Part shown: positions 1 to 64,000 of the stretch, one piece after another
Layout of the letters: each line of letters opens with the position of its first letter
Numbering within the stretch: the first letter of the stretch is position 1
Source: Aequorivita iocasae
GTDB taxonomy: Bacteria > Bacteroidota > Bacteroidia > Flavobacteriales > Flavobacteriaceae
Direction: 5' to 3'
Length of the DNA stretch: 64,000 nt
Assembly: GCF_016757735.1 (NCBI RefSeq)
Contig: NZ_CP068439.1
Span: 1,922,001-1,986,000, forward strand
Notes under the pieces: generated by a model
Databases searched by the model: none
What the model saw: the letters and a program-made list of their open reading frames with translations, nothing else
Told to the model about the DNA's origin: nothing
Made by a program: the position numbers and the translations under genes

Positions 1-836
1 ACAAAAACTATAAAACGGCAGATTATAAAATTCTTGGCGGCCATTCCGTGGGCGGTATTTTTGTTATCAATACGGCAATAAACCATCCCGAACTTTTCAA
101 TGATTATATCGCCATAAGTCCCGCGCTTTGGTGGGGCAAAAATGCGATGGAGGATGTAATTGAAAACACTTGGGGCAAAACCGGAAGCACTACGGCTAGT
201 GTGTATATTTCACTCGCCAACGAACAGGGGATGGGCGTAAATGAATTCATCAAAAAGATTCCTAAAAATATGATGGGTAAAAACATACATTTTCAAGAGT
301 TTCCCAATGAAATCCATAATTCCGTTGGGCTTCCCACCTATAAATGGGCACTGGGCGATATTTTCAAAAACTGGTATGTAAAGGAAGAGTATTTTGATTC
401 TGCGGAAGCTTTAAAAAATCATTATTCCGAAGTGAAGAGACAATATGGCAGTATTTTCAATATTCCATATACCATTGTTGGAAATACCCATTATATGCTT
501 CAAAAAAATGAAAAGGAGCGAGCAAAAGTGCAAGCTGCTCTAAGGGAGCTCAATCCAAATGCATTGGTTCTTTTTAATACGTATAGAGCCGGGAAACTTG
601 TGGACAATAAAGATTATGCTGAAGCCGAACAGCTTTTAAATGATGCTTTGACCATCAATCCAAACAATTTTGACAGTTATGATGTTTTAGCCCGGATTAA
701 AATGGCAAACGGTAATACTGCCGAAGCAAACGAAACCATTGATAAAGCTTTAGGTTTGGCGAACAAACAACAGGCAAGACAATGGCAAATAAATGAGTTA
801 TTGGAAACTAAGGCCGAAATAAATAAAAAGCCGTAG
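1..836 (+). CDS. Alpha/beta-hydrolase esterase with TPR tail (5' partial)
   Basis: The reading frame is open from base 3 to the stop at 834-836, so the start lies before the window; the GTG at 48 is inside the gene. The first visible residues include GGHSVGG, the nucleophile elbow of the esterase D / BesA-like alpha/beta hydrolases (PF00756-type), with Ser as nucleophile. A conserved His in EIHNS follows about 90 residues later and is the likely catalytic histidine. The C-terminal ~70 residues (YAEAEQLLNDAL, NPNNFDSY) read as one or two TPR helices. Substrate is unknown; family members hydrolyse acyl or siderophore esters. The next gene starts 19 nt downstream on the same strand. Confidence 0.8.
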   Translation, partial: KNYKTADYKILGGHSVGGIFVINTAINHPELFNDYIAISPALWWGKNAMEDVIENTWGKTGSTTASVYISLANEQGMGVNEFIKKIPKNMMGKNIHFQEFPNEIHNSVGLPTYKWALGDIFKNWYVKEEYFDSAEALKNHYSEVKRQYGSIFNIPYTIVGNTHYMLQKNEKERAKVQAALRELNPNALVLFNTYRAGKLVDNKDYAEAEQLLNDALTINPNNFDSYDVLARIKMANGNTAEANETIDKALGLANKQQARQWQINELLETKAEINKKP

Positions 837-855
837 TTTTATTGAGAATATTATT

Positions 856-1383
856 ATGAAAATACTCTTTAAAATAGCGCGAATTATAACAGTTCTAATT
901 CTTTTCGGAATGGTTATGGGTTGTGATGACCCCAAGGAAATAAGCTCTTTTGACCCAAACCATTGGGAAGACCATTATGCGGAAATTCCCAAGAGTGATT
1001 CGTTACAATCTGGAAAAACCTATTTGAGTATCTATTCGCATATTTATAGTTTTACTTTGGAAAAATCGCAAAATCTCACTGCAATGGTCAGCCTTCGGAA
1101 TGTAAGCGATGGCGATACCATTTATATTTCAAAAGCAGATTATTACAATACCAAAGGAGAATTGATACGTAGCTATTTTGAAAAACCAATTCAACTTAAA
1201 CCTTTGGAAACCGTTGAAATCGTTATAGACGAAACGGATGAGCACGGAGGCAGCGGCGCCAATTTTATTTTTGAATGGACTACAAAAGCAACAACTCCCG
1301 AACCCATTTTTGAAGCAGTTATGACTTCGCTGCGGGGTTCGCAGGGATTGAGTTTTACAACACAGGGCAGAAGGATTGAGTGA
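856..1383 (+). CDS. Putative lipoprotein, unknown function
   Basis: A 175-residue protein with an N-terminal hydrophobic segment ending in the lipobox VMGC at about residues 20-23, so it is probably a lipoprotein exported by Sec and cleaved by signal peptidase II. The mature part (about 150 residues) alternates polar and hydrophobic residues like a beta-sandwich. I recognise no domain. It lies 19 nt after the esterase and may be cotranscribed with it. Confidence 0.7.
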   Translation: MKILFKIARIITVLILFGMVMGCDDPKEISSFDPNHWEDHYAEIPKSDSLQSGKTYLSIYSHIYSFTLEKSQNLTAMVSLRNVSDGDTIYISKADYYNTKGELIRSYFEKPIQLKPLETVEIVIDETDEHGGSGANFIFEWTTKATTPEPIFEAVMTSLRGSQGLSFTTQGRRIE

Positions 1384-1539
1384 AATATGAATTACGAGCG
1401 ACGAATTACGAGAATGACGAAAGTGGAAATTAGAAATACGAAGTAAGAATACCGAATCCCGAATCCCAAATCAACCAAAACAATTTTGAATTCTGAATTC
1501 AAAATTGTTTTCGTTATTTTTGAAGCAAAGAAGAATTTA
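1384..1539. repeat. Degenerate spacer repeats and 17-bp inverted repeat
   Basis: The spacer contains short imperfect direct repeats (GAATTACGAG twice near the start, then CGAATCCC repeated). It ends in a perfect 17-bp inverted repeat, 1477-1493 against 1495-1511, around a single T. The hairpin would be AT-rich and lies just ahead of yaaA. It could end the upstream transcript or be spacer decoration common in flavobacterial genomes. It is not coding. Confidence 0.5.
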
Positions 1540-2301
1540 ATGAAAATAGTTATATCCCCAGCAAAAACGCTGGATTTTGAATCAAAACTTCCCACTGCCC
1601 GCGCCACCCAGCCCAAGTTTTTGGAGGAAGCCGAAATGATAAACAACAAGCTGGAGCGTAAAAGCAAAAAAGCGATAGGTAAGTTGATGGACATCAGCGA
1701 TAAATTGGCCGAACTCAATTACCAACGTTATAAGGAATTCCAGACTCCTTTCACAAAACAAAATGCCCGACCAGCAGTCTATGCCTTTGCTGGCGATGTT
1801 TACGCGGGTTTGGACGCTTATACCATTCCTTCGGAAAAGATTGATCTGTTGCAGGATTCCCTCCGAATCCTTTCGGGAATGTACGGAATGTTGCGTCCGT
1901 TGGATTTGATTCAGCCCTATCGGTTGGAAATGGGCACCAAACTTCCTATGAATCGTAAAAAAGATTTGTATGCTTTTTGGAAAAAAACACTTACCGAAAC
2001 TTTGAATAACGAATTGGAAGAAGGCGAGCTTTTCTTAAATCTTGCCAGCGTTGAATATTTCAATGCCATTGATGAAAAGAAATTGAAAGTGCCCGTTATC
2101 TCGCCAGTTTTTAAGGATTTCAAAAATGACAAACTGAAAATAATTTCGTTCTTCGCCAAAAAAGCACGTGGCAGTATGAGCCGTTTTGCGATTGATAAGA
2201 ATGTAAAAACCTTGGATGAATTGAAAGCGTTTAATTATGATGGTTATGGTTTCAGTGAAGAATATACTGAAAAGGAGAGTGAGCCTGTTTTTATTCGATA
2301 A
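1540..2301 (+). CDS. yaaA: Peroxide stress protein YaaA (UPF0246)
   Basis: A 253-residue protein beginning [15 protein letters not shown], the canonical start of the YaaA/DUF328 family, with the conserved C-terminal block [13 protein letters not shown]. An in-frame start at 1486 exists, but the extra residues come from the inverted repeat and do not match the family, so the ATG at 1540 is chosen. In E. coli YaaA limits intracellular iron and DNA damage during peroxide stress; the same role is inferred here. Length matches the usual 250-258 residues. Confidence 0.93.
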
Positions 2302-2349
2302 ATCTAAAATCTAAGTGTCCAGAAATCTAATAATCTAGATATCTAAAAT

Positions 2350-3009
2350 TTGTTCCACCACATCCACCCATACCCGCCATTTATTCCCGAAAATGCAACC
2401 AAACTGATAGTGGGAACCCTTCCGCCACCACGTTTCACAACCGGGGAATTGAAAGAGGGCGATGTGGATTTTTGTTACGGCAGCCGCGACGGACAATTAT
2501 GGTTGATTTTGGATAAAATATTCGGCTTGGATCTAAAATTTGAAACCACAGCCGAAGCAATTAAGCAACGCGAACATTTTTTAATAAAAAGAGGTATCGG
2601 AATCTGCGATATGGTGGCTTCTGCCAGAAGAGAAAAAATTGATGCTTCAGATATTGGAATGTTGGAAGTGGAACTGCGCGATTTGGTTGCCGTGCTTCAG
2701 CAAAATCCTAAAATTGATACGTTGCTTTTCACGGGCGGAAATAGCAAAAACGGTCCGGAATATTTCTTCCGAAGAAAACTGAAAGAGTGCAATATTTCCC
2801 TGAAGTTGGTTTCAAATAAGGTGCCTCGAATCCATACATTTCAACTTCCGGAAAATGGCAGAACTGTAAAAACAGTTTCATTAATAGCACCATCAGGAGC
2901 AGCTAATAGAGCTGTTGGCAGCCTTTCAGCCTATAAAAAAATGAAAGATGAATTCCCCGAAAAAACTACGATAGATTTTCGGGTGGAACAATACCGTCCA
3001 TTTTTTTAA
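2350..3009 (+). CDS. Uracil-DNA glycosylase family protein
   Basis: A 219-residue protein. The N-terminal block KLIVGTLPPPRF resembles the motif-A region of the uracil-DNA-glycosylase superfamily, and LLFTGGNSKNG and SLIAPSGAANRA fit later strands of that fold. The start must be TTG at 2350 or further inside: an in-frame TAA lies at 2344-2346 and no ATG precedes the conserved region. Flavobacterial relatives are usually annotated as UDG family protein; excision activity has to be inferred. It follows yaaA by 48 nt containing ATCTAAAATCTAA-type spacer repeats. Confidence 0.75.
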   Translation: MFHHIHPYPPFIPENATKLIVGTLPPPRFTTGELKEGDVDFCYGSRDGQLWLILDKIFGLDLKFETTAEAIKQREHFLIKRGIGICDMVASARREKIDASDIGMLEVELRDLVAVLQQNPKIDTLLFTGGNSKNGPEYFFRRKLKECNISLKLVSNKVPRIHTFQLPENGRTVKTVSLIAPSGAANRAVGSLSAYKKMKDEFPEKTTIDFRVEQYRPFF

Positions 3010-3210
3010 ACATTAAACTTGAGACAGGAATAACAATCTGTTAATAAACAACTTACGGCCAATTAATCGCTGGGCCTATTGCTGGGCTTTATTTGCAGCT
3101 AGAAAAAAATCCCCAATATTTCATAAATTCTGTTGCCTTATTATTTGGCAATTACTACAATTTAGATTATTTTTAACGACATTTTAACTTTTAATTTAAA
3201 TTATCAATTT

Positions 3211-6200
3211 ATGAAGAAAATTACATTATTACTCTTGCTGGTTTTTTTTGCCGCAGGAACTACTTTTGCCCAATGTATTGTGACGACACCGTATTTGACG
3301 GTGAACTCCAATAATAGTGGCAACGTTCAGACTATTTCTACCTGTAGTTATGGGGGGGATTACAATACTGTAAATGCCCTTATCATTGGAGCAAACTATC
3401 GCTTTACTTCTGCTGCGGGTTATGTGACAATTACAGATACAAGTAACAATGTACTGGGATTTGGTCCAACTCCAGTGACAATCAATAACATTTCAGTTGC
3501 CTCTATCAGGTTGCACAACACTACTAGTGCTGCTCCTGCTTGTGGAACTGATACTTCTTGTCACACTACAACCATCCAACGACTTATTCCGCCGCCGGCC
3601 AATGATCTTTGTGTGAATGCTATCAATATAGGTTCTGACGGAACTATTGCTGGAACAACATTAGGGGCCACTGTAGATAGCGCAGGAACTTGTAACGGTG
3701 TTACTAACACTGTTGCTGGGGTATGGTATTCCTTTACCGATGTTACGGGAGTAGGTTCAACAGTAACCATAAATACGTGTTCTGCCATTGGATATGACAC
3801 CAAACTTTCAGTATATACAGGAAGCTGTGGAGCCTTTACTTGCGTTACTGCTAATGATGATGCAGGTGCCGCCTGTGGTATCAGCAGTGTAAGAAGTGAA
3901 GTAACCTTTACTACTGATGGTTCTTCTACCTATTACGTGTTGGTACATGGATTTAGCACCACTGGGAATTTTGAATTAAATGTATCTGGTTTGCCAACAT
4001 TAGGCGATCCGCCAGTTATTGCTTGTCCATCTAATATTACTGCAAACAATGCGCCTGGCCAATGTTCAGCGGTTGTAAACTTTACTGGAGTAGCTTTTGA
4101 TACCGAAGATGGAAACATCTCTGGCGATATTGTTGCCACCCCTCCAAGCGGAAGTGATTTTCCTGTAGGTGATACTACTGTAACCCTTTCGGTAACTGAT
4201 AGCGATGGAAATACTTCGACTTGTAATTTTATCGTTACTGTAATAGATAATGAATTACCAGTAGCAGTATGCCAAGACATAACTGTAGAGCTCGATCCTG
4301 TTACAGGAGTTGCGAATATTACGGCTGCCGATGTGGATAATGGTTCGTCAGACAATTGTGGAATAGCTTCAATGACTCTTGATGTTTCTTCTTTTGACTG
4401 TTCCATGACAGGCGCTAACACTGTTGTTATGACTGTTACAGATGATTCTGGAAACATATCTACTTGTACTTCTACGGTTACTGTTGAGGACAACACCGCT
4501 CCTGAAATATTCTGTGTAGGTGGTTTTGGTACTTTTACAGAATCAGAAGATTTTGAAGCTGGCTTACCATCTGGCTGGTCAACTGTAGTTAATACAGGTA
4601 CTTGCGATTGGATCAATAGTGGAGATATGCCTACCGGCGATGATTTCCCAACATTGGCAATGCTTTTTGATGATGATGACTGTGGTCTTGGTGCACCGGC
4701 AAGTAACGTAACGCTACTTTCGGCTGTGTATGATTTAACTGGAGCTTCAAACGTATCCCTTGGCTATGATGTTGCTTTCCAGGAGTCTGGAACACAAACT
4801 TTTACGGTTGAGGTTTTTGATGGTACAGCTTGGCAACAAATTGCCCTTTATGAAGATGATCTGGATCCAGACATCCAGACAGAAACTATCGATGCTTCTG
4901 CATATGCCAATGCGAATTTCCAAGTTCGTTGGACTTATGACGACAATGGCGGCGAATGGGGCTGGGGAGCTGGCGTTGACAACTTCCTGTTGAGCTACGA
5001 TGCTTCCTCAGGAGGAGGTCTTGATGTCTTTCTAGATGCTAACGGTATGGCTAGTATAGACCCTATGGATTTGCTTGTAAACGTAAATGAAGCTTGTGGA
5101 TATACTATTACTGCAGGTGGAGTAGGTGGCGGAACTATGGGATCGCTTTCTACTTTATTTACTTCAAACAACGGTGGATCACCTGGTTGGGCTGTTATGT
5201 ACGACCTTACCGTAGGTCCAAATGACATCGAGGTTACTGATATTGATGTGAACATTGACGGTACCTCTACCTTCAACCTTGATATGTATACCTTAGTAGG
5301 TACCTATGTTGGTAACGAGACAAATGCTGCTGCATGGGGTTCTCCCGCGGCTTCTGGAACTGGAACCGGACTTGGAATAGACCAGCCTAGTAACGCAGTG
5401 CTTTCTACCCCGGTAGTTTTGAGCGCGAACACCACTTATGGTATCGCTATAGTGACCGACTCTGGTCAAAACTACACCAATGGTGATGGATCCAACCAAA
5501 ACTTCTCGAATGCAGACCTATCATTGTCTTTAGGTACTGCCGTTGCAGGATTGTTTACTGGATCTGTGTTCTCTCCACGTGTGTGGAATGGTACTATAAA
5601 CTATACTACAACTGGAGGTTCAGGCCTTGATTTTACTTGTGCAGATCTTGGTGAGAACCAAGTAGAAGTTACTGTTACTGACAATAGTGGTAACGAATCT
5701 ACTTGTATTGCAATTGTAAACGTAATAGATCTTATTGCACCTGTTATTACTTGTGGACCTCCTGTAATTACTGAAACTGAAGAAGTAGACTTTGAAGGAA
5801 GCTCTATACCTAATGGGTGGACTACTCAGATTAATGCAGGTTCGCAGGACTGGACTTTTGGTTCCGGTGATATGCCCACAGGCACTGACTTCCCTTCTAA
5901 TGCAGCCATCTTTGATGACGACGCTGCAGGTAACGGCGCAGTGAACAATGCTACGCTTATATCTCCAGTATATGATCTAAGCGGTGCTTCTACTGCCTCA
6001 TTATCTTTTGATTATGCAATGCAAGAGTTCCTTGGTGATGGTACGCTTACTGTTGAAGTTTATGACGGTGCCGCATGGCAAGAGATCTTGTTTGTAGATG
6101 TGAGTACCAACCCAACCAATACAGGCGCTATTGATTTGGCGGCTTACTTAAACGCTAACTTCCAAGTTCGTTATACTTATGATGATGAAGGCGGCTGGGG

Positions 6201-7002
6201 CTGGGGTGCCGGTGTTGATAATTTCGAGCTTACCTATTCTATCGTTCCAACGAGCAACATTGTAGAAATCGAATTGGGTCCTGATGGTACTACTTCTGTA
6301 GATCCATACAGTCTTGTATCCAACATAGATGAAGCTTGTGGTATTTCTACAATCGCTGTAGATGTGCCAACAGTTAGTTGTGCTGATATAGGAGGTACGT
6401 TTATGATAACTGTATTTGTTAGTGATACTAGCGGCAACATTGCTTCTTGTATTGCAGAGGTAAGTGTAGTTGACAGACTTGCACCAGAACTTACCTGCCC
6501 AGCCGATCAAACCGTTGATCCGGGAGCAGGCAACCTGTTCTACATCTTGCCTGATTATTTCGCCACTGGCGAGGCAACAGCTGATGACAACTGTACAGAT
6601 CCTGTGACTATCACAACCCAAGACCCGGCTCCTGGAACGGCACTTCCTGATGGAACTTATACCATTACGATGACCGCCACCGATGAGTACGGAAACACAG
6701 CTACCTGTGACTTTGAGCTTACCGTGGAAACTGTTCTTGGCGTGGATACCAACTCACTGGAGACCGGACTGGCACTATATCCAAATCCAGCGAGCAGCGT
6801 TGTGAACCTTGTCAACAAGACCAACATCTCCCTAGAGAAGATGATGATCTATGACATAAACGGAAAACTAGTAAACCAAACAGACCTTCGCACTATGCAA
6901 GGTGAAAGAGCAGTAGATGTTTCATCACTTGCTTCTGGAGTTTACATGGTACAGATTATTGGTGACAACGCAAGCACTGTGAAGCGCTTGATTAAAGAAT
7001 AA
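3211..7002 (+). CDS. Large HYR-domain surface protein, T9SS type A
   Basis: A 1263-residue secreted protein. Order: signal peptide (1-20, ending TTFAQ); an N-terminal beta region; a PPANDLC-type module (about 128-260); HYR repeats (about 263-430) with paired Cys and DNxxPxxxC linkers; a MAM/jelly-roll-like domain (about 443-595); a further HYR-like segment interrupted by a Gly-rich insert (about 635-803); a second MAM-like domain (about 853-1005) homologous to the first; more HYR; and a type A T9SS sorting domain (about 1188-1263: LYPNPASS, YDINGK, LASGVYMVQI). It should be exported by Sec, cross the outer membrane by T9SS and be attached to the cell surface or released. Adhesion or matrix binding is inferred from HYR domains. 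A strong terminator follows. Confidence 0.88.
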   Translation: MKKITLLLLLVFFAAGTTFAQCIVTTPYLTVNSNNSGNVQTISTCSYGGDYNTVNALIIGANYRFTSAAGYVTITDTSNNVLGFGPTPVTINNISVASIRLHNTTSAAPACGTDTSCHTTTIQRLIPPPANDLCVNAINIGSDGTIAGTTLGATVDSAGTCNGVTNTVAGVWYSFTDVTGVGSTVTINTCSAIGYDTKLSVYTGSCGAFTCVTANDDAGAACGISSVRSEVTFTTDGSSTYYVLVHGFSTTGNFELNVSGLPTLGDPPVIACPSNITANNAPGQCSAVVNFTGVAFDTEDGNISGDIVATPPSGSDFPVGDTTVTLSVTDSDGNTSTCNFIVTVIDNELPVAVCQDITVELDPVTGVANITAADVDNGSSDNCGIASMTLDVSSFDCSMTGANTVVMTVTDDSGNISTCTSTVTVEDNTAPEIFCVGGFGTFTESEDFEAGLPSGWSTVVNTGTCDWINSGDMPTGDDFPTLAMLFDDDDCGLGAPASNVTLLSAVYDLTGASNVSLGYDVAFQESGTQTFTVEVFDGTAWQQIALYEDDLDPDIQTETIDASAYANANFQVRWTYDDNGGEWGWGAGVDNFLLSYDASSGGGLDVFLDANGMASIDPMDLLVNVNEACGYTITAGGVGGGTMGSLSTLFTSNNGGSPGWAVMYDLTVGPNDIEVTDIDVNIDGTSTFNLDMYTLVGTYVGNETNAAAWGSPAASGTGTGLGIDQPSNAVLSTPVVLSANTTYGIAIVTDSGQNYTNGDGSNQNFSNADLSLSLGTAVAGLFTGSVFSPRVWNGTINYTTTGGSGLDFTCADLGENQVEVTVTDNSGNESTCIAIVNVIDLIAPVITCGPPVITETEEVDFEGSSIPNGWTTQINAGSQDWTFGSGDMPTGTDFPSNAAIFDDDAAGNGAVNNATLISPVYDLSGASTASLSFDYAMQEFLGDGTLTVEVYDGAAWQEILFVDVSTNPTNTGAIDLAAYLNANFQVRYTYDDEGGWGWGAGVDNFELTYSIVPTSNIVEIELGPDGTTSVDPYSLVSNIDEACGISTIAVDVPTVSCADIGGTFMITVFVSDTSGNIASCIAEVSVVDRLAPELTCPADQTVDPGAGNLFYILPDYFATGEATADDNCTDPVTITTQDPAPGTALPDGTYTITMTATDEYGNTATCDFELTVETVLGVDTNSLETGLALYPNPASSVVNLVNKTNISLEKMMIYDINGKLVNQTDLRTMQGERAVDVSSLASGVYMVQIIGDNASTVKRLIKE

Positions 7003-7026
7003 TCACCAAATAACCAACCAAAAAAG

Positions 7027-7059
7027 AAAACCCCCTCAGCTTTTGCTGAGGGGGTTTTT
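7027..7059 (+). terminator. Rho-independent terminator after HYR protein
   Basis: A perfect 14-bp stem (7027-7040 / 7045-7058) with GC core CCCCCTCAGC, a TTTT loop and a T-run downstream. It lies 24 nt after the HYR gene stop. Confidence 0.93.
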
Positions 7060-7097
7060 GATTATAGGTACTTCACTATTTACATCTTCCAATTATG

Positions 7098-7105
7098 TAT
7101 CTTTA
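7098..7105 (+). promoter_or_regulatory. Probable -7 element for dcp
   Basis: TATCTTTA is close to the Bacteroidota -7 consensus TAnnTTTG and lies 24 nt before the chosen dcp ATG, just after the preceding terminator. No clear -33 TTTG is visible. Confidence 0.5.
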
Positions 7106-7129
7106 CGGGTCGTATTAAAAATCAATAAA

Positions 7130-9256
7130 ATGAAAAATGCAATTCCTTTATTTATATTAGCCCTTATGGTGGTGGCTTGTAAAAATTCCAAAGAAAAAGA
7201 AGACCCAAATCAAACTGAAGAACAAATGAATAAGATTGAAAATCCGTTACTTTCAGAAAGTACCTTACCCTATGGTGCACCTGATTTTTCCAAAATTAAG
7301 GATGAACATTTTAAAGCGGCAATGCTTGAAGGAATAGAACAACAAAAGAAAGCCGTAGAGGCAATTGCCAATTCTGAAGAGGAACCCACTTTTGAAAATA
7401 CCGTCCTTGCCCTTGAAAAAAGTGGTGAATTATTAAATAAATCTTCACAAATATTTTATGCACTTGCAGCGGCAAATACCAATGAGATATTGCAGGCAGT
7501 GGAGGCAGAAATGGCTCCAAAATTTGCTGCCCAAAATGATATGATTTATTTGAATGATAAACTGTTCAAGCGCTTTAAAACACTTCACGATAAAAAAGAA
7601 GATCTAAATCTCGATGCTGAATCTTTAAAACTTTTGAAAGAATATTATGAGGATTTTGAAATAGCGGGCGCCAATCTCTCTTCGGCAGATAAAGAAAAGC
7701 TTAGGCAATACAATGAAAAAATTGCTACACTAACTACTAAGTTTGGAAGAACCCTTTTGGATGCCAACAATGCCGGAGGAGTTACTTTTACGGATAAAGC
7801 AGAATTAGCCGGAGTTGATGAAGATTTCCTAAAGTCCAAAGAACACAAAGACGGAAATGGGTGGACCATTCCGTTACAGAATACTACCCAACAACCTTTA
7901 CTGCAATCCATGGAAAATAGGGCAAGCCGCGAAAAGCTTTTTAAAGCTGCATGGCATAGAGCAGACCAAGGTGCAAACAACACAAGCGAAATAATAAAGG
8001 AATTGGTGGAAGTACGGGCACAAAAAGCGAAACTTCTTGGCTTTAACAATTTTGCGGAGTGGAGTCTTCAAAAAACTATGGCAAAAACTCCTGAAAAAGT
8101 AAATGATTTTTTTAGCGGCCTAATTCCAGCCGCTACTGCAAAAGCAGAAGCTGAAGCTGCTGAAATACAGAAAATGATTAAAGCAAAAGGACAAAATTTC
8201 ACATTAGAACCTTGGGACTGGAATTATTACGCCGAAATGGTTCGAAAGCAAAAATACGATCTCGATGAAAATCAAATAAAACCTTATTTTGAAATTAACA
8301 ACGTATTGGAAAAAGGGGTATTCTATGCGGCAAATAAACTTTACGGCATTACTTATAAACCCAGAACCGATATTCCAACTTATCACGAAGATGTAAAAGT
8401 CTATGAACTTTTTGAAGAAGATGGCGAGCCATTGGGCCTTTTTTATACAGATTATTTTGCACGCCCCAGTAAGAGTGGTGGTGCATGGATGGACAATTTT
8501 GTAACCCAGTCTAAACTGTATAACAAAAAGCCCGTTATCTATAATGTGTGTAATTATCCAAAACCAGCAAATGGCGAACCTGCTTTATTGACCTATGATG
8601 AGGTGGAAACTATGTTCCATGAGTTTGGCCATGCGCTGCATGGGTTCTTTGCAAACCAAAAATATCCTTCCCTTTCAGGGACTGCAGTGGCGCGTGATTT
8701 CGTGGAGTTTCCCTCGCAGTTCAATGAAAACTGGGCGTTATATCCTGAAGTTTTGAAAAATTATGCCCTTCACTATAAAACAGGGGAGCAGATTCCACAT
8801 GCCCTAATTGACAAAATTAAGAACTCGGGCACATTTAATCAAGGGTATAGTTTAACGGAAAATTTGGCTGCATCAAATTTAGATATGCAGTGGCATACTA
8901 TTTCATCTGATAAAAAGATAGATGATGTAGATGCTTTTGAAAAAGAAGCTTTACAAAGAACTAAACTCGACGTAGTTCATGCGGTTCCTCCAAGATATCG
9001 CTCCACCTATTTCTCCCATATTTTTGCAGGAGGATATGCTGCTGGTTATTATTCCTATTCATGGACAGAGATGTTGCACCACGATGCCTACAATTGGTTT
9101 GAGAACAATGGAGGGATGACACGAAAGAATGGACAGCGTTTCCGTGATATGGTATTGTCTAGAGGAAATACAATGAACATGGAAGAAATGTATAAAAATT
9201 GGCGAGGAAGTGCTCCTAAAATTGGGCCTATGCTGAAGGCGAGAGGCTTAAAGTAA
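7130..9256 (+). CDS. dcp: M3 family peptidyl-dipeptidase Dcp, lipoprotein
   Basis: A 708-residue zinc peptidase. The signature HEFGHALH begins at about residue 497 (two His ligands and the catalytic Glu); the third ligand is expected in the following FVEFPSQ block. The C-terminal PPRYRSTYFSHIF region is typical of Dcp/oligopeptidase A. The N-terminus MKNAIPLFILALMVVAC is a lipoprotein signal with Cys at 17, so the enzyme is probably periplasmic and membrane-anchored, unlike cytoplasmic E. coli Dcp. The ATG at 7130 is preferred over an upstream start at 7043 inside the terminator. Role: removal of C-terminal dipeptides from peptides. Confidence 0.93.
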   Translation: MKNAIPLFILALMVVACKNSKEKEDPNQTEEQMNKIENPLLSESTLPYGAPDFSKIKDEHFKAAMLEGIEQQKKAVEAIANSEEEPTFENTVLALEKSGELLNKSSQIFYALAAANTNEILQAVEAEMAPKFAAQNDMIYLNDKLFKRFKTLHDKKEDLNLDAESLKLLKEYYEDFEIAGANLSSADKEKLRQYNEKIATLTTKFGRTLLDANNAGGVTFTDKAELAGVDEDFLKSKEHKDGNGWTIPLQNTTQQPLLQSMENRASREKLFKAAWHRADQGANNTSEIIKELVEVRAQKAKLLGFNNFAEWSLQKTMAKTPEKVNDFFSGLIPAATAKAEAEAAEIQKMIKAKGQNFTLEPWDWNYYAEMVRKQKYDLDENQIKPYFEINNVLEKGVFYAANKLYGITYKPRTDIPTYHEDVKVYELFEEDGEPLGLFYTDYFARPSKSGGAWMDNFVTQSKLYNKKPVIYNVCNYPKPANGEPALLTYDEVETMFHEFGHALHGFFANQKYPSLSGTAVARDFVEFPSQFNENWALYPEVLKNYALHYKTGEQIPHALIDKIKNSGTFNQGYSLTENLAASNLDMQWHTISSDKKIDDVDAFEKEALQRTKLDVVHAVPPRYRSTYFSHIFAGGYAAGYYSYSWTEMLHHDAYNWFENNGGMTRKNGQRFRDMVLSRGNTMNMEEMYKNWRGSAPKIGPMLKARGLK

Positions 9257-9272
9257 AATTGTAAATAAACCT

Positions 9273-9312
9273 CGAATTCACGAATGTTTTTTTAAAATTA
9301 TTCGTGAATTCG
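9273..9312. repeat. Inverted repeat CGAATTCACGAAT, possible terminator
   Basis: Perfect 13-bp arms at 9273-9285 and 9300-9312 around a T/A-rich 14-nt loop. It sits between the convergent dcp gene and a broken minus-strand gene, and could terminate from both sides. The sequence type is common between flavobacterial genes. Confidence 0.6.
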
Positions 9313-9333
9313 TGGTTTTACATTAAATACATT

Positions 9334-9896
9334 TTAACTTTTTAAAGGAAATGTAATCCCCACTGCAAATGCTCCAGCGAATTGTTCCACAGATGGCTGG
9401 AAGTAATAAGAAAATCCTAAGTCAACATTATTGTTTTTTCCTAATTCCAATCCCAAAGCGAATGGAATATGGTAAATAACTCCTTTTCTATTTATGTATC
9501 AAAGGTTGTGATTGTTTCAAACTTTCCGATTGAAGCTCCTATTCCTATTTCCGTATAGGGGGCTACCCAAGGTATTGGAGCTCTTAATCTTACTTTTCCC
9601 CCTGCTAAAAATGCTTTTGATTCCGCTTTTTCATTAGTGGGATTGTTATTTATGTCTTTTCCATTTGAATTTGTTATAATAAAACCTGCATAAGGTCTCA
9701 TTTCAAACCAAGAGGCTACCTTTAGTACTAATTCTCCCTGGGCCAAAAAACCTGTAGCAACTACATCATCAACGCTGTTATATGGTGCGCTAAGTCCATA
9801 GCCAACTTGGGCATTAATTGATTTTTCTTTTATGAATTGTGCTTTTAATAAATTTGAAGATAGAATTATTATTAACAGTATTATTGTCTTTCTCAA
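9334..9896 (-). pseudogene. Outer-membrane beta-barrel protein, frameshifted
   Basis: The first frame (9896 to a stop at 9492) gives 134 residues with signal peptide MRKTIILLIIILSSNLLKAQ and amphipathic strands. It stops after KFETITTFDT. The alternative frame continues at once (INRKGVIYHIPFALGLEL and so on) for about 50 residues to a stop at 9334, ending in a barrel-like strand FAVGITFPLKS. The two parts join as one ~185-residue barrel if one base is restored near 9491-9495. It is either a true frameshift or an assembly error. Function is unknown beyond a porin-like fold. Confidence 0.75.
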
Positions 9897-9918
9897 GGGA
9901 GTACAGCTCTTAATGTTA

Positions 9919-12084
9919 TTACTTTTTCTTGTTTTTGGCTTTTTCTTTCTTAGGATGCACCAACTTCAACTCTTCAATCAAGTTGGTTGCGCCAGCGTAT
10001 TTATCCACTATAAAAAGGACATAACGAATATCAACCATGATGTTACGGGATAGGGCAGGATCGTAATAATAATCGCTCATAGTTCCTTCCCAAACACGGT
10101 CGAAGTTTAAACCTATTAGATTTCCGTGGGCATCAATGGCGGGACTGCCGGAGTTTCCTCCGGTAGTGTGATTAGTACCAATGAAGTTAACAGGCATCTT
10201 GCCGTTTTCGCCATACTGTCCATAATCTTTTGTTTTATATAGATCGATTAGCTTTTGGGGAACGTCAAACTCGTAATCACCTGGTACGTATTTTTGCATT
10301 ACGCCTTCCAAATGTGTAACGGGTTCGTAATAAATGGCATCGGCAGGAGAGTAGCCAGCTACTTTTCCATAAGTTACACGAAGGGTTCTGTTGGCATTAG
10401 GAAAAATGCGTGCCTCTTTCGGACTCAATTCGAGTAAAGCCTTCATATAATCTCGGTGAAGACCAGAGATATTGAGTTCCAGTTCTTCATATCTTGGGGC
10501 TACTTTATCAAAATAAGTATTAGCCATTTCCTGCACTACTTTAAAACCTGCATCGTTTTTTAGCTTTTCCATAACGGTTTCGGCATCACCTTCCAATAAG
10601 GCTTTTAAAGAAGCATAATCTACAAATGCAGAATTGCTGTAAACATCGTTCGTTAGCATTGCAGCATTTATGTTGTTAAAGGAAGAAGGCAAAAACTGGG
10701 CGGGTACATTTTTTGCGTAAAGTGCGATTAAGACTTCAAAAACCTCTTTGTCTACTTGCTTGCTGTAATCCTTGTAATGGCTTTCTGCACCTTCAATAAG
10801 ATTATTTCTTCGATCTTCAAAAGATTGTGCGCCACGGTTTTCATACACCTGTTTCAATTGATATGTTTGGTATGCCATGCGCAGCAATTCTACATTGCGT
10901 ATCACCGTTTCTAAAAAGTACTCCCTGGCCAAGGCATAAGGCTCAATTTCGGTATAGTATTGCTCAAATTGTGGCAAAAGCTGTCCATATTCCTGTTGTT
11001 TTCCTTTTATATTTATTTGTTCGGTAAGTTCGTTTTCTTGTTGTTTTTTAATGCCTACAGCATTGCTTTTCGTTAAACCAAGCGTTTCTCCTTTCCACTT
11101 TTTCCAGTAATTGGCAATGCGGGCAAATTTAGATGCATATTGAATTTTTATCTGCTGGTCTGCACGCATATACTTATCCTGAATGGCCAAAGCGGCATCG
11201 CGAATGGCGATACGGACTGGGTTTACTGTATTTATAACCTGTTCTATGGCAATGGAAGGTAAATACTCATCCGTAGTGCCGGGATAGCCAAAAACCAAGG
11301 TGAAATCGTTTTCTTCCACACCATCTAAGGAAATTGGCAAGAAGTGTTTGGGGGTATAGGGTACATTGTCTTCAGAATATTCCGCCGGACGGTTGTTCTT
11401 GTCTGCATATATCCTGAAAAGTGAAAAATCGCCTGTGTGTCGTGGCCAGATCCAATTGTCGGTATCGTTGCCAAACTTTCCAATTGAAGAAGGTGGGGCA
11501 CCCACCAGACGAACATCCTTAAAGGTTTCTACCACAAAAAGCATGTATTGGTTTCCTTCGTAAAAGGTACGTACGCGGTTTTCTTGCCAAGACTCTTTTG
11601 GCGAAGTACGCACTATTTCGGCAATATTCTCTTCTATTTTTTTCTGTTTATCCGCTTCGCCCATCTCCGGGGTAATTCCTGTCATTACTTGGGTAGTTAC
11701 ATCTTCAATCCGAACCATAAAACTCGCGGTAACCCCTGGGTTGGGAAGTTCTTCTTTTTGACTCATCGCCCAAAAACCGTTTTCTAAATAATCATTTTCC
11801 AAAGAGGAATGGCTTTGAATCTGTGAATATCCACAGTGGTGATTTGTAAGCAAAAGCCCCTTGTTGCTGATTACTTCAGAAGTACAGCCTCCATTAAAAT
11901 GTGGTACTGCATCTTTTAGACTTGCGTTGTTTACGTCATAAATGTCCTTGGCGGTCATTTTCATGCCAAGATTTGTCATTTCGGCTTCGTTCATCCCTTC
12001 TAAGAGCGAAGGAATCCACATGCCGCCTTGTTGTGCAAAAAGAGGAAAAGATAGAAGAATAAAAAATAGTCGGAACAGTTTCAT
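9919..12084 (-). CDS. S46 dipeptidyl peptidase, DPP11-type
   Basis: A 721-residue chymotrypsin-fold serine peptidase of family S46 with signal peptide (1-17, ending LFAQ). The catalytic triad is readable: His in LLTNHHCGY (82/83), Asp in RHTGDFSLF (about 219) and Ser in GGNSGSP (about 645). The residue that sets S1 specificity follows in LNFDRVWEG (Arg at about 663); in characterised enzymes Arg here marks DPP11 (Asp/Glu preference) and Gly marks DPP7. So it probably releases N-terminal dipeptides with acidic P1 residues in the periplasm. It starts on its own, divergent from nothing nearby. Confidence 0.93.
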   Translation of the reverse strand: MKLFRLFFILLSFPLFAQQGGMWIPSLLEGMNEAEMTNLGMKMTAKDIYDVNNASLKDAVPHFNGGCTSEVISNKGLLLTNHHCGYSQIQSHSSLENDYLENGFWAMSQKEELPNPGVTASFMVRIEDVTTQVMTGITPEMGEADKQKKIEENIAEIVRTSPKESWQENRVRTFYEGNQYMLFVVETFKDVRLVGAPPSSIGKFGNDTDNWIWPRHTGDFSLFRIYADKNNRPAEYSEDNVPYTPKHFLPISLDGVEENDFTLVFGYPGTTDEYLPSIAIEQVINTVNPVRIAIRDAALAIQDKYMRADQQIKIQYASKFARIANYWKKWKGETLGLTKSNAVGIKKQQENELTEQINIKGKQQEYGQLLPQFEQYYTEIEPYALAREYFLETVIRNVELLRMAYQTYQLKQVYENRGAQSFEDRRNNLIEGAESHYKDYSKQVDKEVFEVLIALYAKNVPAQFLPSSFNNINAAMLTNDVYSNSAFVDYASLKALLEGDAETVMEKLKNDAGFKVVQEMANTYFDKVAPRYEELELNISGLHRDYMKALLELSPKEARIFPNANRTLRVTYGKVAGYSPADAIYYEPVTHLEGVMQKYVPGDYEFDVPQKLIDLYKTKDYGQYGENGKMPVNFIGTNHTTGGNSGSPAIDAHGNLIGLNFDRVWEGTMSDYYYDPALSRNIMVDIRYVLFIVDKYAGATNLIEELKLVHPKKEKAKNKKK

Positions 12085-12185
12085 TTGAATGTTTTTTTAA
12101 TTGTTGCAATATACTAAATAGAAATATTTATGAACGACAAATTAAATATTCATAACGTTTTTGACGGTATGTTTTAAAACGAAAG

Positions 12186-12211
12186 AAGTCCGATTTTTTT
12201 AAATCGGACTT
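12186..12211 (-). terminator. Terminator after the 12.2-kb lipoprotein gene
   Basis: Perfect 11-bp stem (12186-12196 / 12201-12211, AAGTCCGATTT) with a 4-nt loop, just past the 3' end of the minus-strand lipoprotein. The T-run on the minus strand is weak. Confidence 0.7.
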
Positions 12212-12238
12212 CATTTAGATTTGTTTTTGATAGTTTAA

Positions 12239-12778
12239 TTAAAGGCCACAGTCATCTAGACAGTATTCAAAATACATAGCACAGCTATTGCCGCCATAAG
12301 GTAGACCTGCTGCCCAGCCTGTTTCTGAACCTGTTGGGCCATTTACTTCTGCATGCGCTGCAATACATAGACAGTTTGGTAAATCTGATAAAGGAATACT
12401 GTAGGTATAGGTAGTAGTTCCGTTCGGATGGCTTGCCGAGTAAGGGAAATGTCCAATACGTGGATTTCCGGATTTATTGGATGGCCGTTGGGAACAATCT
12501 CCTACAAAAAGGTGTGATGCGTTAAGGATCCAGTCCCCTTCCATGCTATAGGTGACCAATAGGTTGTCTCCGTAGATTGCAACCTCTACATTTCCAGAAT
12601 CGTAATGTTGTCCTGCCATAAGATCAACTTGAACGCAATAACCGTCACTCGTAGGTTGCTCTCTTGAAGCCACAATATCATCAGGTTGATTGATTAAAAG
12701 ATTGTCATTTTCGTTATCCTTAGAGCAACTGGAGAGGAAAATTACACCTAAAAAAAGAATAAGTAATTTTGTTTTCAT
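12239..12778 (-). CDS. Putative lipoprotein with Cys-rich C-terminal domain
   Basis: A 179-residue protein. MKTKLLILFLGVIFLSSC is a lipoprotein signal with the lipobox LSSC; the ATG at 12778 is chosen because earlier in-frame residues precede the signal. The mature domain (about 40-179) carries blocks CVQVDLMAGQHYDSGNVEV, CLCIAAHAEV and ETGWAAGLPYGG, with several Cys likely in disulfides. The AHAEV...TGW...YFEYC pattern recurs in Bacteroidota surface proteins, but I cannot name the family or function. Confidence 0.7.
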   Translation of the reverse strand: MKTKLLILFLGVIFLSSCSKDNENDNLLINQPDDIVASREQPTSDGYCVQVDLMAGQHYDSGNVEVAIYGDNLLVTYSMEGDWILNASHLFVGDCSQRPSNKSGNPRIGHFPYSASHPNGTTTYTYSIPLSDLPNCLCIAAHAEVNGPTGSETGWAAGLPYGGNSCAMYFEYCLDDCGL

Positions 12779-12999
12779 AATATTTATCAATGTGTGGTTA
12801 GCCAACAAAAATAAATATATTTCAACACAAATAGACGAAATACATTAAATAATCGATAAAAAGCATATTTGTTTATACTAAATGTTAAAAAATACACACT
12901 AATCTGAAAAATTAAATATTTATTGAAAGAATACTTTTCTAGATAAGAAACTGTTTGTTGAAATTGAAGGCAAAAGATTTAAAACCAACAAATAATAAA

Positions 13000-13500
13000 T
13001 TAATACTTAATATTTAAAATCTCCAACTTTTGGGTTCCCCCCGCTATATTAAAAGGAATTACTTCTCCAGCCTTATGGCCGGTGAGGGCCACGGCAATAG
13101 GAGCAACAAATGCAATTTTTCGCTTCTTAACATCAGCTTCGTCTACACCCACTATCTGAAATGTTTGAGGAGAAGGAGATGTTGAAATTTTATAACTTAC
13201 CGTAGCGCCAAAGCGCACTTCATTTTGGGGCTGGGTGGCAGGATCAAGAATACGGGCAGAGGCAATGCGTTCGTTCAGTAAATCCAATTTACCATTTAAT
13301 ACCGCCAGCTCAACCCGGCGTTGCTGCTCATGAGTGGTGGGGAGAGTAGCGCACGCATTCTCCAATTGCTCGCGCTCGCTCTGTAAAAGTTTCATTCCCG
13401 TGGGGGTTACGTAGTTGGTAACACCTTCTGGCAATGCAGCGCGCGGAGGTATTATGGGTGTTTCTTCTTGGTCGCCTTCTTTAACAAATCCTCGACTCAT
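13000..13500 (-). CDS. GreA/GreB-family transcription elongation factor
   Basis: A 166-residue protein. The N-terminal half (about 30-90: YVTPTGMKLLQSEREQLE, then RRVELAVLNGKLDLLNERI) forms the coiled coil of Gre factors. The C-terminal half (about 95-166: VRFGATVSYKI, QIVGVDEADVKKRKIAFVAPIAVALTGHKAGEVI) is the FKBP-like GreA/GreB C domain. The MSRGFVKEGDQEE start is typical of flavobacterial GreB-like proteins. It should bind the RNA polymerase secondary channel and rescue backtracked complexes. Monocistronic. Confidence 0.88.
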   Translation of the reverse strand: MSRGFVKEGDQEETPIIPPRAALPEGVTNYVTPTGMKLLQSEREQLENACATLPTTHEQQRRVELAVLNGKLDLLNERIASARILDPATQPQNEVRFGATVSYKISTSPSPQTFQIVGVDEADVKKRKIAFVAPIAVALTGHKAGEVIPFNIAGGTQKLEILNIKY

Positions 13501-13571
13501 ACTACTTTATTATATCTAAAAAACACTTTTATTTTAATTGCTGGGAATTTCAAAAAACATAGTAATATAAT

Positions 13572-13597
13572 AAAGACTGCCTAAAAAGGCAGTCTTT
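13572..13597 (-). terminator. Terminator after T9SS cupredoxin
   Basis: Perfect 11-bp stem AAAGACTGCCT (13572-13582 / 13587-13597) with an AAAA loop, between the 3' end of the cupredoxin gene and the start of the Gre gene. A T-rich run follows on the minus strand. Confidence 0.75.
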
Positions 13598-13620
13598 CAT
13601 TTAAAAAAAGTATTTTTTTA

Positions 13621-14199
13621 CTACTGCTTTATAACTTTAAAAGTAGAATTCAATTCGCCAGAGGATGCATTTATAAAATAGATACCGCTTTCTAAATTTG
13701 CCATATCTATTTCTGTAATGTTACCGGTTGCAGCTTCTTCTGCAATTACTTGCCCCAAGATACTGTAAATTTTGTAACGGTCTAATTTATAAAGGGAGGC
13801 TACCGTTACTTTATTGCTTACAGGGTTAGGGTAAAAAGAAATATTTTTTCGAAATTTTTCTTCCAGGGAAGCCGTTTGTTCTACTGTTATGGTTCCGACC
13901 ATACCTGAATGCACCTCACATTTATAATCATTTACACCCGTTTCCGTAAATGTGTAAGAAAACTGCGAGCCACTTCCCGTAAGTATACCACTGTCAAAAT
14001 CTTCTTGACTGCCAGATTCGCTTGTCACCGAATGGGGAACTTCATCTGTCCAAGTCCATCTTACGGTATCACCCATTTCTATTGAAATACTTACGTTTGC
14101 ACTAGGTACGCCAACAAACCAGTCTAGGTCAAAAGTGGTTTGTGCAGTTGCCATCGAGGCGGTTAGCACTGTTAATAATAAAAGTTTAATTTTTTTCAT
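13621..14199 (-). CDS. Plastocyanin-like copper protein, T9SS type A
   Basis: A 192-residue secreted protein. Signal peptide 1-19 (ends ATAQ). Cupredoxin domain about 20-107 with plausible copper ligands: His in VPHSVTS and the block CEVHSGM (Cys, His, Met in the usual spacing). A type A T9SS domain follows (about 118-192: FYPNPVSNKV, YSILGQVI, LESGIYFINAS). It is likely a surface or secreted electron carrier or copper-binding protein. It lies 86 nt downstream of the DUF5777 gene of the cytochrome/YceI operon on the same strand, suggesting a linked redox role. Confidence 0.88.
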   Translation of the reverse strand: MKKIKLLLLTVLTASMATAQTTFDLDWFVGVPSANVSISIEMGDTVRWTWTDEVPHSVTSESGSQEDFDSGILTGSGSQFSYTFTETGVNDYKCEVHSGMVGTITVEQTASLEEKFRKNISFYPNPVSNKVTVASLYKLDRYKIYSILGQVIAEEAATGNITEIDMANLESGIYFINASSGELNSTFKVIKQ

Positions 14200-14285
14200 A
14201 ATAAATGTTTTATGGTTAATAAATAATTGATGTTATTAATTTTAAATATTTTCAAATTTCAGCTGTATGCTTCATAAACAATTTC

Positions 14286-15173
14286 TCAAAAAACACGGCT
14301 TATATTAAATCCGAAAAAGAAGTCTCCATCACTCCAATCGCCTTGGCCTTGTATAATATATCCTTCTTCAAACATAGCTTGGGCATTCGTAAAGTGCATT
14401 TGGAACACGTGCCCACCTGTTTCTATATCTACGCCCACTGACAATGGGTTTCTAAAATTGGAATTTTCGTTTCTGTTTAAATGGAGCCCGTAATCTGCAT
14501 TAATGCTTACGCGGGTCGATATTTTATAGCGTCCGCCCAGGCCCAACGCAAATTGGTTATGGTCTTCATCGTAATTTAACGTGGTTCCATCTGCCAAAAC
14601 CTTACGACTGCGGGTTGCCAAGTTTTCATGAATATAAGTTGGGGCCAGTAAAAATGAAAACGATTCATTGAATTTTCGCGACACTAAAAGCTGTGAAGTA
14701 TAGGTAAGCCTGTCAGAAAATTCCAAATTTGCATACTGATCCCTTTCCAATGAACTATTGATTGTTGCCAGATTATAGCCCACGAGGGTTACGGGAAACC
14801 CATCCCTTTCCTGGGTTATTAATTGGTACTTGGCGTGAATTCCGTATTTTTTTTGAAAAGAGCTTCGGGCAATTCCTATATTAAGCCAATCGGTAAATCC
14901 ATAAATAAACTTTAACTGGGTTACTGCATTGTCCAGGCCGAAGAAATCGTCAAAACCATTTTTTACCGATCCGAAACGGTGCGCCACCACAAAATAGAAA
15001 TCATTTTTACTGGCAAGTTTTGTAGATTCAAAATTTACCACTTTCAGACCCTTAAAAGCGGCAATTACCGTTTTGTCGATTTCTGCTTCGTTTTCCAGAT
15101 TGTTCAGTAAATCTTCTTGTGAAAAAAGACTCAGCGGAAGAAGGAACAGTAAAAAAATAATTTTTTTCATCAT
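14286..15173 (-). CDS. DUF5777-family outer-membrane beta-barrel protein
   Basis: A 295-residue protein starting MMKKIIFLLFLLPLSLFSQ (ATG at 15173, or 15170); a longer start would overlap the upstream gene. Signal peptide, then repeated amphipathic strands (FYFVVAHRFGSV, QLKFIYGFTDWLNIGIARSS, FALGLGGRYKISTR) and a C-terminal Phe as in outer-membrane barrels. It matches the Bacteroidota DUF5777 family as I know it, whose function is unknown. It is the last gene of a tight operon with the OB-fold, YceI and cytochrome genes (5-nt gap upstream), which suggests a role in their pathway. Confidence 0.8.
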   Translation of the reverse strand: MMKKIIFLLFLLPLSLFSQEDLLNNLENEAEIDKTVIAAFKGLKVVNFESTKLASKNDFYFVVAHRFGSVKNGFDDFFGLDNAVTQLKFIYGFTDWLNIGIARSSFQKKYGIHAKYQLITQERDGFPVTLVGYNLATINSSLERDQYANLEFSDRLTYTSQLLVSRKFNESFSFLLAPTYIHENLATRSRKVLADGTTLNYDEDHNQFALGLGGRYKISTRVSINADYGLHLNRNENSNFRNPLSVGVDIETGGHVFQMHFTNAQAMFEEGYIIQGQGDWSDGDFFFGFNISRVF

Positions 15174-15178
15174 TAAAG

Positions 15179-15556
15179 CTATTTTATCATGCTGCATTGA
15201 TCCAGTTTTACGATTTCAAAAAGCTCGTCATACCCAATACATCTGCCTTTGATTGCTACTTTGTTATTTGCTCTCAGTTCCGGGATTTCCTCGGAAAAAC
15301 TTGCATATACACTTTCGTTAAGAGTAACTGCGCCTTCTTCTATAGCGGTTATAGTTCCGGTTACGGTTATGGTTTTGTTGAGCAAACTAGCACCATCATC
15401 TGTTTTAAATCGTTCCAACAAATAAGGCGCTGTAATTTCCAGTTGTGAGGTTTCCGATTGAATGTCCCGATGGTCTTGGTACATATAGTTATAAACCATA
15501 AAACCACCGATTACAACCAACAATATCAAAATCAGGAATAATCTTTTCTTTTTCAT
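15179..15556 (-). CDS. tRNA_anti-like OB-fold protein, membrane-anchored
   Basis: A 125-residue protein with an N-terminal membrane helix (about 5-27) and a single OB-fold (about 40-125), including KTITVTGTITAIEEGAVTL and VAIKGRCIGYDELFEIVKL, as in tRNA_anti-like (PF12869-type) proteins. In Bacteroidota these are periplasmic and not known to bind tRNA. It lies 11 nt after yceI and 5 nt before the barrel gene. Confidence 0.8.
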   Translation of the reverse strand: MKKKRLFLILILLVVIGGFMVYNYMYQDHRDIQSETSQLEITAPYLLERFKTDDGASLLNKTITVTGTITAIEEGAVTLNESVYASFSEEIPELRANNKVAIKGRCIGYDELFEIVKLDQCSMIK

Positions 15557-15567
15557 TTGTTTTCTTA

Positions 15568-16116
15568 TTATTGCTTCTGAAGTTTAAATACTGTGGAAAC
15601 GTTTACCTCATCGGCAATCTTTTTGCTTACGATGGATGGAATTTTAATGTTGAATTCTTCTGGTTTTAGTACAAATTGGGCAGTAACCCATACATCTTCT
15701 CCTTTTTTTGAAATCACCGCGGGCACTTCCATGGTCTTGTCAGTACCGTGAAGGTTGAAAGTTCCGTTTATAACATATTCTTTCTCTCCCGATAATTCGG
15801 AATAGTAAAAATCTTGTATCTTACCTTTAAAGGTAGCTTTGGGATATTTGGAGGATTCTATATAATTTTCATTAAAATGTTCTTCCATTAATGCCACTTT
15901 AAAACGAAATCCTTTCATTAGAGCAAGTGCGGCAAAATTTCCAGTGCCAGTTTCCAAAACTGCGCTTACATTGTTGTTTTCAGCCTTAACTTCCTCAAAA
16001 GAAGGAACGGAGGCCTCAAAGTTTATTTCTCCGGTTTTGGTCGCAAATTTTTCTTGGCCAAATGCAGTTACCACAAAGGCGAAACAAAAAATCAATAAAA
16101 CGATTATGGTTTTCAT
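15568..16116 (-). CDS. YceI-family protein
   Basis: A 182-residue protein with signal peptide MKTIIVLLIFCFAFVVTAFG and a YceI-type lipocalin-like barrel: TKTGEINFEASVP at the N-terminus, ESSKYPKATFKGKI in the middle, and FNLHGTDKTMEVPAV near the C-terminus. YceI proteins are exported and bind isoprenoid or other lipids. The ATG at 16116 is chosen because upstream residues are not signal-like and overlap the cytochrome gene. Second gene of a four-gene minus-strand operon. Confidence 0.9.
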   Translation of the reverse strand: MKTIIVLLIFCFAFVVTAFGQEKFATKTGEINFEASVPSFEEVKAENNNVSAVLETGTGNFAALALMKGFRFKVALMEEHFNENYIESSKYPKATFKGKIQDFYYSELSGEKEYVINGTFNLHGTDKTMEVPAVISKKGEDVWVTAQFVLKPEEFNIKIPSIVSKKIADEVNVSTVFKLQKQ

Positions 16117-16138
16117 ATGTAGAATTATTTTATAAAAT

Positions 16139-16501
16139 CTAGTTTTCCAGCAGTCCATCTTGGTTCCACTGTATTATTAAGTCTATTTGTTGTTGGGGCA
16201 ATCGTGGCCCGCCCAAGGGCATTAACCCTTGCTCGCCTTCGTTTCTGCTTATTCGGTCTATTAGGCCTCTGGTTTCAACAGCATTTTTTATTTCCGAATA
16301 ATTGGTCAAAGGCATAGGCGCGCCATTTTGGGGCGGATTTCTGTGGCAGGCAGTACATACATTTTCAAAGACAAAGGCCACTTCTTGAAAGGTTACAACC
16401 TCTATAGGATCTTGTTCGTCAATCGCTACAATATCGTCATAAGTGCTGGTGGTGCAGCTTACCAACAAGGCAGAAAAAAAGAGGAAGCAGTATTGTTTCA
16501 T
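16139..16501 (-). CDS. Small c-type cytochrome lipoprotein
   Basis: A 120-residue protein. MKQYCFLFFSALLVSC is a lipoprotein signal. The single haem-c site is CTACH in FVFENVCTACHRNPP, and the distal Met is probably the one in MPLGGPRLP (GLMPLGG), as in planctomycete-type or monohaem cytochromes. Much longer in-frame starts exist but overlap the neighbouring lipoprotein gene and lack a signal. First gene of the operon leading to YceI, OB-fold and DUF5777 proteins. Confidence 0.88.
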   Translation of the reverse strand: MKQYCFLFFSALLVSCTTSTYDDIVAIDEQDPIEVVTFQEVAFVFENVCTACHRNPPQNGAPMPLTNYSEIKNAVETRGLIDRISRNEGEQGLMPLGGPRLPQQQIDLIIQWNQDGLLEN

Positions 16502-16664
16502 AAAGTGTTTGTGTTTTTTCCTATATAGTATTAGAACATTTAAATAAGAGAAAACCCTACTTAGTGAAGTAATTTTTTTGAAATGAACCCTTGTTCCCAA
16601 AATGTATCCAAACAAAAAAGCCACGGAAAACCGTGGCTCATTCGCGGGGAAATTAAACAAACAA

Positions 16665-17132
16665 CTATATTTTTTCAAAGGTGAGGAAATCGGTGCCGCC
16701 ATTGCCACCGCTCACATCTGTTAATTGAATTTTTGAATTGGTTACCGAGATTATGTCCCAATCATCTGACAGTTCTTCGAAGTCTGGTGGCGAAGCAAAG
16801 AAAATATTGAAGTCGGTATCGCTGGAGCCGCCATCGTCATCATTGGAATTGCTATCTGTTACTGACCAAGTTCCTGTAATTGTAGTACTTCCGTTTATCG
16901 CTACCAGTGAGCCGTTTTCATTAAAAGTAAACGTATAACCGGTAAAATGGTTTGTTTCATTTTGATCAGAATCTAAGTAATACGTTATTTTCCATGAGCC
17001 GCTTTGGGCGGTGTTTTGGGTTTGCTGTATTGTAGTATTCTGCGGCTCATTGTTATCATCGTCCTTATCACAAGACATGGCAAGACCGGTGTAGATAAAT
17101 ATAATAAGCATTCCTTTTAGTGTCAATTTCAT
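16665..17132 (-). CDS. Lipoprotein with one lipocalin-like module
   Basis: A 155-residue protein with a lipobox at LAMSC (Cys about 21), an acidic and polar linker (about 22-45) and one ~105-residue module: SGSWKITYYLDSDQNETNHF, GYTFTFNENG, TGTWSV, DDWDIISV, KIQLTDVSGG and TDFLTFEK. The same module occurs three times in the adjacent 583-residue lipoprotein, so the two are related by domain duplication. The layout recalls lipocalin-like domains, without certainty. It lies 55 nt after that gene on the same strand. Confidence 0.8.
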   Translation of the reverse strand: MKLTLKGMLIIFIYTGLAMSCDKDDDNNEPQNTTIQQTQNTAQSGSWKITYYLDSDQNETNHFTGYTFTFNENGSLVAINGSTTITGTWSVTDSNSNDDDGGSSDTDFNIFFASPPDFEELSDDWDIISVTNSKIQLTDVSGGNGGTDFLTFEKI

Positions 17133-17186
17133 AGTTTTAGAATTGTTTTAGATTAGTATTTGTACAAAATAATGTTATTGAGTTCT

Positions 17187-18938
17187 TTAATTCTTTTTAA
17201 ATATCAAAGTGTCTTCAATTTCCCCTTGACTGTTTCGGGTTATAAAAGTTACCGATGTGGTCGTATATTGTAATGCTTTGTATTCATCATCGTCAGCGCC
17301 ATTTATTGGGCTGTCCATATCAAATTCAAAATTGAGTTCTGTTCCGGTTACCGTGATTATCCAGATACCGTACACATATTCCGATCCGTTGGAGGCAAAA
17401 ACGGTTTCATTGTTGTAAAAATTGAAATCATAGCCATTAAAATCGGAAGTCTCATCCCCGCCATCGTCCAGAAACTTTTCAACGTACCATGTGCCAGAGA
17501 CCAAAATATCGCGCAGTTCCTGTGGGTCGGGGCCGCCACCGCCACCGCCGTTTGGCTCGCGGCCAAAGGTGAGGTAGTCTGTCCCGCCACCGCCGCCACT
17601 TACATCAGAGAGACGAATAATAGTCTGTGTAGCTTCCAGCACTTTCCAATCATCGTTTAATGCTGCAAAATCACCATTTGTACTTGTCTCAAAATTCATT
17701 ATGAAGTCCAGATTGCCGCTATTTACTTCGGCGGTCCAAAAACCGTTAATTGTGTTTCCGTTGCTTACCGATGTGGCTGAGCCATTTCCGAAGAATGTAA
17801 ATTCGTATGCATCAAAATTTGAAGTATGGTCCGTGCCGTTTTCTTCCAGTAAGTTTACATACCAGTTTCCCGTAATCAGGTTTTCAATAAAAAGGTTCAA
17901 CTCGGTGTTGTTGCCGCCCGTATTTGGATTTCGGCTAAAGGTCAAAAAGTCTGTACCGCCATCACCGCTTATGTGTTTTAGGGTAATAATTTCGGCGGTT
18001 GCCTCCAGTATTTCCCAGTCTTCATCAAGTTCATCCAGTGGGGCAGTGGTTCCGAAGAAAAAGTCAATTTTAAAATCATCAACAAGGGCCCACGTTCCAG
18101 CTGTAATTACACCTGCTTTTACCGTTTGTGCCGTTCCGTCCAGAGCGAAGGTAAATTCATAACCGGCATAATTGTCGGTTTCGTCATAATCATCAAAAAA
18201 ATACGCTACGTACCAAACCCCCGTGGTAAGATCTTCCTCAAACTGCGAAATATCTATAGGGTCTCCACCGCCATTGGCCACACAGTCCGTAATTAAAGTT
18301 TGCAATGCCGTATGGCTGCTCACTTCTGTTGTGGAACCATCTTCGAGCACCACCGAAATTGGGAAATCTAAACTTATAAAATCGTCTGGTCCCAAATTTT
18401 GCAGAAAGCTGTAGAGTTCAATATCGTTATTAATTGTAACGGTACCCGTTTGCTGTTGGTCTGCGTTATAGGTGAAAAAAGAAATAGGATATACAATATC
18501 CAAACAGCCTATTTCCACTTCATTGGCGCCACAGGAAGCCGCGAGGGCATCCAGCTCTACTTGGCTATTTACGGTAACTTGCGTGAAATCAAACAGTTCC
18601 AAAGTAATAGGAAAGTTTATTTGTAACGTATCGGTATCATTGGGGAACTGGTTAAATATTTGTACAATCAATAAAACATCCTCTGGAGTATTGACGGTTA
18701 CCTGTTGCCCATTTGCAACTACCGTTATCGGGAGCACCACCGAAGCGCAGCCGTTGCCATCAATTATATCATCATAGGTTCCAGGATTTTGGGAAGTGCG
18801 CAACAGCAAGGTTGTGAGTGGCGAACTGGCGGTTATAGTTTCCTCTTGGGTTTCATCAATATGCTCTTCCTCCTCTTTTTGGCAAGATAAGAGCGAGAAG
18901 CCCAAAAAGAGCACCGCGAAAAATTTGAAAAAATGCAT
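17187..18938 (-). CDS. Multi-repeat lipoprotein, divergent from ECF sigma operon
   Basis: A 583-residue lipoprotein (ATG 18938, lipobox LLSC; a GTG at 18947 is the alternative). The N-terminal third (about 35-230) has two copies of a beta module with paired Cys (GCASVVLPITVV..., GCLDIVYPISFF...). The rest has three copies (about 235-335, 350-462, 475-583) of the module shared with the 155-residue neighbour: GxWYV, GYxFxF, DDWxxLE, SGxxGTDxLTF. Gly-rich linkers separate them. Presumably anchored in the outer membrane; ligand unknown. It is transcribed divergently from the sigma/FecR/TonB-receptor operon, so it may belong to the same regulon. Confidence 0.82.
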   Translation of the reverse strand: MHFFKFFAVLFLGFSLLSCQKEEEEHIDETQEETITASSPLTTLLLRTSQNPGTYDDIIDGNGCASVVLPITVVANGQQVTVNTPEDVLLIVQIFNQFPNDTDTLQINFPITLELFDFTQVTVNSQVELDALAASCGANEVEIGCLDIVYPISFFTYNADQQQTGTVTINNDIELYSFLQNLGPDDFISLDFPISVVLEDGSTTEVSSHTALQTLITDCVANGGGDPIDISQFEEDLTTGVWYVAYFFDDYDETDNYAGYEFTFALDGTAQTVKAGVITAGTWALVDDFKIDFFFGTTAPLDELDEDWEILEATAEIITLKHISGDGGTDFLTFSRNPNTGGNNTELNLFIENLITGNWYVNLLEENGTDHTSNFDAYEFTFFGNGSATSVSNGNTINGFWTAEVNSGNLDFIMNFETSTNGDFAALNDDWKVLEATQTIIRLSDVSGGGGGTDYLTFGREPNGGGGGGPDPQELRDILVSGTWYVEKFLDDGGDETSDFNGYDFNFYNNETVFASNGSEYVYGIWIITVTGTELNFEFDMDSPINGADDDEYKALQYTTTSVTFITRNSQGEIEDTLIFKKN

Positions 18939-18995
18939 TTTATTCACATTCCGAAAGTTAACGTGTTATACCATAATAACAAATAAAGAAAAAAC

Positions 18996-19035
18996 TACCC
19001 TACCCTACAAGTGGAAATATTTTTAAATATATTTG
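18996..19035. promoter_or_regulatory. Divergent control region of ECF sigma and lipoprotein
   Basis: TATATTTG at 19028-19035 matches the Bacteroidota -7 consensus exactly, 19 nt before the sigma ATG. Upstream is TACCCTACCCTAC (18996-19008), ending 19 nt before that -7. Read on the minus strand it is GTAGGGTAGGGTA, towards the lipoprotein gene. An inverted copy, GGTAGGGTA, lies at 19575-19583 ahead of fecR. A role as an ECF-sigma recognition element is inference. Confidence 0.5.
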
Positions 19036-19054
19036 ACCACCGTCAATCTCATGT

Positions 19055-19564
19055 ATGAAAGAACCTGAAAACGTTTGTAACGAGAGTATATTCAATCGTC
19101 TTTACGAAGCCCACGGCAAACCGGTCTGGCGCTTCATCTATTATAAATGTGGCGATGGAGCGCAGGCGGACGACCTGGTGCAGGAAGCCTTTATAAAACT
19201 GTGGCAAAATTGTGCAAAAGTAACCCAGGAAAAGGCAAAGTCTTTTTTATACACCGTTTGCAACAATGCGTTTTTAAATGAAGTAGCGCACAAAAAAGTT
19301 GTTTTGAAATACGCCAAAGCAAAGCCCACAATAACAAATTTTCAGTCTCCGGAGTTTATAATGGAGGAAACGCAATTTCACGAAAAGCTCAAGAGTTCAA
19401 TTGAAAATCTTACCGAAGCGCAACGCACCGCCTTTCTTTTAAACCGTATTGAAGGAAAAAAATATGCTGAAATTGCCGAAATTTTAAATATATCGGTTAA
19501 AGCCGTGGAAAAGCGAATGAGCAAGGCTTTGGCAACGCTTCGGGATGAAATTGGAAATATATAA
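19055..19564 (+). CDS. ECF RNA polymerase sigma factor (FecI-like)
   Basis: A 169-residue sigma-70 of the ECF type. Region 2 (about 10-75) has the DDLVQEAFIKLW block that binds core and the -10 DNA; region 4 (about 112-165) has LTEAQRTAFLLNRIEGKKYAEIAEILNIS and KAVEKRMSKAL as its helix-turn-helix. It is followed by a FecR anti-sigma and an STN-type TonB receptor, the classic surface-signalling triad, so it is expected to be released when the receptor binds its ligand. Confidence 0.95.
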   Translation: MKEPENVCNESIFNRLYEAHGKPVWRFIYYKCGDGAQADDLVQEAFIKLWQNCAKVTQEKAKSFLYTVCNNAFLNEVAHKKVVLKYAKAKPTITNFQSPEFIMEETQFHEKLKSSIENLTEAQRTAFLLNRIEGKKYAEIAEILNISVKAVEKRMSKALATLRDEIGNI

Positions 19565-19616
19565 TATATTTTAAGGTAGGGTAACGCCCGTTATGGCTGT
19601 TATACCTTTGAACATA

Positions 19617-20534
19617 ATGAAAATGGAAAAAGACCAATTATTGCACAAATGGCTCAACAATGAAGCTACTGCAGAAGAGCTGGAACAGTTAAAGGCAGAT
19701 CCAAAATACGCTTCCTATCTTCAGATTGCCGATGCCAGTTCAGGTTTTGGGGTTACTGAAATGAATAGTGAGGAAAACTTCGTAGCTATTTCAAAAAGGA
19801 TAAAACCCGTTCGTCAATTACAAAAGCCGAATGTTTTTTCAGTGGTTTGGAAGGTGGCCGCAATATTCGTATTGCTGCTGGCGGGGTATTATTATACTAC
19901 CACTTTGGACACTTCCATCACAACCGATATTGCACAAACAGAAACATTTTTGCTGCCCGATGATTCTGAAGTTATGATGAATGCAGGCTCCCAGATTACT
20001 TATAACAAAAAGGATTGGGAAAAAACAAGAATGCTTTCCTTGGAAGGGGAAGCATATTTTAAAGTAACAAAAGGAAATAAATTTAGTGTGAAAACTCCTG
20101 AAGGAACCGTAACCGTGTTGGGCACACAATTCAACGTTTCCGCACGGGATGGGCTTTTTGCGGTTTCCTGTTATGAAGGTTTGGTAAGCGTGGCCTTCAA
20201 CGAAACGTTTATAAAATTGGCTGCCGGTGAAAAAGTGGAAGTGGAAAACGGAAAACTAGTAAGTAGCGGTGCTACCGAAAATCCTTCGCCAGTATGGATC
20301 CACAGGGAAAGCAGTTTTGAAAATGCGCCCCTGCAAAGGGTGATAAAAGAACTGGAAAGGCAATATCCCGTAAAAGTTTCCGTAGAAAATATTGATACCG
20401 CCAAAAGATATACCGGCACCTTTACCCACAAAAACCTTGAACTCGCACTAAAGTCAATATGTGAACCCCTGCAGCTGAATTATAAAATAAATAAAAACGG
20501 AGCAGTAACCATTGATGCCAAAAATAGCAAGTAG
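19617..20534 (+). CDS. FecR-family anti-sigma factor
   Basis: A 305-residue single-pass membrane protein. The cytoplasmic N-terminus (about 1-70: LLHKWLNNEATAEELEQLK) should bind the sigma factor; a membrane helix follows (about 78-98), then the periplasmic FecR domain (about 110-205: LPDDSEVMMNAGSQITY, LEGEAYFKV, TVLGTQFNVSA) and a DUF4974-like C-terminal domain (about 230-300: FENAPLQRVIKELERQY). The ATG at 19617 (or 19623) is chosen over 19593. A TACCTTTG at 19603-19610 could be a -7 but would leave almost no leader. The gene overlaps the receptor gene by 20 nt. Confidence 0.93.
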   Translation: MKMEKDQLLHKWLNNEATAEELEQLKADPKYASYLQIADASSGFGVTEMNSEENFVAISKRIKPVRQLQKPNVFSVVWKVAAIFVLLLAGYYYTTTLDTSITTDIAQTETFLLPDDSEVMMNAGSQITYNKKDWEKTRMLSLEGEAYFKVTKGNKFSVKTPEGTVTVLGTQFNVSARDGLFAVSCYEGLVSVAFNETFIKLAAGEKVEVENGKLVSSGATENPSPVWIHRESSFENAPLQRVIKELERQYPVKVSVENIDTAKRYTGTFTHKNLELALKSICEPLQLNYKINKNGAVTIDAKNSK

Positions 20535-23076
20535 CTACCAAATCTTGGTTTTCCTTTTGGTGTTCTGTGTCTTTGGAACAAAAACCACGGCGCAGGAAAC
20601 TGAAAAGACTAGCCTTGTGGCCTATTTGGAAACTTTGGAAAAGCAATATAATATCCGCTTTTCCTATGTTGGGAAAGAAGTTGAGGGCATTACCCTAAAA
20701 CCGATTTCCCAACAGGATACACCTATTGAAAACGTACTATCCTACCTTCGGGAGAATACGCCCTTTCTTTACAACCGTATCAACGAACGTTATATAACCA
20801 TTACTTTCAAGGAAAATGAAGACCACCTTTGCGGAAGGATAATCGACTTTGAGTCCCAATTGCCGCTTGAAGGAGCAACTATTATTTCAGAGAATAATAC
20901 TTTCAAAACAGTCTCAAACGCTGAAGGTTTTTTTTATGTCCCAAAACCAAACAAAAAAACAAATTTTACAGTTACCTATGTGGGGTATGCCCCAATCAAA
21001 AAAAGCACCTTAGATTTAGCTGCAGATTGTGCTGCTTTACTTCTTGTACCTTCAGTTTCGGAGCTTGAGCCTGTTATGGTGCAAAACATTTTTACCAAAG
21101 GAATAGATAAAAACCTAGACGGATCCATTTTGCTTTCCACCCAGCATTTCGGTCTGTTACCAGGACAAGTGGAGAATGATGTGCTGCAGATTGCGCAGGC
21201 ACTACCGGGTGTTGAGAGTGTTGATGAAACTATTTCCAACATCAACATCCGCGGTGGCACGCACGATGAAAACCTGATGCTTTGGGATGATATTAAAATG
21301 TATCAAAGTGGGCACTTCTTTGGCCTAATTTCCGCTTTTAATCCTGACCTTACAAAAAAAGTGACCCTCTATAAAAATGGAACCAACATCCGTTATGGCG
21401 ATGGGGTCTCGGGCGTGCTGGATATGCGTTCAAAAAATACACTTTCCGCAAAAACCGAAGCGGGAGTAGGCTTCAATCTTATAAACGGAAACGGGTTTTT
21501 GGAACTTCCCATATCTACAAAAACAAGCATACAGCTAGCTGCGCGAAAATCCATTAACCACCTTTGGGAATCGCCCGTTTATAAAAATTATACCAAACGG
21601 ATTTTTCAGGATAGCGAAATTACCAATGTTGAAAATAGCCAAAACAACATTGCAATAAATACCGAAGAGGATTTCAGTTTTTACGATGTAGGCACCAAAT
21701 TGCTCTGGGAGGTTTCAGAGAAAGACATGCTACACATCAACTTTTTGACCATAGATAATTCCTTGGATTTCACCGAAACCTTGGAAACCACTTCCCTGTC
21801 TAAAACAAGTAAATTGGAACAGCGCAGCCTGCTAGGTGGTATTTCTTGGGATCGCTCCTGGAATGATAAATTTGAAACCAGTGCTTTAGTATACGGCACC
21901 TATTATTTGCTGGACGCTATCAATAAAGATATTTTTACCACCCAGGAACAAAAGCAACAAAACGAAGTGCTGGAAACGGGCGTGAAGCTGGACGCTGCCC
22001 TCAAACTTTCGGAAAAGCTAAAACTACAAACTGGCTATCAGTTTTCAGAAATAGGTATTGCAAACACCCAGGATGTAAATTTGCCTCGGTTTCGCGATTA
22101 TGAAAAGGATGTACTGCGAACCCACGTGGTTTTTGCGGGATTGAATTATCTTTCCGGCAACCAAAAAACTTATCTCTCAGCTGGTTTACGTGGGAATTAT
22201 TTTGTCAAATTTGAAGGGTTTCGCTTTGAGCCCAGAATGAATTTTCATCAAAAATTGGGGAACGGCTTTGCGGTTGAGGTTTTGGGCGAGTTCAAGAGTC
22301 AAAGCACAACCCAACGTATTGATTTTGAAAGTGATTTTTTGGGCCTCGAAAAACGTCGATGGGTCTTGGCCGATGGACAGCAAACTCCCGTTATTCAAAG
22401 CAAGCAAGCCTCTGCAGGGGTGGTTTATAACAAACGCGGTCTGTTTATAAACACCGAAGTTTTTTACAAAATTGTTGAAGACATAAATATTGCTAATCAA
22501 GGTTTTCAGAACCAATTTCAATTTTCAAAAGCATTAGGGGAGTATACGGTAAAAGGGGCGGAGTTCGTAGTCAACCAAAAAACAAAATCGCTCAGCCTTT
22601 GGGCCAGCTATATTTACAGTAAGAATGATTATGAGTTTAAAAGCTTAATGCCTTCTTCGTTTCCCAATAATTTGGATATTCAGCATGCTGCAAACGTGGC
22701 AGGCAGCTATTCGTGGCATGCCTTCAAGCTTGCTTTGGGAGTGAATTGGCACAGCGGAAGACCTTATACCGTTCCATTAAAAAATGCAGAAACTTCTGTA
22801 GAAGGGGGCGTTACAACCATTCAGTACGACCTGCCCAATAATGAAAGATTGCCGGATTATTTTAGAACTGACTTCTCGGCGGAATACCTTTGGAAACTAT
22901 CATCTTCCATTGATGCCAAGCTAAACTTTGCGCTATTAAATCTTTTGAATACCCAGAACGTTTTAAACGTCCGCTACACTTTGATAGCCGATGAAAACAA
23001 CCAAGCTTTAGTAAATAAGGTTGAGGAAATTTCCTTGGGTATTACACCCAACTTTTCGTTTCAGCTTTTCTTTTAA
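20515..23076 (+). CDS. TonB-dependent receptor with STN signalling domain
   Basis: An 853-residue outer-membrane receptor. Order: signal peptide (about 1-25, ending TTAQE), STN/secretin domain (about 35-105: LEKQYNIRFSYVG) for transfer of signal to FecR, carboxypeptidase-regulatory-like beta domain (about 108-185), plug (about 200-315: LPGQVENDVLQIAQALPGVE, NINIRGGTHDENL) and a 22-strand barrel ending in Phe. The ATG at 20515 lies inside fecR, so the two are translationally coupled. Ligand is unknown; the family takes up siderophores or other large substrates. No SusD partner is present. Confidence 0.93.
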   Translation: MPKIASSYQILVFLLVFCVFGTKTTAQETEKTSLVAYLETLEKQYNIRFSYVGKEVEGITLKPISQQDTPIENVLSYLRENTPFLYNRINERYITITFKENEDHLCGRIIDFESQLPLEGATIISENNTFKTVSNAEGFFYVPKPNKKTNFTVTYVGYAPIKKSTLDLAADCAALLLVPSVSELEPVMVQNIFTKGIDKNLDGSILLSTQHFGLLPGQVENDVLQIAQALPGVESVDETISNINIRGGTHDENLMLWDDIKMYQSGHFFGLISAFNPDLTKKVTLYKNGTNIRYGDGVSGVLDMRSKNTLSAKTEAGVGFNLINGNGFLELPISTKTSIQLAARKSINHLWESPVYKNYTKRIFQDSEITNVENSQNNIAINTEEDFSFYDVGTKLLWEVSEKDMLHINFLTIDNSLDFTETLETTSLSKTSKLEQRSLLGGISWDRSWNDKFETSALVYGTYYLLDAINKDIFTTQEQKQQNEVLETGVKLDAALKLSEKLKLQTGYQFSEIGIANTQDVNLPRFRDYEKDVLRTHVVFAGLNYLSGNQKTYLSAGLRGNYFVKFEGFRFEPRMNFHQKLGNGFAVEVLGEFKSQSTTQRIDFESDFLGLEKRRWVLADGQQTPVIQSKQASAGVVYNKRGLFINTEVFYKIVEDINIANQGFQNQFQFSKALGEYTVKGAEFVVNQKTKSLSLWASYIYSKNDYEFKSLMPSSFPNNLDIQHAANVAGSYSWHAFKLALGVNWHSGRPYTVPLKNAETSVEGGVTTIQYDLPNNERLPDYFRTDFSAEYLWKLSSSIDAKLNFALLNLLNTQNVLNVRYTLIADENNQALVNKVEEISLGITPNFSFQLFF

Positions 23077-23131
23077 TAGCGCTGTAATTATTCCATGAAT
23101 TCGTCAATCGTCCCTCTTCGGACCTAATCCT

Positions 23132-23215
23132 TTATTTTTTTCCCTGAATATAACTGATTATTAACAATACCAAAATCAAGACAACGGTGGCAACAAATAA
23201 ATTTCCTACACCCAT
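23132..23215 (-). CDS. Candidate 27-residue hydrophobic small protein
   Basis: ATG at 23215, stop at 23132-23134. The translation begins MGVGNLFVATVVLILVLL and continues with a short polar tail ending QGKK, giving one transmembrane helix with a basic C-terminus. A TATCTTTA -7-like element lies about 30 nt upstream on the minus strand. Such single-helix microproteins are plausible, but this one is supported only by composition and position. Confidence 0.35.
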   Translation of the reverse strand: MGVGNLFVATVVLILVLLIISYIQGKK

Positions 23216-23356
23216 AATAAAAACGGTTTTAAAGATTTGTAAAAGTAAAGATAAAACAATAGATGGAATCTAAGGTATTGCAGTTTTAAAATAGATTTAT
23301 AAACCTTATCTCGTGGTTTTTCGCTGGTTTTTCTTACATCCCGAATGGATAGCATC

Positions 23357-23485
23357 CTAAACACCTGAATAACATAAAAGTGACACTATTGCCAAAAGCA
23401 GGGAAAGACCTGTGATTAATAAAATGCTAAATTTTATAGGCTTAACAGAAAATACGTTAAAGCCTGACCTTTTTCCCCTTGGCAT
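23357..23485 (-). CDS. Candidate 42-residue single-helix small protein
   Basis: ATG at 23485, stop TAG at 23357-23359. A basic N-terminus (MPRGKRSGFNVFSVKPIK) is followed by a ~20-residue hydrophobic helix (SILLITGLSLLLAIVSLL) and a short tail. A TATTTTTG element, matching the -7 consensus, lies upstream on the minus strand. Not recognised; it could also be chance in AT-rich DNA. Confidence 0.35.
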   Translation of the reverse strand: MPRGKRSGFNVFSVKPIKFSILLITGLSLLLAIVSLLCYSGV

Positions 23486-23906
23486 ATATGGGTATTATGG
23501 TTAAGTAAGTTAGTAAATTCAATAAGGGGGCAAACAAAAATAGAAGTGTTCAATAGATATAAATATCCTAAAAAGTTCTTTTTTTAATCCATATGCACCA
23601 TTTCGTCATTATTACTCGAGCTTTTAAATAGGAAGCTTTTAATGGAAGATGTAAAAAACGGCAGTCAGAAAACAAAAGACCACCAGTAGCAGCTGGTTTT
23701 ATGGCTAAAGTATCTTTCCTTTTTCATAAGTGGAAAAAGCTGATGGGACCTATTGTAATTACCATCAGTATTCGTGCAGATATGTACAATAATATACTAA
23801 ACCTTTCAAACAGCATAGCAGTACACAGAAAGAGGTGATGCAATAGCACATAACTGTTAAAGTATCGTGAAGTACTATTTCTTTTGAAACTTTCATTTTA
23901 ACTTTA

Positions 23907-24695
23907 ATGAAAAAGGACAATATGAGATCAATTTGGAATGGTTCAATAAGTTTTGGTTTGGTGTCAATTCCCATAAAAATGTACAGTGCTTCCGAAGACA
24001 GAAAACTTGACCTGGACATGCTTGATGTACACGACAATGCCCGAATACGGTATAAACGCATCAACGAGGAAACAGGAAAAGAAGTAGCATGGAAGGACAT
24101 CGTGAAAGGCTTTAAAAAGGATGATGCTTATATTGTGCTGGAGAAAGAAGATTTTGAAAAGGCAAATATGAAAAAGAGCAAAACAATAGATATAGAAGAA
24201 TTTGTAGAGGAAGCCCAAGTTTCCGATCTTCTTTTTAAAAAGCCTTATTTTTTGGAACCACAAAAGGAAGGTGGAAAAAGCTATAACCTTTTACGCGATG
24301 CCCTTAAAAAAACAAAGAAACTGGGCGTTGCTACTTTCGTTATGCGCCAAAAGGAAAACTTAAGTCTTATAGGAGTCTATAAAAATGCCCTGGTAGTTCA
24401 CGTTATCCGCTTTGCCGATGAAATCAGGGACCCCGAGGATTTGAAATTACCCACTGCCAAAGTTTCTAAAAAAGAAGTGGATATGGCGCTTTCACTTATT
24501 GAAAATTACACTACCGACTTCAAACTTGAAAAATATAAAGATGTTTACAACAAACAGTTGATGAAAATAATCAAAAACAAAGCATCTGGAAAGAAATCAC
24601 GTACTAAGAAAGTAGATACCACCCCCACCGCCGCCAACGATCTTATGGCAAAACTTAAGGCCAGCCTTGAAAAGAAAAAAAGTAAAGCTTCCTAA
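23907..24695 (+). CDS. ku: Ku protein, non-homologous end joining
   Basis: A 262-residue bacterial Ku. The start MRSIWNGSISFGLVSIPIKMY, preceded by five residues from the ATG at 23907, is the standard opening; the core (about 10-235) contains YVLEKEDFEKA and FVMRQKENLSLIGVY (spelled here IVLEKEDFEKA). A Lys/Ser/Thr-rich tail (about 235-262) may contact DNA or ligase. It forms a ring on DNA ends and recruits LigD, whose gene starts 2 nt downstream. Confidence 0.95.
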   Translation: MKKDNMRSIWNGSISFGLVSIPIKMYSASEDRKLDLDMLDVHDNARIRYKRINEETGKEVAWKDIVKGFKKDDAYIVLEKEDFEKANMKKSKTIDIEEFVEEAQVSDLLFKKPYFLEPQKEGGKSYNLLRDALKKTKKLGVATFVMRQKENLSLIGVYKNALVVHVIRFADEIRDPEDLKLPTAKVSKKEVDMALSLIENYTTDFKLEKYKDVYNKQLMKIIKNKASGKKSRTKKVDTTPTAANDLMAKLKASLEKKKSKAS

Positions 24696-24697
24696 TT

Positions 24698-27115
24698 GTG
24701 GCACTGCAGGATTACATAAAAAAACGAAAATTCAACAAAACACCAGAACCAGAAGGCGAACTGGATGATAATAATGCTTATCGCTTTGTGATCCAAAGGC
24801 ACAAGGCTAGCCATTTGCATTACGATCTACGTCTTGAAATGGAAGGCGTACTAAAAAGTTGGGCAGTACCAAAAGGTCCTTCCATGAATCCCTCAGATAA
24901 ACGATTGGCCATTATGACCGAAGATCATCCTGTAAAATACCTCACGTTCCACGGCGTAATTCCAAAAGGAAATTATGGCGCTGGGGTGATGGACATTTGG
25001 GACGAGGGTACCTATCAAGTTCTGGAGGATGAAGATCCAGTTAAACAATTAAAAAATGGCGACCTTAAAATTGAATTCTACGGAAAAAAAATAAAAGGAG
25101 CTTTCGCTCTAGTGAAAATGAAAAGGGATACTGAAAAGAACCAATGGTTACTGATCAAAAAAAAGGATGCCTTTTCAACAGATCTACATTATGATGCCGA
25201 GATTTTCGCATCAAAAAAAAAAGTAGCTAAACCCGGAAAATTAAAACCCCTAAATACCAAAACCTATATTGAACCAATGCTGGCCAGCACGGGAAAAAAA
25301 ATATTTAAGGACCCCGATTGGGTTTTTGAGTTGAAATGGGACGGCTACCGTGTGTTGGCCAATATTCAGGATGGCCATGTGGAGCTATATTCCCGCAATG
25401 GCATTTCCTACAATAAAAAATTTGCTTCCATTAAAAAGGAATTGGAAAATGTGTCTAACGATTGTATCCTCGATGGGGAAGTGGTACTTGTAAATAAAAA
25501 AGGAAACTCCGATTTTCAAAAACTTCAAAATTACGATGCGGGCACTTCTGGAGATCAATTGAAATATTATGTGTTCGACTTGCTCCACCTAAACGGCCAC
25601 GATACTTTGGGGCTTAGTCTGCTGGAACGCAAAAGCCTCTTGCCAGAAATATTGAAGGACTTAGATAACGTAGTTTATTGTGACCATATCAAGGCAATGG
25701 GCCCCACACTCTACAAACGCGCAATAGATGCAGGGATGGAAGGGGTAATTGCGAAAAAAGCCGATTCAACTTATACTCCTGGCTACCGAACTTCAAATTG
25801 GCTAAAAATTAAAAGTACCAATACCGAAGAAGCTATTATTTGTGGCTATACCGATTCTGTTACTGGCGGAGCTCTTTTTGGTTCGCTTATTTTGGGAATG
25901 TTCCATGGGAAGAAACTTATCTATGTGGGCAATTGCGGTACCGGCTATTCCAATGCGGAACAAAAAGAAATATTAGAGAAGCTTAAGGCCATTGAAACGG
26001 ATACCAATCCTTTTGAAAAAAAAATTACCTTAAAGGGAAGAAACCCCCACTGGGTAACGCCACAATTAATCTGTGAGGTGAAATTCTCCGAATGGACAAA
26101 AAACGGAATAATGCGGCACCCTGTATATAAAGGGTTGCGGAAGGATAAGGATTTGGAGGAAATAAGGCCACAGTCAAAAAAGACTTCCACAAGTACTCCT
26201 GCCAGCGCTTCCTCACTGGAGATAGATGGTATATCTGTGCCTGTTACGAATCTAGAAAAAGTGTATTGGCCCGCATCAGGATATACCAAATATGATTTGA
26301 TTGACTATTATTTAAATATTTCTGAAACCATTTTGCCATATTTAAAGGATCGTCCACAAAACCTTCACCGTCATCCTAACGGTATTCAAAAAAAAGGTTT
26401 TTACCAAAAAGACAACGAGTCATTGCCCGACTGGGTGGAATCAATTAAAATTTATTCCGAATCTTCCAAAAAAGAGATTGACTATCTGCTTTGCCAAAAT
26501 GAGGCCACTTTACTTTATATGGCAAATCTAGGCTGCATCGAAATTAATCCGTGGAATTCCACAATTAAGAATTTAGATAAACCCACCTATACGGTAATAG
26601 ACATTGATCCTTCTGATAAAAATAATTTTGAACAGGTAATAGAAGTTGCATTAGCAGCTAAAGAAGTATTGGATTTGGCGAAAATTAAGGGGTTGTGCAA
26701 AACTTCTGGATCCAGTGGCATGCATATCTATATTCCATTGGGAGAAAAATATAATTATGAGCAAGCGCGTGACTTCACCAAATTATTGTGCTATTACATC
26801 CACGAAAAATTACCAAAACTCACCAGTATGGAGCGTGTGGTGAAGCTTAGAAAAAATAAAATATATCTAGATTTTTTACAAAACAGACGGGGTCAAACCT
26901 TGGCAGCTCCCTATTGTGTACGACCAAAGCCCGGGGGTACTGTTTCCGCACCCCTATTGTGGAAGGAGGTAAAACCAGGTTTGGATCTTTCCAGTTTTAC
27001 TCTTAAGAATATGCCGCAACGAATCTCCCAAAAGGGTGATTTATTTAAAGCTGTATTAGAAAAGGGAATTGATATGAAAAAGACGATTGAAATTTTAAAT
27101 TCTCATGAGGGTTGA
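24698..27115 (+). CDS. ligD: DNA ligase D, PE-LIG-POL
   Basis: An 805-residue multifunctional NHEJ enzyme. N-terminal 3'-phosphoesterase (about 20-155: FVIQRHKASHLHYDLRLE, SWAVPKGPS, His and Asp ligands); ATP-dependent ligase (about 190-490) with motif I KWDGYR, Lys 213 being the AMP acceptor, and EGVIAKKADSTY; C-terminal primase-polymerase (about 515-790) with VIDIDPSD and SGSSGMHIYIP. The order matches Pseudomonas LigD. The start is GTG at 24698, 2 nt after the ku stop; no nearby ATG fits. Confidence 0.95.
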   Translation: MALQDYIKKRKFNKTPEPEGELDDNNAYRFVIQRHKASHLHYDLRLEMEGVLKSWAVPKGPSMNPSDKRLAIMTEDHPVKYLTFHGVIPKGNYGAGVMDIWDEGTYQVLEDEDPVKQLKNGDLKIEFYGKKIKGAFALVKMKRDTEKNQWLLIKKKDAFSTDLHYDAEIFASKKKVAKPGKLKPLNTKTYIEPMLASTGKKIFKDPDWVFELKWDGYRVLANIQDGHVELYSRNGISYNKKFASIKKELENVSNDCILDGEVVLVNKKGNSDFQKLQNYDAGTSGDQLKYYVFDLLHLNGHDTLGLSLLERKSLLPEILKDLDNVVYCDHIKAMGPTLYKRAIDAGMEGVIAKKADSTYTPGYRTSNWLKIKSTNTEEAIICGYTDSVTGGALFGSLILGMFHGKKLIYVGNCGTGYSNAEQKEILEKLKAIETDTNPFEKKITLKGRNPHWVTPQLICEVKFSEWTKNGIMRHPVYKGLRKDKDLEEIRPQSKKTSTSTPASASSLEIDGISVPVTNLEKVYWPASGYTKYDLIDYYLNISETILPYLKDRPQNLHRHPNGIQKKGFYQKDNESLPDWVESIKIYSESSKKEIDYLLCQNEATLLYMANLGCIEINPWNSTIKNLDKPTYTVIDIDPSDKNNFEQVIEVALAAKEVLDLAKIKGLCKTSGSSGMHIYIPLGEKYNYEQARDFTKLLCYYIHEKLPKLTSMERVVKLRKNKIYLDFLQNRRGQTLAAPYCVRPKPGGTVSAPLLWKEVKPGLDLSSFTLKNMPQRISQKGDLFKAVLEKGIDMKKTIEILNSHEG

Positions 27116-27201
27116 GGCAAAAGTTTTTTGCAGTAGAATAGGGAAGTTGCTCTGTCTGAATACCTTTATTAGTCGTTCGGTTATATATAGCACACGATAC
27201 T

Positions 27202-27786
27202 TTAATTTATAATAATTTCATACTGAATCGGCTTAAATGTGCCCCCATTGCTATCTTCGGCCGAGCAGGCTGTAAGGCCAACTATTAAATCCATTTGGGC
27301 CTCAAAGAGTACAAAATCATTTGGCTGGCTCATAGGGGGCAAGACCGAGAGCTTGCCATTACTGTCAAACTGTACATTCATAAAAATATTAAAGGCTGTG
27401 GGAATGTCATCGGGAAAAATATTGAACGGTTTCAAATTTGTATAAAGGTTTTCAAAACAGCTGGGGTGGTATTCAGGATTATCATACATTATCTGAAAGG
27501 TTTCGGGACTGCAGGGCGCCAATAAAAAATCATTTCTGCCATTGGTGTCCTCCAGTATCTTCACCATCTTACGGCTACGGTTGCTCCATAGATGGTTTCC
27601 GGTACTAATAAGTATGCTTTCCTCAAAATCTAAGGTTTTACCAGATGATATCTTTTCACGTATATCGTGTTCATTAAAAAGTACCATATCGCTTACCTGC
27701 ATTCCCTGCGGATCTATAACACGTAATCTTTCACCTTTTTTTAATGTAAACGCAGCCCCTGTTTGGGGGGCAATCTCCTCTATCAT
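27202..27786 (-). CDS. DUF1989 (urea carboxylase-associated) family protein
   Basis: A 194-residue protein of the DUF1989 type: GERLRVIDPQGMQVSDMVLF near the N-terminus (the GxQxxD pattern), DFEESILISTGNHLWSN, LAPCSPETF, HPSCFENLY, and FNIFMNVQFDSNG. Some members of this family are subunits of carboxyguanidine deiminase in guanidine breakdown; others have unknown roles. No urea or guanidine carboxylase is in the window. It is the last gene of a minus-strand group with MgtC and a GntA-like enzyme, 7 nt after MgtC, which makes a guanidino-compound role conceivable. Confidence 0.85.
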   Translation of the reverse strand: MIEEIAPQTGAAFTLKKGERLRVIDPQGMQVSDMVLFNEHDIREKISSGKTLDFEESILISTGNHLWSNRSRKMVKILEDTNGRNDFLLAPCSPETFQIMYDNPEYHPSCFENLYTNLKPFNIFPDDIPTAFNIFMNVQFDSNGKLSVLPPMSQPNDFVLFEAQMDLIVGLTACSAEDSNGGTFKPIQYEIIIN

Positions 27787-27793
27787 ATTTTCC

Positions 27794-28243
27794 TTATTTT
27801 TTGATGTGATCTTTATGGTTCTTTTTATAAATCTTCTTGTTGTAATAGCCCAACACCAAATTTACAATAACTATTATAAGCGTACTTGCTGCCAGTTCTA
27901 TATACATACTCAAGGCTGCCAAACACCCCAGCGCCGCACTGCACCAAATAGCGGCCGCGGTTGCCAGGCCAGATATTTCTCTTTTGCGTTTTACTATAAC
28001 GCCTGCGCCCAAAAAACCCACGCCTACAATAATTTGACCTGTAATTCGGGTTAAATCTACATTAGGCAAATCAATATATTGAAATGAGATTCCAATAAAT
28101 ATAGCGGCTCCCACAGCTACCAATGCGTTGGTCTTAAGTCCTGCATTCTTATTTTTCATCTGGCGTTCTATCCCTACACAGATTCCAGCTATCATTGCAA
28201 TTACGGTATTTAATATAAATTCAAAGCTACTTATGGGCTCCAT
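27794..28243 (-). CDS. MgtC/SapB family membrane protein
   Basis: A 149-residue membrane protein with four or five helices and the MgtC/SapB core GICVGIERQMKNKNAGLKTNALVAVGAA (two parts joined), then GQIIVGVGFLGAGVIVKRK and GLATAAAIWCSAALG. It lacks the C-terminal ACT-like domain of longer MgtC proteins. MgtC proteins act in magnesium homeostasis and modulate membrane ATPase or transport; the exact role here is inferred. It sits 18 nt after the GntA-like gene and 7 nt before DUF1989. Confidence 0.9.
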   Translation of the reverse strand: MEPISSFEFILNTVIAMIAGICVGIERQMKNKNAGLKTNALVAVGAAIFIGISFQYIDLPNVDLTRITGQIIVGVGFLGAGVIVKRKREISGLATAAAIWCSAALGCLAALSMYIELAASTLIIVIVNLVLGYYNKKIYKKNHKDHIKK

Positions 28244-28261
28244 ACTACGGGGTTGGTTGAA

Positions 28262-28930
28262 TTATTTATGGTGAAAGGGGCACTTCCAGGTTTGCCCTAC
28301 CTGTCGGCCACTGTATTGGCGTGCTTCACTTTCCTCCCCAAAATCCTGCAATACTGGGTTAATGCTTCCTTGCAGAGCAGCATCACGCTCCCTTATCTTA
28401 TCGCGCACTTTATAGTAAACGCCCATCTCGCGTAACTTTTCAAATTGGGAATGTAGATTGAATACTAAGGTAGGGTAAGGGGAGCGGCGTGCCATGCGCG
28501 ATGCTAGGGGATGAAGGCCTACTACATAAAAAGCTTTTCCTCCCAGACTGAAACTAAAGTTTGGATTATTGGGATCTTCACTTACCGTCGGGTCCCATGG
28601 CTTTATATCTATTTCATGCAAAAACTGTAATTGACGCCATAAAAGATTTTCAAATTCTATCTCACTTACTACCTCCGCCTCTGGAAATACGGCAATAAAT
28701 GACTCAAAATCCTTACTCTCAAAATCGTAATGGGCTATATAGTTTTTTAGGTCGGCCATTAAGGCGATCGCAGTTTTTTTGCTCCCCAAACTCTCATAAA
28801 CGTTTAATTGGTACTTTTCCATTTGGAAAACCGTATTGGCCATAATGCAGGGATGATTTTCTTCTAAAATGAAGTTTTTAAAATCACGGGATATAGCATC
28901 GTTTCCTTGTGATTGTATTGATGGTTTCAT
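28262..28930 (-). CDS. YqcI/YcgG-family, GntA-like N-hydroxylase
   Basis: A 222-residue protein of the YqcI/YcgG family. The signatures are HPCIMANTVF at the N-terminus, VVGLHPLASRMARRSPYP in the middle and NPVLQDFGEESEARQYSGR followed by WKCPFH at the C-terminus. The best-known member, GntA, is a haem-dependent oxygenase that N-hydroxylates an arginine-derived guanidine group in guanitoxin synthesis. The His and Arg-rich block is the likely haem pocket. Substrate here is unknown. It heads a three-gene operon with MgtC and DUF1989; I saw no ykkC-type guanidine riboswitch in the upstream 110 nt. Confidence 0.85.
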   Translation of the reverse strand: MKPSIQSQGNDAISRDFKNFILEENHPCIMANTVFQMEKYQLNVYESLGSKKTAIALMADLKNYIAHYDFESKDFESFIAVFPEAEVVSEIEFENLLWRQLQFLHEIDIKPWDPTVSEDPNNPNFSFSLGGKAFYVVGLHPLASRMARRSPYPTLVFNLHSQFEKLREMGVYYKVRDKIRERDAALQGSINPVLQDFGEESEARQYSGRQVGQTWKCPFHHK

Positions 28931-29044
28931 AGCTTTTTTTATGAAAATTATTAAATTGAGCCTATAAAACCCATTGTTTTAATATTTCCTTAGCGGCTAT
29001 TTAAAGCTATTTTAACAGGTTTAATCCATCCGAAAGCAATTGTG

Positions 29045-29305
29045 TTAATCTTTTGATTTATAAAGCAACATAAGCAGTAACATAGATGAGTTCAGCAAAA
29101 ATGAAATTCCATTGGTGAGGATGATGGGGTAGTCATTTTTAATAATGCCATATATCACCCACAGGCCTACCCCGCCCAAGAGCAATACAAACATAAAGGG
29201 CGAAATATCCATCACTTTCTTGGTCATCCAGGATTTTACAAGCTGGGGCAATACGGCCACTGTAGTAAGTATTCCGGCAATAAACCCTAAAATTTGCTCT
29301 TCCAT
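29045..29305 (-). CDS. SemiSWEET-family transporter
   Basis: An 86-residue protein with three transmembrane helices and the PQ-loop motif (VAVLPQLVKSW) followed by KKVMDISPFMF, as in bacterial SemiSWEET sugar transporters, which work as dimers. Its start is 2 nt after the stop of the upstream DUF421 gene, so both are on one mRNA. Confidence 0.88.
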   Translation of the reverse strand: MEEQILGFIAGILTTVAVLPQLVKSWMTKKVMDISPFMFVLLLGGVGLWVIYGIIKNDYPIILTNGISFLLNSSMLLLMLLYKSKD

Positions 29306-29307
29306 AT

Positions 29308-29829
29308 TTATCGGTCCACATCCGTTAAGAGCCAGGCCTTAAGGTGCTGGTTCATATCTTCACTATGCAATACGGTAATATCACCCGTTGTTTCAAAAAC
29401 CACCGCCTCTATTTCTGAATAATCAGTTACATTGGCTTCCCGTAATTTAGCGCGCAAATCTCCCTCGGTTACCCTGGCTTTTCTTAGATTATCATGAAAT
29501 ATATCCTTATGTTCCATTAACAATAAGGGAGTATTGTCTATAGCATTTTGAAACGGCTTATAACGCCTAAAGAATGCTGCCGATAGTTGAAAGAAATAAA
29601 TAGCCAGTAGCCCTAGCGCTCCCTCAGCCAAAGACACGGTACTGGACAAAACCGTAGTGGCAATTAGCGACCCCACTGCCACGGTCATGGCAAAATCAAA
29701 ACTGGACATTTTACTGAAGCTCCGTTTTCCGAAAATGCGCGTAAAGGCAATCACTAATATATAAATCCCTAAACAGCTTATTACTATCCGCCCGGCACTG
29801 GACCATGTAAGGTCTAATATTTTTTCCAT
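29308..29829 (-). CDS. DUF421 / YetF-like membrane protein
   Basis: A 173-residue protein with three N-terminal helices (about 15-90) and a C-terminal soluble YetF-type domain (about 90-173: PLLLMEHKDIFHDNLRKARV, LRAKLREANV, EAVVFETTGDITVLH). DUF421 proteins in Bacillus (YetF, YdfS) belong to spore or stress-linked membrane proteins. It is followed at 2 nt by the SemiSWEET gene and preceded by the terminator of the DUF892 gene. Confidence 0.88.
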   Translation of the reverse strand: MEKILDLTWSSAGRIVISCLGIYILVIAFTRIFGKRSFSKMSSFDFAMTVAVGSLIATTVLSSTVSLAEGALGLLAIYFFQLSAAFFRRYKPFQNAIDNTPLLLMEHKDIFHDNLRKARVTEGDLRAKLREANVTDYSEIEAVVFETTGDITVLHSEDMNQHLKAWLLTDVDR

Positions 29830-29861
29830 AATAGTTGTTGTTTGATTCGACTAGTTAAAAA

Positions 29862-29886
29862 AAAAGTCCGTATTAAACGGACTTTT
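29862..29886 (-). terminator. Terminator after DUF892 ferritin-like gene
   Basis: Perfect 10-bp stem AAAAGTCCGT (29862-29871 / 29877-29886), 5-nt loop, and a T-run on the minus strand beyond 29862. Confidence 0.88.
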
Positions 29887-29906
29887 ATATGTACATTCAA
29901 ATAAGG

Positions 29907-30389
29907 TTATTTGGCCTTATCGTTTAATCGTTTTTCTGCAAGATCATTCAGTTTTTTGTCGGCATTATACTCTTCGTCCAATGTCTTCTGAAGTTTCTTT
30001 GCAATAGCGTCATGGCCCAACTCCTTGGCATAGCGCACTGCCGTGCCGTAGCCCGAAATCTCATAGTGCTCCACTCGTTGCGCCTCGGCTATCATTCCGG
30101 CATTCTTTACATCATCGTCCTTCACCTCATCGAGAAAATCCTCGGCTTCCTTTATCAATCCCTTCATTGCCTTACAGGTCTCCCCGCTCGGATCAATGTC
30201 CAGATTATCACAAATTTCCTTTAGGCGTTGCTTGTGCTCCTTGGTTTCTTCCAAATGGTCCTCAAAAGCTTTTTTGAGTTTCGCGTCCTTCGCATTCTTT
30301 ACCATTTTAGGTAATGCCTTTGTCAATTGATCTTCAGCACTGTAAAGATCCTTTAATTGATGTTCAAATAATTCTTTTAAGTCTTTCAT
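29907..30389 (-). CDS. DUF892 (YciE/YciF-type) ferritin-like protein
   Basis: A 160-residue all-helical protein. It begins MKDLKELFEHQLKDLYSAEDQL, typical of the DUF892 family, with Glu and His metal-ligand candidates in LEETKEHKQRL, AEAQRVEHYEISGYG and a C-terminal LDEEYNADKKLNDLA. YciE and YciF are stress-induced ferritin-like proteins in enterobacteria. Monocistronic, with its own terminator. Confidence 0.92.
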   Translation of the reverse strand: MKDLKELFEHQLKDLYSAEDQLTKALPKMVKNAKDAKLKKAFEDHLEETKEHKQRLKEICDNLDIDPSGETCKAMKGLIKEAEDFLDEVKDDDVKNAGMIAEAQRVEHYEISGYGTAVRYAKELGHDAIAKKLQKTLDEEYNADKKLNDLAEKRLNDKAK

Positions 30390-30823
30390 AGTAATAAGTT
30401 TTTTTGTTTTGAACTAAAATTAAAAATCATCCCTCACACAAAAAACTACTTTACCAATGTTTTAACGCTCCTGTTTTAAAATCGACACATTTTTAACGAA
30501 AAGTGTTAGTGATAAGCTAACCAGTGGCTTGGCAAAGGAGCGTACATGGGTAATTTCAATAATAACCATGACGCTATTCAGCATTATTGTCAATTGGTTC
30601 AGCAAGTATGAAGTGGGGGTTTTATATTTTATTACAATAGCTTGTGTATAACAATCCGCAATTCCCCAAGTATCCAATATATATTGGGTGGGTAATCCAC
30701 TTTTGTTTTGGACTGGCGTTTATGTGTATACTTGAATGGCTTTGGAAAATAACCCCTTATAATTTTTAGCATAACTGCTTTTTGAATATATAATTCATTT
30801 GAATAATAAAAAATGATACCCTT
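30390..30823. other. Gene-poor stretch with a possible membrane-protein relic
   Basis: No intact gene is visible. On the plus strand about 30470-30655 an open frame without a start codon reads KSVSDKLTSGLAKERTW followed by a hydrophobic run and WFSKYEVGVLYFIT, then a stop. It looks like a membrane-protein fragment but matches nothing I recognise. Two minus-strand ORFs antisense to it are not convincing. Confidence 0.3.
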
Positions 30824-30977
30824 ATGTGCTATCATAAAATTAACGGCTCCAAAGGAAGCAATTCAAAAAGAATTTGAGGCCGAATTTGATGGGCGAGAAT
30901 TTTTTTTCAACAGAGACCATAAAGGGTTTTGCATTTTCAAAGCATTGCGTGATCTTAGATTAAGCCAGGGGGCATAA
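30824..30977 (+). pseudogene. SRAP (YedK/HMCES-type) N-terminal relic, frameshifted
   Basis: The plus strand opens with ATG at 30824 reading MCYHK, the hallmark N-terminus of Bacteroidota SOS-response-associated peptidases, where Cys2 is the catalytic residue that crosslinks to abasic sites. The frame then shifts: from 30834 the neighbouring frame reads IKLTAPKEAIQKEFEAEF, then a RDHKGFCIFKALRDL block that parallels the HxNGFxxPxxPV segment of the family, and ends at 30977. Restoring two bases (TA) after CAT joins them. The remaining ~150 residues are missing. Confidence 0.55.
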
Positions 30978-31054
30978 AAGCAAGTCGAGTTAGGGGTCAT
31001 TCCTGTTTGCACAAAGATGACAGCATAAAGACAATCCTGTTTATTATAAAAAAA

Positions 31055-31081
31055 GCGTCTGAATTACTTGTATTCAAACGC
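31055..31081 (-). terminator. Terminator after VOC gene
   Basis: 10-bp stem (31055-31064 / 31072-31081) with one G-T pair and a 7-nt loop. A run of seven T lies beyond it on the minus strand. It sits 24 nt past the VOC stop. Confidence 0.8.
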
Positions 31082-31104
31082 CTTACCTATAGGATTGTAG
31101 AATA

Positions 31105-31506
31105 TTATTCTTTGAAGTTAACCATCCAATTAATTCCGTATTTGTCGGTACATCTGCCGTAATGTGCCCCCCACGAGGTTTTTTGAAAAGAGGTGTGTAC
31201 TTTTCCCCCTTTTGATAATTCGGCAAATGCAAACTTTGCGCCCCCCTCATTATCCATATCCACACCTAAGTGCATATTAGTTCCATCGGTTAAGGGAGTG
31301 TCTGGGGCGGCATCGTATCCAAGTATTGTAAAATTTTTTCCTCTTAACTCCGCATGCTGCCATTGGGTTCTGTAATTTTCGGGGAGGTCAATAGCTTTGT
31401 TCTCATATGTCTCAATATTTACTATTTCACCTCCAAAAATTTCTTGATAATAGTTAAAGGCCTCTTGACATTGACCTCTGAATGATAAATAGGCTTCAAT
31501 TCTCAT
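31105..31506 (-). CDS. VOC (PhnB-like) family protein
   Basis: A 133-residue vicinal-oxygen-chelate protein of the PhnB/3-demethylubiquinone-methyltransferase-like type: YLSFRGQCQEAFNYYQEIFGG at the N-terminus, MHLGVDMDNE in the middle, SWGAHYGRCTDKYGINWMVN at the C-terminus. The fold supports metal-dependent enzymes or antibiotic-binding proteins; substrate unknown. It is followed by a terminator and lies 31 nt after the DUF1328 gene. Confidence 0.88.
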   Translation of the reverse strand: MRIEAYLSFRGQCQEAFNYYQEIFGGEIVNIETYENKAIDLPENYRTQWQHAELRGKNFTILGYDAAPDTPLTDGTNMHLGVDMDNEGGAKFAFAELSKGGKVHTSFQKTSWGAHYGRCTDKYGINWMVNFKE

Positions 31507-31536
31507 AGCTGTTTTTTTGTTTGTTAATGGTTCAAA

Positions 31537-31698
31537 TTATCTTCTAAAAAGGCGTGACAAAAGCCCCAATACTAATAGCACCAAGAAAATGTAAAAAATA
31601 ATCTGGGCAATGTCCGCTGCACCTTCAGCTATTCCACCAAATCCAAAAATGGCAGCGATAATAGCAATTACTAGAAAAATAATAATCCATCGTATCAT
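31537..31698 (-). CDS. DUF1328 small membrane protein
   Basis: A 53-residue protein with two transmembrane helices: [20 protein letters not shown], then [12 protein letters not shown] and a second helix ending LSRLFRR. This is the DUF1328 (YtjA-like) family. The ATG at 31698 is chosen over the longer 31746 frame because the extra residues are not conserved in the family. These proteins are often stress-induced. Confidence 0.88.
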
Positions 31699-31746
31699 AA
31701 TAATAAGTAGTTTTTTTGTTAGTATGGAACTAAGATACCTATGCAA

Positions 31747-32228
31747 AACAAGCTATAAAATTTTTTAAAGGTAGTTTAACGGCAGTTGTTAAATATTTTA
31801 AAACGCAAGGAGATAATCTTGGAAGGGGAATTTTTCTTGTTAATTAAACTCTAGTCGAAGTTGGCTAGTACGCGATAATTAGTGAGCTGCTTATAAAAGT
31901 GTTCGTGGTTTACCGAAAATCAAACACACAATTCAAGAGATGAAACAAATAAATTGCAAGAAGAGCATTAAAGAAGCATACGTGCCGCTATAAATTGTCA
32001 ATATTTTAAAACACACCCGAAGTAGATATAAGCCATTAAAAATAATTCCTACAAAAATTAACAAATAAAAGTAATTGATATTCAATTATTTACTAAATTT
32101 ACCCTACAAGTTATCCAACTTTGGATAGTTATTACCGCTCTCCTCAATTTTAAGCAATACCTGTTATCAGGTACTACATTTCCCAATTGAATAATTTAAG
32201 GATTGTCCAACTTCAAAAATTGAGTAAA
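31747..32228. other. 480-bp gap with paired palindromes
   Basis: No convincing ORF. Two palindromes lie ahead of the M23 gene: TATCCAA-CT-TTGGATA (32112-32127) and TACCTG-TTAT-CAGGTA (32158-32173). They could be operators. The left part is AT-rich with no recognisable signal. Confidence 0.5.
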
Positions 32229-34385
32229 ATGACTGCAAAAAAAATTATTAGAGTTGGGGCTTCTAAAAAAAAGACGCCCTTGACAAATGTTGCCACCTCT
32301 AAAAAAAGGATGGTAAAGAGCACTCCCAAAACAACTGTAAAAACCCCTGTACGTCCCACCATTGCTAAGCGGGGAAAAGTTTCTGCCAGTACGATAAAAA
32401 AGGTAGGCACTGTGGCCCAAGTGAGGCACTTTAAGTTTGCTGAGGAGAAGCCTCTTCGGTTTGATCCCAAAAAAGTTAATGCTGAGGTTTTTAAAAGAGG
32501 CGCCAATGCCCCCAAAAACATTGAGTTTGCCATGGAACCCACCGAGGGCGGTGTGGTGCTTTTTCATCCAACCCCAGGATTTACGAGCCAAGAAAAGCAA
32601 TTGGCGCAACTTTCCATCTGGGTTAAAATCTATAACAAAGGCACGGAAACGGTTGATCTTGACGAAGTAATTTTGGAATATAAAAAGGGCAATACTACCG
32701 TAAAAAAGGAGGTGTATCTGCCCACAGATAAACTTGTTATTGAGCCTGCCCATTCCGCCAATTGGCAGAATAGTCGTGAATATCATGAGAATGGCGATGT
32801 GGTTTTTCTGGAGGCTCCATTTCCGACTAGTGTAAAATTGAGCTTTAAATTTAAAAACTATAGTGGGGCGCTCTCAGTTACCAAAAGTCTAAAACCCTAT
32901 GAGCACGCAGTTGCACTTCCTTTTAGTAAAAATGATTTTGGCGATGAGGAATACATTTCCGGTTATTCCATGCACGGTGGCGGCAGCCAGGTGTTTGCTT
33001 ATGATCTGGTTGTGGATGCTTATGAGGATAAAGCTTGGCGAGGGGTGCTCCCTGGCAAGGACGGGAGTAAAAATGAAGACCATCGTATCTGGGGTAAGCC
33101 TATAAGGGCAATGGCAGATGGCACCGTGCTACATTTTGAAAACAACATTCCCAACAATTGGAAACCCGATGGGTCAGAGGCAGGAATGAAAAAGCAAAAA
33201 GATGAGCTTTGGGGTTCATTTGATTATGGTGGCTCCGGCAATCATTTCTACATACGTCACGGCAATGTGGTTGCTCTATATGCCCACATGCAGAAAGGTT
33301 CATTAACCAGTGGCTTACTAAAAAAGGGCGCAACCGTTAAAAAAGGTGCCATTCTGGGAAAAGCTGGCAATGCGGGCAACTCCAGTGGCCCGCACCTACA
33401 CATACATATAAAGGCATATAAAAACGATAGCGAACCGGACAGCGGTGCTTTTAGACCATTACTGTTCAACACGGGCTATGCAATAGGAAAGGATAATTAT
33501 AAAACTCCGAAATCCAATATCAATTGGTCTAAGCTAAATACCCAAGGTATTCCAGGACAAAAAAGTAAGGCGTGTTTTGTAGCAATGGAACATCCCTATT
33601 GTGAATATCCAACCAATTGGGGTGAAGTGGCAAAACAGGGAGTATCTCATGCTAATTATCAAACAGAGTTTGACAAGATTTGGACATGTGGCTATTATCC
33701 CGTATGGGTTGATGGTTTTGATGTAAACGGAAAAACCTATTTCAACGTTATTTTCCGCCCTTCAAAAAAAGTGGCCTGGGTAGCACGGCACGATATGGAT
33801 GGCAAAAAATACCAAGCTGAATTTGACAAATGGAACGAAGAGGGATATAGGCTTATAAATATAAACTCCTATCTGTTAAAAGGCAAGTTGCGGTATGCAG
33901 CAGTATGGAAAAAAGATAATTCTGTAAAATGGATGGCCTATCATGGACAGCCACTTGCCTGGCATGAGGCTAATTTTGAAAAACATCATAAGGCAGGTTG
34001 GGTGCCGGTAAATGTTTCCTGTGTTTTCGTAGGCTCAAAAACATATGTTGCAGCCCTTTGGGAAAAGAAAAGCACTGGTGGTTTTTACTTACGGCCTGAA
34101 ATGGATCTGCAAGCCTTTAAAAATTACTTTAAGGATTATTCCGAAAAGAAAAAGTTCAAACTCGTCTATTTGGACGCTTATGTAAAAGGAGGAAAACCAC
34201 AATTGAGTGGAATATGGTATAAAAATGCACCCGACTATAATACGTGGTGGGAAAAACACCATCTCTCTAGCACACAATACCAAACTGAATATACCAATAT
34301 GCTTTCCAAAGGCTATCTTACCCGTTGTGTTGTGGGTTACGAAGCTGATAATAAAGCAACTTATGAAGGTATTTGGTCTAAATAA
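32229..34385 (+). CDS. M23 peptidase with C-terminal tandem-repeat domain, no signal peptide
   Basis: A 718-residue protein. It starts at ATG 32229 (an upstream TTG at 32187 adds non-conserved residues). Order: Lys/Thr-rich basic N-terminus (1-60) with no hydrophobic signal; beta region (about 65-225); M23 peptidase (about 225-410) with candidate zinc ligands His in SMHGGGSQ, Asp in FAYDLVV and the HLHIHI motif after GNAGNSSGP; then four or so ~48-residue repeats (about 440-718: TEFDKIWTCGYYPVWVDGF, EFDKWNEEGYRLININSY) like Bacterial tandem repeat domain 1 (PF17660-type). M23 enzymes cut peptidoglycan peptides. Export must be non-Sec or the protein is released otherwise. Confidence 0.85.
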   Translation: MTAKKIIRVGASKKKTPLTNVATSKKRMVKSTPKTTVKTPVRPTIAKRGKVSASTIKKVGTVAQVRHFKFAEEKPLRFDPKKVNAEVFKRGANAPKNIEFAMEPTEGGVVLFHPTPGFTSQEKQLAQLSIWVKIYNKGTETVDLDEVILEYKKGNTTVKKEVYLPTDKLVIEPAHSANWQNSREYHENGDVVFLEAPFPTSVKLSFKFKNYSGALSVTKSLKPYEHAVALPFSKNDFGDEEYISGYSMHGGGSQVFAYDLVVDAYEDKAWRGVLPGKDGSKNEDHRIWGKPIRAMADGTVLHFENNIPNNWKPDGSEAGMKKQKDELWGSFDYGGSGNHFYIRHGNVVALYAHMQKGSLTSGLLKKGATVKKGAILGKAGNAGNSSGPHLHIHIKAYKNDSEPDSGAFRPLLFNTGYAIGKDNYKTPKSNINWSKLNTQGIPGQKSKACFVAMEHPYCEYPTNWGEVAKQGVSHANYQTEFDKIWTCGYYPVWVDGFDVNGKTYFNVIFRPSKKVAWVARHDMDGKKYQAEFDKWNEEGYRLININSYLLKGKLRYAAVWKKDNSVKWMAYHGQPLAWHEANFEKHHKAGWVPVNVSCVFVGSKTYVAALWEKKSTGGFYLRPEMDLQAFKNYFKDYSEKKKFKLVYLDAYVKGGKPQLSGIWYKNAPDYNTWWEKHHLSSTQYQTEYTNMLSKGYLTRCVVGYEADNKATYEGIWSK

Positions 34386-34394
34386 TCTCAAGAA

Positions 34395-34461
34395 AAGGAC
34401 AGATAGCGCGCCTTGCTTTATCGATACCAAATAGCTTCTTCATAGGCTGTTATCTGTCCTT
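34395..34461 (+). terminator. Possible long-loop terminator
   Basis: 11-bp perfect stem AAGGACAGATA (34395-34405 / 34451-34461) with a 45-nt loop that may form inner stems, 9 nt past the M23 gene. The T-run after it is weak. Confidence 0.45.
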
Positions 34462-34552
34462 CTTATAATTAAAAGAAACCATCTGCCGTAGTTGCACCTT
34501 TTCAAAAGACGCTAGGACTTGTTAATCCCACTAATGGTTTCAAAAGTATATT

Positions 34553-35404
34553 ATGCCCAAAATAGTAAACATACCACCCAGTATTTTCTTGGCGCCTTTT
34601 GTACGCAATTATACCCTTTTGGACTTTAATACTAATGAGGCAGGGCTAATTTGGCCATGTTATTCCGGTCCCGAAATGTGCCTACTTTTTTTTCAGGGTG
34701 CGTTTCCTAAAAATTTGGCAATTAACTACGCTCCATCCCTAGACCAAGTATTAACGCGTATTTGGTTAAAAGGGCTTTTTACCCAATTTAAAGAAAGTTG
34801 GAAATTTAAGGGGAAGTATTCCATTTTCAAAATACAGTTTACCCCTAATGGCTTTCATAGCCTGTTTGAACTGCCTTTAAAGGAATTCAAAGATAAAATT
34901 GTGGATGCCCAGGCTGTTTTTGGCAAGGAAATTTTACCGTATTGCGAACAGTTGCAGCAGGCACAGACCATACATGAAATGGCCGCACTTACCGATGAAT
35001 TTTTAAAGAGTTATGTAGTTCAAAGAAAATTAAGTAGTACCAAAAAAAGCGTAGCCCTGGTTTGCAATGCAATAGTGCAGTCTAATTGTGCAATATCGAT
35101 AGAAGAGTATGCAGCAATGGCCAAGATGAGTATTCGCAATTTTGAACGAAATTTTATAAAACAGGTGGGAACAACCCCCAAGGTGTTTTGCCGTTTACTG
35201 CGCTTCCATCGTGCCATACAAACAAAACTCATAAACCCCAGTAAATGTTGGACCAGTATTGCACTGGATTGTGATTATTATGACCAGATGCACATGATTC
35301 GGGATTTCAAAAAAATTGCTGGCATCTCCCCGACAGGGCTTTTTGAAAATAACTATCCTTCTTCCCTTCGTATTAAAAATGTAAAACGATCTATCGCAAT
35401 ATAA
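34553..35404 (+). CDS. AraC-family transcriptional regulator
   Basis: A 283-residue regulator. The N-terminal ~150 residues form a cupin-like or DUF6597-type domain (SIFLAPFVRNYTLLDF, FKIQFTPNGFHSLFELP). The C-terminal ~100 residues (about 180-275) hold the two helix-turn-helix motifs of AraC: ISIEEYAAMAKMSIRNFERNF and CWTSIALDCDYYDQMHMIRDF followed by GISPTGLF. Ligand unknown. It lies between the M23/repeat gene and the 755-residue gene, which makes those its most obvious targets. Confidence 0.88.
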   Translation: MPKIVNIPPSIFLAPFVRNYTLLDFNTNEAGLIWPCYSGPEMCLLFFQGAFPKNLAINYAPSLDQVLTRIWLKGLFTQFKESWKFKGKYSIFKIQFTPNGFHSLFELPLKEFKDKIVDAQAVFGKEILPYCEQLQQAQTIHEMAALTDEFLKSYVVQRKLSSTKKSVALVCNAIVQSNCAISIEEYAAMAKMSIRNFERNFIKQVGTTPKVFCRLLRFHRAIQTKLINPSKCWTSIALDCDYYDQMHMIRDFKKIAGISPTGLFENNYPSSLRIKNVKRSIAI

Positions 35405-35685
35405 GGTTCATTCCTAGATTTATTAAAATAAGCTGTCGCTTTTGTACTATTTCAATTAATGGGGGAGTATTAACTTTATTGTTTCCTTGTATGGTATTTA
35501 AAAGCGATGAATTTTTCACTCCTCTGATTAAATCGATTTGCTTACATTTTAAAGTATATATCAAAAAACTTCCCTTTGAAATGATTGTAAGGTTTGTTGG
35601 TTACGTCAGCAAACATAATAGTTAATGGAGTATGCCCAAAATCCAAATGGAAACAGAGTAGGCACTAACCTATAAATATGTAATC

Positions 35686-37953
35686 ATGGCAAAGAATCCT
35701 GACTACCCAAACAGAAACTTCAAGATCCATATCGATTTTGAACAACCCCCAGAAAGAGATTTCCCGCTTATCGGCTTTCTTTTTCATTGGCGGGGAATAT
35801 TGCTCCAATGGCAATATGCGAAAGACAATGTTCTGGAATTTAACCTAGACAAATTGCCAGCGCATAGCCGTGAAATGAAAATAAACCCGGAACAGCTCAG
35901 GCTTTTTATTGCACCAGCTTCCGACAAAAAAATTACACACATTAAAACTACGCAAGAGTTGCAAAACTATAAGGCTTATGAACCCATAATGACATGGAAC
36001 GCTAACCAAGAAATTACTATTTTACCAATTCCTGAGGTATTGTCCCGTTTTTGGCTTAAATGCAAATGTCGCGTTAGTGGAAAGGTTTCAAAATGGTTCA
36101 ACCTAGGGAACAGCTGGGTAGATCGACCTGTTTGTAGGGCACGTGTACATATTTGTGAAATAGACCCTATTTGGTATTGGATCTATAGAATACCGGATCA
36201 TATAATCGCCAAGGTCCCAGATGCCATTTTAAAGCCCGTTTTTAAATTTCCGATTCCTATACCAGACCCAGCGCCTTTTCAGCGTATTGAGCGCTTTCCG
36301 ATGATGGAAGGGTCAAACGAGGAGAATATTTTTAAAACGCAATCTTATACAGAACTGCGTAAGGAGACGCTTTCCAAATTACCCGAATTGGGTTCTGAAA
36401 TTAGACAACAACTCGCTTCTGGCAACCTTAATAATATTCGGGAAACAATTGCAAAAAACTATACATTATTTCACCCGTGGTTTTGTTTTTGGCCTTGGTG
36501 GTGGCCCTATTTTTACCGTTGTAAGGAATTGGCTGTGGTTGAAACTAACGCGAGTGGCAGGTTTGAAAAGAGCATTTACTATAATTGCTTTGGCGATAAA
36601 CCCGATATTTATATTTGGGTGGAATATATGATAAATGGGGTGTGGACTACAGTTTACAAACCACCTATTCCTTGCAATACGCACTGGAACTATGCTTGCG
36701 GCACCGATATAAACATCCACCTTACCCATAATATGGTTGCGGGTGATTGCTGTTGCGATTGCCATCTGCCGGGACAAAATGTGTGGTTGCGGTCTGTGGG
36801 CCATACTAGCGTTTCACATATAAAACAGACGCATCAACTGCTGCCACCACCTATGCAATCTGTGGTATATGACCGGGTTGGGCTAACCGATGCCGGCGCT
36901 GCAGGAGATAGTTTTTTGGTTACCACAGTCGATGATTATAAAAGACCGTTTGGAGGAAACCCTACATTTAGACTGGGCTTTGGTAGCGATCTGCCAAATT
37001 CCAATATGTACTATTATCGCTGGAGCTATAGAAAAATATCCCTTACCGATCTATCTCCCCTCTCTTCCTATGAGCCACTGGAGCCTAAAGGGGCAACATT
37101 CTATAAAGGGTATGATTACGTTTATACTGATTCTAATGGCGATGAACAATGGGGCGCTGACAAGGTAAAACTGGGTCCTTTTACCGAAGGGCCCAATGAC
37201 AACCTGTACATTATACCGCCGGAATTACCAGAAATGGCACCTTTCAATATAGCGGCAGATTCGCATCCACATTGGCACCAACAGACTTATAATATGGATA
37301 CAATAACGTTTGATTCCACAAATCTGGAAGGTGATGGTCTCTATGAGTTTAAACTGGAGTTGTTTGACAAAGCGGGTAATCTTCTACAAAATCTTCCCAA
37401 GGCAACCTTTAAAACGCCACGGCATGATGATGCAAGCTTTAGTGAGAATGCGCCCGATATTTTACTGGAGAATCCCACTTCTTCCAATGCGGATGCCTTC
37501 AATGTTATTATGCGCATAGACAACGGCCAGTGCGAAGGCGATATTTACACCGTGAATGTGAATGGCGAACCAGCTTCTTCCAACTGTTGTGGCTTTGTAA
37601 AATACAAGCCCGCTGGCGAAGAAGCCGAACTAGAGCTTACCTTTAGGGCGGTACACCCTACCAATTTTGCTGAGTTCAGCTTTGGTGTGGTTAAAGGAAC
37701 CTGCGGAAGTGTGGCAACAGCCTCTGCACGGGGAATGGTTATAGACAGTGCCTCTGGCTATACTTTGAACACAGCCACCGGAATATACAGCAAGACATTT
37801 ACTCCTTCCGAATTATTGGGCGAATGTTATGAAAATGGAACCGGTAAAGCGGCCTTTGCAGAAACCTTGCACATAATTTCTACGGCTACGGACGGAATAT
37901 CACGAGTTGCTAAAGACTATGGAAGGACTGTGGCGTTTGCATTGGAGCCTTAA
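35686..37953 (+). CDS. Large aromatic-rich protein of unknown function
   Basis: A 755-residue protein with no signal peptide or lipobox. N-terminal part (about 1-160) ends in PVCRARVHICEIDPIWYWIYRIP. At about 260-345 is a Trp-rich block FHPWFCFWPWWWPYFYRC followed by a domain like a carboxypeptidase-regulatory or transthyretin fold: VETNASGRFEKS, CFGDKPDIYIWVEY, VYKPPIPCNTHWNYACGTD. A CCCDCHLPG cluster follows (about 352). The C-terminal half reads as beta-sandwich (YEFKLELFDKAGNLLQ, EFSFGVVKGTCG). I do not recognise a named family. It follows the AraC gene by 281 nt and has its own terminator. Confidence 0.85.
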   Translation: MAKNPDYPNRNFKIHIDFEQPPERDFPLIGFLFHWRGILLQWQYAKDNVLEFNLDKLPAHSREMKINPEQLRLFIAPASDKKITHIKTTQELQNYKAYEPIMTWNANQEITILPIPEVLSRFWLKCKCRVSGKVSKWFNLGNSWVDRPVCRARVHICEIDPIWYWIYRIPDHIIAKVPDAILKPVFKFPIPIPDPAPFQRIERFPMMEGSNEENIFKTQSYTELRKETLSKLPELGSEIRQQLASGNLNNIRETIAKNYTLFHPWFCFWPWWWPYFYRCKELAVVETNASGRFEKSIYYNCFGDKPDIYIWVEYMINGVWTTVYKPPIPCNTHWNYACGTDINIHLTHNMVAGDCCCDCHLPGQNVWLRSVGHTSVSHIKQTHQLLPPPMQSVVYDRVGLTDAGAAGDSFLVTTVDDYKRPFGGNPTFRLGFGSDLPNSNMYYYRWSYRKISLTDLSPLSSYEPLEPKGATFYKGYDYVYTDSNGDEQWGADKVKLGPFTEGPNDNLYIIPPELPEMAPFNIAADSHPHWHQQTYNMDTITFDSTNLEGDGLYEFKLELFDKAGNLLQNLPKATFKTPRHDDASFSENAPDILLENPTSSNADAFNVIMRIDNGQCEGDIYTVNVNGEPASSNCCGFVKYKPAGEEAELELTFRAVHPTNFAEFSFGVVKGTCGSVATASARGMVIDSASGYTLNTATGIYSKTFTPSELLGECYENGTGKAAFAETLHIISTATDGISRVAKDYGRTVAFALEP

Positions 37954-37976
37954 AGGTCTCATAATCTCAAATAAGC

Positions 37977-38008
37977 AAAAAACCGTAAATTTAGTTTTAC
38001 GGTTTTTT
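37977..38008 (+). terminator. Terminator after 755-residue protein gene
   Basis: Perfect 13-bp stem (37977-37989 / 37996-38008, AAAAAACCGTAAA) with a 6-nt loop, ending in a run of T. It lies 23 nt past the stop codon. Confidence 0.92.
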
Positions 38009-38105
38009 CTTTTCTTCCGTTGACAATTGCTAAAAACACAACAAGTCGGAGCGCGAATACCTTCTCCCAAGATTTCAAGCATGCTTAGCTATTTCATAAA
38101 ATAAA

Positions 38106-38131
38106 AAAGCCACACCTTCAGGTGCGGCTTT
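38106..38131 (-). terminator. Terminator of tmRNA
   Basis: 11-bp stem with one G-U pair (38106-38116 / 38121-38131), TGAA loop on the minus strand, then a T-run. It ends 10 nt from the tmRNA 3' end. Confidence 0.88.
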
Positions 38132-38140
38132 CTCAGTTAA

Positions 38141-38539
38141 TGGTGGAGCCGGAGGGATTCGAACCCTCGTCCAAACGCGCAACCATATTGCTTTCTACAT
38201 GCTTAGTTTTCGTTTTGATTTTCGAGAGATTGCCGGTTGAAAACTACCAACGCACTCCTTAGCTCCATTTAAGTTTCGCAATCGCATCAGAGCCCTGCGA
38301 TTGCTAGGTTTACTTTCACGAAGCCGCTAAATCGAACGCCGTAAACCAAGGCCTTCGAGCGACTTCCTGCTTGCCCACCTTGTGGGCCGAGGCATACCGT
38401 ACTATAATTCGGGTTATGCAGCTAGGGCGTAGTTATTCTCGCCGTTTAAAAAGTGTGAAATATGATATTAACGAGCTATATCCCAGCGCTCGGCATGCTT
38501 ACAATACAATTAGACCCGCTGTCAAAACCAGTCGGCCCC
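38141..38539 (-). ncRNA. ssrA: Transfer-messenger RNA (tmRNA)
   Basis: A 399-nt RNA on the minus strand. The 5' end GGGGCCG (38539-38533) pairs with CGGCTCC before the encoded ACCA at 38141; the T-arm GGGTTCGAATCCC lies next to the 3' end. The tag frame reads from 38443 (GGC) to TAA at 38414-38416, giving GENNYALAA, a typical Bacteroidota tag. tmRNA with SmpB rescues stalled ribosomes and marks the unfinished protein for proteolysis. The 64-residue plus-strand ORF within it is not a gene. A TATCTTTG on the minus strand at 38619-38626 is the probable promoter. Confidence 0.97.
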
Positions 38540-38618
38540 TTTTTTCAATGAACAATTGTCAATAAACAATTACCAATTTTTGAATGCTTATAGCATATAG
38601 CTTACAGGATACAGCTGC

Positions 38619-38646
38619 CAAAGATACATGAAAAACCCTATCTTTG
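38619..38646. promoter_or_regulatory. Head-to-head -7 elements, ssrA and LRR gene
   Basis: TATCTTTG on the minus strand (38619-38626) and TATCTTTG on the plus strand (38639-38646) both match TAnnTTTG, 12 bp apart. The first fits tmRNA with a ~70-nt 5' extension to be trimmed; the second fits the LRR gene with start ~30 nt before its ATG at 38685. Confidence 0.65.
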
Positions 38647-38684
38647 CCACCGCAATATTAAATCAATATTCACGCCAAAAAGTT

Positions 38685-39776
38685 ATGAATCTACGTGTTT
38701 TACTCTTTTTTTTTCTTATGAGTATTGCTGCAAGTGCTCAAATTATTAATATTCCAGACGCCAATTTTAAAAATGCTTTGGTAAATACCATATGTGCAGA
38801 TCTCGATGCCAATGGTTCTCTTGATGGTGATGTGGATACAAATAACGATGGGGAAATAGATGTAGATGAAGCTGAAAATGTTTTTCGATTGGTGGTAGAT
38901 GATCAAAATATTGATTCCATGGAAGGATTACAATACTTCATTCATCTTTTTCGATTAAGTTGCCAAGATAATAACTTAACAGAATTGGATTTGTCTGCTT
39001 TACAATATCTGGAAACAATAGGTTGTGGGAGAAATCAACTTACTACGCTTGACTTTTCAGGTAATTGGCGATTGGAACATATAGTGTGTGAGGATAATAA
39101 TTTAATTGAAATAAATATCACTCAATGTGTCAATCTTGAAAGATTATACGCTTACGGAAATCAACTAACTAGTTTGGATCTTTCCCTGTTTCCTCAATTA
39201 AGGGATTTGAACTTACAAATTAATAATTTTACCCACTTGGATGTAAGCCAAAATCCTTTACTAGACTCCTTTAATTGTGGCGATAATCAATTGTCCACTT
39301 TAGATATTACACAAAATCCATTAATAGATTGGTTGGTTTGTGTGCGCAATGATCTGGAAATTTTGGATATGAGAAATGGCAATAATTCCATATTGGAAAC
39401 CTTGCAAGCACAAGGAAATCCATTACTTGAGTGTATTCTCGTAGATGAAGAAAATGCTCCTCGCCCAGAATGTGACCCTCCATGGAATGACGGTTGGTGT
39501 GTGGATCCCGGTGTTCGCTTCAGCGAAGATTGCCTGTTAAGCACCGCTGAGTTTACAAAGTCTGCTTTTACAATATTTCCCAATCCGGCAGGCAACGTTT
39601 TGAATATTAAAAGTTCTAAGAAAATTGATCAGGTGAAAATTTATAGCCTACAGGGAAGATTGATTTCTGAAGGCTCTGAACCGAATTTAGACCTTTCAAA
39701 ATTTGCAGCTGGAACATATATTGTCAAAGTATTAATAGATGGAACTTTAAATACTAAAATGCTTGTAAAAAAATAA
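38685..39776 (+). CDS. Leucine-rich-repeat surface protein, T9SS type A
   Basis: A 363-residue secreted protein. Signal peptide 1-19 (MNLRVLLFFFLMSIAASAQ). A short Asp-rich segment (DANGSLDGDVDTNNDGEID) resembles calcium-binding loops. About eight ~21-residue LRRs follow (about 75-255: LTELDLSALQYLETIGCGRN and so on). A type A T9SS domain ends it (about 290-363: FTIFPNPAGNVLNIKSSKK, YSLQGRLI, FAAGTYIVKV). The ATG at 38685 is chosen over 38628 because the -7 element lies between the two. Probable surface adhesin or binding protein. Confidence 0.88.
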   Translation: MNLRVLLFFFLMSIAASAQIINIPDANFKNALVNTICADLDANGSLDGDVDTNNDGEIDVDEAENVFRLVVDDQNIDSMEGLQYFIHLFRLSCQDNNLTELDLSALQYLETIGCGRNQLTTLDFSGNWRLEHIVCEDNNLIEINITQCVNLERLYAYGNQLTSLDLSLFPQLRDLNLQINNFTHLDVSQNPLLDSFNCGDNQLSTLDITQNPLIDWLVCVRNDLEILDMRNGNNSILETLQAQGNPLLECILVDEENAPRPECDPPWNDGWCVDPGVRFSEDCLLSTAEFTKSAFTIFPNPAGNVLNIKSSKKIDQVKIYSLQGRLISEGSEPNLDLSKFAAGTYIVKVLIDGTLNTKMLVKK

Positions 39777-39798
39777 AATTCTTAAAAACTATTTTAAT

Positions 39799-41013
39799 AT
39801 GCCTATAACCTTTGCCATCATCAAAGAACGCAAAACTCCGCCAGATCGTCGGGTGGTTTTTTCACCGGAAAAGTGCCAAGAAGTCATACAGAAGTTTCCC
39901 GATGCACGGATCATCGTGGAAGCCTCAGATGTTCGTATCTTTCCAGATGATGCGTACCGCGATGCTGGTTTTAAAGTGTTGGAAGATGTGTCATCAGCAG
40001 ATGTGATGCTGGGCGTAAAGGAAGTGCCCGTAGATGCTTTAATTCCGAATAAAAAGTATTTCTACTTCAGCCACACCATCAAAAAACAACCTTACAATCG
40101 CAAATTGCTAAAGGCGATGCTCGCTAAAAATATTGAAATGTTTGATCACGAAACCATCGTAAATGCAGACAAACATAGATTGATCGGGTTTGGGTATTAT
40201 GCTGGATTGGTGGGCGCCTATAATGGGTTTAGAGGTTTAGGTTTGCGTGATAGGCTGTTTGCACTCCCAAAAGTTGAAACCCTTCCAGACCTTGAAGCCG
40301 TAAAAGCGGAACTGGATAAAATTACACTTCCAAATATAAAAATTATCCTTTCTGGAACAGGAAAAGTTACAAGAGGTGCAAAGGAGATTCTCGATCACCT
40401 TAAAATTCGCGAGGTTACTGATACCGACTACCTTTTCAAAGATTTTGAAGAACCGGTTTATTGTTTAATTGACGTTACTGAATACAACAAGCGCAAAGAC
40501 GGCGGAGCATTTGATAAGGAAGAGTTTTATAACGACCCTTCTGATTATGAAAGTGATTTTATGAAGTATGCCAAAGTGAGCGATATGTTTATCTCGGGAC
40601 ATTTTTATGGCAATGGCGCCCCGTATCTGTTCACTCGCGAAGATGCCAAACATCCTGACTTTAAAATAAACATCGTAGCGGATATTTCTTGTGATGTGGA
40701 TGGGCCTATAGCAAGCACCTTGCGCGCATCTACCATTGCCGATCCATTTTACGGATATAACCCCCAAACCGAAGCGGAAACGGCTTTTGATGCTCCCGGC
40801 GCAATAACCGTTATGGCGGTAGATAATTTGCCTTGCGAGCTGCCCAAGGATGCAAGTGAAGGATTTGGCGATATGTTTATGGAACATGTTATCCCTGCAT
40901 TTTTTAATGGCGATAGGAATGGCATCTTGGAACGTGCAAAAATAACTACTGCAGACGGAAAACTCACTTCTAGATTTGCATATTTAAAGGATTATGTGGA
41001 AATTGCCGATTAA
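39799..41013 (+). CDS. Saccharopine/alanine-dehydrogenase-like NAD(P) oxidoreductase
   Basis: A 404-residue enzyme of the alanine dehydrogenase / saccharopine dehydrogenase (lysine-forming) / transhydrogenase-N class. Motifs: IIKERKTPPDRRVVFSPE at the N-terminus, FYFSHTIKKQPYNR, ADKHRLIGFGYYAGLVGAYNG, a nucleotide-binding stretch IILSGTGKVTRGAKEIL (about 180-197) and ADISCDVDGPIASTLRAST. Close relatives are called saccharopine dehydrogenase; a role in lysine metabolism is plausible but not shown. An SDR gene follows after 30 nt. Confidence 0.85.
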   Translation: MPITFAIIKERKTPPDRRVVFSPEKCQEVIQKFPDARIIVEASDVRIFPDDAYRDAGFKVLEDVSSADVMLGVKEVPVDALIPNKKYFYFSHTIKKQPYNRKLLKAMLAKNIEMFDHETIVNADKHRLIGFGYYAGLVGAYNGFRGLGLRDRLFALPKVETLPDLEAVKAELDKITLPNIKIILSGTGKVTRGAKEILDHLKIREVTDTDYLFKDFEEPVYCLIDVTEYNKRKDGGAFDKEEFYNDPSDYESDFMKYAKVSDMFISGHFYGNGAPYLFTREDAKHPDFKINIVADISCDVDGPIASTLRASTIADPFYGYNPQTEAETAFDAPGAITVMAVDNLPCELPKDASEGFGDMFMEHVIPAFFNGDRNGILERAKITTADGKLTSRFAYLKDYVEIAD

Positions 41014-41043
41014 CAAATTAACTTTTTGTTAACAACCTTGCAA

Positions 41044-41856
41044 TTGAAACTTACTGAAAAAATAAAACAAACAGCCCTTGTAACTGGGGCCGCTTCAGGA
41101 CTCGGTTTTGAACTTGCCATGCTACTAGCCCAAGATGGTTATGATCTTTTTTTAGTGGATGTTGATATCCAAGGGTTGGAAAAGGCAAAAAAAGAAATAG
41201 AAACACAATTTTCTTCTGAAGTAAAACTTATCGCAAAAGATTTGAGTACCTGTAATGTGGCACCTGAAATTTTTGAAGCGATTGAAGATGTACCTATTGA
41301 CGTTCTCATTAACAATGCAGGATTTGGAATTTTCGGGAGCTTTCAAGATACAGATTGGAAGCGCGAGGCCGAAATGCTCAATCTGCACGTTGTTACAACA
41401 ACACATTTGACCAAGCTTGTCTTAAAGGGAATGGTAGCTCGAGGCAAAGGGAAAATTCTTAATATGTCGTCACTTGCGGCTTTTCAGCCGGGACCCTTAA
41501 TGTCTTTATATTATGCTTCCAAGGCTTATATACTCTCTTTTTCCGAAGCGATAGCAAATGAGCTTAAAGACTCTGGAGTTACTGTAACAGTACTTTGCCC
41601 GGGACAGACCAAAACTTGTTTTCAAGATGTAGTTTCAAATGGCATAGGCAAGTCTTCTTCCGAAAATAAAATCAGTTTTAACATAGCTTGCCCTAAAGCC
41701 GTTGCTAAATACGGATATGAGGCCATGCAAAAAGGTAAAATAGTTGCCATTCCAGGCAATATTAACAAACTGCTTTCCAAACTTCCGCGTTTTGTTTCAC
41801 GGCGTACCGCTACTGCAGTTATAAGGCGCATTCAGGAAAAGAATCGTGCCCATTAA
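41044..41856 (+). CDS. Short-chain dehydrogenase/reductase (SDR)
   Basis: A 270-residue classical SDR. Cofactor motif TGAASGLG (about 13-20), NNAG (about 88), catalytic Ser in MSSLAAF and YASK (Tyr, Lys) in LYYASKAYILSFS, then LCPGQTKT. Substrate unknown. No ATG precedes the Rossmann strand; TTG at 41044 (MKLTEKIKQTALVTG) is the best start, with TTG at 41026 or 41038 as alternatives. It probably shares an mRNA with the upstream dehydrogenase. Confidence 0.88.
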   Translation: MKLTEKIKQTALVTGAASGLGFELAMLLAQDGYDLFLVDVDIQGLEKAKKEIETQFSSEVKLIAKDLSTCNVAPEIFEAIEDVPIDVLINNAGFGIFGSFQDTDWKREAEMLNLHVVTTTHLTKLVLKGMVARGKGKILNMSSLAAFQPGPLMSLYYASKAYILSFSEAIANELKDSGVTVTVLCPGQTKTCFQDVVSNGIGKSSSENKISFNIACPKAVAKYGYEAMQKGKIVAIPGNINKLLSKLPRFVSRRTATAVIRRIQEKNRAH

Positions 41857-41879
41857 CTTTACTCTTTCAAATACAAGAT

Positions 41880-43250
41880 TTATTTTTTGATAAAGCTGTT
41901 CATTTGGAATTTTCCATCCTCCAGCGCTATTTTTAAATAATACACTCCAGGAGTAAGGTTTTCAATATTGAGATGAAAGTTATCAGAATCTATACTGTAG
42001 TGCTGCTGGACGTTGCCCAGAGTGCTAAGAAGCGTAACGCTTGAAACAGCAGTGTTATGGAACTTTAAATTGATAAAGTTTTTTGCAGGATTTGGAAATA
42101 AGGCGATATTGGAAATTTCGTTTTCGTTTATAGCTAGGACAGGGTCAGTTTGATTGATCCAAAAAACACTGTCTGCATCATTTACATTGATGGTAAATAA
42201 ATCTTTGTCATTATCGTTATCAATATCAAAAGCTTCAATATCAAAGGTATCGCTAATTGAAAATTCTTCAGACCCTTCCGTAAAATTTCCATTGCCATCA
42301 TTAAATAGCACAACACTGCTATAGGTTTCTGTGCCAAAGGCAAATTTGGCTATTACTAAGTCTAGGTCGCCATCAACATCTATATCAACCAAATCAACAT
42401 CTGAGGCTGGTTCTGCCGAGTATAGGGTGGTAAAGTTTTGGAAAAGGGAAGTGCCATTGTTTAAATAGCCCCTAACCAGATTATCGGCTTCCACAACTAC
42501 AAGATCTATAGTGCCATCGCCATTATAATCTCCACTATCTACTTTCCACGTTGCTACTTGGGGTAACATTTGGGGACTTTTAAAAAAAGTGCCATCGCCA
42601 TTTCCCGTCCATATTTCATTTTCACGTCTTGCCTGAAGCGGCGAATTGCCCTTTAAGATTATAATGTCCATATGGTTGTCTTGGTTAATGTCAACCACGG
42701 TAGCTTCGCTGGAATAACTGCCAGTAGTCCATGGCATTTGGGTTAATATTAACGATTGTGCGCTGCCCTGGCTTAAATATAATTTGTCTTCAGCTTGTAA
42801 GTTGTAAACAGCACAAAACACATCCATAAACCCATCCTCATTAAAATCTGCAACTTCTACGGCCCACACGTCATTGCCTAAATATTGCCCTATTGTAAAA
42901 GTCCCAGTTCCGTCATTAAGAAATATCCTGCTTGATGTAACTGCATCTAAATCTCCGTCATTATCCATATCGGCAAGTTTGATGTCTTCATTGACGGCAG
43001 TACCGAATTCACCGAATAATGTAAAGGTAGAGTCTCCATTATTGGTCCATACCTTCGTTGCATTTAAGGGACTTTGGCCCGTAAAGGCGTTATATGTTTG
43101 CAAAAAATCTATTTGTCCATCGCCGTTCACATCACCAAAAGCGGCAGCGGTAGGAAATGTGCCCGGTACATGAAAGCCCTCCTGCAAAATCTGTGATTGA
43201 GCGGCATTTGCTAAAGTTAGAATAAGCAGTGAATATAATACTCCCTTCAT
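41880..43250 (-). CDS. FG-GAP/VCBS repeat protein, T9SS type A
   Basis: A 456-residue secreted protein. Signal peptide 1-19 (ends AAQS). Seven Ca-binding FG-GAP motifs are readable: DVNGDGQIDF, DMDNDGDLDAV, DFNEDGFMDVF, DINQDNHMDII, DYNGDGTIDLVV, DIDVDGDLDLV and DIDNDNDKDLF, consistent with a seven-bladed beta-propeller. A type A T9SS domain ends it (about 382-456: LFPNPAKNFINLKF, LTPGVYYLKI). Surface protein of unknown binding partner. Confidence 0.9.
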   Translation of the reverse strand: MKGVLYSLLILTLANAAQSQILQEGFHVPGTFPTAAAFGDVNGDGQIDFLQTYNAFTGQSPLNATKVWTNNGDSTFTLFGEFGTAVNEDIKLADMDNDGDLDAVTSSRIFLNDGTGTFTIGQYLGNDVWAVEVADFNEDGFMDVFCAVYNLQAEDKLYLSQGSAQSLILTQMPWTTGSYSSEATVVDINQDNHMDIIILKGNSPLQARRENEIWTGNGDGTFFKSPQMLPQVATWKVDSGDYNGDGTIDLVVVEADNLVRGYLNNGTSLFQNFTTLYSAEPASDVDLVDIDVDGDLDLVIAKFAFGTETYSSVVLFNDGNGNFTEGSEEFSISDTFDIEAFDIDNDNDKDLFTINVNDADSVFWINQTDPVLAINENEISNIALFPNPAKNFINLKFHNTAVSSVTLLSTLGNVQQHYSIDSDNFHLNIENLTPGVYYLKIALEDGKFQMNSFIKK

Positions 43251-43290
43251 TTTTTTTTGTTTTTGTAGGTTTTAAGTAAATAGGGAATGG

Positions 43291-44133
43291 TTATGTCTTT
43301 ATTATTTTTTTTGTCAGATTTCCTTGCTCTGTTTCCAGTATAAGTATGTAAAAACCGGCTGGAAGATGTGAAATATCTACTGAATCATTAAAATGGGTTT
43401 TCATAACTGCTTGCCCGTTAATATTGAAAATGGTTATTTGAGTAATATCAAGATTGGGTGATTTTTCAATAGAAATTGTATTGATGACCGGATTTGGCGT
43501 AAGGGTGATGCTGTCTTCATTAAAATTTTCCACTGAAAGGGTTTGGGTTCCCGAGACAGTTATATAGTAATTAAGATCGGGTCTGTTTAGGTCATAATTA
43601 CTTTTGTAAACATAGGGAGTATTGCTACACGCGGGAGAATCTATTTTGTACCAAGAATAATCATAAGTATCTGAGGTGCCGCCCAAAAAAAGGACCTTTC
43701 CGTCAAATTCTTGATGAACTTCTACCAAAATTCTATCCTGCCCTGCAGGGACGATAACAGGAGTGCTGAACGTTAATGGCAATATAACATTCGCCAGAGT
43801 TCCTACAACAATAGGATCACTAGAACCCAGTATATTGCTTTCTGAAAATGAAGCGGGAAAATCCTCATCAATTGTATAGATCTTAACTATAATTGAGGGG
43901 CCCGGGATTGCAATGGTACTTTGAATACCAACGTTTGCGATATCAATTTCGAAATCACCAGCGATACCAAAATCAGCCAATTCGAATACTCTCGCCCAAT
44001 CATTTCCACCAATTCCGCAGCTATAATTTTGAATTTGATCTACAATGTTATTGCCAATGTTATGTTTTAGCGTAATCACTTGGCTAAAGGATACTTGAGT
44101 GATCAATGCCACTATTAAGTAAATTTTTTTCAT
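43291..44133 (-). CDS. Secreted beta-sandwich protein, T9SS type A
   Basis: A 280-residue protein: signal peptide 1-17 (ends VSFSQ), a beta-sandwich domain (about 20-200: ARVFELADFGIAGDFEI, VNVEV-like strands, ILVEVHQEFDGKVLFLGG) of a kind common in Bacteroidota T9SS cargo, and a type A sorting domain (about 205-280: LTPNPVINTISIEKSP, FNINGQAVM, LPAGFYILIL). No catalytic motif is visible. Confidence 0.85.
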   Translation of the reverse strand: MKKIYLIVALITQVSFSQVITLKHNIGNNIVDQIQNYSCGIGGNDWARVFELADFGIAGDFEIDIANVGIQSTIAIPGPSIIVKIYTIDEDFPASFSESNILGSSDPIVVGTLANVILPLTFSTPVIVPAGQDRILVEVHQEFDGKVLFLGGTSDTYDYSWYKIDSPACSNTPYVYKSNYDLNRPDLNYYITVSGTQTLSVENFNEDSITLTPNPVINTISIEKSPNLDITQITIFNINGQAVMKTHFNDSVDISHLPAGFYILILETEQGNLTKKIIKT

Positions 44134-44154
44134 ATAGAATGTTTGGAGTTGATG

Positions 44155-46122
44155 TTAAATTCGTTTTAATTGGATTGGTTCCTCTGCTTGAACTTTTATA
44201 AGGGTTTCAAAAAATTGTCGCAAAGCTGGATATGCTTCTTTTGAAAAACTAGTATTATTCAATTTGGCGCTCAGTCGTATGTTAACTTTACTCCCCGCAA
44301 CGTCATAAACTACCGAAAGCTCTCCATCATTATTGGGAAGTTTCAGGATTTTGTTCTCTGGGACCTTAACAATTTCGTAGGCGTCCCGGACATCTATAGA
44401 GACCAAATAATTATTTATTACAGGGAAACCAAAATCAATAGGATAGATGCGGGTTTCTTTTGAAAAAGGGTTTTCGGAAAAATAGGGTTTTGCCAAGAAT
44501 GGATACACAAACAATATATCGCCTACCGGTTGCTGGTGTATGGTGATGTCAAAGGTTTCTTTATAGGGTTGTTCCAAGTCTTGTTCGTTTTCTACTTGAA
44601 GATTTGAAATGTCCAATAATTCATTGCTATTCTGTTTTCTTTTTATTATTTCCTCTTTGGAAAAATCGGCGTTGTCCCTTCTTTTGGATACTGCCACGTA
44701 GCCCGTGGAAATTTCACTTACCTTGCCGGAAAATAACCCACTATTATTAGCAGTAAGTTGCATATTTATATAATGCATGTTTTTGGCGATAGGAACTATA
44801 GGTTCCCAATAACTACCTTTTTTAAAATCAAGTACACGACCTTCTCCATTTAAATCGCGAAAGGGAAGTACCCCAAACGAAGTATATTTATCTGTAGCAT
44901 CCAATATGTATTTAGTGTTGTTGATATTAAGAAATGCCACGGCATAGTTAAAATCTGTAAGAACTGGGTACTGTTTGGTTGGTTTAGCTTTGTCGCGTGT
45001 TGCCAACAGCATTATTTTTGCGTCTAGACCTACAGCTTCCAGGGCGTTTATAAGAGTTAAATTAATTTCGGAACTGTTGCCAACTCCTTTTTCAAAAGCT
45101 TCTTTTACACGAATGTCGCTGAGTATTCTGTATTGTTTGTTCCAAGTCATTTTTTTCTGGACAAAATAATAGACTGCTTTTGCACGTTCCAATTCATCTG
45201 AAATCGAGCTTATTGAGGTAGGAAGTTGTTCCGAAAAAAAACTTGTGTATTTTAATTGGCGCCCCAAATCCTTATCGTATCTAAATTGGCGGTCCACATC
45301 TTCCCAGCTTTTTGAGAATGCGGTTTTACTTTCATCCAAACGAACTATGTCCCGAAGTTCAAATTTCATTGCGGGAATATAATTGCTTTCAGAAAGCATG
45401 TGCTTCTCTTCCTTAAAGGCGGGAATGGCTTTCATAATATAGGTAGCCGATTCGCAATCTCCGGGGACCTTGAAGCCGGGCAAGTGAAAACAATCCCGTT
45501 TTATTTCGGCATGGTTCACATCCAGTTTTCTGTCTCCATAAAGTGTTCGGTTGTAGGTATAATTTCCTGGTATTTCTGTGTGCAGCTCTGAATAAAGGGT
45601 CGGTAAGCTATTCATAAATTCCCATACACCCATATGTTGCATATATGGAGTTTCTATGCGATAGGTATATTCCAAAATACTACCGTCCTGGACGTTGGGA
45701 AAGGCAAATTTTTTGAGCGACCAGTATTGATTTTCATCGGTATCAAAGATTGCTTTATCACTCACGTAAACTTGTGATTGACCGTTATGGGTCACGGCTT
45801 TAAGATTTTTAATATTTTCCTGTACGTTGTTTTCACGATAGTAGGGAATTTCCACATGATCAAATTCAAAATTTTTGGCATGCAATACCTTGATTTTCCT
45901 ATGAACTTCCTTGATTAGCCTGATGTAACCATCGGCAGCATCTACTGTGTAGTTTCCCCTTTCATAAAGCACTACGCCATTTGCTTCTGGGTCTAAGGAA
46001 TAGCTGGTCATGGCGAATTCTTCCGGTAGGGGTTCCCCAAAGGTGTGTGGGGGTTGTTGTTGCGAATAGCAAAGCGATACAAGAAATAAAAGGCAAATTA
46101 AATTTAACTGTTTTATTGTCAT
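44155..46122 (-). CDS. DUF3857 transglutaminase-like protein, second copy
   Basis: A 655-residue exported protein (signal 1-20, CYSQQ). N-terminal DUF3857 (about 55-210: YIRLIKEVHRKIKVLH), transglutaminase-like core (about 270-400) and C-terminal DUF3858-type beta domain (about 480-640). Where active enzymes have GDCxE the sequence is GNSSEINLTLINAL, and the HAW segment reads FNYAVAFLN, so both catalytic Cys and His are absent. It is therefore probably a binding or structural protein. It starts 1 nt after its paralogue's stop and has the same length. Confidence 0.88.
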   Translation of the reverse strand: MTIKQLNLICLLFLVSLCYSQQQPPHTFGEPLPEEFAMTSYSLDPEANGVVLYERGNYTVDAADGYIRLIKEVHRKIKVLHAKNFEFDHVEIPYYRENNVQENIKNLKAVTHNGQSQVYVSDKAIFDTDENQYWSLKKFAFPNVQDGSILEYTYRIETPYMQHMGVWEFMNSLPTLYSELHTEIPGNYTYNRTLYGDRKLDVNHAEIKRDCFHLPGFKVPGDCESATYIMKAIPAFKEEKHMLSESNYIPAMKFELRDIVRLDESKTAFSKSWEDVDRQFRYDKDLGRQLKYTSFFSEQLPTSISSISDELERAKAVYYFVQKKMTWNKQYRILSDIRVKEAFEKGVGNSSEINLTLINALEAVGLDAKIMLLATRDKAKPTKQYPVLTDFNYAVAFLNINNTKYILDATDKYTSFGVLPFRDLNGEGRVLDFKKGSYWEPIVPIAKNMHYINMQLTANNSGLFSGKVSEISTGYVAVSKRRDNADFSKEEIIKRKQNSNELLDISNLQVENEQDLEQPYKETFDITIHQQPVGDILFVYPFLAKPYFSENPFSKETRIYPIDFGFPVINNYLVSIDVRDAYEIVKVPENKILKLPNNDGELSVVYDVAGSKVNIRLSAKLNNTSFSKEAYPALRQFFETLIKVQAEEPIQLKRI

Positions 46123-46123
46123 T

Positions 46124-48091
46124 CTATATTTTTTTTAAAACGATTGATTCTTCTTTCAGCATGGTTACCATAGTGCCAAAATATTCTTTTAAGGATTGGT
46201 ATGCATCTGAGGGAAACCGATAGGCATTAAGCTTCATATTAAAACGTATATTTAGTTTGCTGCCCTCTGAAACGTAGGTGACTGAGCATTCGCCATCTTC
46301 ATTTGGAAGTTTTATGCTTCTGCTTTTGGGAAGTTGTTCAATTTCATATACTTCACCCAAATCTATTGAAATTAAATATGTATTCGTAAACGGAAAACCG
46401 AAATCCATGGGGTAGCTGCGCGCTTCCATTTTAAAGGGATTTTCAGTAATATAGGTTTTATGGAAGAAAGGATTGAGAATTACTTTATCGCCTACTATTT
46501 CTGGTTCAATGGATATAGCGTAGCTTTCCTTAAGGGGTTGTTCAATTTTTTCAATGTCATCTACTTGATAATCCGTAATTTCTATTCCCGCTTTTTCATT
46601 TAGTTTTTCTTTTATGTACCCCTGCAGGGTTTCATCTTCAATGGTATTTCTTTTTTCCAATGCTATGTATCCATAATTTGCCTGGCTTACTTTTCCTGAA
46701 AAGGTACCGTCTGCCGCTGCAGTTATTTGTGCATTTACGTAATGGATATTTTTTTCAAAGGGTTCAATGGGCATCCAATAGCTTCCGTTTTTAAAATCCA
46801 TTACGCGACCTTGCATATTGAGCGCCCGAAAGGGAATGACTCCAAAAGGAGCTTGTTTGTCTGTGGCGTCCAGTAAATAGATTTTATTTTGAATTGTAAG
46901 TACAGCTACAGTGTAATTGAATTTGGTGAGGACTGGGTAAAGCTCTGTGGGCAGTCCATTTTGTCTTGTTGAAAGTAACATCAATTTTGCATCAAGGCCT
47001 GCAGCTTCCAAAGCATTAATAAGTGAAAGATTAATTTCTGGAACACTTCCTTTTCTTTCATCAAAAGCATCTTTTACCTCTGTTTCTGAACTATAATAGC
47101 TGCCATCCCAAGTATAATGGTCTTTAATGAAACTGTAAATTGCTTTTGCCTTATCAGGCATATCGGTTTTTGAAAGAATTGAATCTGGTAGACGTTTTTT
47201 AAAATAACTTGTTTTATTTAGCTGATCTCCAATATCTCCTTTTTTTAGAAGCTTATCGACATCTTTCCATTCCGTTGAAAATTTTTTCGTTTTACTCCAA
47301 CCAGAAGCAGTATGAATTTCTTTAGGTTCAAATTCTACCCGAGCAATATAATTTTTTGGTGAAAGCATATAATCTTCCATTTTAAAAGCGGGAACGTCCT
47401 TCATAGCATATAAGGTCATCGGACATCTAATAATTTCAGTATTGTAAGTTGTTTGTAAACAATCACCGACAACCTCGGATTTGTTTAAGTAAAGTTTTTG
47501 ATTGCCATAAAGTACATTGTTAAATTGAAAAGCTATAGGTATTTTAAATAAAAATTCACTGTAAATTTTTGGAAGTTCTCCTTGAAATTCCCATCCGTAA
47601 AAATTAAAAAGAAATGGAGATTCAATTTTATAAACATATTCAATGATGCTACCATCCTTCACATTTGGAAAAACCATCCTAAAAACTTTGCCAATTTCAG
47701 GATCGGAAGTTATAAACACAGCATCAGCATCAACTTTTGATTTAGCTTTTCCATTATGGGTCCATCCGCTATATCCAGCTAATTTTTCACTTGTTTCATC
47801 TGAGAAAAACAATGGAATATCAACAGTGCCTCCCTCAAATTTTTTTGAATCAAAAACTTTTATTTTTCTGTGTACTTCTTTTATTAATTTAATATAGTCA
47901 CCAACGGTATTATAGTAATAATAACCTTGTTCATACAAAACAACGGCTGCGGCTGTTGAGTCTTTTTCGTAAACAGTTAGTGCAAAATCACTTTCTGAAG
48001 GTTCGCGAAATTCAGCTATTTCTCGTTCTTGGGAATAGAGAAAATTAATTGAAAGAAGAATTAGAAAAAAGCAGAGGGGACGAATTAACAT
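46124..48091 (-). CDS. DUF3857 transglutaminase-like protein, first copy
   Basis: A 655-residue paralogue of the next gene, aligning end to end: YIKLIKEVHRKIKVFDSKKF, GSVPEINLSLINALEAAGLDAK, YPVLTKFNYTVAVL, YLLDATDKQAPFGVIPFRAL. Signal peptide 1-21 (MLIRPLCFFLILLSINFLYS; ATG 48091, with GTG 48100 as alternative). The transglutaminase Cys and His are missing here too. It and its copy form a two-gene operon. Confidence 0.88.
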   Translation of the reverse strand: MLIRPLCFFLILLSINFLYSQEREIAEFREPSESDFALTVYEKDSTAAAVVLYEQGYYYYNTVGDYIKLIKEVHRKIKVFDSKKFEGGTVDIPLFFSDETSEKLAGYSGWTHNGKAKSKVDADAVFITSDPEIGKVFRMVFPNVKDGSIIEYVYKIESPFLFNFYGWEFQGELPKIYSEFLFKIPIAFQFNNVLYGNQKLYLNKSEVVGDCLQTTYNTEIIRCPMTLYAMKDVPAFKMEDYMLSPKNYIARVEFEPKEIHTASGWSKTKKFSTEWKDVDKLLKKGDIGDQLNKTSYFKKRLPDSILSKTDMPDKAKAIYSFIKDHYTWDGSYYSSETEVKDAFDERKGSVPEINLSLINALEAAGLDAKLMLLSTRQNGLPTELYPVLTKFNYTVAVLTIQNKIYLLDATDKQAPFGVIPFRALNMQGRVMDFKNGSYWMPIEPFEKNIHYVNAQITAAADGTFSGKVSQANYGYIALEKRNTIEDETLQGYIKEKLNEKAGIEITDYQVDDIEKIEQPLKESYAISIEPEIVGDKVILNPFFHKTYITENPFKMEARSYPMDFGFPFTNTYLISIDLGEVYEIEQLPKSRSIKLPNEDGECSVTYVSEGSKLNIRFNMKLNAYRFPSDAYQSLKEYFGTMVTMLKEESIVLKKI

Positions 48092-48147
48092 AAATAGCAC
48101 TATTAATTATTTCGCAAAATAAACTAAATATTATAATTACAAAATGC

Positions 48148-48816
48148 TTAATCTTCCATAAAATCAAAAAGATATTTCTCGAAAACCCAATAAACTAATT
48201 TTAAAAATAGACCAAAAAGTATTGTAAATGCCCAAGCTTCCAAATTGTCAATTGGGACTGTGATTATTTCGAAAACATCTGTAAAAAGGATAAAGGGATT
48301 GTGAAGAACATCCCAGGAATTCCACCGTAATACGCGCCCGAGATACATTCCAAAACTTACCGCAAAAGGAAGGATAATCAGGGATTTTAAAATCAGTTTT
48401 TGGTTGAAATGCTTAAAGCACAATTGTTTCATTTCCTTAACGGAAACTACATAAAAAGCGAGTCCCGTAACTGCAAAAACCGCAATCATCAAACTGTCAA
48501 AACCAAGCCATTCCATTGGGCTTAAGCGCAGGTGGATAAAATCCGTCAATAAATACGGCGCATTGGGGAGAAACAACAACCAAACTATTAATAAAAAGGA
48601 CAGTTTCAGCTTTTTGATCTGTTTTTGGCTTTTCATATAAGTGGAAATGAAAAATGGGATCATAGCCAAGAATAGGTTCCATACCAAAAAAAGATAGAAA
48701 AAGGAATGGGTTATTTTTAAACGAACAGAAAGCAGAAAAATGCTAAAAACCGTCAGTAAAAAAAGAGGAAACCAAATGTTGAAACGATCAAAGAGAAATG
48801 TTTTTAGGGTCTTCAT
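48148..48816 (-). CDS. DUF1361 membrane protein
   Basis: A 222-residue protein with about six transmembrane helices and the DUF1361 pattern: WNLFLAMIPFFIS, WLLFLPNAPYLLTDFIHL and FGMYLGRVLRWNSWDVL. Function unknown. Its start overlaps the DUF2809 gene by 29 nt, so translation is coupled. Last gene of the CreD group. Confidence 0.88.
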   Translation of the reverse strand: MKTLKTFLFDRFNIWFPLFLLTVFSIFLLSVRLKITHSFFYLFLVWNLFLAMIPFFISTYMKSQKQIKKLKLSFLLIVWLLFLPNAPYLLTDFIHLRLSPMEWLGFDSLMIAVFAVTGLAFYVVSVKEMKQLCFKHFNQKLILKSLIILPFAVSFGMYLGRVLRWNSWDVLHNPFILFTDVFEIITVPIDNLEAWAFTILFGLFLKLVYWVFEKYLFDFMED

Positions 48817-49183
48817 TTTTGATATATATATTTTCGATTAATAAAATAAGTAAAAAGCCCAGTGTATAGACAATCAAGTCCCGCCAATCAAACACGGAGC
48901 CAATAATGGTCATTAGTATTTCTGAATGGATATTCAGTTTTTCAGCAAACTTGAATAATTGGAGCATTTCCACGAAATAGGCAAAAGCCAATACGGAAAC
49001 GGCAGTTTGGAGAACATGATTTTTTATAAAGATTTTTATAAAGCAATAGATTAGGAGTATAACAAGCACATCGCCCAAAAAACCTCTGATAAAGTGATTG
49101 AAATGGAAATAGGCAATGGCAATCTCTGCTGCAAAAAGAATGCTTGTTGCCAAAATATGTCTTGTCGAAATATAAAACTTCAT
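48788..49183 (-). CDS. DUF2809 membrane protein
   Basis: A 131-residue protein with four transmembrane helices: LATSILFAAEIAIAYFHF, FLGDVLVILLIYCFIKIF, AVSVLAFAYFVEMLQLF and a C-terminal helix after GSVFDWRDLIVYTLGF. These match DUF2809 (YjgA-type). It overlaps the SanA-like gene by 4 nt and the DUF1361 gene by 29 nt. Confidence 0.88.
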   Translation of the reverse strand: MKFYISTRHILATSILFAAEIAIAYFHFNHFIRGFLGDVLVILLIYCFIKIFIKNHVLQTAVSVLAFAYFVEMLQLFKFAEKLNIHSEILMTIIGSVFDWRDLIVYTLGFLLILLIENIYIKNEDPKNISL

Positions 49184-49842
49184 TGTATTGCTATTTTTTC
49201 CCCCAAGTATTTTGGTCGCGAATCAAAAACAATGTCGAGACAGGCTTTTATTCGCGCCAAGTATTCCCGAAGTTCTGTTTTTGCGGAATATTTCCCCGCG
49301 ACCGTTTCGGCGTTAAAACCTATTGCTGCAATGCCTTTTTGTTTTGCCAGGAAAATTGCACGTTCGTTATGGAAACTTTGTGAAATTACCGTAAACCTAT
49401 TCAATCCAAATATCTTTTGGGCTCTTAAAACAGAATCCAAAGTGCTGAATCCGGCATAATCCAAGACTATTTTTTCTTCGGGTATTCCTAATTGAATTAG
49501 GTCTTTTTTAAAAAGCAAAGGTTCGTTGTAACCTATTCTGCCATTGTCGCCGCTCACTAAAATAAAATCAATCTTTCCAGCTTTAAAAAGTTCCACGGCC
49601 GCTCTTATTCTGAATAGACAATACAGGTTTATATCGCCATTGGCTATAAATTTTGAAGTGCCCAAAAGCAAGCCTACCCTATTATGCGGAATTTCTTCGG
49701 TACTTTGAAAGGTTTGGTTTTCCGTTTCCAAAAGCACGTAAGTGTCCAAACAAATAATGGCAAACAATACAAATGGGCTTAGCAATAAAGCCCATTTATA
49801 AAGTTTTGCAATTTTATTGAAAAGTGTCTTCATCTTTTTCAA
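49180..49842 (-). CDS. SanA/YdcF-family protein
   Basis: A 220-residue protein with an N-terminal membrane helix (about 14-34) and the DUF218 domain: RVGLLLGTSKFIANGDINL, FILVSGDNGRIGYNEP, FTVISQSFHNERAIFLAKQKG. In E. coli SanA is linked to vancomycin exclusion at high temperature, so a role in envelope polymer metabolism is inferred. It overlaps creD by 4 nt (ATGA), and the DUF2809 start by 4 nt. Confidence 0.9.
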   Translation of the reverse strand: MKKMKTLFNKIAKLYKWALLLSPFVLFAIICLDTYVLLETENQTFQSTEEIPHNRVGLLLGTSKFIANGDINLYCLFRIRAAVELFKAGKIDFILVSGDNGRIGYNEPLLFKKDLIQLGIPEEKIVLDYAGFSTLDSVLRAQKIFGLNRFTVISQSFHNERAIFLAKQKGIAAIGFNAETVAGKYSAKTELREYLARIKACLDIVFDSRPKYLGEKIAIQ

Positions 49843-51185
49843 TCGTTATTCCAATCAATTCGCCGTGAGGTAAACATTATGATTGCTAGGATTAAGAATA
49901 GACCAATACTGCCTACCAAAAGTGCATAGTTTTCCAATTGGATTATCACATAAATAAAACCATATAGCGAAACCAACGAGCCGCAGATGAGCAACGGAAA
50001 TTTAAATCCTTTTAAAATGGCGCGCGAATAGATCGTTATCAATACAATTACTGAAAATGCGGCAACGGCATACGCTTTAAAGAAATTACTATGCTCTGAA
50101 ATGGAGATGAGCAGCGTATAGAACATTACCAAAGCCAAACCGATCATCATATATTGAAAGGGGTGGATGTAAATTCTGCTAACCAATTGTATCAGTAAAA
50201 AAACCAACAATGTTAAGCCGATAACCAAAATGCCGTATTTGGCAGTGCGTTCGCTCTTTTGGTATTCGTCCACGGGAATGATAAGTTTGGTGCCGAAAGC
50301 GAAAGCTGAAAGATCTGGCAGATGCCCAAAAAAAGATTGCTCAAACTGTCTGTTTATTTGCAGGATGCGCCAAGTAGCCGTAAATCCCTCTTGGCTTATT
50401 TCCTTATTGGTGTCTTCGGGCAGAAAGTTACCGTCAAAACTGGGGGAGTGCCAGTTCGATTTCATGGTGGCATCGGTTTCTTTTCCTATTGGTAAAAACT
50501 TCAAACTTTCGCTGCCGTTTATTTTTAAGTCGAATGAAAAGGGAAGTGGTGCAGCGAATATTTCCTTCGCGTTTGCAATGTATTTGCTTTGGATGGTGTT
50601 CAAATATTCCGTGGAATATTGGGGCGTCATTGAAAGTGCTTCCGAAGCTAAGTTTACAACCGGAGTGGTTTTTATTCCCTTTAAGTTTGTGGTTTTTAGA
50701 AGAACGGTCGCCTTTTCCCAAAGAATGTTTTCTTCTGGAATATCAGTATCCGAAAAATCAATTGTGGGGAAATTTCCCTTTACGCCAATGGCCGCGGAAT
50801 AGACCACCGATTCATAAATACTTCGGTTCAGCGGTTTCGTATTAACATTTGATGTAATGTTCAATTCATCGGGAAAGAAGTAAGCGTTTTCTATTGTTTC
50901 CTTCGTTTTCGTATAATAGGCGTTACTTTTTTCGTTGAAAATCTTTTCCTCTGAAATCATTTTATAAGGAATTTTCACGATGGGGCCGGAGAGCAAGACC
51001 TCATTTCCCCATTTTTGATTTATCTCGCGCACAACTTCTTCCTGCCTATACGCCCGTTCGTTAATTAATGATTTTACGAATTCCAAAGGAATCAATAAAA
51101 CCAATAATAAAAATCCTACTACGAGCATGCGCGCGGTGATGGAGTTGCGCATCCAATTGCTGAATCTACTTTTTTTCTGTTCCAT
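49839..51185 (-). CDS. creD: Inner-membrane protein CreD
   Basis: A 448-residue CreD/CET-type protein: N-terminal helix (about 18-40), large periplasmic part (about 45-290: EVVREINQKWGNEVLLSGPIV, SIYESVVYSAAIGVKGNF, FEQSFFGHLPDLSAFAFGTKL) and five C-terminal helices (about 310-440: AKYGILVIGLTLLVFLLIQL, YMMIGLALVMFYTLLISISEH). CreD is associated with envelope integrity and beta-lactam response in other bacteria. It is 27 nt downstream of the Coq4-like gene. Confidence 0.93.
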   Translation of the reverse strand: MEQKKSRFSNWMRNSITARMLVVGFLLLVLLIPLEFVKSLINERAYRQEEVVREINQKWGNEVLLSGPIVKIPYKMISEEKIFNEKSNAYYTKTKETIENAYFFPDELNITSNVNTKPLNRSIYESVVYSAAIGVKGNFPTIDFSDTDIPEENILWEKATVLLKTTNLKGIKTTPVVNLASEALSMTPQYSTEYLNTIQSKYIANAKEIFAAPLPFSFDLKINGSESLKFLPIGKETDATMKSNWHSPSFDGNFLPEDTNKEISQEGFTATWRILQINRQFEQSFFGHLPDLSAFAFGTKLIIPVDEYQKSERTAKYGILVIGLTLLVFLLIQLVSRIYIHPFQYMMIGLALVMFYTLLISISEHSNFFKAYAVAAFSVIVLITIYSRAILKGFKFPLLICGSLVSLYGFIYVIIQLENYALLVGSIGLFLILAIIMFTSRRIDWNND

Positions 51186-51212
51186 AATTTTTGTGTTAAA
51201 GGTTAAATGCCA

Positions 51213-51743
51213 TTAGTTTATTGTTTGTGGACTGTATTGAAATTCATTGTATTGATATTGAAGTTTCTGAAGTTTCAATAATTGTGTTTCGGAAAAGATT
51301 ACTTTTCTAAACCCTTCAAAATCTGTGTGTAATAATTTTTGGAAATCAAAGTGGTGGAAGGTGTTGATCTGTTTACCAATTAAGTAGGAGTTGTAATAAT
51401 AGGAAGCATATTTTGGGAGAAGGGTGGTTCCCAATAAAAGTACGCCCGTTAAATAAGGCGTTCGTTTGCCGTTGCCGTAGCATAAGTATTGAAGCGCAAT
51501 TTCGTTTTCCACATTGGTGCCGAAACCGGATAATACGTGGTAGGCATCGTGGCGTTCCACTTTTCCAATAAGTTCGAAACCATTTTTATTGAGAAATGCG
51601 CCTAAATTTTTTCCAAAGCTGTTATTTGGATATTCAAGTAATTCAGCTGTGCTGATTCCCCAGGGTTCTTTCTTTTTGAATTTCAAATAAATTTTTTGGG
51701 ACCATTCAAAGAGTTTCTCTATAAGTTTTTTCCGTAGCTTCAT
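51213..51743 (-). CDS. Coq4-family protein
   Basis: A 176-residue protein with the Coq4 motif RHDAYHVLSGFGTN, in which HDxxH-type ligands bind a metal, followed by ENEIALQYLCYGNG. Coq4 organises ubiquinone biosynthesis in eukaryotes and some bacteria, but Bacteroidota use menaquinone, so its task here is unknown. An ACTTTG-N5-CAAAGT palindrome lies 10 nt upstream of its start and also upstream of the regulator operon. Confidence 0.8.
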   Translation of the reverse strand: MKLRKKLIEKLFEWSQKIYLKFKKKEPWGISTAELLEYPNNSFGKNLGAFLNKNGFELIGKVERHDAYHVLSGFGTNVENEIALQYLCYGNGKRTPYLTGVLLLGTTLLPKYASYYYNSYLIGKQINTFHHFDFQKLLHTDFEGFRKVIFSETQLLKLQKLQYQYNEFQYSPQTIN

Positions 51744-51753
51744 ATATTTAAAG

Positions 51754-51772
51754 TACTTTGTATTTCAAAGTG
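51754..51772 (-). promoter_or_regulatory. Palindromic operator before Coq4-like/creD operon
   Basis: TACTTTG-TATTT-CAAAGTG: 6-bp perfect arms with a 5-nt spacer, immediately upstream of the Coq4-like ATG (51743). The same arms and spacing occur at 52713-52731. It is the likely binding site of the winged-helix regulator encoded at 51795-52094. Confidence 0.6.
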
Positions 51773-51794
51773 AAATGATAAAAAAATATAATTG

Positions 51795-52094
51795 TTATGT
51801 TTTCGGTTTTTGAATCAATTTCTCAAGAGCATCAATATGCTTTTTAAATTCCGCCTTTCCCAGCTTTGTGGCTATGTAATTTGTATTTGGCTTTCTTCCC
51901 ACAAAACTTTTTTCCACCAAAATATATTCTGCCTGCTCCAGTGCTTTTATGTGGCTGGCCAGATTGCCATCGGTAACATCAAGCAATTCCTTAAGCCTAT
52001 TGAAATCTGCATCCTCGTTCACTACAAGTATGCTCATGATTCCCAAGCGGATGCGATGGTCAAAAAGTTTGTTTATGTTGTCTATGATGCCCAC
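51795..52094 (-). CDS. Winged-helix transcriptional regulator
   Basis: A 99-residue DNA-binding protein of the HTH_34 (PF13601-like) type: FDHRIRLGIMSILVVN, FNRLKELLDVTDGNLASHIKALE and a wing FVGRKPNTNYIATKLGK. Such one-domain regulators are usually autoregulatory dimers. It starts 2 nt after a membrane-protein gene. A palindrome shared by its own operon and the downstream Coq4-like/creD operon suggests it controls both. Confidence 0.9.
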   Translation of the reverse strand: MGIIDNINKLFDHRIRLGIMSILVVNEDADFNRLKELLDVTDGNLASHIKALEQAEYILVEKSFVGRKPNTNYIATKLGKAEFKKHIDALEKLIQKPKT

Positions 52095-52096
52095 TT

Positions 52097-52705
52097 TTAG
52101 CTTTTTCTTTCTTTAATATACATTATACTTCCATAAATAATATGGAAAAGCCCGAAGCCCAAGAGCCAAAACCATAGGCCATAACCGGGAAGAGCCGCAC
52201 AAAGTAAGCCGATGATAATTTCTGCATAGCCCAAATATTTTACGTTGCCGATGGTGTATTTTGAGGCATTTACAAGCGCCAGTCCATAAAATATAAGCAT
52301 TAACGAAGCACTTAAACCATAATGCTGACTATTCAATTTGATGATGATGTAAATTCCACCCGTTACAAGTGGGATTAGAAAATTTATGAGTAAACGACGG
52401 GTGGTGGCATCCCAAATTTTCTCATTGTTTTTTTTTGCTTTTTGGGTCGTCAACAGATAAGCTGTGACTACGCTGAGAATTGCCACGGAAGCCAGGAGCG
52501 CGAGCAAGAGTTTAAAATTCCAACTGTGGAGGGTAAGAAATTCCCCCGGTTTTGGGAAAAGATATATGTATGCTATTGCCGCTCCAAGAATAGCATAGAC
52601 TCCAGCAAAGATACCGGAGAGCCCGCTCAGCGATATAAAACGGGAAGAGCGGTTCATTAAGTTTTTAATCTCGCTTATGTCTTTTAGATAATCCTGATCA
52701 CTCAT
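52097..52705 (-). CDS. Putative membrane protein of the CreD locus
   Basis: A 202-residue protein with about six transmembrane helices and a short polar N-terminus (MSDQDYLKDISEIKNLMNRSS). FISLSGLSGIFAGVYAILGAA and YAEIIIGLLCAALPGYGLWFWLLGF (two helices) are characteristic of a flavobacterial family that accompanies the same winged-helix regulator. It may sense the signal. First gene of the regulator operon. Confidence 0.82.
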   Translation of the reverse strand: MSDQDYLKDISEIKNLMNRSSRFISLSGLSGIFAGVYAILGAAIAYIYLFPKPGEFLTLHSWNFKLLLALLASVAILSVVTAYLLTTQKAKKNNEKIWDATTRRLLINFLIPLVTGGIYIIIKLNSQHYGLSASLMLIFYGLALVNASKYTIGNVKYLGYAEIIIGLLCAALPGYGLWFWLLGFGLFHIIYGSIMYIKERKS

Positions 52706-52712
52706 AATAAAG

Positions 52713-52731
52713 TACTTTGAAAAACAAAGTA
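52713..52731 (-). promoter_or_regulatory. Palindromic operator before regulator operon
   Basis: TACTTTG-AAAAA-CAAAGTA, 7-bp perfect arms with a 5-nt spacer, directly upstream of the membrane-protein ATG (52705). It is the partner of the site at 51754-51772. Confidence 0.62.
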
Positions 52732-52826
52732 AATATAAAAATGTTTGTTAGCCAAATAAAATTCTGAAATATATAGAGCAGTTTTATGGTAATTAAATTA
52801 AGTAGGAGAAACCTTACGTTAAAAAA

Positions 52827-52893
52827 GGGGGAAATCCCCCTACAAATTCAGGGTTTTTCCTCTTGACTGGTATTGTTCTTCTTCGCATCTTTA
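52827..52893 (+). promoter_or_regulatory. Regulated promoter of small RNA unit A
   Basis: Dyad 1 GGGGG-AAAT-CCCCC (52827-52840, centre 52833.5); dyad 2 AGG-N6-CCT (52850-52861, centre 52855.5); -33 TTGA (52863-52866); 20-nt spacer after TTG; -7 region CATCTTTA (52886-52893). The arrangement is repeated at 52995-53062 with identical spacings. Confidence 0.6.
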
Positions 52894-52899
52894 CACTAT

Positions 52900-52973
52900 C
52901 AAATTAATTGGGGAGTTAATTTTAGATATGAGGGCAGAAGCTGTTTCTTTTCAGAAGCAGCTTTTCTTTTTTT
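52900..52973 (+). ncRNA. Candidate small RNA A
   Basis: Predicted ~74-nt transcript beginning about 7 nt after the -7 region. It contains AATTGGGGAGTT (52906-52917), then ATGAGG (52928-52933) opening a 15-codon mini-ORF (MRAEAVSFQKQLFFF), and ends in a hairpin with arms AGAAGCTG / CAGCTTTTCT and a T-run to 52973. No ORF of normal size is present. It may be a regulatory RNA or a leader peptide transcript; start and end are predictions. Confidence 0.5.
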
Positions 52974-52994
52974 AATCTGGACTTAATGATAAAA

Positions 52995-53062
52995 ACAGGA
53001 AAAATCCTGTGTAAAAAGGGGGAAATCCCTGTTGATTGTTAGCAGATTTAGTGCGATATTTG
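52995..53062 (+). promoter_or_regulatory. Regulated promoter of small RNA unit B
   Basis: Dyad 1 ACAGGA-AAAA-TCCTGT (52995-53010, centre 53002.5); dyad 2 GGGGGAAATCCCTG (53018-53031, centre 53024.5); -33 TTGA (53032-53035); 20-nt spacer; -7 GATATTTG (53055-53062). Spacings equal those of unit A. Confidence 0.6.
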
Positions 53063-53068
53063 AATACT

Positions 53069-53137
53069 TATTTAATTGGGGAGTTTTATAAGTAATGAGG
53101 TTAAGGACTGTGCCCCAATTGGGTACAGTCCTTTTTT
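53069..53137 (+). ncRNA. Candidate small RNA B
   Basis: Predicted ~69-nt transcript with AATTGGGGAGTT at 53074-53085, ATGAGG at 53096-53101 opening a 14-codon mini-ORF (MRLRTVPQLGTVLF), and a strong terminator: arms AGGACTGTGCCC and GGGTACAGTCCT around AATT, followed by TTTTTT. Same leader motif and order as RNA A, but the hairpin sequence differs. The gap to unit A's terminator is 21 nt before its first dyad. Confidence 0.55.
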
Positions 53138-53179
53138 AAAAAGTAACGATGCTTATTTTATAGAGTTTTGTTATTAGCC

Positions 53180-53215
53180 AAAGCGCCCTGCCATTTTGTG
53201 ATGGCAGGGCGCTTT
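53180..53215 (-). terminator. Terminator after kdsA
   Basis: Perfect 15-bp GC-rich stem AAAGCGCCCTGCCAT (53180-53194 / 53201-53215) with a 6-nt loop, 23 nt past the kdsA stop. It would also stop plus-strand transcripts that run past RNA B. Confidence 0.9.
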
Positions 53216-53237
53216 AATTATATAAATTTTTATAGAG

Positions 53238-54056
53238 CTATAATTGATTGATGGTTTTTCTTATAGCTACAAGATCCGTTAATAACTTCTCAAGTAGGTT
53301 TAAATTTAGCATATTGGCACCATCGCTTTTTGCGTTTGTTGGGTCAAAGTGGGTTTCAATAAAAATTCCATCGGCGCCGGTAGCTATTCCCGCTCTCGCA
53401 ATTGTTGAAATCATTTCGGGCCTACCACCTGTAACGCCAGCACTTTGGTTGGGCTGTTGCAAACTGTGGGTAACGTCCAAAACAACGGGGGCGTATTGTT
53501 TCATTGTGGGAATACCCCGAAAATCTACAATCATATCCTGATAGCCGAACATGGTTCCGCGATCTGTAATCAGTACTTGTTCGTTATTGCAATCTGTAAC
53601 CTTGGTTACGGCATGCTTCATGCTTTCCGGGCTCATGAATTGTCCTTTTTTCAAATTCACTACTTTTCCAGTTTCGGCGGCAGCAACCACCAAATCTGTT
53701 TGGCGTACCAAAAAAGCCGGTATCTGTAAAACATCCACGTATTCCGCAGCCATTGTTGCATCACTCACTTCGTGAATATCGGTAACGGTGGGAAGGTCAA
53801 AAGTTTCAGAAACTTTGCGGAGGATTTTCAAAGCTTTTTCATCGCCAATTCCCGTGAAACTATCGATTCTGCTTCGGTTTGCTTTTTTAAAACTTCCTTT
53901 AAAGATGTATGGAATTTCGAGGGCATCTGTAATTTTTACAATCTTTTCGGCAATCTGCATTGCCATTTCTTCGCCTTCAATGGCGCAGGGACCGGCGAGG
54001 AGAAAGAAATTGTTGGAAGTTGTGTGTTTTATTTTTGGGATTAAATTAAGTTTCAT
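53238..54056 (-). CDS. kdsA: 3-deoxy-8-phosphooctulonate synthase KdsA
   Basis: A 272-residue cytosolic aldolase that condenses phosphoenolpyruvate with arabinose-5-phosphate to give KDO-8-phosphate for lipid A/LPS core. Signature blocks: FFLLAGPCAIEGEEM, FKGSFKKANRSRIDSFTG, TDIHEVSDATMAAEYVDVLQ, KKGQFMSPESM, DRGTMFGYQDMIVDFR and THSLQQPNQSAGVTGGRPE. The order and length are those of KdsA rather than AroF-type DAHP synthases. A TATCTTTA -7 element lies at 54076-54083 on the minus strand. Confidence 0.97.
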   Translation of the reverse strand: MKLNLIPKIKHTTSNNFFLLAGPCAIEGEEMAMQIAEKIVKITDALEIPYIFKGSFKKANRSRIDSFTGIGDEKALKILRKVSETFDLPTVTDIHEVSDATMAAEYVDVLQIPAFLVRQTDLVVAAAETGKVVNLKKGQFMSPESMKHAVTKVTDCNNEQVLITDRGTMFGYQDMIVDFRGIPTMKQYAPVVLDVTHSLQQPNQSAGVTGGRPEMISTIARAGIATGADGIFIETHFDPTNAKSDGANMLNLNLLEKLLTDLVAIRKTINQL

Positions 54057-54199
54057 ACTATAATTTTAGTAGTGTAAAGATAGGTATTTTACTATTCTGA
54101 TATGTCGTCAAGCTAACACTGCTTTGTTTCATTTATTCCAACCTACTATTTCAACTAAAATAAACACCCAACTTTTATTTCTAATCCACTTAGAAACAC

Positions 54200-54207
54200 T
54201 ACTTTTG
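54200..54207 (+). promoter_or_regulatory. -7 element and RBS of typA
   Basis: TACTTTTG fits TAnnTTTG, 27 nt before the typA ATG (54235). An AAAGGAG ribosome-binding site lies 7 nt before the ATG, stronger than is usual in this window; both argue for the ATG at 54235 over the longer frame from 54124. Confidence 0.7.
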
Positions 54208-54234
54208 CACCCTCTTAAAAAAAGGAGCATTGCT

Positions 54235-56028
54235 ATGAAAATTAAAAACATCGCCATTATTGCACACGTTGACCACGGTAAAACCACCTTGGTTGATAAA
54301 ATTATGCACCACTGTAGCCTTTTTCGTGAAAACGAAAACACTGGCGAACTTATCTTGGATAATAACGATTTGGAACGCGAACGCGGAATTACCATTACTT
54401 CAAAAAACGTTTCCGTTGTTTATAAAGACACTAAAATAAACATTATCGATACCCCTGGTCACGCCGATTTTGGTGGCGAAGTGGAGCGTGTATTGAACAT
54501 GGCAGATGGTGTTCTTCTTTTAGTTGATGCTTTTGAGGGCCCGATGCCGCAAACACGTTTCGTGCTTCAAAAGGCGATTTCGCTTGGGTTGAAGCCTTGC
54601 GTGGTTGTAAATAAAGTGGATAAGGAAAACTGTACGCCAGATGAAGTACACGAAGCGGTATTTGATTTAATGTTTGAATTGGGCGCAGAAGAGTGGCAAC
54701 TAGATTTCCCAACCGTTTATGGTTCTGCAAAGCACAACTGGATGAGCGAAGACTGGAAAAACCAAACCGAAACTATTGAGCCGTTGCTTGATATGGTATT
54801 GGAACACATTCCATCACCAAAAGTGGAGGAAGGTACCGTGCAGATGTTGATTACCTCCTTGGACTTTTCGTCTTTTACAGGGCGTATCGCAATCGGTCGT
54901 TTGCAGAGAGGCGTTTTAAAGGAAGGAATGCAGATAGCCTTGGTGAAACGAGATGGTAGTAAAGTAAAATCAAAAATAAAGGAACTTCATACTTTTGAAG
55001 GTTTGGGCCGTAAAAAAGTTGCTGAAGTACAAGCGGGCGATATTTGTGCGTTGGTAGGCTTGGAAGGTTTTGAAATTGGCGATACCGTTGCCGATGCCGA
55101 AAACCCCGAAGCACTTAAAACCATTGCCATTGACGAGCCTACAATGAGTATGCTTTTCACAATTAACGATTCTCCTTTCTTTGGAAAGGATGGAAAGTTT
55201 GTTACTTCGCGCCACATTAAGGAGCGCCTTGAAAAGGAATTGGAAAAAAACCTTGCCTTGCGCATGCAACCAACGGACAGTGCTGATAAATTTATGGTTT
55301 TTGGCCGTGGGGTTTTGCACCTTTCGGTTTTGATTGAAACAATGCGCCGTGAAGGATACGAACTTCAAATCGGGCAGCCTCAAGTAATCATTAAAGAAAT
55401 TGACGGCGTAAAATGTGAGCCGGTTGAGGAAATGACCATCGATTTGCCCGAAACAGTAAGTGGAACTGCCATTAATATGGTAACCATCCGTAAAGGGGAA
55501 ATGTTGAGCATGGAAGGAAAAGGGGAGCGAATGATCTGTAAATTCATCATACCATCCCGTGGAATTATCGGTCTTAGAAACCAGTTACTTACTGCAACTG
55601 CGGGTGAGGCTATTATGACACACCGTTTTCTTGAATACCAACCTTTGAAAGGAGGGATTCCTGAAAGACAGAACGGAAGTTTGGTTTCTATGGAAACGGG
55701 GCAAGCCATACCGTACTCAATTGATAAATTACAGGATCGTGGACGTTTCTTCGTAAATCCTAACGAGGATATTTACGAAGGGCAGGTTATTGGTGAAAAC
55801 ACTCGCCAAGACGATATGTCGGTAAACATTACCAAAACCAAAAAGCTATCAAACGTACGTTCTTCGGGAGCTGACGATAAGGCACGAATTATTCCCGCTA
55901 TTAAATTTTCTTTGGAAGAAGCGTTGGAATACATACAAAAAGACGAATACGTCGAGGTAACGCCAAACCATTTAAGACTTCGAAAAATATATTTGAAGGA
56001 AGTGGACCGCAAGCGTAATAAATTGTAG
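54235..56028 (+). CDS. typA: Translational GTPase TypA/BipA
   Basis: A 597-residue ribosome-associated GTPase. G1 AHVDHGKTT (10-18), G2 [13 protein letters not shown]3 [15 protein letters not shown]4 NKVDKE; then domain II, and the TypA-specific C-terminal domain (about 485-597: [21 protein letters not shown]). TypA helps assemble the large ribosomal subunit and is needed in stress and cold. The ATG at 54235 with AAAGGAG gives the family-standard [16 protein letters not shown] start. A terminator follows. Confidence 0.96.
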
Positions 56029-56035
56029 AAAAAAG

Positions 56036-56071
56036 AAAATCGCCAAGCAACTCAATAAACTTGGCGATTTT
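56036..56071 (+). terminator. Terminator after typA
   Basis: Perfect 12-bp stem AAAATCGCCAAG (56036-56047 / 56060-56071) with a 12-nt loop, 7 nt after the typA stop, T-run included in the stem. Confidence 0.85.
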
Positions 56072-56118
56072 TAGTTAATTTGTTGTCGCCGAAAGGCAAA
56101 CACAGAAAAATAATAGGT

Positions 56119-56322
56119 ATGAATTTTCTTTATTTCGATCCAGGGCTGGGAGCCATGATAGTACAGGCGGTAGTGGCAGCAGCAGCTGGCATTTTGCTTT
56201 TTTCAAAAAATGTTATGTATAAGGTGAAATCTTTTTTCGGATTGGTAAAAGAGGAAAAGGATACTTACGATTCAATTGACGTTGAAGAGCAAGACACCGA
56301 TACACATGACAAAAAAAACTGA
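56119..56322 (+). CDS. Small membrane protein of polysaccharide cluster
   Basis: A 67-residue protein beginning MNFLYFDPGLGAMIVQAVV, with one transmembrane helix (about 10-30), a basic stretch and an acidic tail. The YFDPGLGAMIVQ block is frequent in small proteins that precede methyltransferases in surface-polysaccharide loci. The ATG at 56119 is chosen over a TTG at 56080. It overlaps the methyltransferase start by 17 nt. Confidence 0.78.
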   Translation: MNFLYFDPGLGAMIVQAVVAAAAGILLFSKNVMYKVKSFFGLVKEEKDTYDSIDVEEQDTDTHDKKN

Positions 56323-57700
56323 CGCACACCAAGCTTCATTTCGCGATCCTTCGGGGTATATTTTTTACGAAGGAAAAACCCTGCGAAGGGCTATCAAACC
56401 TATATATTTTCCGCAATACAACAAACTGAAAGAAAGCGGTTTTTTTAAAAATCTTATTTCAAAAGGCTTGCTCATTCACCATGAGGAAACTGCTGTTTCT
56501 TCTGACGAAATAATTATTACCCCGGAAGAAATTCCATTTATTACAAATCCGTACGAATGGAGTTTTGAGCAATACAAGCACGCCGCGCTCCACACCTTAA
56601 AAATTCAGAAATACGCACTTTCAAAAGGATTTATTTTGAAGGATGCCTCTGCTTATAACGTAACATTTCACAAAGGAAAACCTATTTTTATCGATACGCT
56701 TTCCTTCGATTTTTATGAGGAAGGCACTCCTTGGCGCGCTTATAAACAATTCATCACCCACTTTTTTGGACCTTTGGTTTTGGCAAAATATCACGGCACC
56801 GAAATCTTTAAAATGATGCAAACGCACATTGACGGTATTCCGGTAAAATTGATTTCGTCTTTATTGCCCACGCGTACCAAACTTAGTTCGGTAGTATATC
56901 CAAATATTCACTTGCTCGCCAAAATGGAAAGCAAGCACAGTGAAGACTACAAAGCTGAAACCAAGATAGCGACTCTTTCCAAAAAGGCCCAGGAAAATAT
57001 TTTGGAAAGCCTTTATGATTACATAAAAGGCTTAACGTTAAAAGAAGCCAGTGAATGGGGCAATTATTACGATAAAACCAATTATGACGAAACTGCGTTT
57101 GAAGCAAAAAAAACGCTCATAAAAGAATGGATAAAACCATTGGCACCGCAAAAACTGATTGACGTGGGCGGAAATGACGGAACCTTTGGACGCACTGTTA
57201 TTGACAGTGTACCACATATAATTGTGACTGATATTGACAGCAATGCGGTAGATTATAACTACAAACAGCTTCAGCAAAACAAGGAAACCAATATGTTGCC
57301 CTTTGTATGCGATGTGCTACAGCCCGCACCGGGCATCGGTTTCAACAATACGGAGCGCAGTTCGTTAATGCAGCGTTTGGCAGATTATGCGCCCGATGTT
57401 ACCATGGCTTTGGCTTTGATACATCACATTACGCTTTCCGGAAACGTTCCTTTTGAAAAATCGGCTGAATTTTTTGCTTCATTTTCTAAAAACCTGATCA
57501 TTGAGTTTCCAACCCGGGAAGATTCCTGGGCGCAATCGCTATTGGTACGCAAGCGTGAATTTATTAACCATTTTGATTTTTACAATGAAATGGAATTTGA
57601 AAAGGGATATTTAAAATACTTCACCCTTGAAAAAAAGGAGACTGTAAAAGGCACCAAGCGTTTGCTGTATCTTTTGAAAAACAAAAATCATGCAGGCTAA
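56306..57700 (+). CDS. Class I SAM-dependent methyltransferase
   Basis: A 464-residue protein. N-terminal half (about 1-230) has an unusual alpha/beta region (RDPSGYIFYEGKTLRRAIKP, HKGKPIFIDTLSFDFYEEG). The SAM-binding Rossmann domain lies at about 275-400: LIDVGGNDGTFGRTV (motif I) and a second acidic residue in VTDIDSNAVDYN. Similar two-part proteins are called NoeA-like or class I methyltransferase. Start ATG 56306 overlaps the small membrane protein gene; its end overlaps the next gene by 11 nt, so translation is coupled. Confidence 0.85.
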   Translation: MTKKTDAHQASFRDPSGYIFYEGKTLRRAIKPIYFPQYNKLKESGFFKNLISKGLLIHHEETAVSSDEIIITPEEIPFITNPYEWSFEQYKHAALHTLKIQKYALSKGFILKDASAYNVTFHKGKPIFIDTLSFDFYEEGTPWRAYKQFITHFFGPLVLAKYHGTEIFKMMQTHIDGIPVKLISSLLPTRTKLSSVVYPNIHLLAKMESKHSEDYKAETKIATLSKKAQENILESLYDYIKGLTLKEASEWGNYYDKTNYDETAFEAKKTLIKEWIKPLAPQKLIDVGGNDGTFGRTVIDSVPHIIVTDIDSNAVDYNYKQLQQNKETNMLPFVCDVLQPAPGIGFNNTERSSLMQRLADYAPDVTMALALIHHITLSGNVPFEKSAEFFASFSKNLIIEFPTREDSWAQSLLVRKREFINHFDFYNEMEFEKGYLKYFTLEKKETVKGTKRLLYLLKNKNHAG

Positions 57701-59180
57701 AAAAAAACAGGGTCTTTTCTCGGGTTTTTTGAACAACGGGAATGCCTATCCTGTACTTACGGCCGTGGCGGCGGGTCTTTACCCATTATTGTTTTATTAC
57801 ACAAACAATTATAAAATGATCAATTCCTGGGGACACCTAGGGTATTTTGTCTCTGTATTTTTATTGTTTCCCATTGCTGTATTTTTTTTGGCACATAAAA
57901 TTTCTGGGGTAAACTTGTTCAAGAAATTTCAGCCGTTTGTTTTACCTTTTTTAAACTTTTTCTTCTTTTTTTCTTATTTGAATATAGCACTGTATGCTGG
58001 CTTTAATTGGTTGCGAACCCTTATCATATTTGGAGTCGCTGTTTTGCTTGCCTTTTTGCTTCGAAAATTTTTCAAGAAAATCATTGGCTTTCAACTCATA
58101 CTTGCCGTCATTGGTATTTTCACATTAGCGCCCGTGGTTATTAAGCAGCTTAATTATTCCAAGGAATGGATGGCGCAGCCCGATGCAATCGAGGAAGCTG
58201 TATTTAAGAAAAAACCTAATATTTATTTTATTCAGCCTGATGGGTACGCAAATTTTTCGGAGCTTAAAAAGGGTTTTTACAATATTCCGAATAGCGAATT
58301 TGAATATTATTTGAAGGAAAACAATTTTAAAAACTATCCCGGTTTCCGAAGTAATTATGCCGCCACACTGCCCACTAACAGTGCGGTGTTTATGATGAAG
58401 CATCATTATTATAACAACGGCTCCGATTTTACCGAAACCATTGACGCCCGCAATGTAATTGTATCAGATAATAGTGTGCTTCGCATATTGAAGAACAACG
58501 GTTATCGCACATTTTTTCTTACCGAGCAGCCCTATTTTTTGACCAACAAGCCAAAGCTTGGTTATGATTTCTGTAATTTTTCAACGGAAGAAATTGATTT
58601 TGTCACTACCGGCATTGGAGAGCCAAAAGATGTAATAAAACCTTTCGATAACTATTTGGAAACTTATGCTGATGGCCCTAATTTCTTTTTTATTGAAATT
58701 TTCAACCCCGGGCATATTACAAATACTATAGAAGATTCCAAAGGGGTGGAGGGAGAGCGCCAACATTATATGGAAAGTTTGGCGGAAGCAAATAAAAAAC
58801 TGACCCAACTTACAAAGTCTATTCTGGAAAAAGATCCGAAAGCATTGATTGTAATTATGGCCGATCATGGCGGATTTGTGGGGATGACAAACACGGGCGA
58901 ATCCTACACTAAGAATACGAACCCTGATTTTGTGAACTCCATATTCAGCACCATACTTTCCATTCATTGGCCCAATGGGGAAGCGCCGGAATTTGATAAG
59001 GAATTAAAAACCTCGGTTAATCTTTTTAGAATTTTGACCGCATATTTAAGCGAGGAAAACTCATATCTTGAAAATTTACAGGAAAACGGGAGTTACATAA
59101 TAATCAACTCTGGCGCACCCCAAGGCGTTTATGAATATTTGGACGATGCGGGAAGTGTAATTTTCAAGAAACTTTCATAA
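57690..59180 (+). CDS. Sulfatase-fold membrane protein, copy 1
   Basis: A 496-residue protein with five N-terminal membrane helices (about 20-165) and a periplasmic alkaline-phosphatase/sulfatase-fold domain (about 175-490). Candidate metal and nucleophile sites: YFIQPDGYANFS (Asp), LPTNSAVFMMKHHYY (Thr/Ser nucleophile) and VIMADHGGFVGM (Asp-His). The layout is that of LTA-synthase-like or phosphoethanolamine-type transferases; transfer of a phospho group onto a polysaccharide or lipid is inferred. A GTG-started homologue follows after 19 nt. Confidence 0.85.
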   Translation: MQAKKKQGLFSGFLNNGNAYPVLTAVAAGLYPLLFYYTNNYKMINSWGHLGYFVSVFLLFPIAVFFLAHKISGVNLFKKFQPFVLPFLNFFFFFSYLNIALYAGFNWLRTLIIFGVAVLLAFLLRKFFKKIIGFQLILAVIGIFTLAPVVIKQLNYSKEWMAQPDAIEEAVFKKKPNIYFIQPDGYANFSELKKGFYNIPNSEFEYYLKENNFKNYPGFRSNYAATLPTNSAVFMMKHHYYNNGSDFTETIDARNVIVSDNSVLRILKNNGYRTFFLTEQPYFLTNKPKLGYDFCNFSTEEIDFVTTGIGEPKDVIKPFDNYLETYADGPNFFFIEIFNPGHITNTIEDSKGVEGERQHYMESLAEANKKLTQLTKSILEKDPKALIVIMADHGGFVGMTNTGESYTKNTNPDFVNSIFSTILSIHWPNGEAPEFDKELKTSVNLFRILTAYLSEENSYLENLQENGSYIIINSGAPQGVYEYLDDAGSVIFKKLS

Positions 59181-59199
59181 GATAAAGAAACAAAGCAAA

Positions 59200-60681
59200 G
59201 TGTTAAAAAACTTTCTCAATAATAACAAGGAGTATCCGGTTTTGGCAGGTATTTCGGCTGGTCTTTACCCTGTGCTGTTTTACTATTCCAGAAATTTTGA
59301 TATGTCAAAATCATGGGAACACCTTTTATATTTCACAGGTGTTTTTATACTGTTGCCCGCTCTGGCCTTTTTGATATTCCACAGACTTTCAAAGTTGGTC
59401 ATTTTTAAACCCTATCAAAAATACGTATTACCCTTTTTAAATCTCTTCACGTTTTTATTCATTCTGAAAACTTTTGTTTTTGTACCTATTGAACGTAAAA
59501 TAATAGTTGGGATTTTTATTGTTTCGCTATTGTTCGCAATATTTCTTTATCGACATTTAAAGAAGTTAATTGTGATCGAATTGCTTTTGGCCTTGATAGG
59601 TATTTTTTCAGTTTCACAGATAATATTCCAAAAATTAACTTATTCTGACACGTGGAAGCAACAGCCGGACGATATTGAAAATGTGGTTTTTAAAAAGAAA
59701 CCCAACGTATACTTTATTCAACCCGATGGTTACGTGAGTTTTTCTACCTTGAATGATGATTTTTACAATGTCGGAAACAATGCATTTGAAACCTTTTTAG
59801 AAACTACCAATTTTAAAACCTATCCAGATTTTCACACCAATTATAAATCGACTTTGGCTTCAAACAGTAGTGCTTTTATGATGAAGCACCACTACTACGA
59901 TTTTAATTTGGATAAACAAGAAGTAGAGAATGCCAGAGAAATTATTATTTCTGAAAATCCCGTTCTCAACGCTTTCAAAAGCAATGGATATGAAACCTAT
60001 TTTCTGTCGGAAACTTATTATTTTTTGAATAACAGGCCAAAAATGGGGTATGACCATAGCAGTATTCCATATGGTAAGGTTCCGTTCCTTAATAAAGGTT
60101 TGGGGGAAGTGCAGCCCGTTTTGGAACCGTTGAAACGGTATCTTTCCGATTCTATCCAAACTCCCAAATTCTTTTTTATACAAATACTCAAACCTGCCCA
60201 TATAAATACTACGGCCGGTAGCTCGCAAGGTGCGGCCGTGGAGCGTGAAAAATGGATTGAAAGATTAAAAGAGTCCAACGAATTGATGAAAAATCTTATC
60301 ATTGAAATATTGGATAAGGATCCACAGGCGCTTATAATATTAATGGCGGACCACGGTGGGTTTGTAGGCCTAAATTATACTGGGGAAGGCGATACAAAAA
60401 CCGAAAATATAGCCATAAAAAAATCTATTTTTAGTACGAACCTTACAATTCATTGGCCAAAAAACGAAGTGCCAGAATACGATTCCAAATTAAAAACGCC
60501 GGTGAATGTTTTTAGAATTCTTTTTACCTATTTATCCGGAAACGAAAAATATCTTCAAAATTTGCAGGCAGATGAAAGCTACATCTGCTTAACCGGTGGT
60601 ACCGAACCTGGCGTTTATAAATATGTAGATGGTTCCGGAAATTATGTCTTTGAAAAAATAGAGCCCGAAAAAGGCAAATAA
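59200..60681 (+). CDS. Sulfatase-fold membrane protein, copy 2
   Basis: A 493-residue paralogue of the preceding protein, aligned throughout (PVLAGISAGLYPVLFYYS, PNVYFIQPDGYVSFS, FMMKHHYYDFN, LIILMADHGGFVGL). The nucleophile region reads LASNSSAF, so Ser may replace Thr. The start is GTG at 59200 (MLKNFLNNNKEYPVLAG); no ATG lies at an equivalent place. Tandem duplication in the cluster is evident. Convergent with the GT2 gene at 60694. Confidence 0.85.
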   Translation: MLKNFLNNNKEYPVLAGISAGLYPVLFYYSRNFDMSKSWEHLLYFTGVFILLPALAFLIFHRLSKLVIFKPYQKYVLPFLNLFTFLFILKTFVFVPIERKIIVGIFIVSLLFAIFLYRHLKKLIVIELLLALIGIFSVSQIIFQKLTYSDTWKQQPDDIENVVFKKKPNVYFIQPDGYVSFSTLNDDFYNVGNNAFETFLETTNFKTYPDFHTNYKSTLASNSSAFMMKHHYYDFNLDKQEVENAREIIISENPVLNAFKSNGYETYFLSETYYFLNNRPKMGYDHSSIPYGKVPFLNKGLGEVQPVLEPLKRYLSDSIQTPKFFFIQILKPAHINTTAGSSQGAAVEREKWIERLKESNELMKNLIIEILDKDPQALIILMADHGGFVGLNYTGEGDTKTENIAIKKSIFSTNLTIHWPKNEVPEYDSKLKTPVNVFRILFTYLSGNEKYLQNLQADESYICLTGGTEPGVYKYVDGSGNYVFEKIEPEKGK

Positions 60682-60693
60682 TGTTTTAGAGAT

Positions 60694-61413
60694 TTAGCGG
60701 GAAAATACATTGTATTTAAAAATGCACCAAAGTGCCCAAAGTCCGTCTTTCCAGTTTATTTTTTTCCCTTCTTCGTAAGTTCGACCGTAGTATGAAATGC
60801 CTACCTCATAGATACGTATTTTTTTTACGCGTGAAATTTTCGCCGTTACTTCAGGTTCAAAACCAAACCTTTTTTCCTTTAAATCCAACCCTTTTAGAAT
60901 ATCTGCCCTAAACAGTTTATAACAGGTTTCCATATCGGTTAGGTTCAGATTGGTAAACATATTACTTAAAAATGTGAGAAACTTATTTCCGATAGTATGC
61001 CAAAAAAACAAAATTCTATGCGGATTCCCGCCCATAAATCGGGAGCCATAAACCACATCGGCCTTATTTTCCAAAATTGGTTTCAACAAAAGGGAATACT
61101 CATTCGGGTCATATTCCAGATCGGCATCCTGAATAATTATAAAATCACCTGTTGCCATTTGAATGCCTTTATTTAACGCTGCGCCCTTTCCTTGGTTTTT
61201 TTCAAAGGAAAAAAACTGAACGTTACAATCAAGATGATTTTGAATAAATTTCTTGATGATATTTAAGGTGTTGTCCTTAGAACAATCGTCAACAATTACA
61301 ATTTCTTTTTGCAGGTTGTTGGGCAGTTCTAATTTATAGAGTATTTCCAAAATTTCAAGAATGGTATGTTCTTCGTTATAAGCCGGAACAATTATAGAAA
61401 GCGCTTTTTGCAT
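60694..61413 (-). CDS. GT2 glycosyltransferase (dolichyl-P-mannose-synthase-like)
   Basis: A 239-residue GT2 enzyme: IIVPAYNEEHTILEIL (nucleotide site), VDDCSKDNT, NQGKGAALNKGI, QDADLEYDPNEY (DxD), GSRFMGGNPHRI and ETCYKLFRADILKGL. No C-terminal membrane helices beyond a short hydrophobic region. It probably makes a polyprenyl-phosphate sugar donor. A TATATTTG -7 element lies 17 nt before the ATG on the minus strand (61430-61437). Confidence 0.92.
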   Translation of the reverse strand: MQKALSIIVPAYNEEHTILEILEILYKLELPNNLQKEIVIVDDCSKDNTLNIIKKFIQNHLDCNVQFFSFEKNQGKGAALNKGIQMATGDFIIIQDADLEYDPNEYSLLLKPILENKADVVYGSRFMGGNPHRILFFWHTIGNKFLTFLSNMFTNLNLTDMETCYKLFRADILKGLDLKEKRFGFEPEVTAKISRVKKIRIYEVGISYYGRTYEEGKKINWKDGLWALWCIFKYNVFSR

Positions 61414-61508
61414 GAAATAGATTTGATAGCAAATATATGCATCTATTTTTTTAAAATTTCAATAATTGTCTTCCATTCATAAAGAGGTACTGAAAGCATT
61501 AAATTACT

Positions 61509-61516
61509 TATTTTTG
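61509..61516 (+). promoter_or_regulatory. -7 element of GT-C-like gene
   Basis: TATTTTTG fits TAnnTTTG exactly and lies 14 nt before the ATG at 61531. The opposing TATATTTG (61430-61437, minus strand) serves the divergent GT2 gene. Confidence 0.6.
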
Positions 61517-61530
61517 ATTTCAAATTTTTG

Positions 61531-63018
61531 ATGAAAGCGAAAACTATAGGTTATCTGTTTACCCTTTTGGGCTTTGTTCCAATGGCCATATGGTGCTTTC
61601 ATTATATAGATTACGATCTTTGGTACGATGAGGTATATTCGCTTGAAGAATTTGCCTTGAGGGACTTTTCTACCACGCTGTTTTATTATCCAGCACCCAA
61701 CAACCATATTTTTTACAATTTCACCACACAACTTATTTCAAGGGCATTTGGATATCGGGATATTTTTTCCGCAGAGGCACATACCTATATTTTTCGCGGA
61801 TTTCAATTGATTATTTCACTGTTATCCGCTTTTTTATCGGTTCGAATTCTAAAGCGTTTTTTTGGCTATAAAAGCAGTTTTCTTTTGTATGGCATTCTTT
61901 TTACCACCATTCCGTATATGAATTTTTCACTGCAGCTTAGAGGTTATAATATGAGTGCGCTTTTTTTGGTGATGCTGGTCTATTTTTCGTGGACTTATAT
62001 TTCGGATAAAAAAAACCTTTCACTTTTTATTGTGTTAATCTGCAGTTTGTTGCTTTTGTATACAATACCTTCAAATCTATACGTACTTGTGGCTTTTGGG
62101 TCTCTACTTTTCTGTAGTTGGTTGTATTATTACCGTAAAAGGGAAAATATTTCACGGCTATATTTTAATGTGATGATTTCAGTAATCGGTGGGGCTGTTT
62201 TAGCATTTTTCCTGTATTTGCCAATATTGGAAGATGTAATGTTTAACAAATACTCCAATAGAGGTCCCTTTGGGTTGCTTTATTCATTTCACGTCTTAAG
62301 AATTGCGGTTGTCGATTTTTTCTCAAATAGATATTTTTTATTGCTGTTGTTGCTACCGGGATTATTTATTTTTTATAAAAAGAGCTCAATAAAGGAACGC
62401 TACTATTTTTTGTTTTTGGCATCTCTTTTTGTTGTGCCATTTGTGCTTTCCTTTTTACATCAAAAAGCTCCATTTCCCAGAGTTTTTGTTCCGTTGGCTC
62501 CTATATTCTGTATCATTTTGACGATACTGATCGTGAAATTTATTGATACTTTAAAGGTATATCAAACACGCATTTTACAAGTAGTTGTTTCGGTTTACTG
62601 TATTATTGTTTTTCTGAAAGAAATGGATAGAAACAATGTCATTATTTCAAAAAATATGGTTGAGAATAATATGGAAACCCAGGATTTATACAGAAATTTT
62701 TACTTGGGAAATTTTTACAAGCAAGACAGCACGATGAACTATTTGAGCAAAATCCATAATAATTATCCGGTGGTCAAATACGATCAAAGAGACCAACCTT
62801 CCACTGATTTTTATTTAAGAAAATACAATATCACCTTTTGTGAAGTTGATACTATAACAGCTATTTCTAACCAATTAAAAGAAAGGGGAAAAGTGTATGT
62901 TTTAACTTCATTTAAGAATAGAACAGTAGATGCGCTTAATAAAATAGGCAGTATTGAAATAGAGGTTTTAAGCCCCGAGTATGCTTTTACAAATATTATT
63001 AGCGTACAAAAAAAATAA
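61531..63018 (+). CDS. GT-C-type membrane glycosyltransferase-like protein
   Basis: A 495-residue protein with about ten transmembrane helices and an N-terminal loop LWYDEVYSLEEFALRDFSTT, the Asp-Glu motif of GT39/GT83-type (ArnT/PMT-like) transferases that use polyprenyl-phosphate sugars. The C-terminal ~150 residues are soluble (TMNYLSKIHNNYPVVKYD). The ATG at 61531 is chosen over a TTG at 61528. It may use the donor made by the adjacent GT2 enzyme. Confidence 0.82.
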   Translation: MKAKTIGYLFTLLGFVPMAIWCFHYIDYDLWYDEVYSLEEFALRDFSTTLFYYPAPNNHIFYNFTTQLISRAFGYRDIFSAEAHTYIFRGFQLIISLLSAFLSVRILKRFFGYKSSFLLYGILFTTIPYMNFSLQLRGYNMSALFLVMLVYFSWTYISDKKNLSLFIVLICSLLLLYTIPSNLYVLVAFGSLLFCSWLYYYRKRENISRLYFNVMISVIGGAVLAFFLYLPILEDVMFNKYSNRGPFGLLYSFHVLRIAVVDFFSNRYFLLLLLLPGLFIFYKKSSIKERYYFLFLASLFVVPFVLSFLHQKAPFPRVFVPLAPIFCIILTILIVKFIDTLKVYQTRILQVVVSVYCIIVFLKEMDRNNVIISKNMVENNMETQDLYRNFYLGNFYKQDSTMNYLSKIHNNYPVVKYDQRDQPSTDFYLRKYNITFCEVDTITAISNQLKERGKVYVLTSFKNRTVDALNKIGSIEIEVLSPEYAFTNIISVQKK

Positions 63019-63028
63019 AGAGTAAAAT

Positions 63029-64000
63029 TTATTTTTTCAATCCAAGAATACTGAAAAACAAACTGAAAAGTATAATCTGAACGCCCAATAGCATTAGCGT
63101 AATTGCAGGAATAACTCTTCTTAAAATTGCCGTGCTTTCAATATTTCCATAACCGGTGGCCTGCCAATCTGAATATGCCAAAAAGCTTAGAACTATTCCC
63201 ACAATAACCAAAACAAAACCGGTTATCAAGCCTTTTTCCAAATTAATAAATTTGAAAAGCCGGTCATATTTTTTTGACTTCGGAAGAAGTTCGTTTTCTA
63301 CCGTGAAAACTTTTGTTAGGCCGTAAAAAAGGATAAACTGGAAACCAATAAGTATAAAGCCGGAAGTGAAAAGAAGGGTGTGCACATCAAAATTTACATT
63401 TCCAACGGAAACGGGACCCATAATTAAAAACGCCGAAGTAATCAGCCCAAAAAGCATTAACAACAAACCGGGAACCATAAATAACCAATTGGGGCTGTAG
63501 AGCACCAAAAACCGTAAATGCCTCCAACCGTCACGCCATGTATTCAAATGTGGTGGTCGGGAGCGCCCATCAGGTGAAAGGATGGTCGGTACTTCAGCAA
63601 TTTTAAGATTTTTAAGACTTGCCTTTACAATCATTTCGCTGGCAAATTCCATGCCTGTGGTTTTGAGCTCCATTTTGTAAAAAGCTTCCTTGCTGAACCC
63701 ACGCAAACCGCAGTGAAAATCACCAATTTTACTTTTAAAGAATAATCTTCCAATAAAGGAAAGTACCGGGTTTCCCAGATATTTGTGTAGAAAGGGCATG
63801 GCACCTTTTTTAATTCCGCCCTTAAAACGATTGCCCATTACCAAATCATAACCTTCCCGAAGTTTCATGATATAGGGCATCAAATTTTCAAAATCATAAC
63901 TATCATCGGCATCGCCCATAATAATATACTTTCCGTTTGCTGCTTCTATGCCGCCCCGCAGTGCACTGCCGTAACCTTTTTGTGGAACGTTTATAACAGT
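63029..64000 (-). CDS. GT2 glycosyltransferase with C-terminal membrane helices (5' partial)
   Basis: The frame runs out of the window at 64000; the ATG at 63919 is internal. Upstream codons read VINVPQKGYGSALRGGIEAA, giving the usual GT2 sequence before MGDADDSYDF (DxD). Then MGNRFKGGIKKGAMPFLHKY, GDFHCGLRGFSKEAF and four or more C-terminal helices (about residues 160-320 of the visible part). It is a DPM1/GtrB-like enzyme that probably loads sugar onto a lipid carrier. Convergent with the GT-C-like gene, 10 nt apart. Confidence 0.9.
   Translation of the reverse strand, partial: TVINVPQKGYGSALRGGIEAANGKYIIMGDADDSYDFENLMPYIMKLREGYDLVMGNRFKGGIKKGAMPFLHKYLGNPVLSFIGRLFFKSKIGDFHCGLRGFSKEAFYKMELKTTGMEFASEMIVKASLKNLKIAEVPTILSPDGRSRPPHLNTWRDGWRHLRFLVLYSPNWLFMVPGLLLMLFGLITSAFLIMGPVSVGNVNFDVHTLLFTSGFILIGFQFILFYGLTKVFTVENELLPKSKKYDRLFKFINLEKGLITGFVLVIVGIVLSFLAYSDWQATGYGNIESTAILRRVIPAITLMLLGVQIILFSLFFSILGLKK

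Follow-up and report, generated by a model that had tools for sequence, protein, structure and literature searches.

The two intergenic units beside kdsA in Aequorivita iocasae are best read as members of a conserved family of tandemly arranged, predicted small RNAs, which are likely switched on through pairs of promoter dyads and whose G[G/A]GG hairpin loop would pair with AACTCCTCAAT in the leader of the LUD-cdsA messenger, probably blocking its translation. The dyad-pair promoter, the -7 box, the covarying hairpin, the terminator, the kdsA synteny and the complementary, conserved leader site can all be read from the sequence itself. In the window, that is, the whole 64,000-nucleotide stretch of DNA that was analysed, the locus comprises the following features (the extents of both units were checked by script).

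51795..52094, minus strand: HTH_34 winged-helix protein, divergent syntenic neighbour and candidate dyad-binding factor
52097..52705, minus strand: 202-aa membrane protein, divergent syntenic neighbour
52826-52974: unit 1 (whole), intergenic, beside kdsA
52826..52841, unstranded: unit 1 distal dyad AGGGGGAAATCCCCCT, centre 52833.5, from column conservation
52849..52862, unstranded: unit 1 proximal dyad CAGGGTTTTTCCTC, centre 52855.5, from column conservation
52863..52870, plus strand: unit 1 -33/-35 element TTGACTGG, from the promoter column profile
52886..52893, plus strand: unit 1 -7 box CATCTTTA, a TAnnTTTG variant
52898..52974, plus strand: unit 1 predicted B-type small RNA of about 77 nt, with a start deduced from the -7 box
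52906..52917, plus strand: unit 1 loop hairpin AAUU-GGGG-AGUU (seed), box AATTGGGGAGTT, from fold and covariation
52928-52933, plus strand: unit 1 ATGAGG
52936..52974, plus strand: unit 1 intrinsic terminator, arms 52936-52947 and 52953-52965
52996-53139: unit 2 (whole), intergenic, beside kdsA
52996..53009, unstranded: unit 2 distal dyad CAGGAAAAATCCTG, centre 53002.5
53017..53030, unstranded: unit 2 proximal dyad AGGGGGAAATCCCT, centre 53023.5 or, depending on the register, 53024.5
53032..53038, plus strand: unit 2 -33/-35 element TTGATTG, from the promoter column profile
53055..53062, plus strand: unit 2 -7 box GATATTTG
53066..53139, plus strand: unit 2 predicted C-type small RNA of about 74 nt, with a deduced start
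53074..53085, plus strand: unit 2 loop hairpin AAUU-GGGG-AGUU (seed), box AATTGGGGAGTT
53095-53100, plus strand: unit 2 ATGAGG
53103..53138, plus strand: unit 2 terminator, arms 53103-53115 and 53121-53131, with CCCCAAUU complementary to the seed
53238..54056, minus strand: kdsA (DAHP_synth_1), convergent syntenic neighbour

On the divergent side of the intergenic stretch are the genes for the 202-aa membrane protein, the HTH_34 protein, a Coq4-like protein and CreD; the other side is occupied by the convergent kdsA. Re-reading by script recovered the common architecture that the original prediction had described for the two units (dyad pair, TTGA, N20, -7 box, AATTGGGGAGTT, ATGAGG and terminator). 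Its dyad centres at 52833.5, 52855.5 and 53002.5 were also recovered; the fourth, the proximal centre of unit 2 at 53024.5, holds in the GG-N6-CC register of the family but not as the best palindrome, which is centred at 53023.5. Within the window there are exactly two copies of the box AATTGGGGAGTT, and the whole 3.35-Mb genome has three; the one outside the window lies inside a coding sequence and was dropped as a unit. This copy number, together with recurrence at the same locus in relatives and other genera, argues that the units are not a product of chance.

With the two-unit stretch as query, the locus was found in 23 of 27 other genomes of the genus. The family is arranged in tandem, with one to four units per genome; among 28 Aequorivita genomes, 24 yielded units, and other Flavobacteriaceae have them as well. 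The units fall into three types (A, B and C), of which the window contains B and C and several relatives all three; genome G009 has four units. Among the remaining Aequorivita cases, G026 combines the dyad promoter with a GGGGG loop whose stem is rearranged, and G002 gave a weak match only. An exact 18-mer scan of the species-genome collection identified at least 80 loci; the matches listed include 20 in Aequorivita, 35 with units elsewhere and 25 chance matches. Among these listed matches, kdsA or the divergent HTH_34, membrane-protein and creD genes are adjacent in 34 of the 35 non-Aequorivita loci, the exception being L130. A covariance model detected the family in 38 of 299 genomes of the Flavobacteriaceae at E<=0.01, with kdsA or the divergent genes at 23 of 30 model loci (three of the 30 being from Aequorivita). 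In the phylum, 6 of 395 genomes matched: the genome itself, another from its family and four with weak, scattered matches. In Ulvibacter litoralis there are four copies in tandem, of which the last has no clear terminator, and in some genera the leader before the hairpin is longer. When 1000 nt at kdsA were scanned for the dyad-TTG arrangement in 21 genomes from outside the genus without a model match, none was found, with stray G-rich words in some; in G033, the divergent genes and kdsA are present and no unit was found. An Rfam scan gave no family at the gathering threshold except tmRNA, and the permissive matches were below family cut-offs. The tmRNA gene is located at 38141-38539 of the window, on the minus strand, and encodes the tag GENNYALAA.

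For the promoter profile, 54 units were extracted from the 24 genomes and one mis-parsed promoter was dropped, leaving 53 Aequorivita promoters. They contain two GG-N6-CC dyads 22 bp apart, with the proximal G's conserved in 52/53 and the distal G in 48/53, and the centre of the proximal dyad lies 7.5 bp before the TTG. The search pattern required TTG and allowed spacers of N10 to N24, so the invariance of the TTG is built in; the spacer between the TTG and the -7 box is N20 in 40 of the 53 and N21 in the other 13. At least one unit, of type A at L050, escaped the regular expression. Scored with a matrix made from Aequorivita promoters alone, 40 of the 44 units in other genera have a dyad promoter that outscores every one of 60 shuffles, compared with 0 of the 25 chance loci. 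The two groups (35 loci with 44 units, and the 25 chance loci) had been sorted by reading after the 18-mer scan, and the shuffles, like those used below for leader pairing and binding energy, kept single-base composition only. The four units missed are at L127, L158, L162 and L187. The dyad/TTGA/-7 design is thus kept in related genomes, as had been anticipated. For F. psychrophilum, TAnnTTTG has been reported at -12 to -5 (PMC9723704, in extract). Cooperative binding of the dyads by an activator is a plausible candidate reading of the 22-bp spacing, and the HTH_34 neighbour is one candidate for the putative dyad-binding regulator.

The box AATTGGGGAGTT folds as a weak A/U stem, AAUU-GGGG-AGUU, with a near-fixed G[G/A]GG loop and an outer stem extension that differs by type. 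RNAalifold by itself gave the terminator stem only, and the hairpin was named from single-sequence folds. No loop was recognised in one unit each of G025 and G009; with these left out, there are 52 hairpin rows, 47 of them distinct. Of the 52 rows, 50 have the loop GGGG and two GAGG; in addition, there is a unit with GGG and, in G009, a degenerate one. The four inner pairs hold in 47, 46, 47 and 47 of the 47 distinct Aequorivita hairpins, and 462 of 611 cells are paired in register, against 202-292 when the strands are slid by 1-2. Across 49 units from several genera, 86.3% of cells are paired, compared with 76.6% in shuffled and 32-53% in slid versions, and covariation is 0.331 vs 0.174. All five structure measures are higher than in the slid versions, and four are higher than in any of 500 shuffles. 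The fifth, the number of pairs with changes on both sides, is 12 against a shuffle mean of 10.0, and 26 of the 500 reached this value. Since the rows were picked by an exact 18-mer, the invariance of the inner stem in other genera is a selection artefact. The stems covary both within Aequorivita and across genera, and this, with the conserved dyad/TTGA/-7 design, supports the proposal that the units are paired regulatory RNAs with a common promoter design, as far as comparison of sequences can tell. The hairpin at AATTGGGGAGTT, the third unit type in relatives, the conserved synteny and the conserved candidate target leader go beyond that proposal. In their sequence, the units have several features that characterise trans-acting base-pairing small RNAs: they are intergenic, with their own promoter-like region and intrinsic terminator, and lead no gene, because the downstream kdsA is convergent; their secondary structure is conserved; and a complementary, conserved site is located near the start codon of an unlinked messenger.

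This site was found among the loop complements of the genome itself. The sequence ACTCCCCAAT occurs there at 242 places with at most one mismatch, 30 of which were read. None of the six exact complements lies shortly before a sense start codon, and among the 30 places read, four one-mismatch sites lie 19-56 nt ahead of a sense frame (L250, L253, L254 and L257). The site nearest to its start, L254, precedes a LUD-domain gene and was the sole one tested for conservation. The gene order is ftsH, then LUD, then cdsA, with LUD and CdsA identified by Pfam; cdsA starts 1 nt past the LUD stop codon or, with an alternative start further upstream, inside LUD itself. In the window genome, the LUD leader contains AACTCCTCAAT, complementary to the loop, 10-20 nt ahead of the AUG.

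The motif AACTYCTCAA is present in all 27 aligned Aequorivita LUD leaders, as AACTCCTCAA in 24 and AACTTCTCAA in 3; G007 gave no LUD match. Mean column identity is 0.985 at the site, compared with 0.619 before and 0.587 after it, and part of this conservation may come from descent. The C to T change in the three leaders leads to a G-U pair, so pairing is kept. Opposite loop position 2 the target has a U, which pairs both with the usual G of the loops and with the A found there in two rows. With the site, 45 of the 52 hairpin rows pair at 12/12 positions and seven have one mismatch. The predicted binding energy is -16.4 kcal/mol for unit 1 (mean -4.9 and best -16.2 in 100 shuffles) and -14.8 kcal/mol for unit 2 (mean -5.1, best -12.8). 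Loop-leader pairing is stronger than for shuffled leaders (p<=0.05) in 16 of 18 RNA-bearing genomes and in 1 of 12 without the RNA, a contrast with a Fisher p of 1.5e-5 that ignores kinship and is not independent, because the RNA-bearing genomes are closer kin of each other. The exceptions are G091 and G237, with the RNA but no clear pairing, and G168, in which the LUD leader (L378) is strongly complementary to the loop and no RNA was detected. A scan of five genomes with ACTCCYCAA, covering 145 of at least 220 sites (G112 represented by six loci only, G139 in part, and antisense matches to some units included), revealed no second target common to the genomes when start-proximal candidates were compared by eye. 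In individual genomes, AACTCCTCAAT is found shortly before or at the starts of lipoprotein-like or secreted-protein genes, at L380, L482, L497 (G001) and L522 (G139); judging by their sequences, these are possible further, species-specific targets.

It is conceivable, if rather doubtful, that AACTCCTCAAT is kept ahead of LUD for a reason of its own, such as a role in translation initiation or in a local hairpin formed with AUGAGU, and that the RNAs have their targets elsewhere. By eye, ACUC can indeed pair with GAGU at the start codon, and G168 combines strong complementarity with the lack of a detected RNA. However, the spacing between site and AUG varies, G123 and G333 have UUCCUCAAUU directly ahead of the AUG without ACUC, and pairing does not reach p<=0.05 in 11 of the 12 RNA-less genomes. 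A further alternative is that the RNAs are real and that their G-rich loop mainly binds a protein instead of a messenger, in the manner of a CsrB-like decoy. The loop and its closing pairs are near-fixed while the outer stem varies, as in a protein-binding hairpin; multiple tandem copies would fit a decoy, and G026 keeps its GGGGG loop despite the rearranged stem. CsrA sites have a GGA core in hairpin loops, and GGA is present in most of the loops here (GGGGAG), but the G009 loops, GGGGGG and GAGGGG, are without this core. The selectively conserved complementary site in the LUD leader also counts against a decoy, and we consider it unlikely. CsrA is not known from Bacteroidetes.

The original prediction had also offered leader-peptide transcripts, and frames of 15 and 14 codons do run from ATGAGG in the window. 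An ATG in the scanned stretch is, however, not conserved (12/21 B, 8/20 C and 4/12 A units), the peptides differ between species except in close kin, and kdsA downstream is convergent, which makes a leader-peptide or attenuator function very improbable.

We therefore retain base pairing with the LUD leader as the best explanation, for which the following mechanism can be proposed. A putative regulator would bind the pair of 14-bp dyads and induce the RNAs, so that two RNAs of the 75-nt class would be made from units 1 and 2. The loop would open the weak A/U stem and form a duplex of 10-12 bp with the LUD messenger, in which the seed would occlude ribosome entry and LUD would be repressed. Given the position of the cdsA start relative to the end of LUD, cdsA, encoding phosphatidate cytidylyltransferase, would be repressed along with it. 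Membrane-lipid synthesis would then likely be reduced at a key step, the candidate target being at the CDP-diacylglycerol branch point. The neighbours kdsA and creD and the target cdsA suggest a link to envelope homeostasis. The conserved locus and promoter code make regulator, RNA and target directly testable.

In C-type units, an arm of the terminator is complementary to the loop at p<=0.05 against pair-preserving shuffles in 13/19 cases, compared with 0/21 B and 0/11 A units; in other genera, this complementarity is not apparent by eye. The target mimic remains a lead, given that the C units share descent, that part of the stretch lies in a stem and that other genera do not appear to have it. 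Tentatively, and with no great probability, the arrangement might form a self-limiting valve on membrane-lipid synthesis, in which all seeds shut LUD-cdsA, the mimic of the last, C-type unit of Aequorivita (CUCCCCAA and variants) titrates its sisters, and one regulator tunes both brake and release.

Among open-licence papers, the literature search found none describing a kdsA-linked family of twin small RNAs. The closest parallel is with the FopS/GibS RNAs of Bacteroides, which, in the extract of the report considered here, are paralogous multicopy small RNAs, with FopS repressing translation of SusC-like transporters by pairing (PMC11697453). They belong to the same phylum and likewise have a common seed and a terminator; on the same partial source, the FopS seed is a predicted single-stranded 5' stretch, whereas that of the Aequorivita units is a predicted hairpin loop, FopS RNAs are encoded at multiple loci and the units in tandem at one locus, and FopS targets SusC-like genes while the units likely target LUD-cdsA (PMC11697453). 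At 19.4 bits, the match to the Rfam model of GibS fell short of the gathering score of 115 that membership of that family takes. By analogy, the units may work like other base-pairing groups such as FopS, but they are outside the FopS/GibS model and its seed placement. Rfp18 of Flavobacterium psychrophilum, from the same bacterial family, is likewise a conserved structured small RNA, with predicted pairing to metalloprotease messengers via a third stem-loop (PMC9723704, in extract); it was compared by description, not by sequence. The CiaR-controlled Ccn RNAs of Streptococcus pneumoniae, compared by description as well, resemble the units in being several homologous small RNAs under one regulator, in an unrelated phylum (PMC11478796, in extract).

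The dyad motif also marks other promoters of the genus. Such a dyad promoter lies ahead of the gene for a 160-aa orphan protein at L070:1797-2406, L071, L104-L114 and L120 (in the genome itself at about 2237296 and 892453, and in relatives). In a search of 5.8 billion proteins, this family had 38 homologues, the few named ones being from Aequorivita or Flavobacteriaceae. The orphan is followed in 9 of 13 loci read by an HTH-like protein of 105-128 aa and then by variable genes, forming an island-like module. For two orphan/HTH-like pairs, no match was above Pfam cut-offs and NCBIfam and PADLOC gave none; one HTH-like protein matched HTH_26 below the Pfam cut-off. As these proteins vary while the dyads do not, they were not taken as the regulator. 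Dyad arrays at L113, L117, L118 and L123 precede genes of secreted-protein type with short tandem repeats in the early codons, of the CACACGCCC or the CCGCACAAC type; slippage in these repeats could switch the frame. At L072:1774-1813, a dyad pair is located about 340 bp upstream of a curlin-repeat gene (PF07012).
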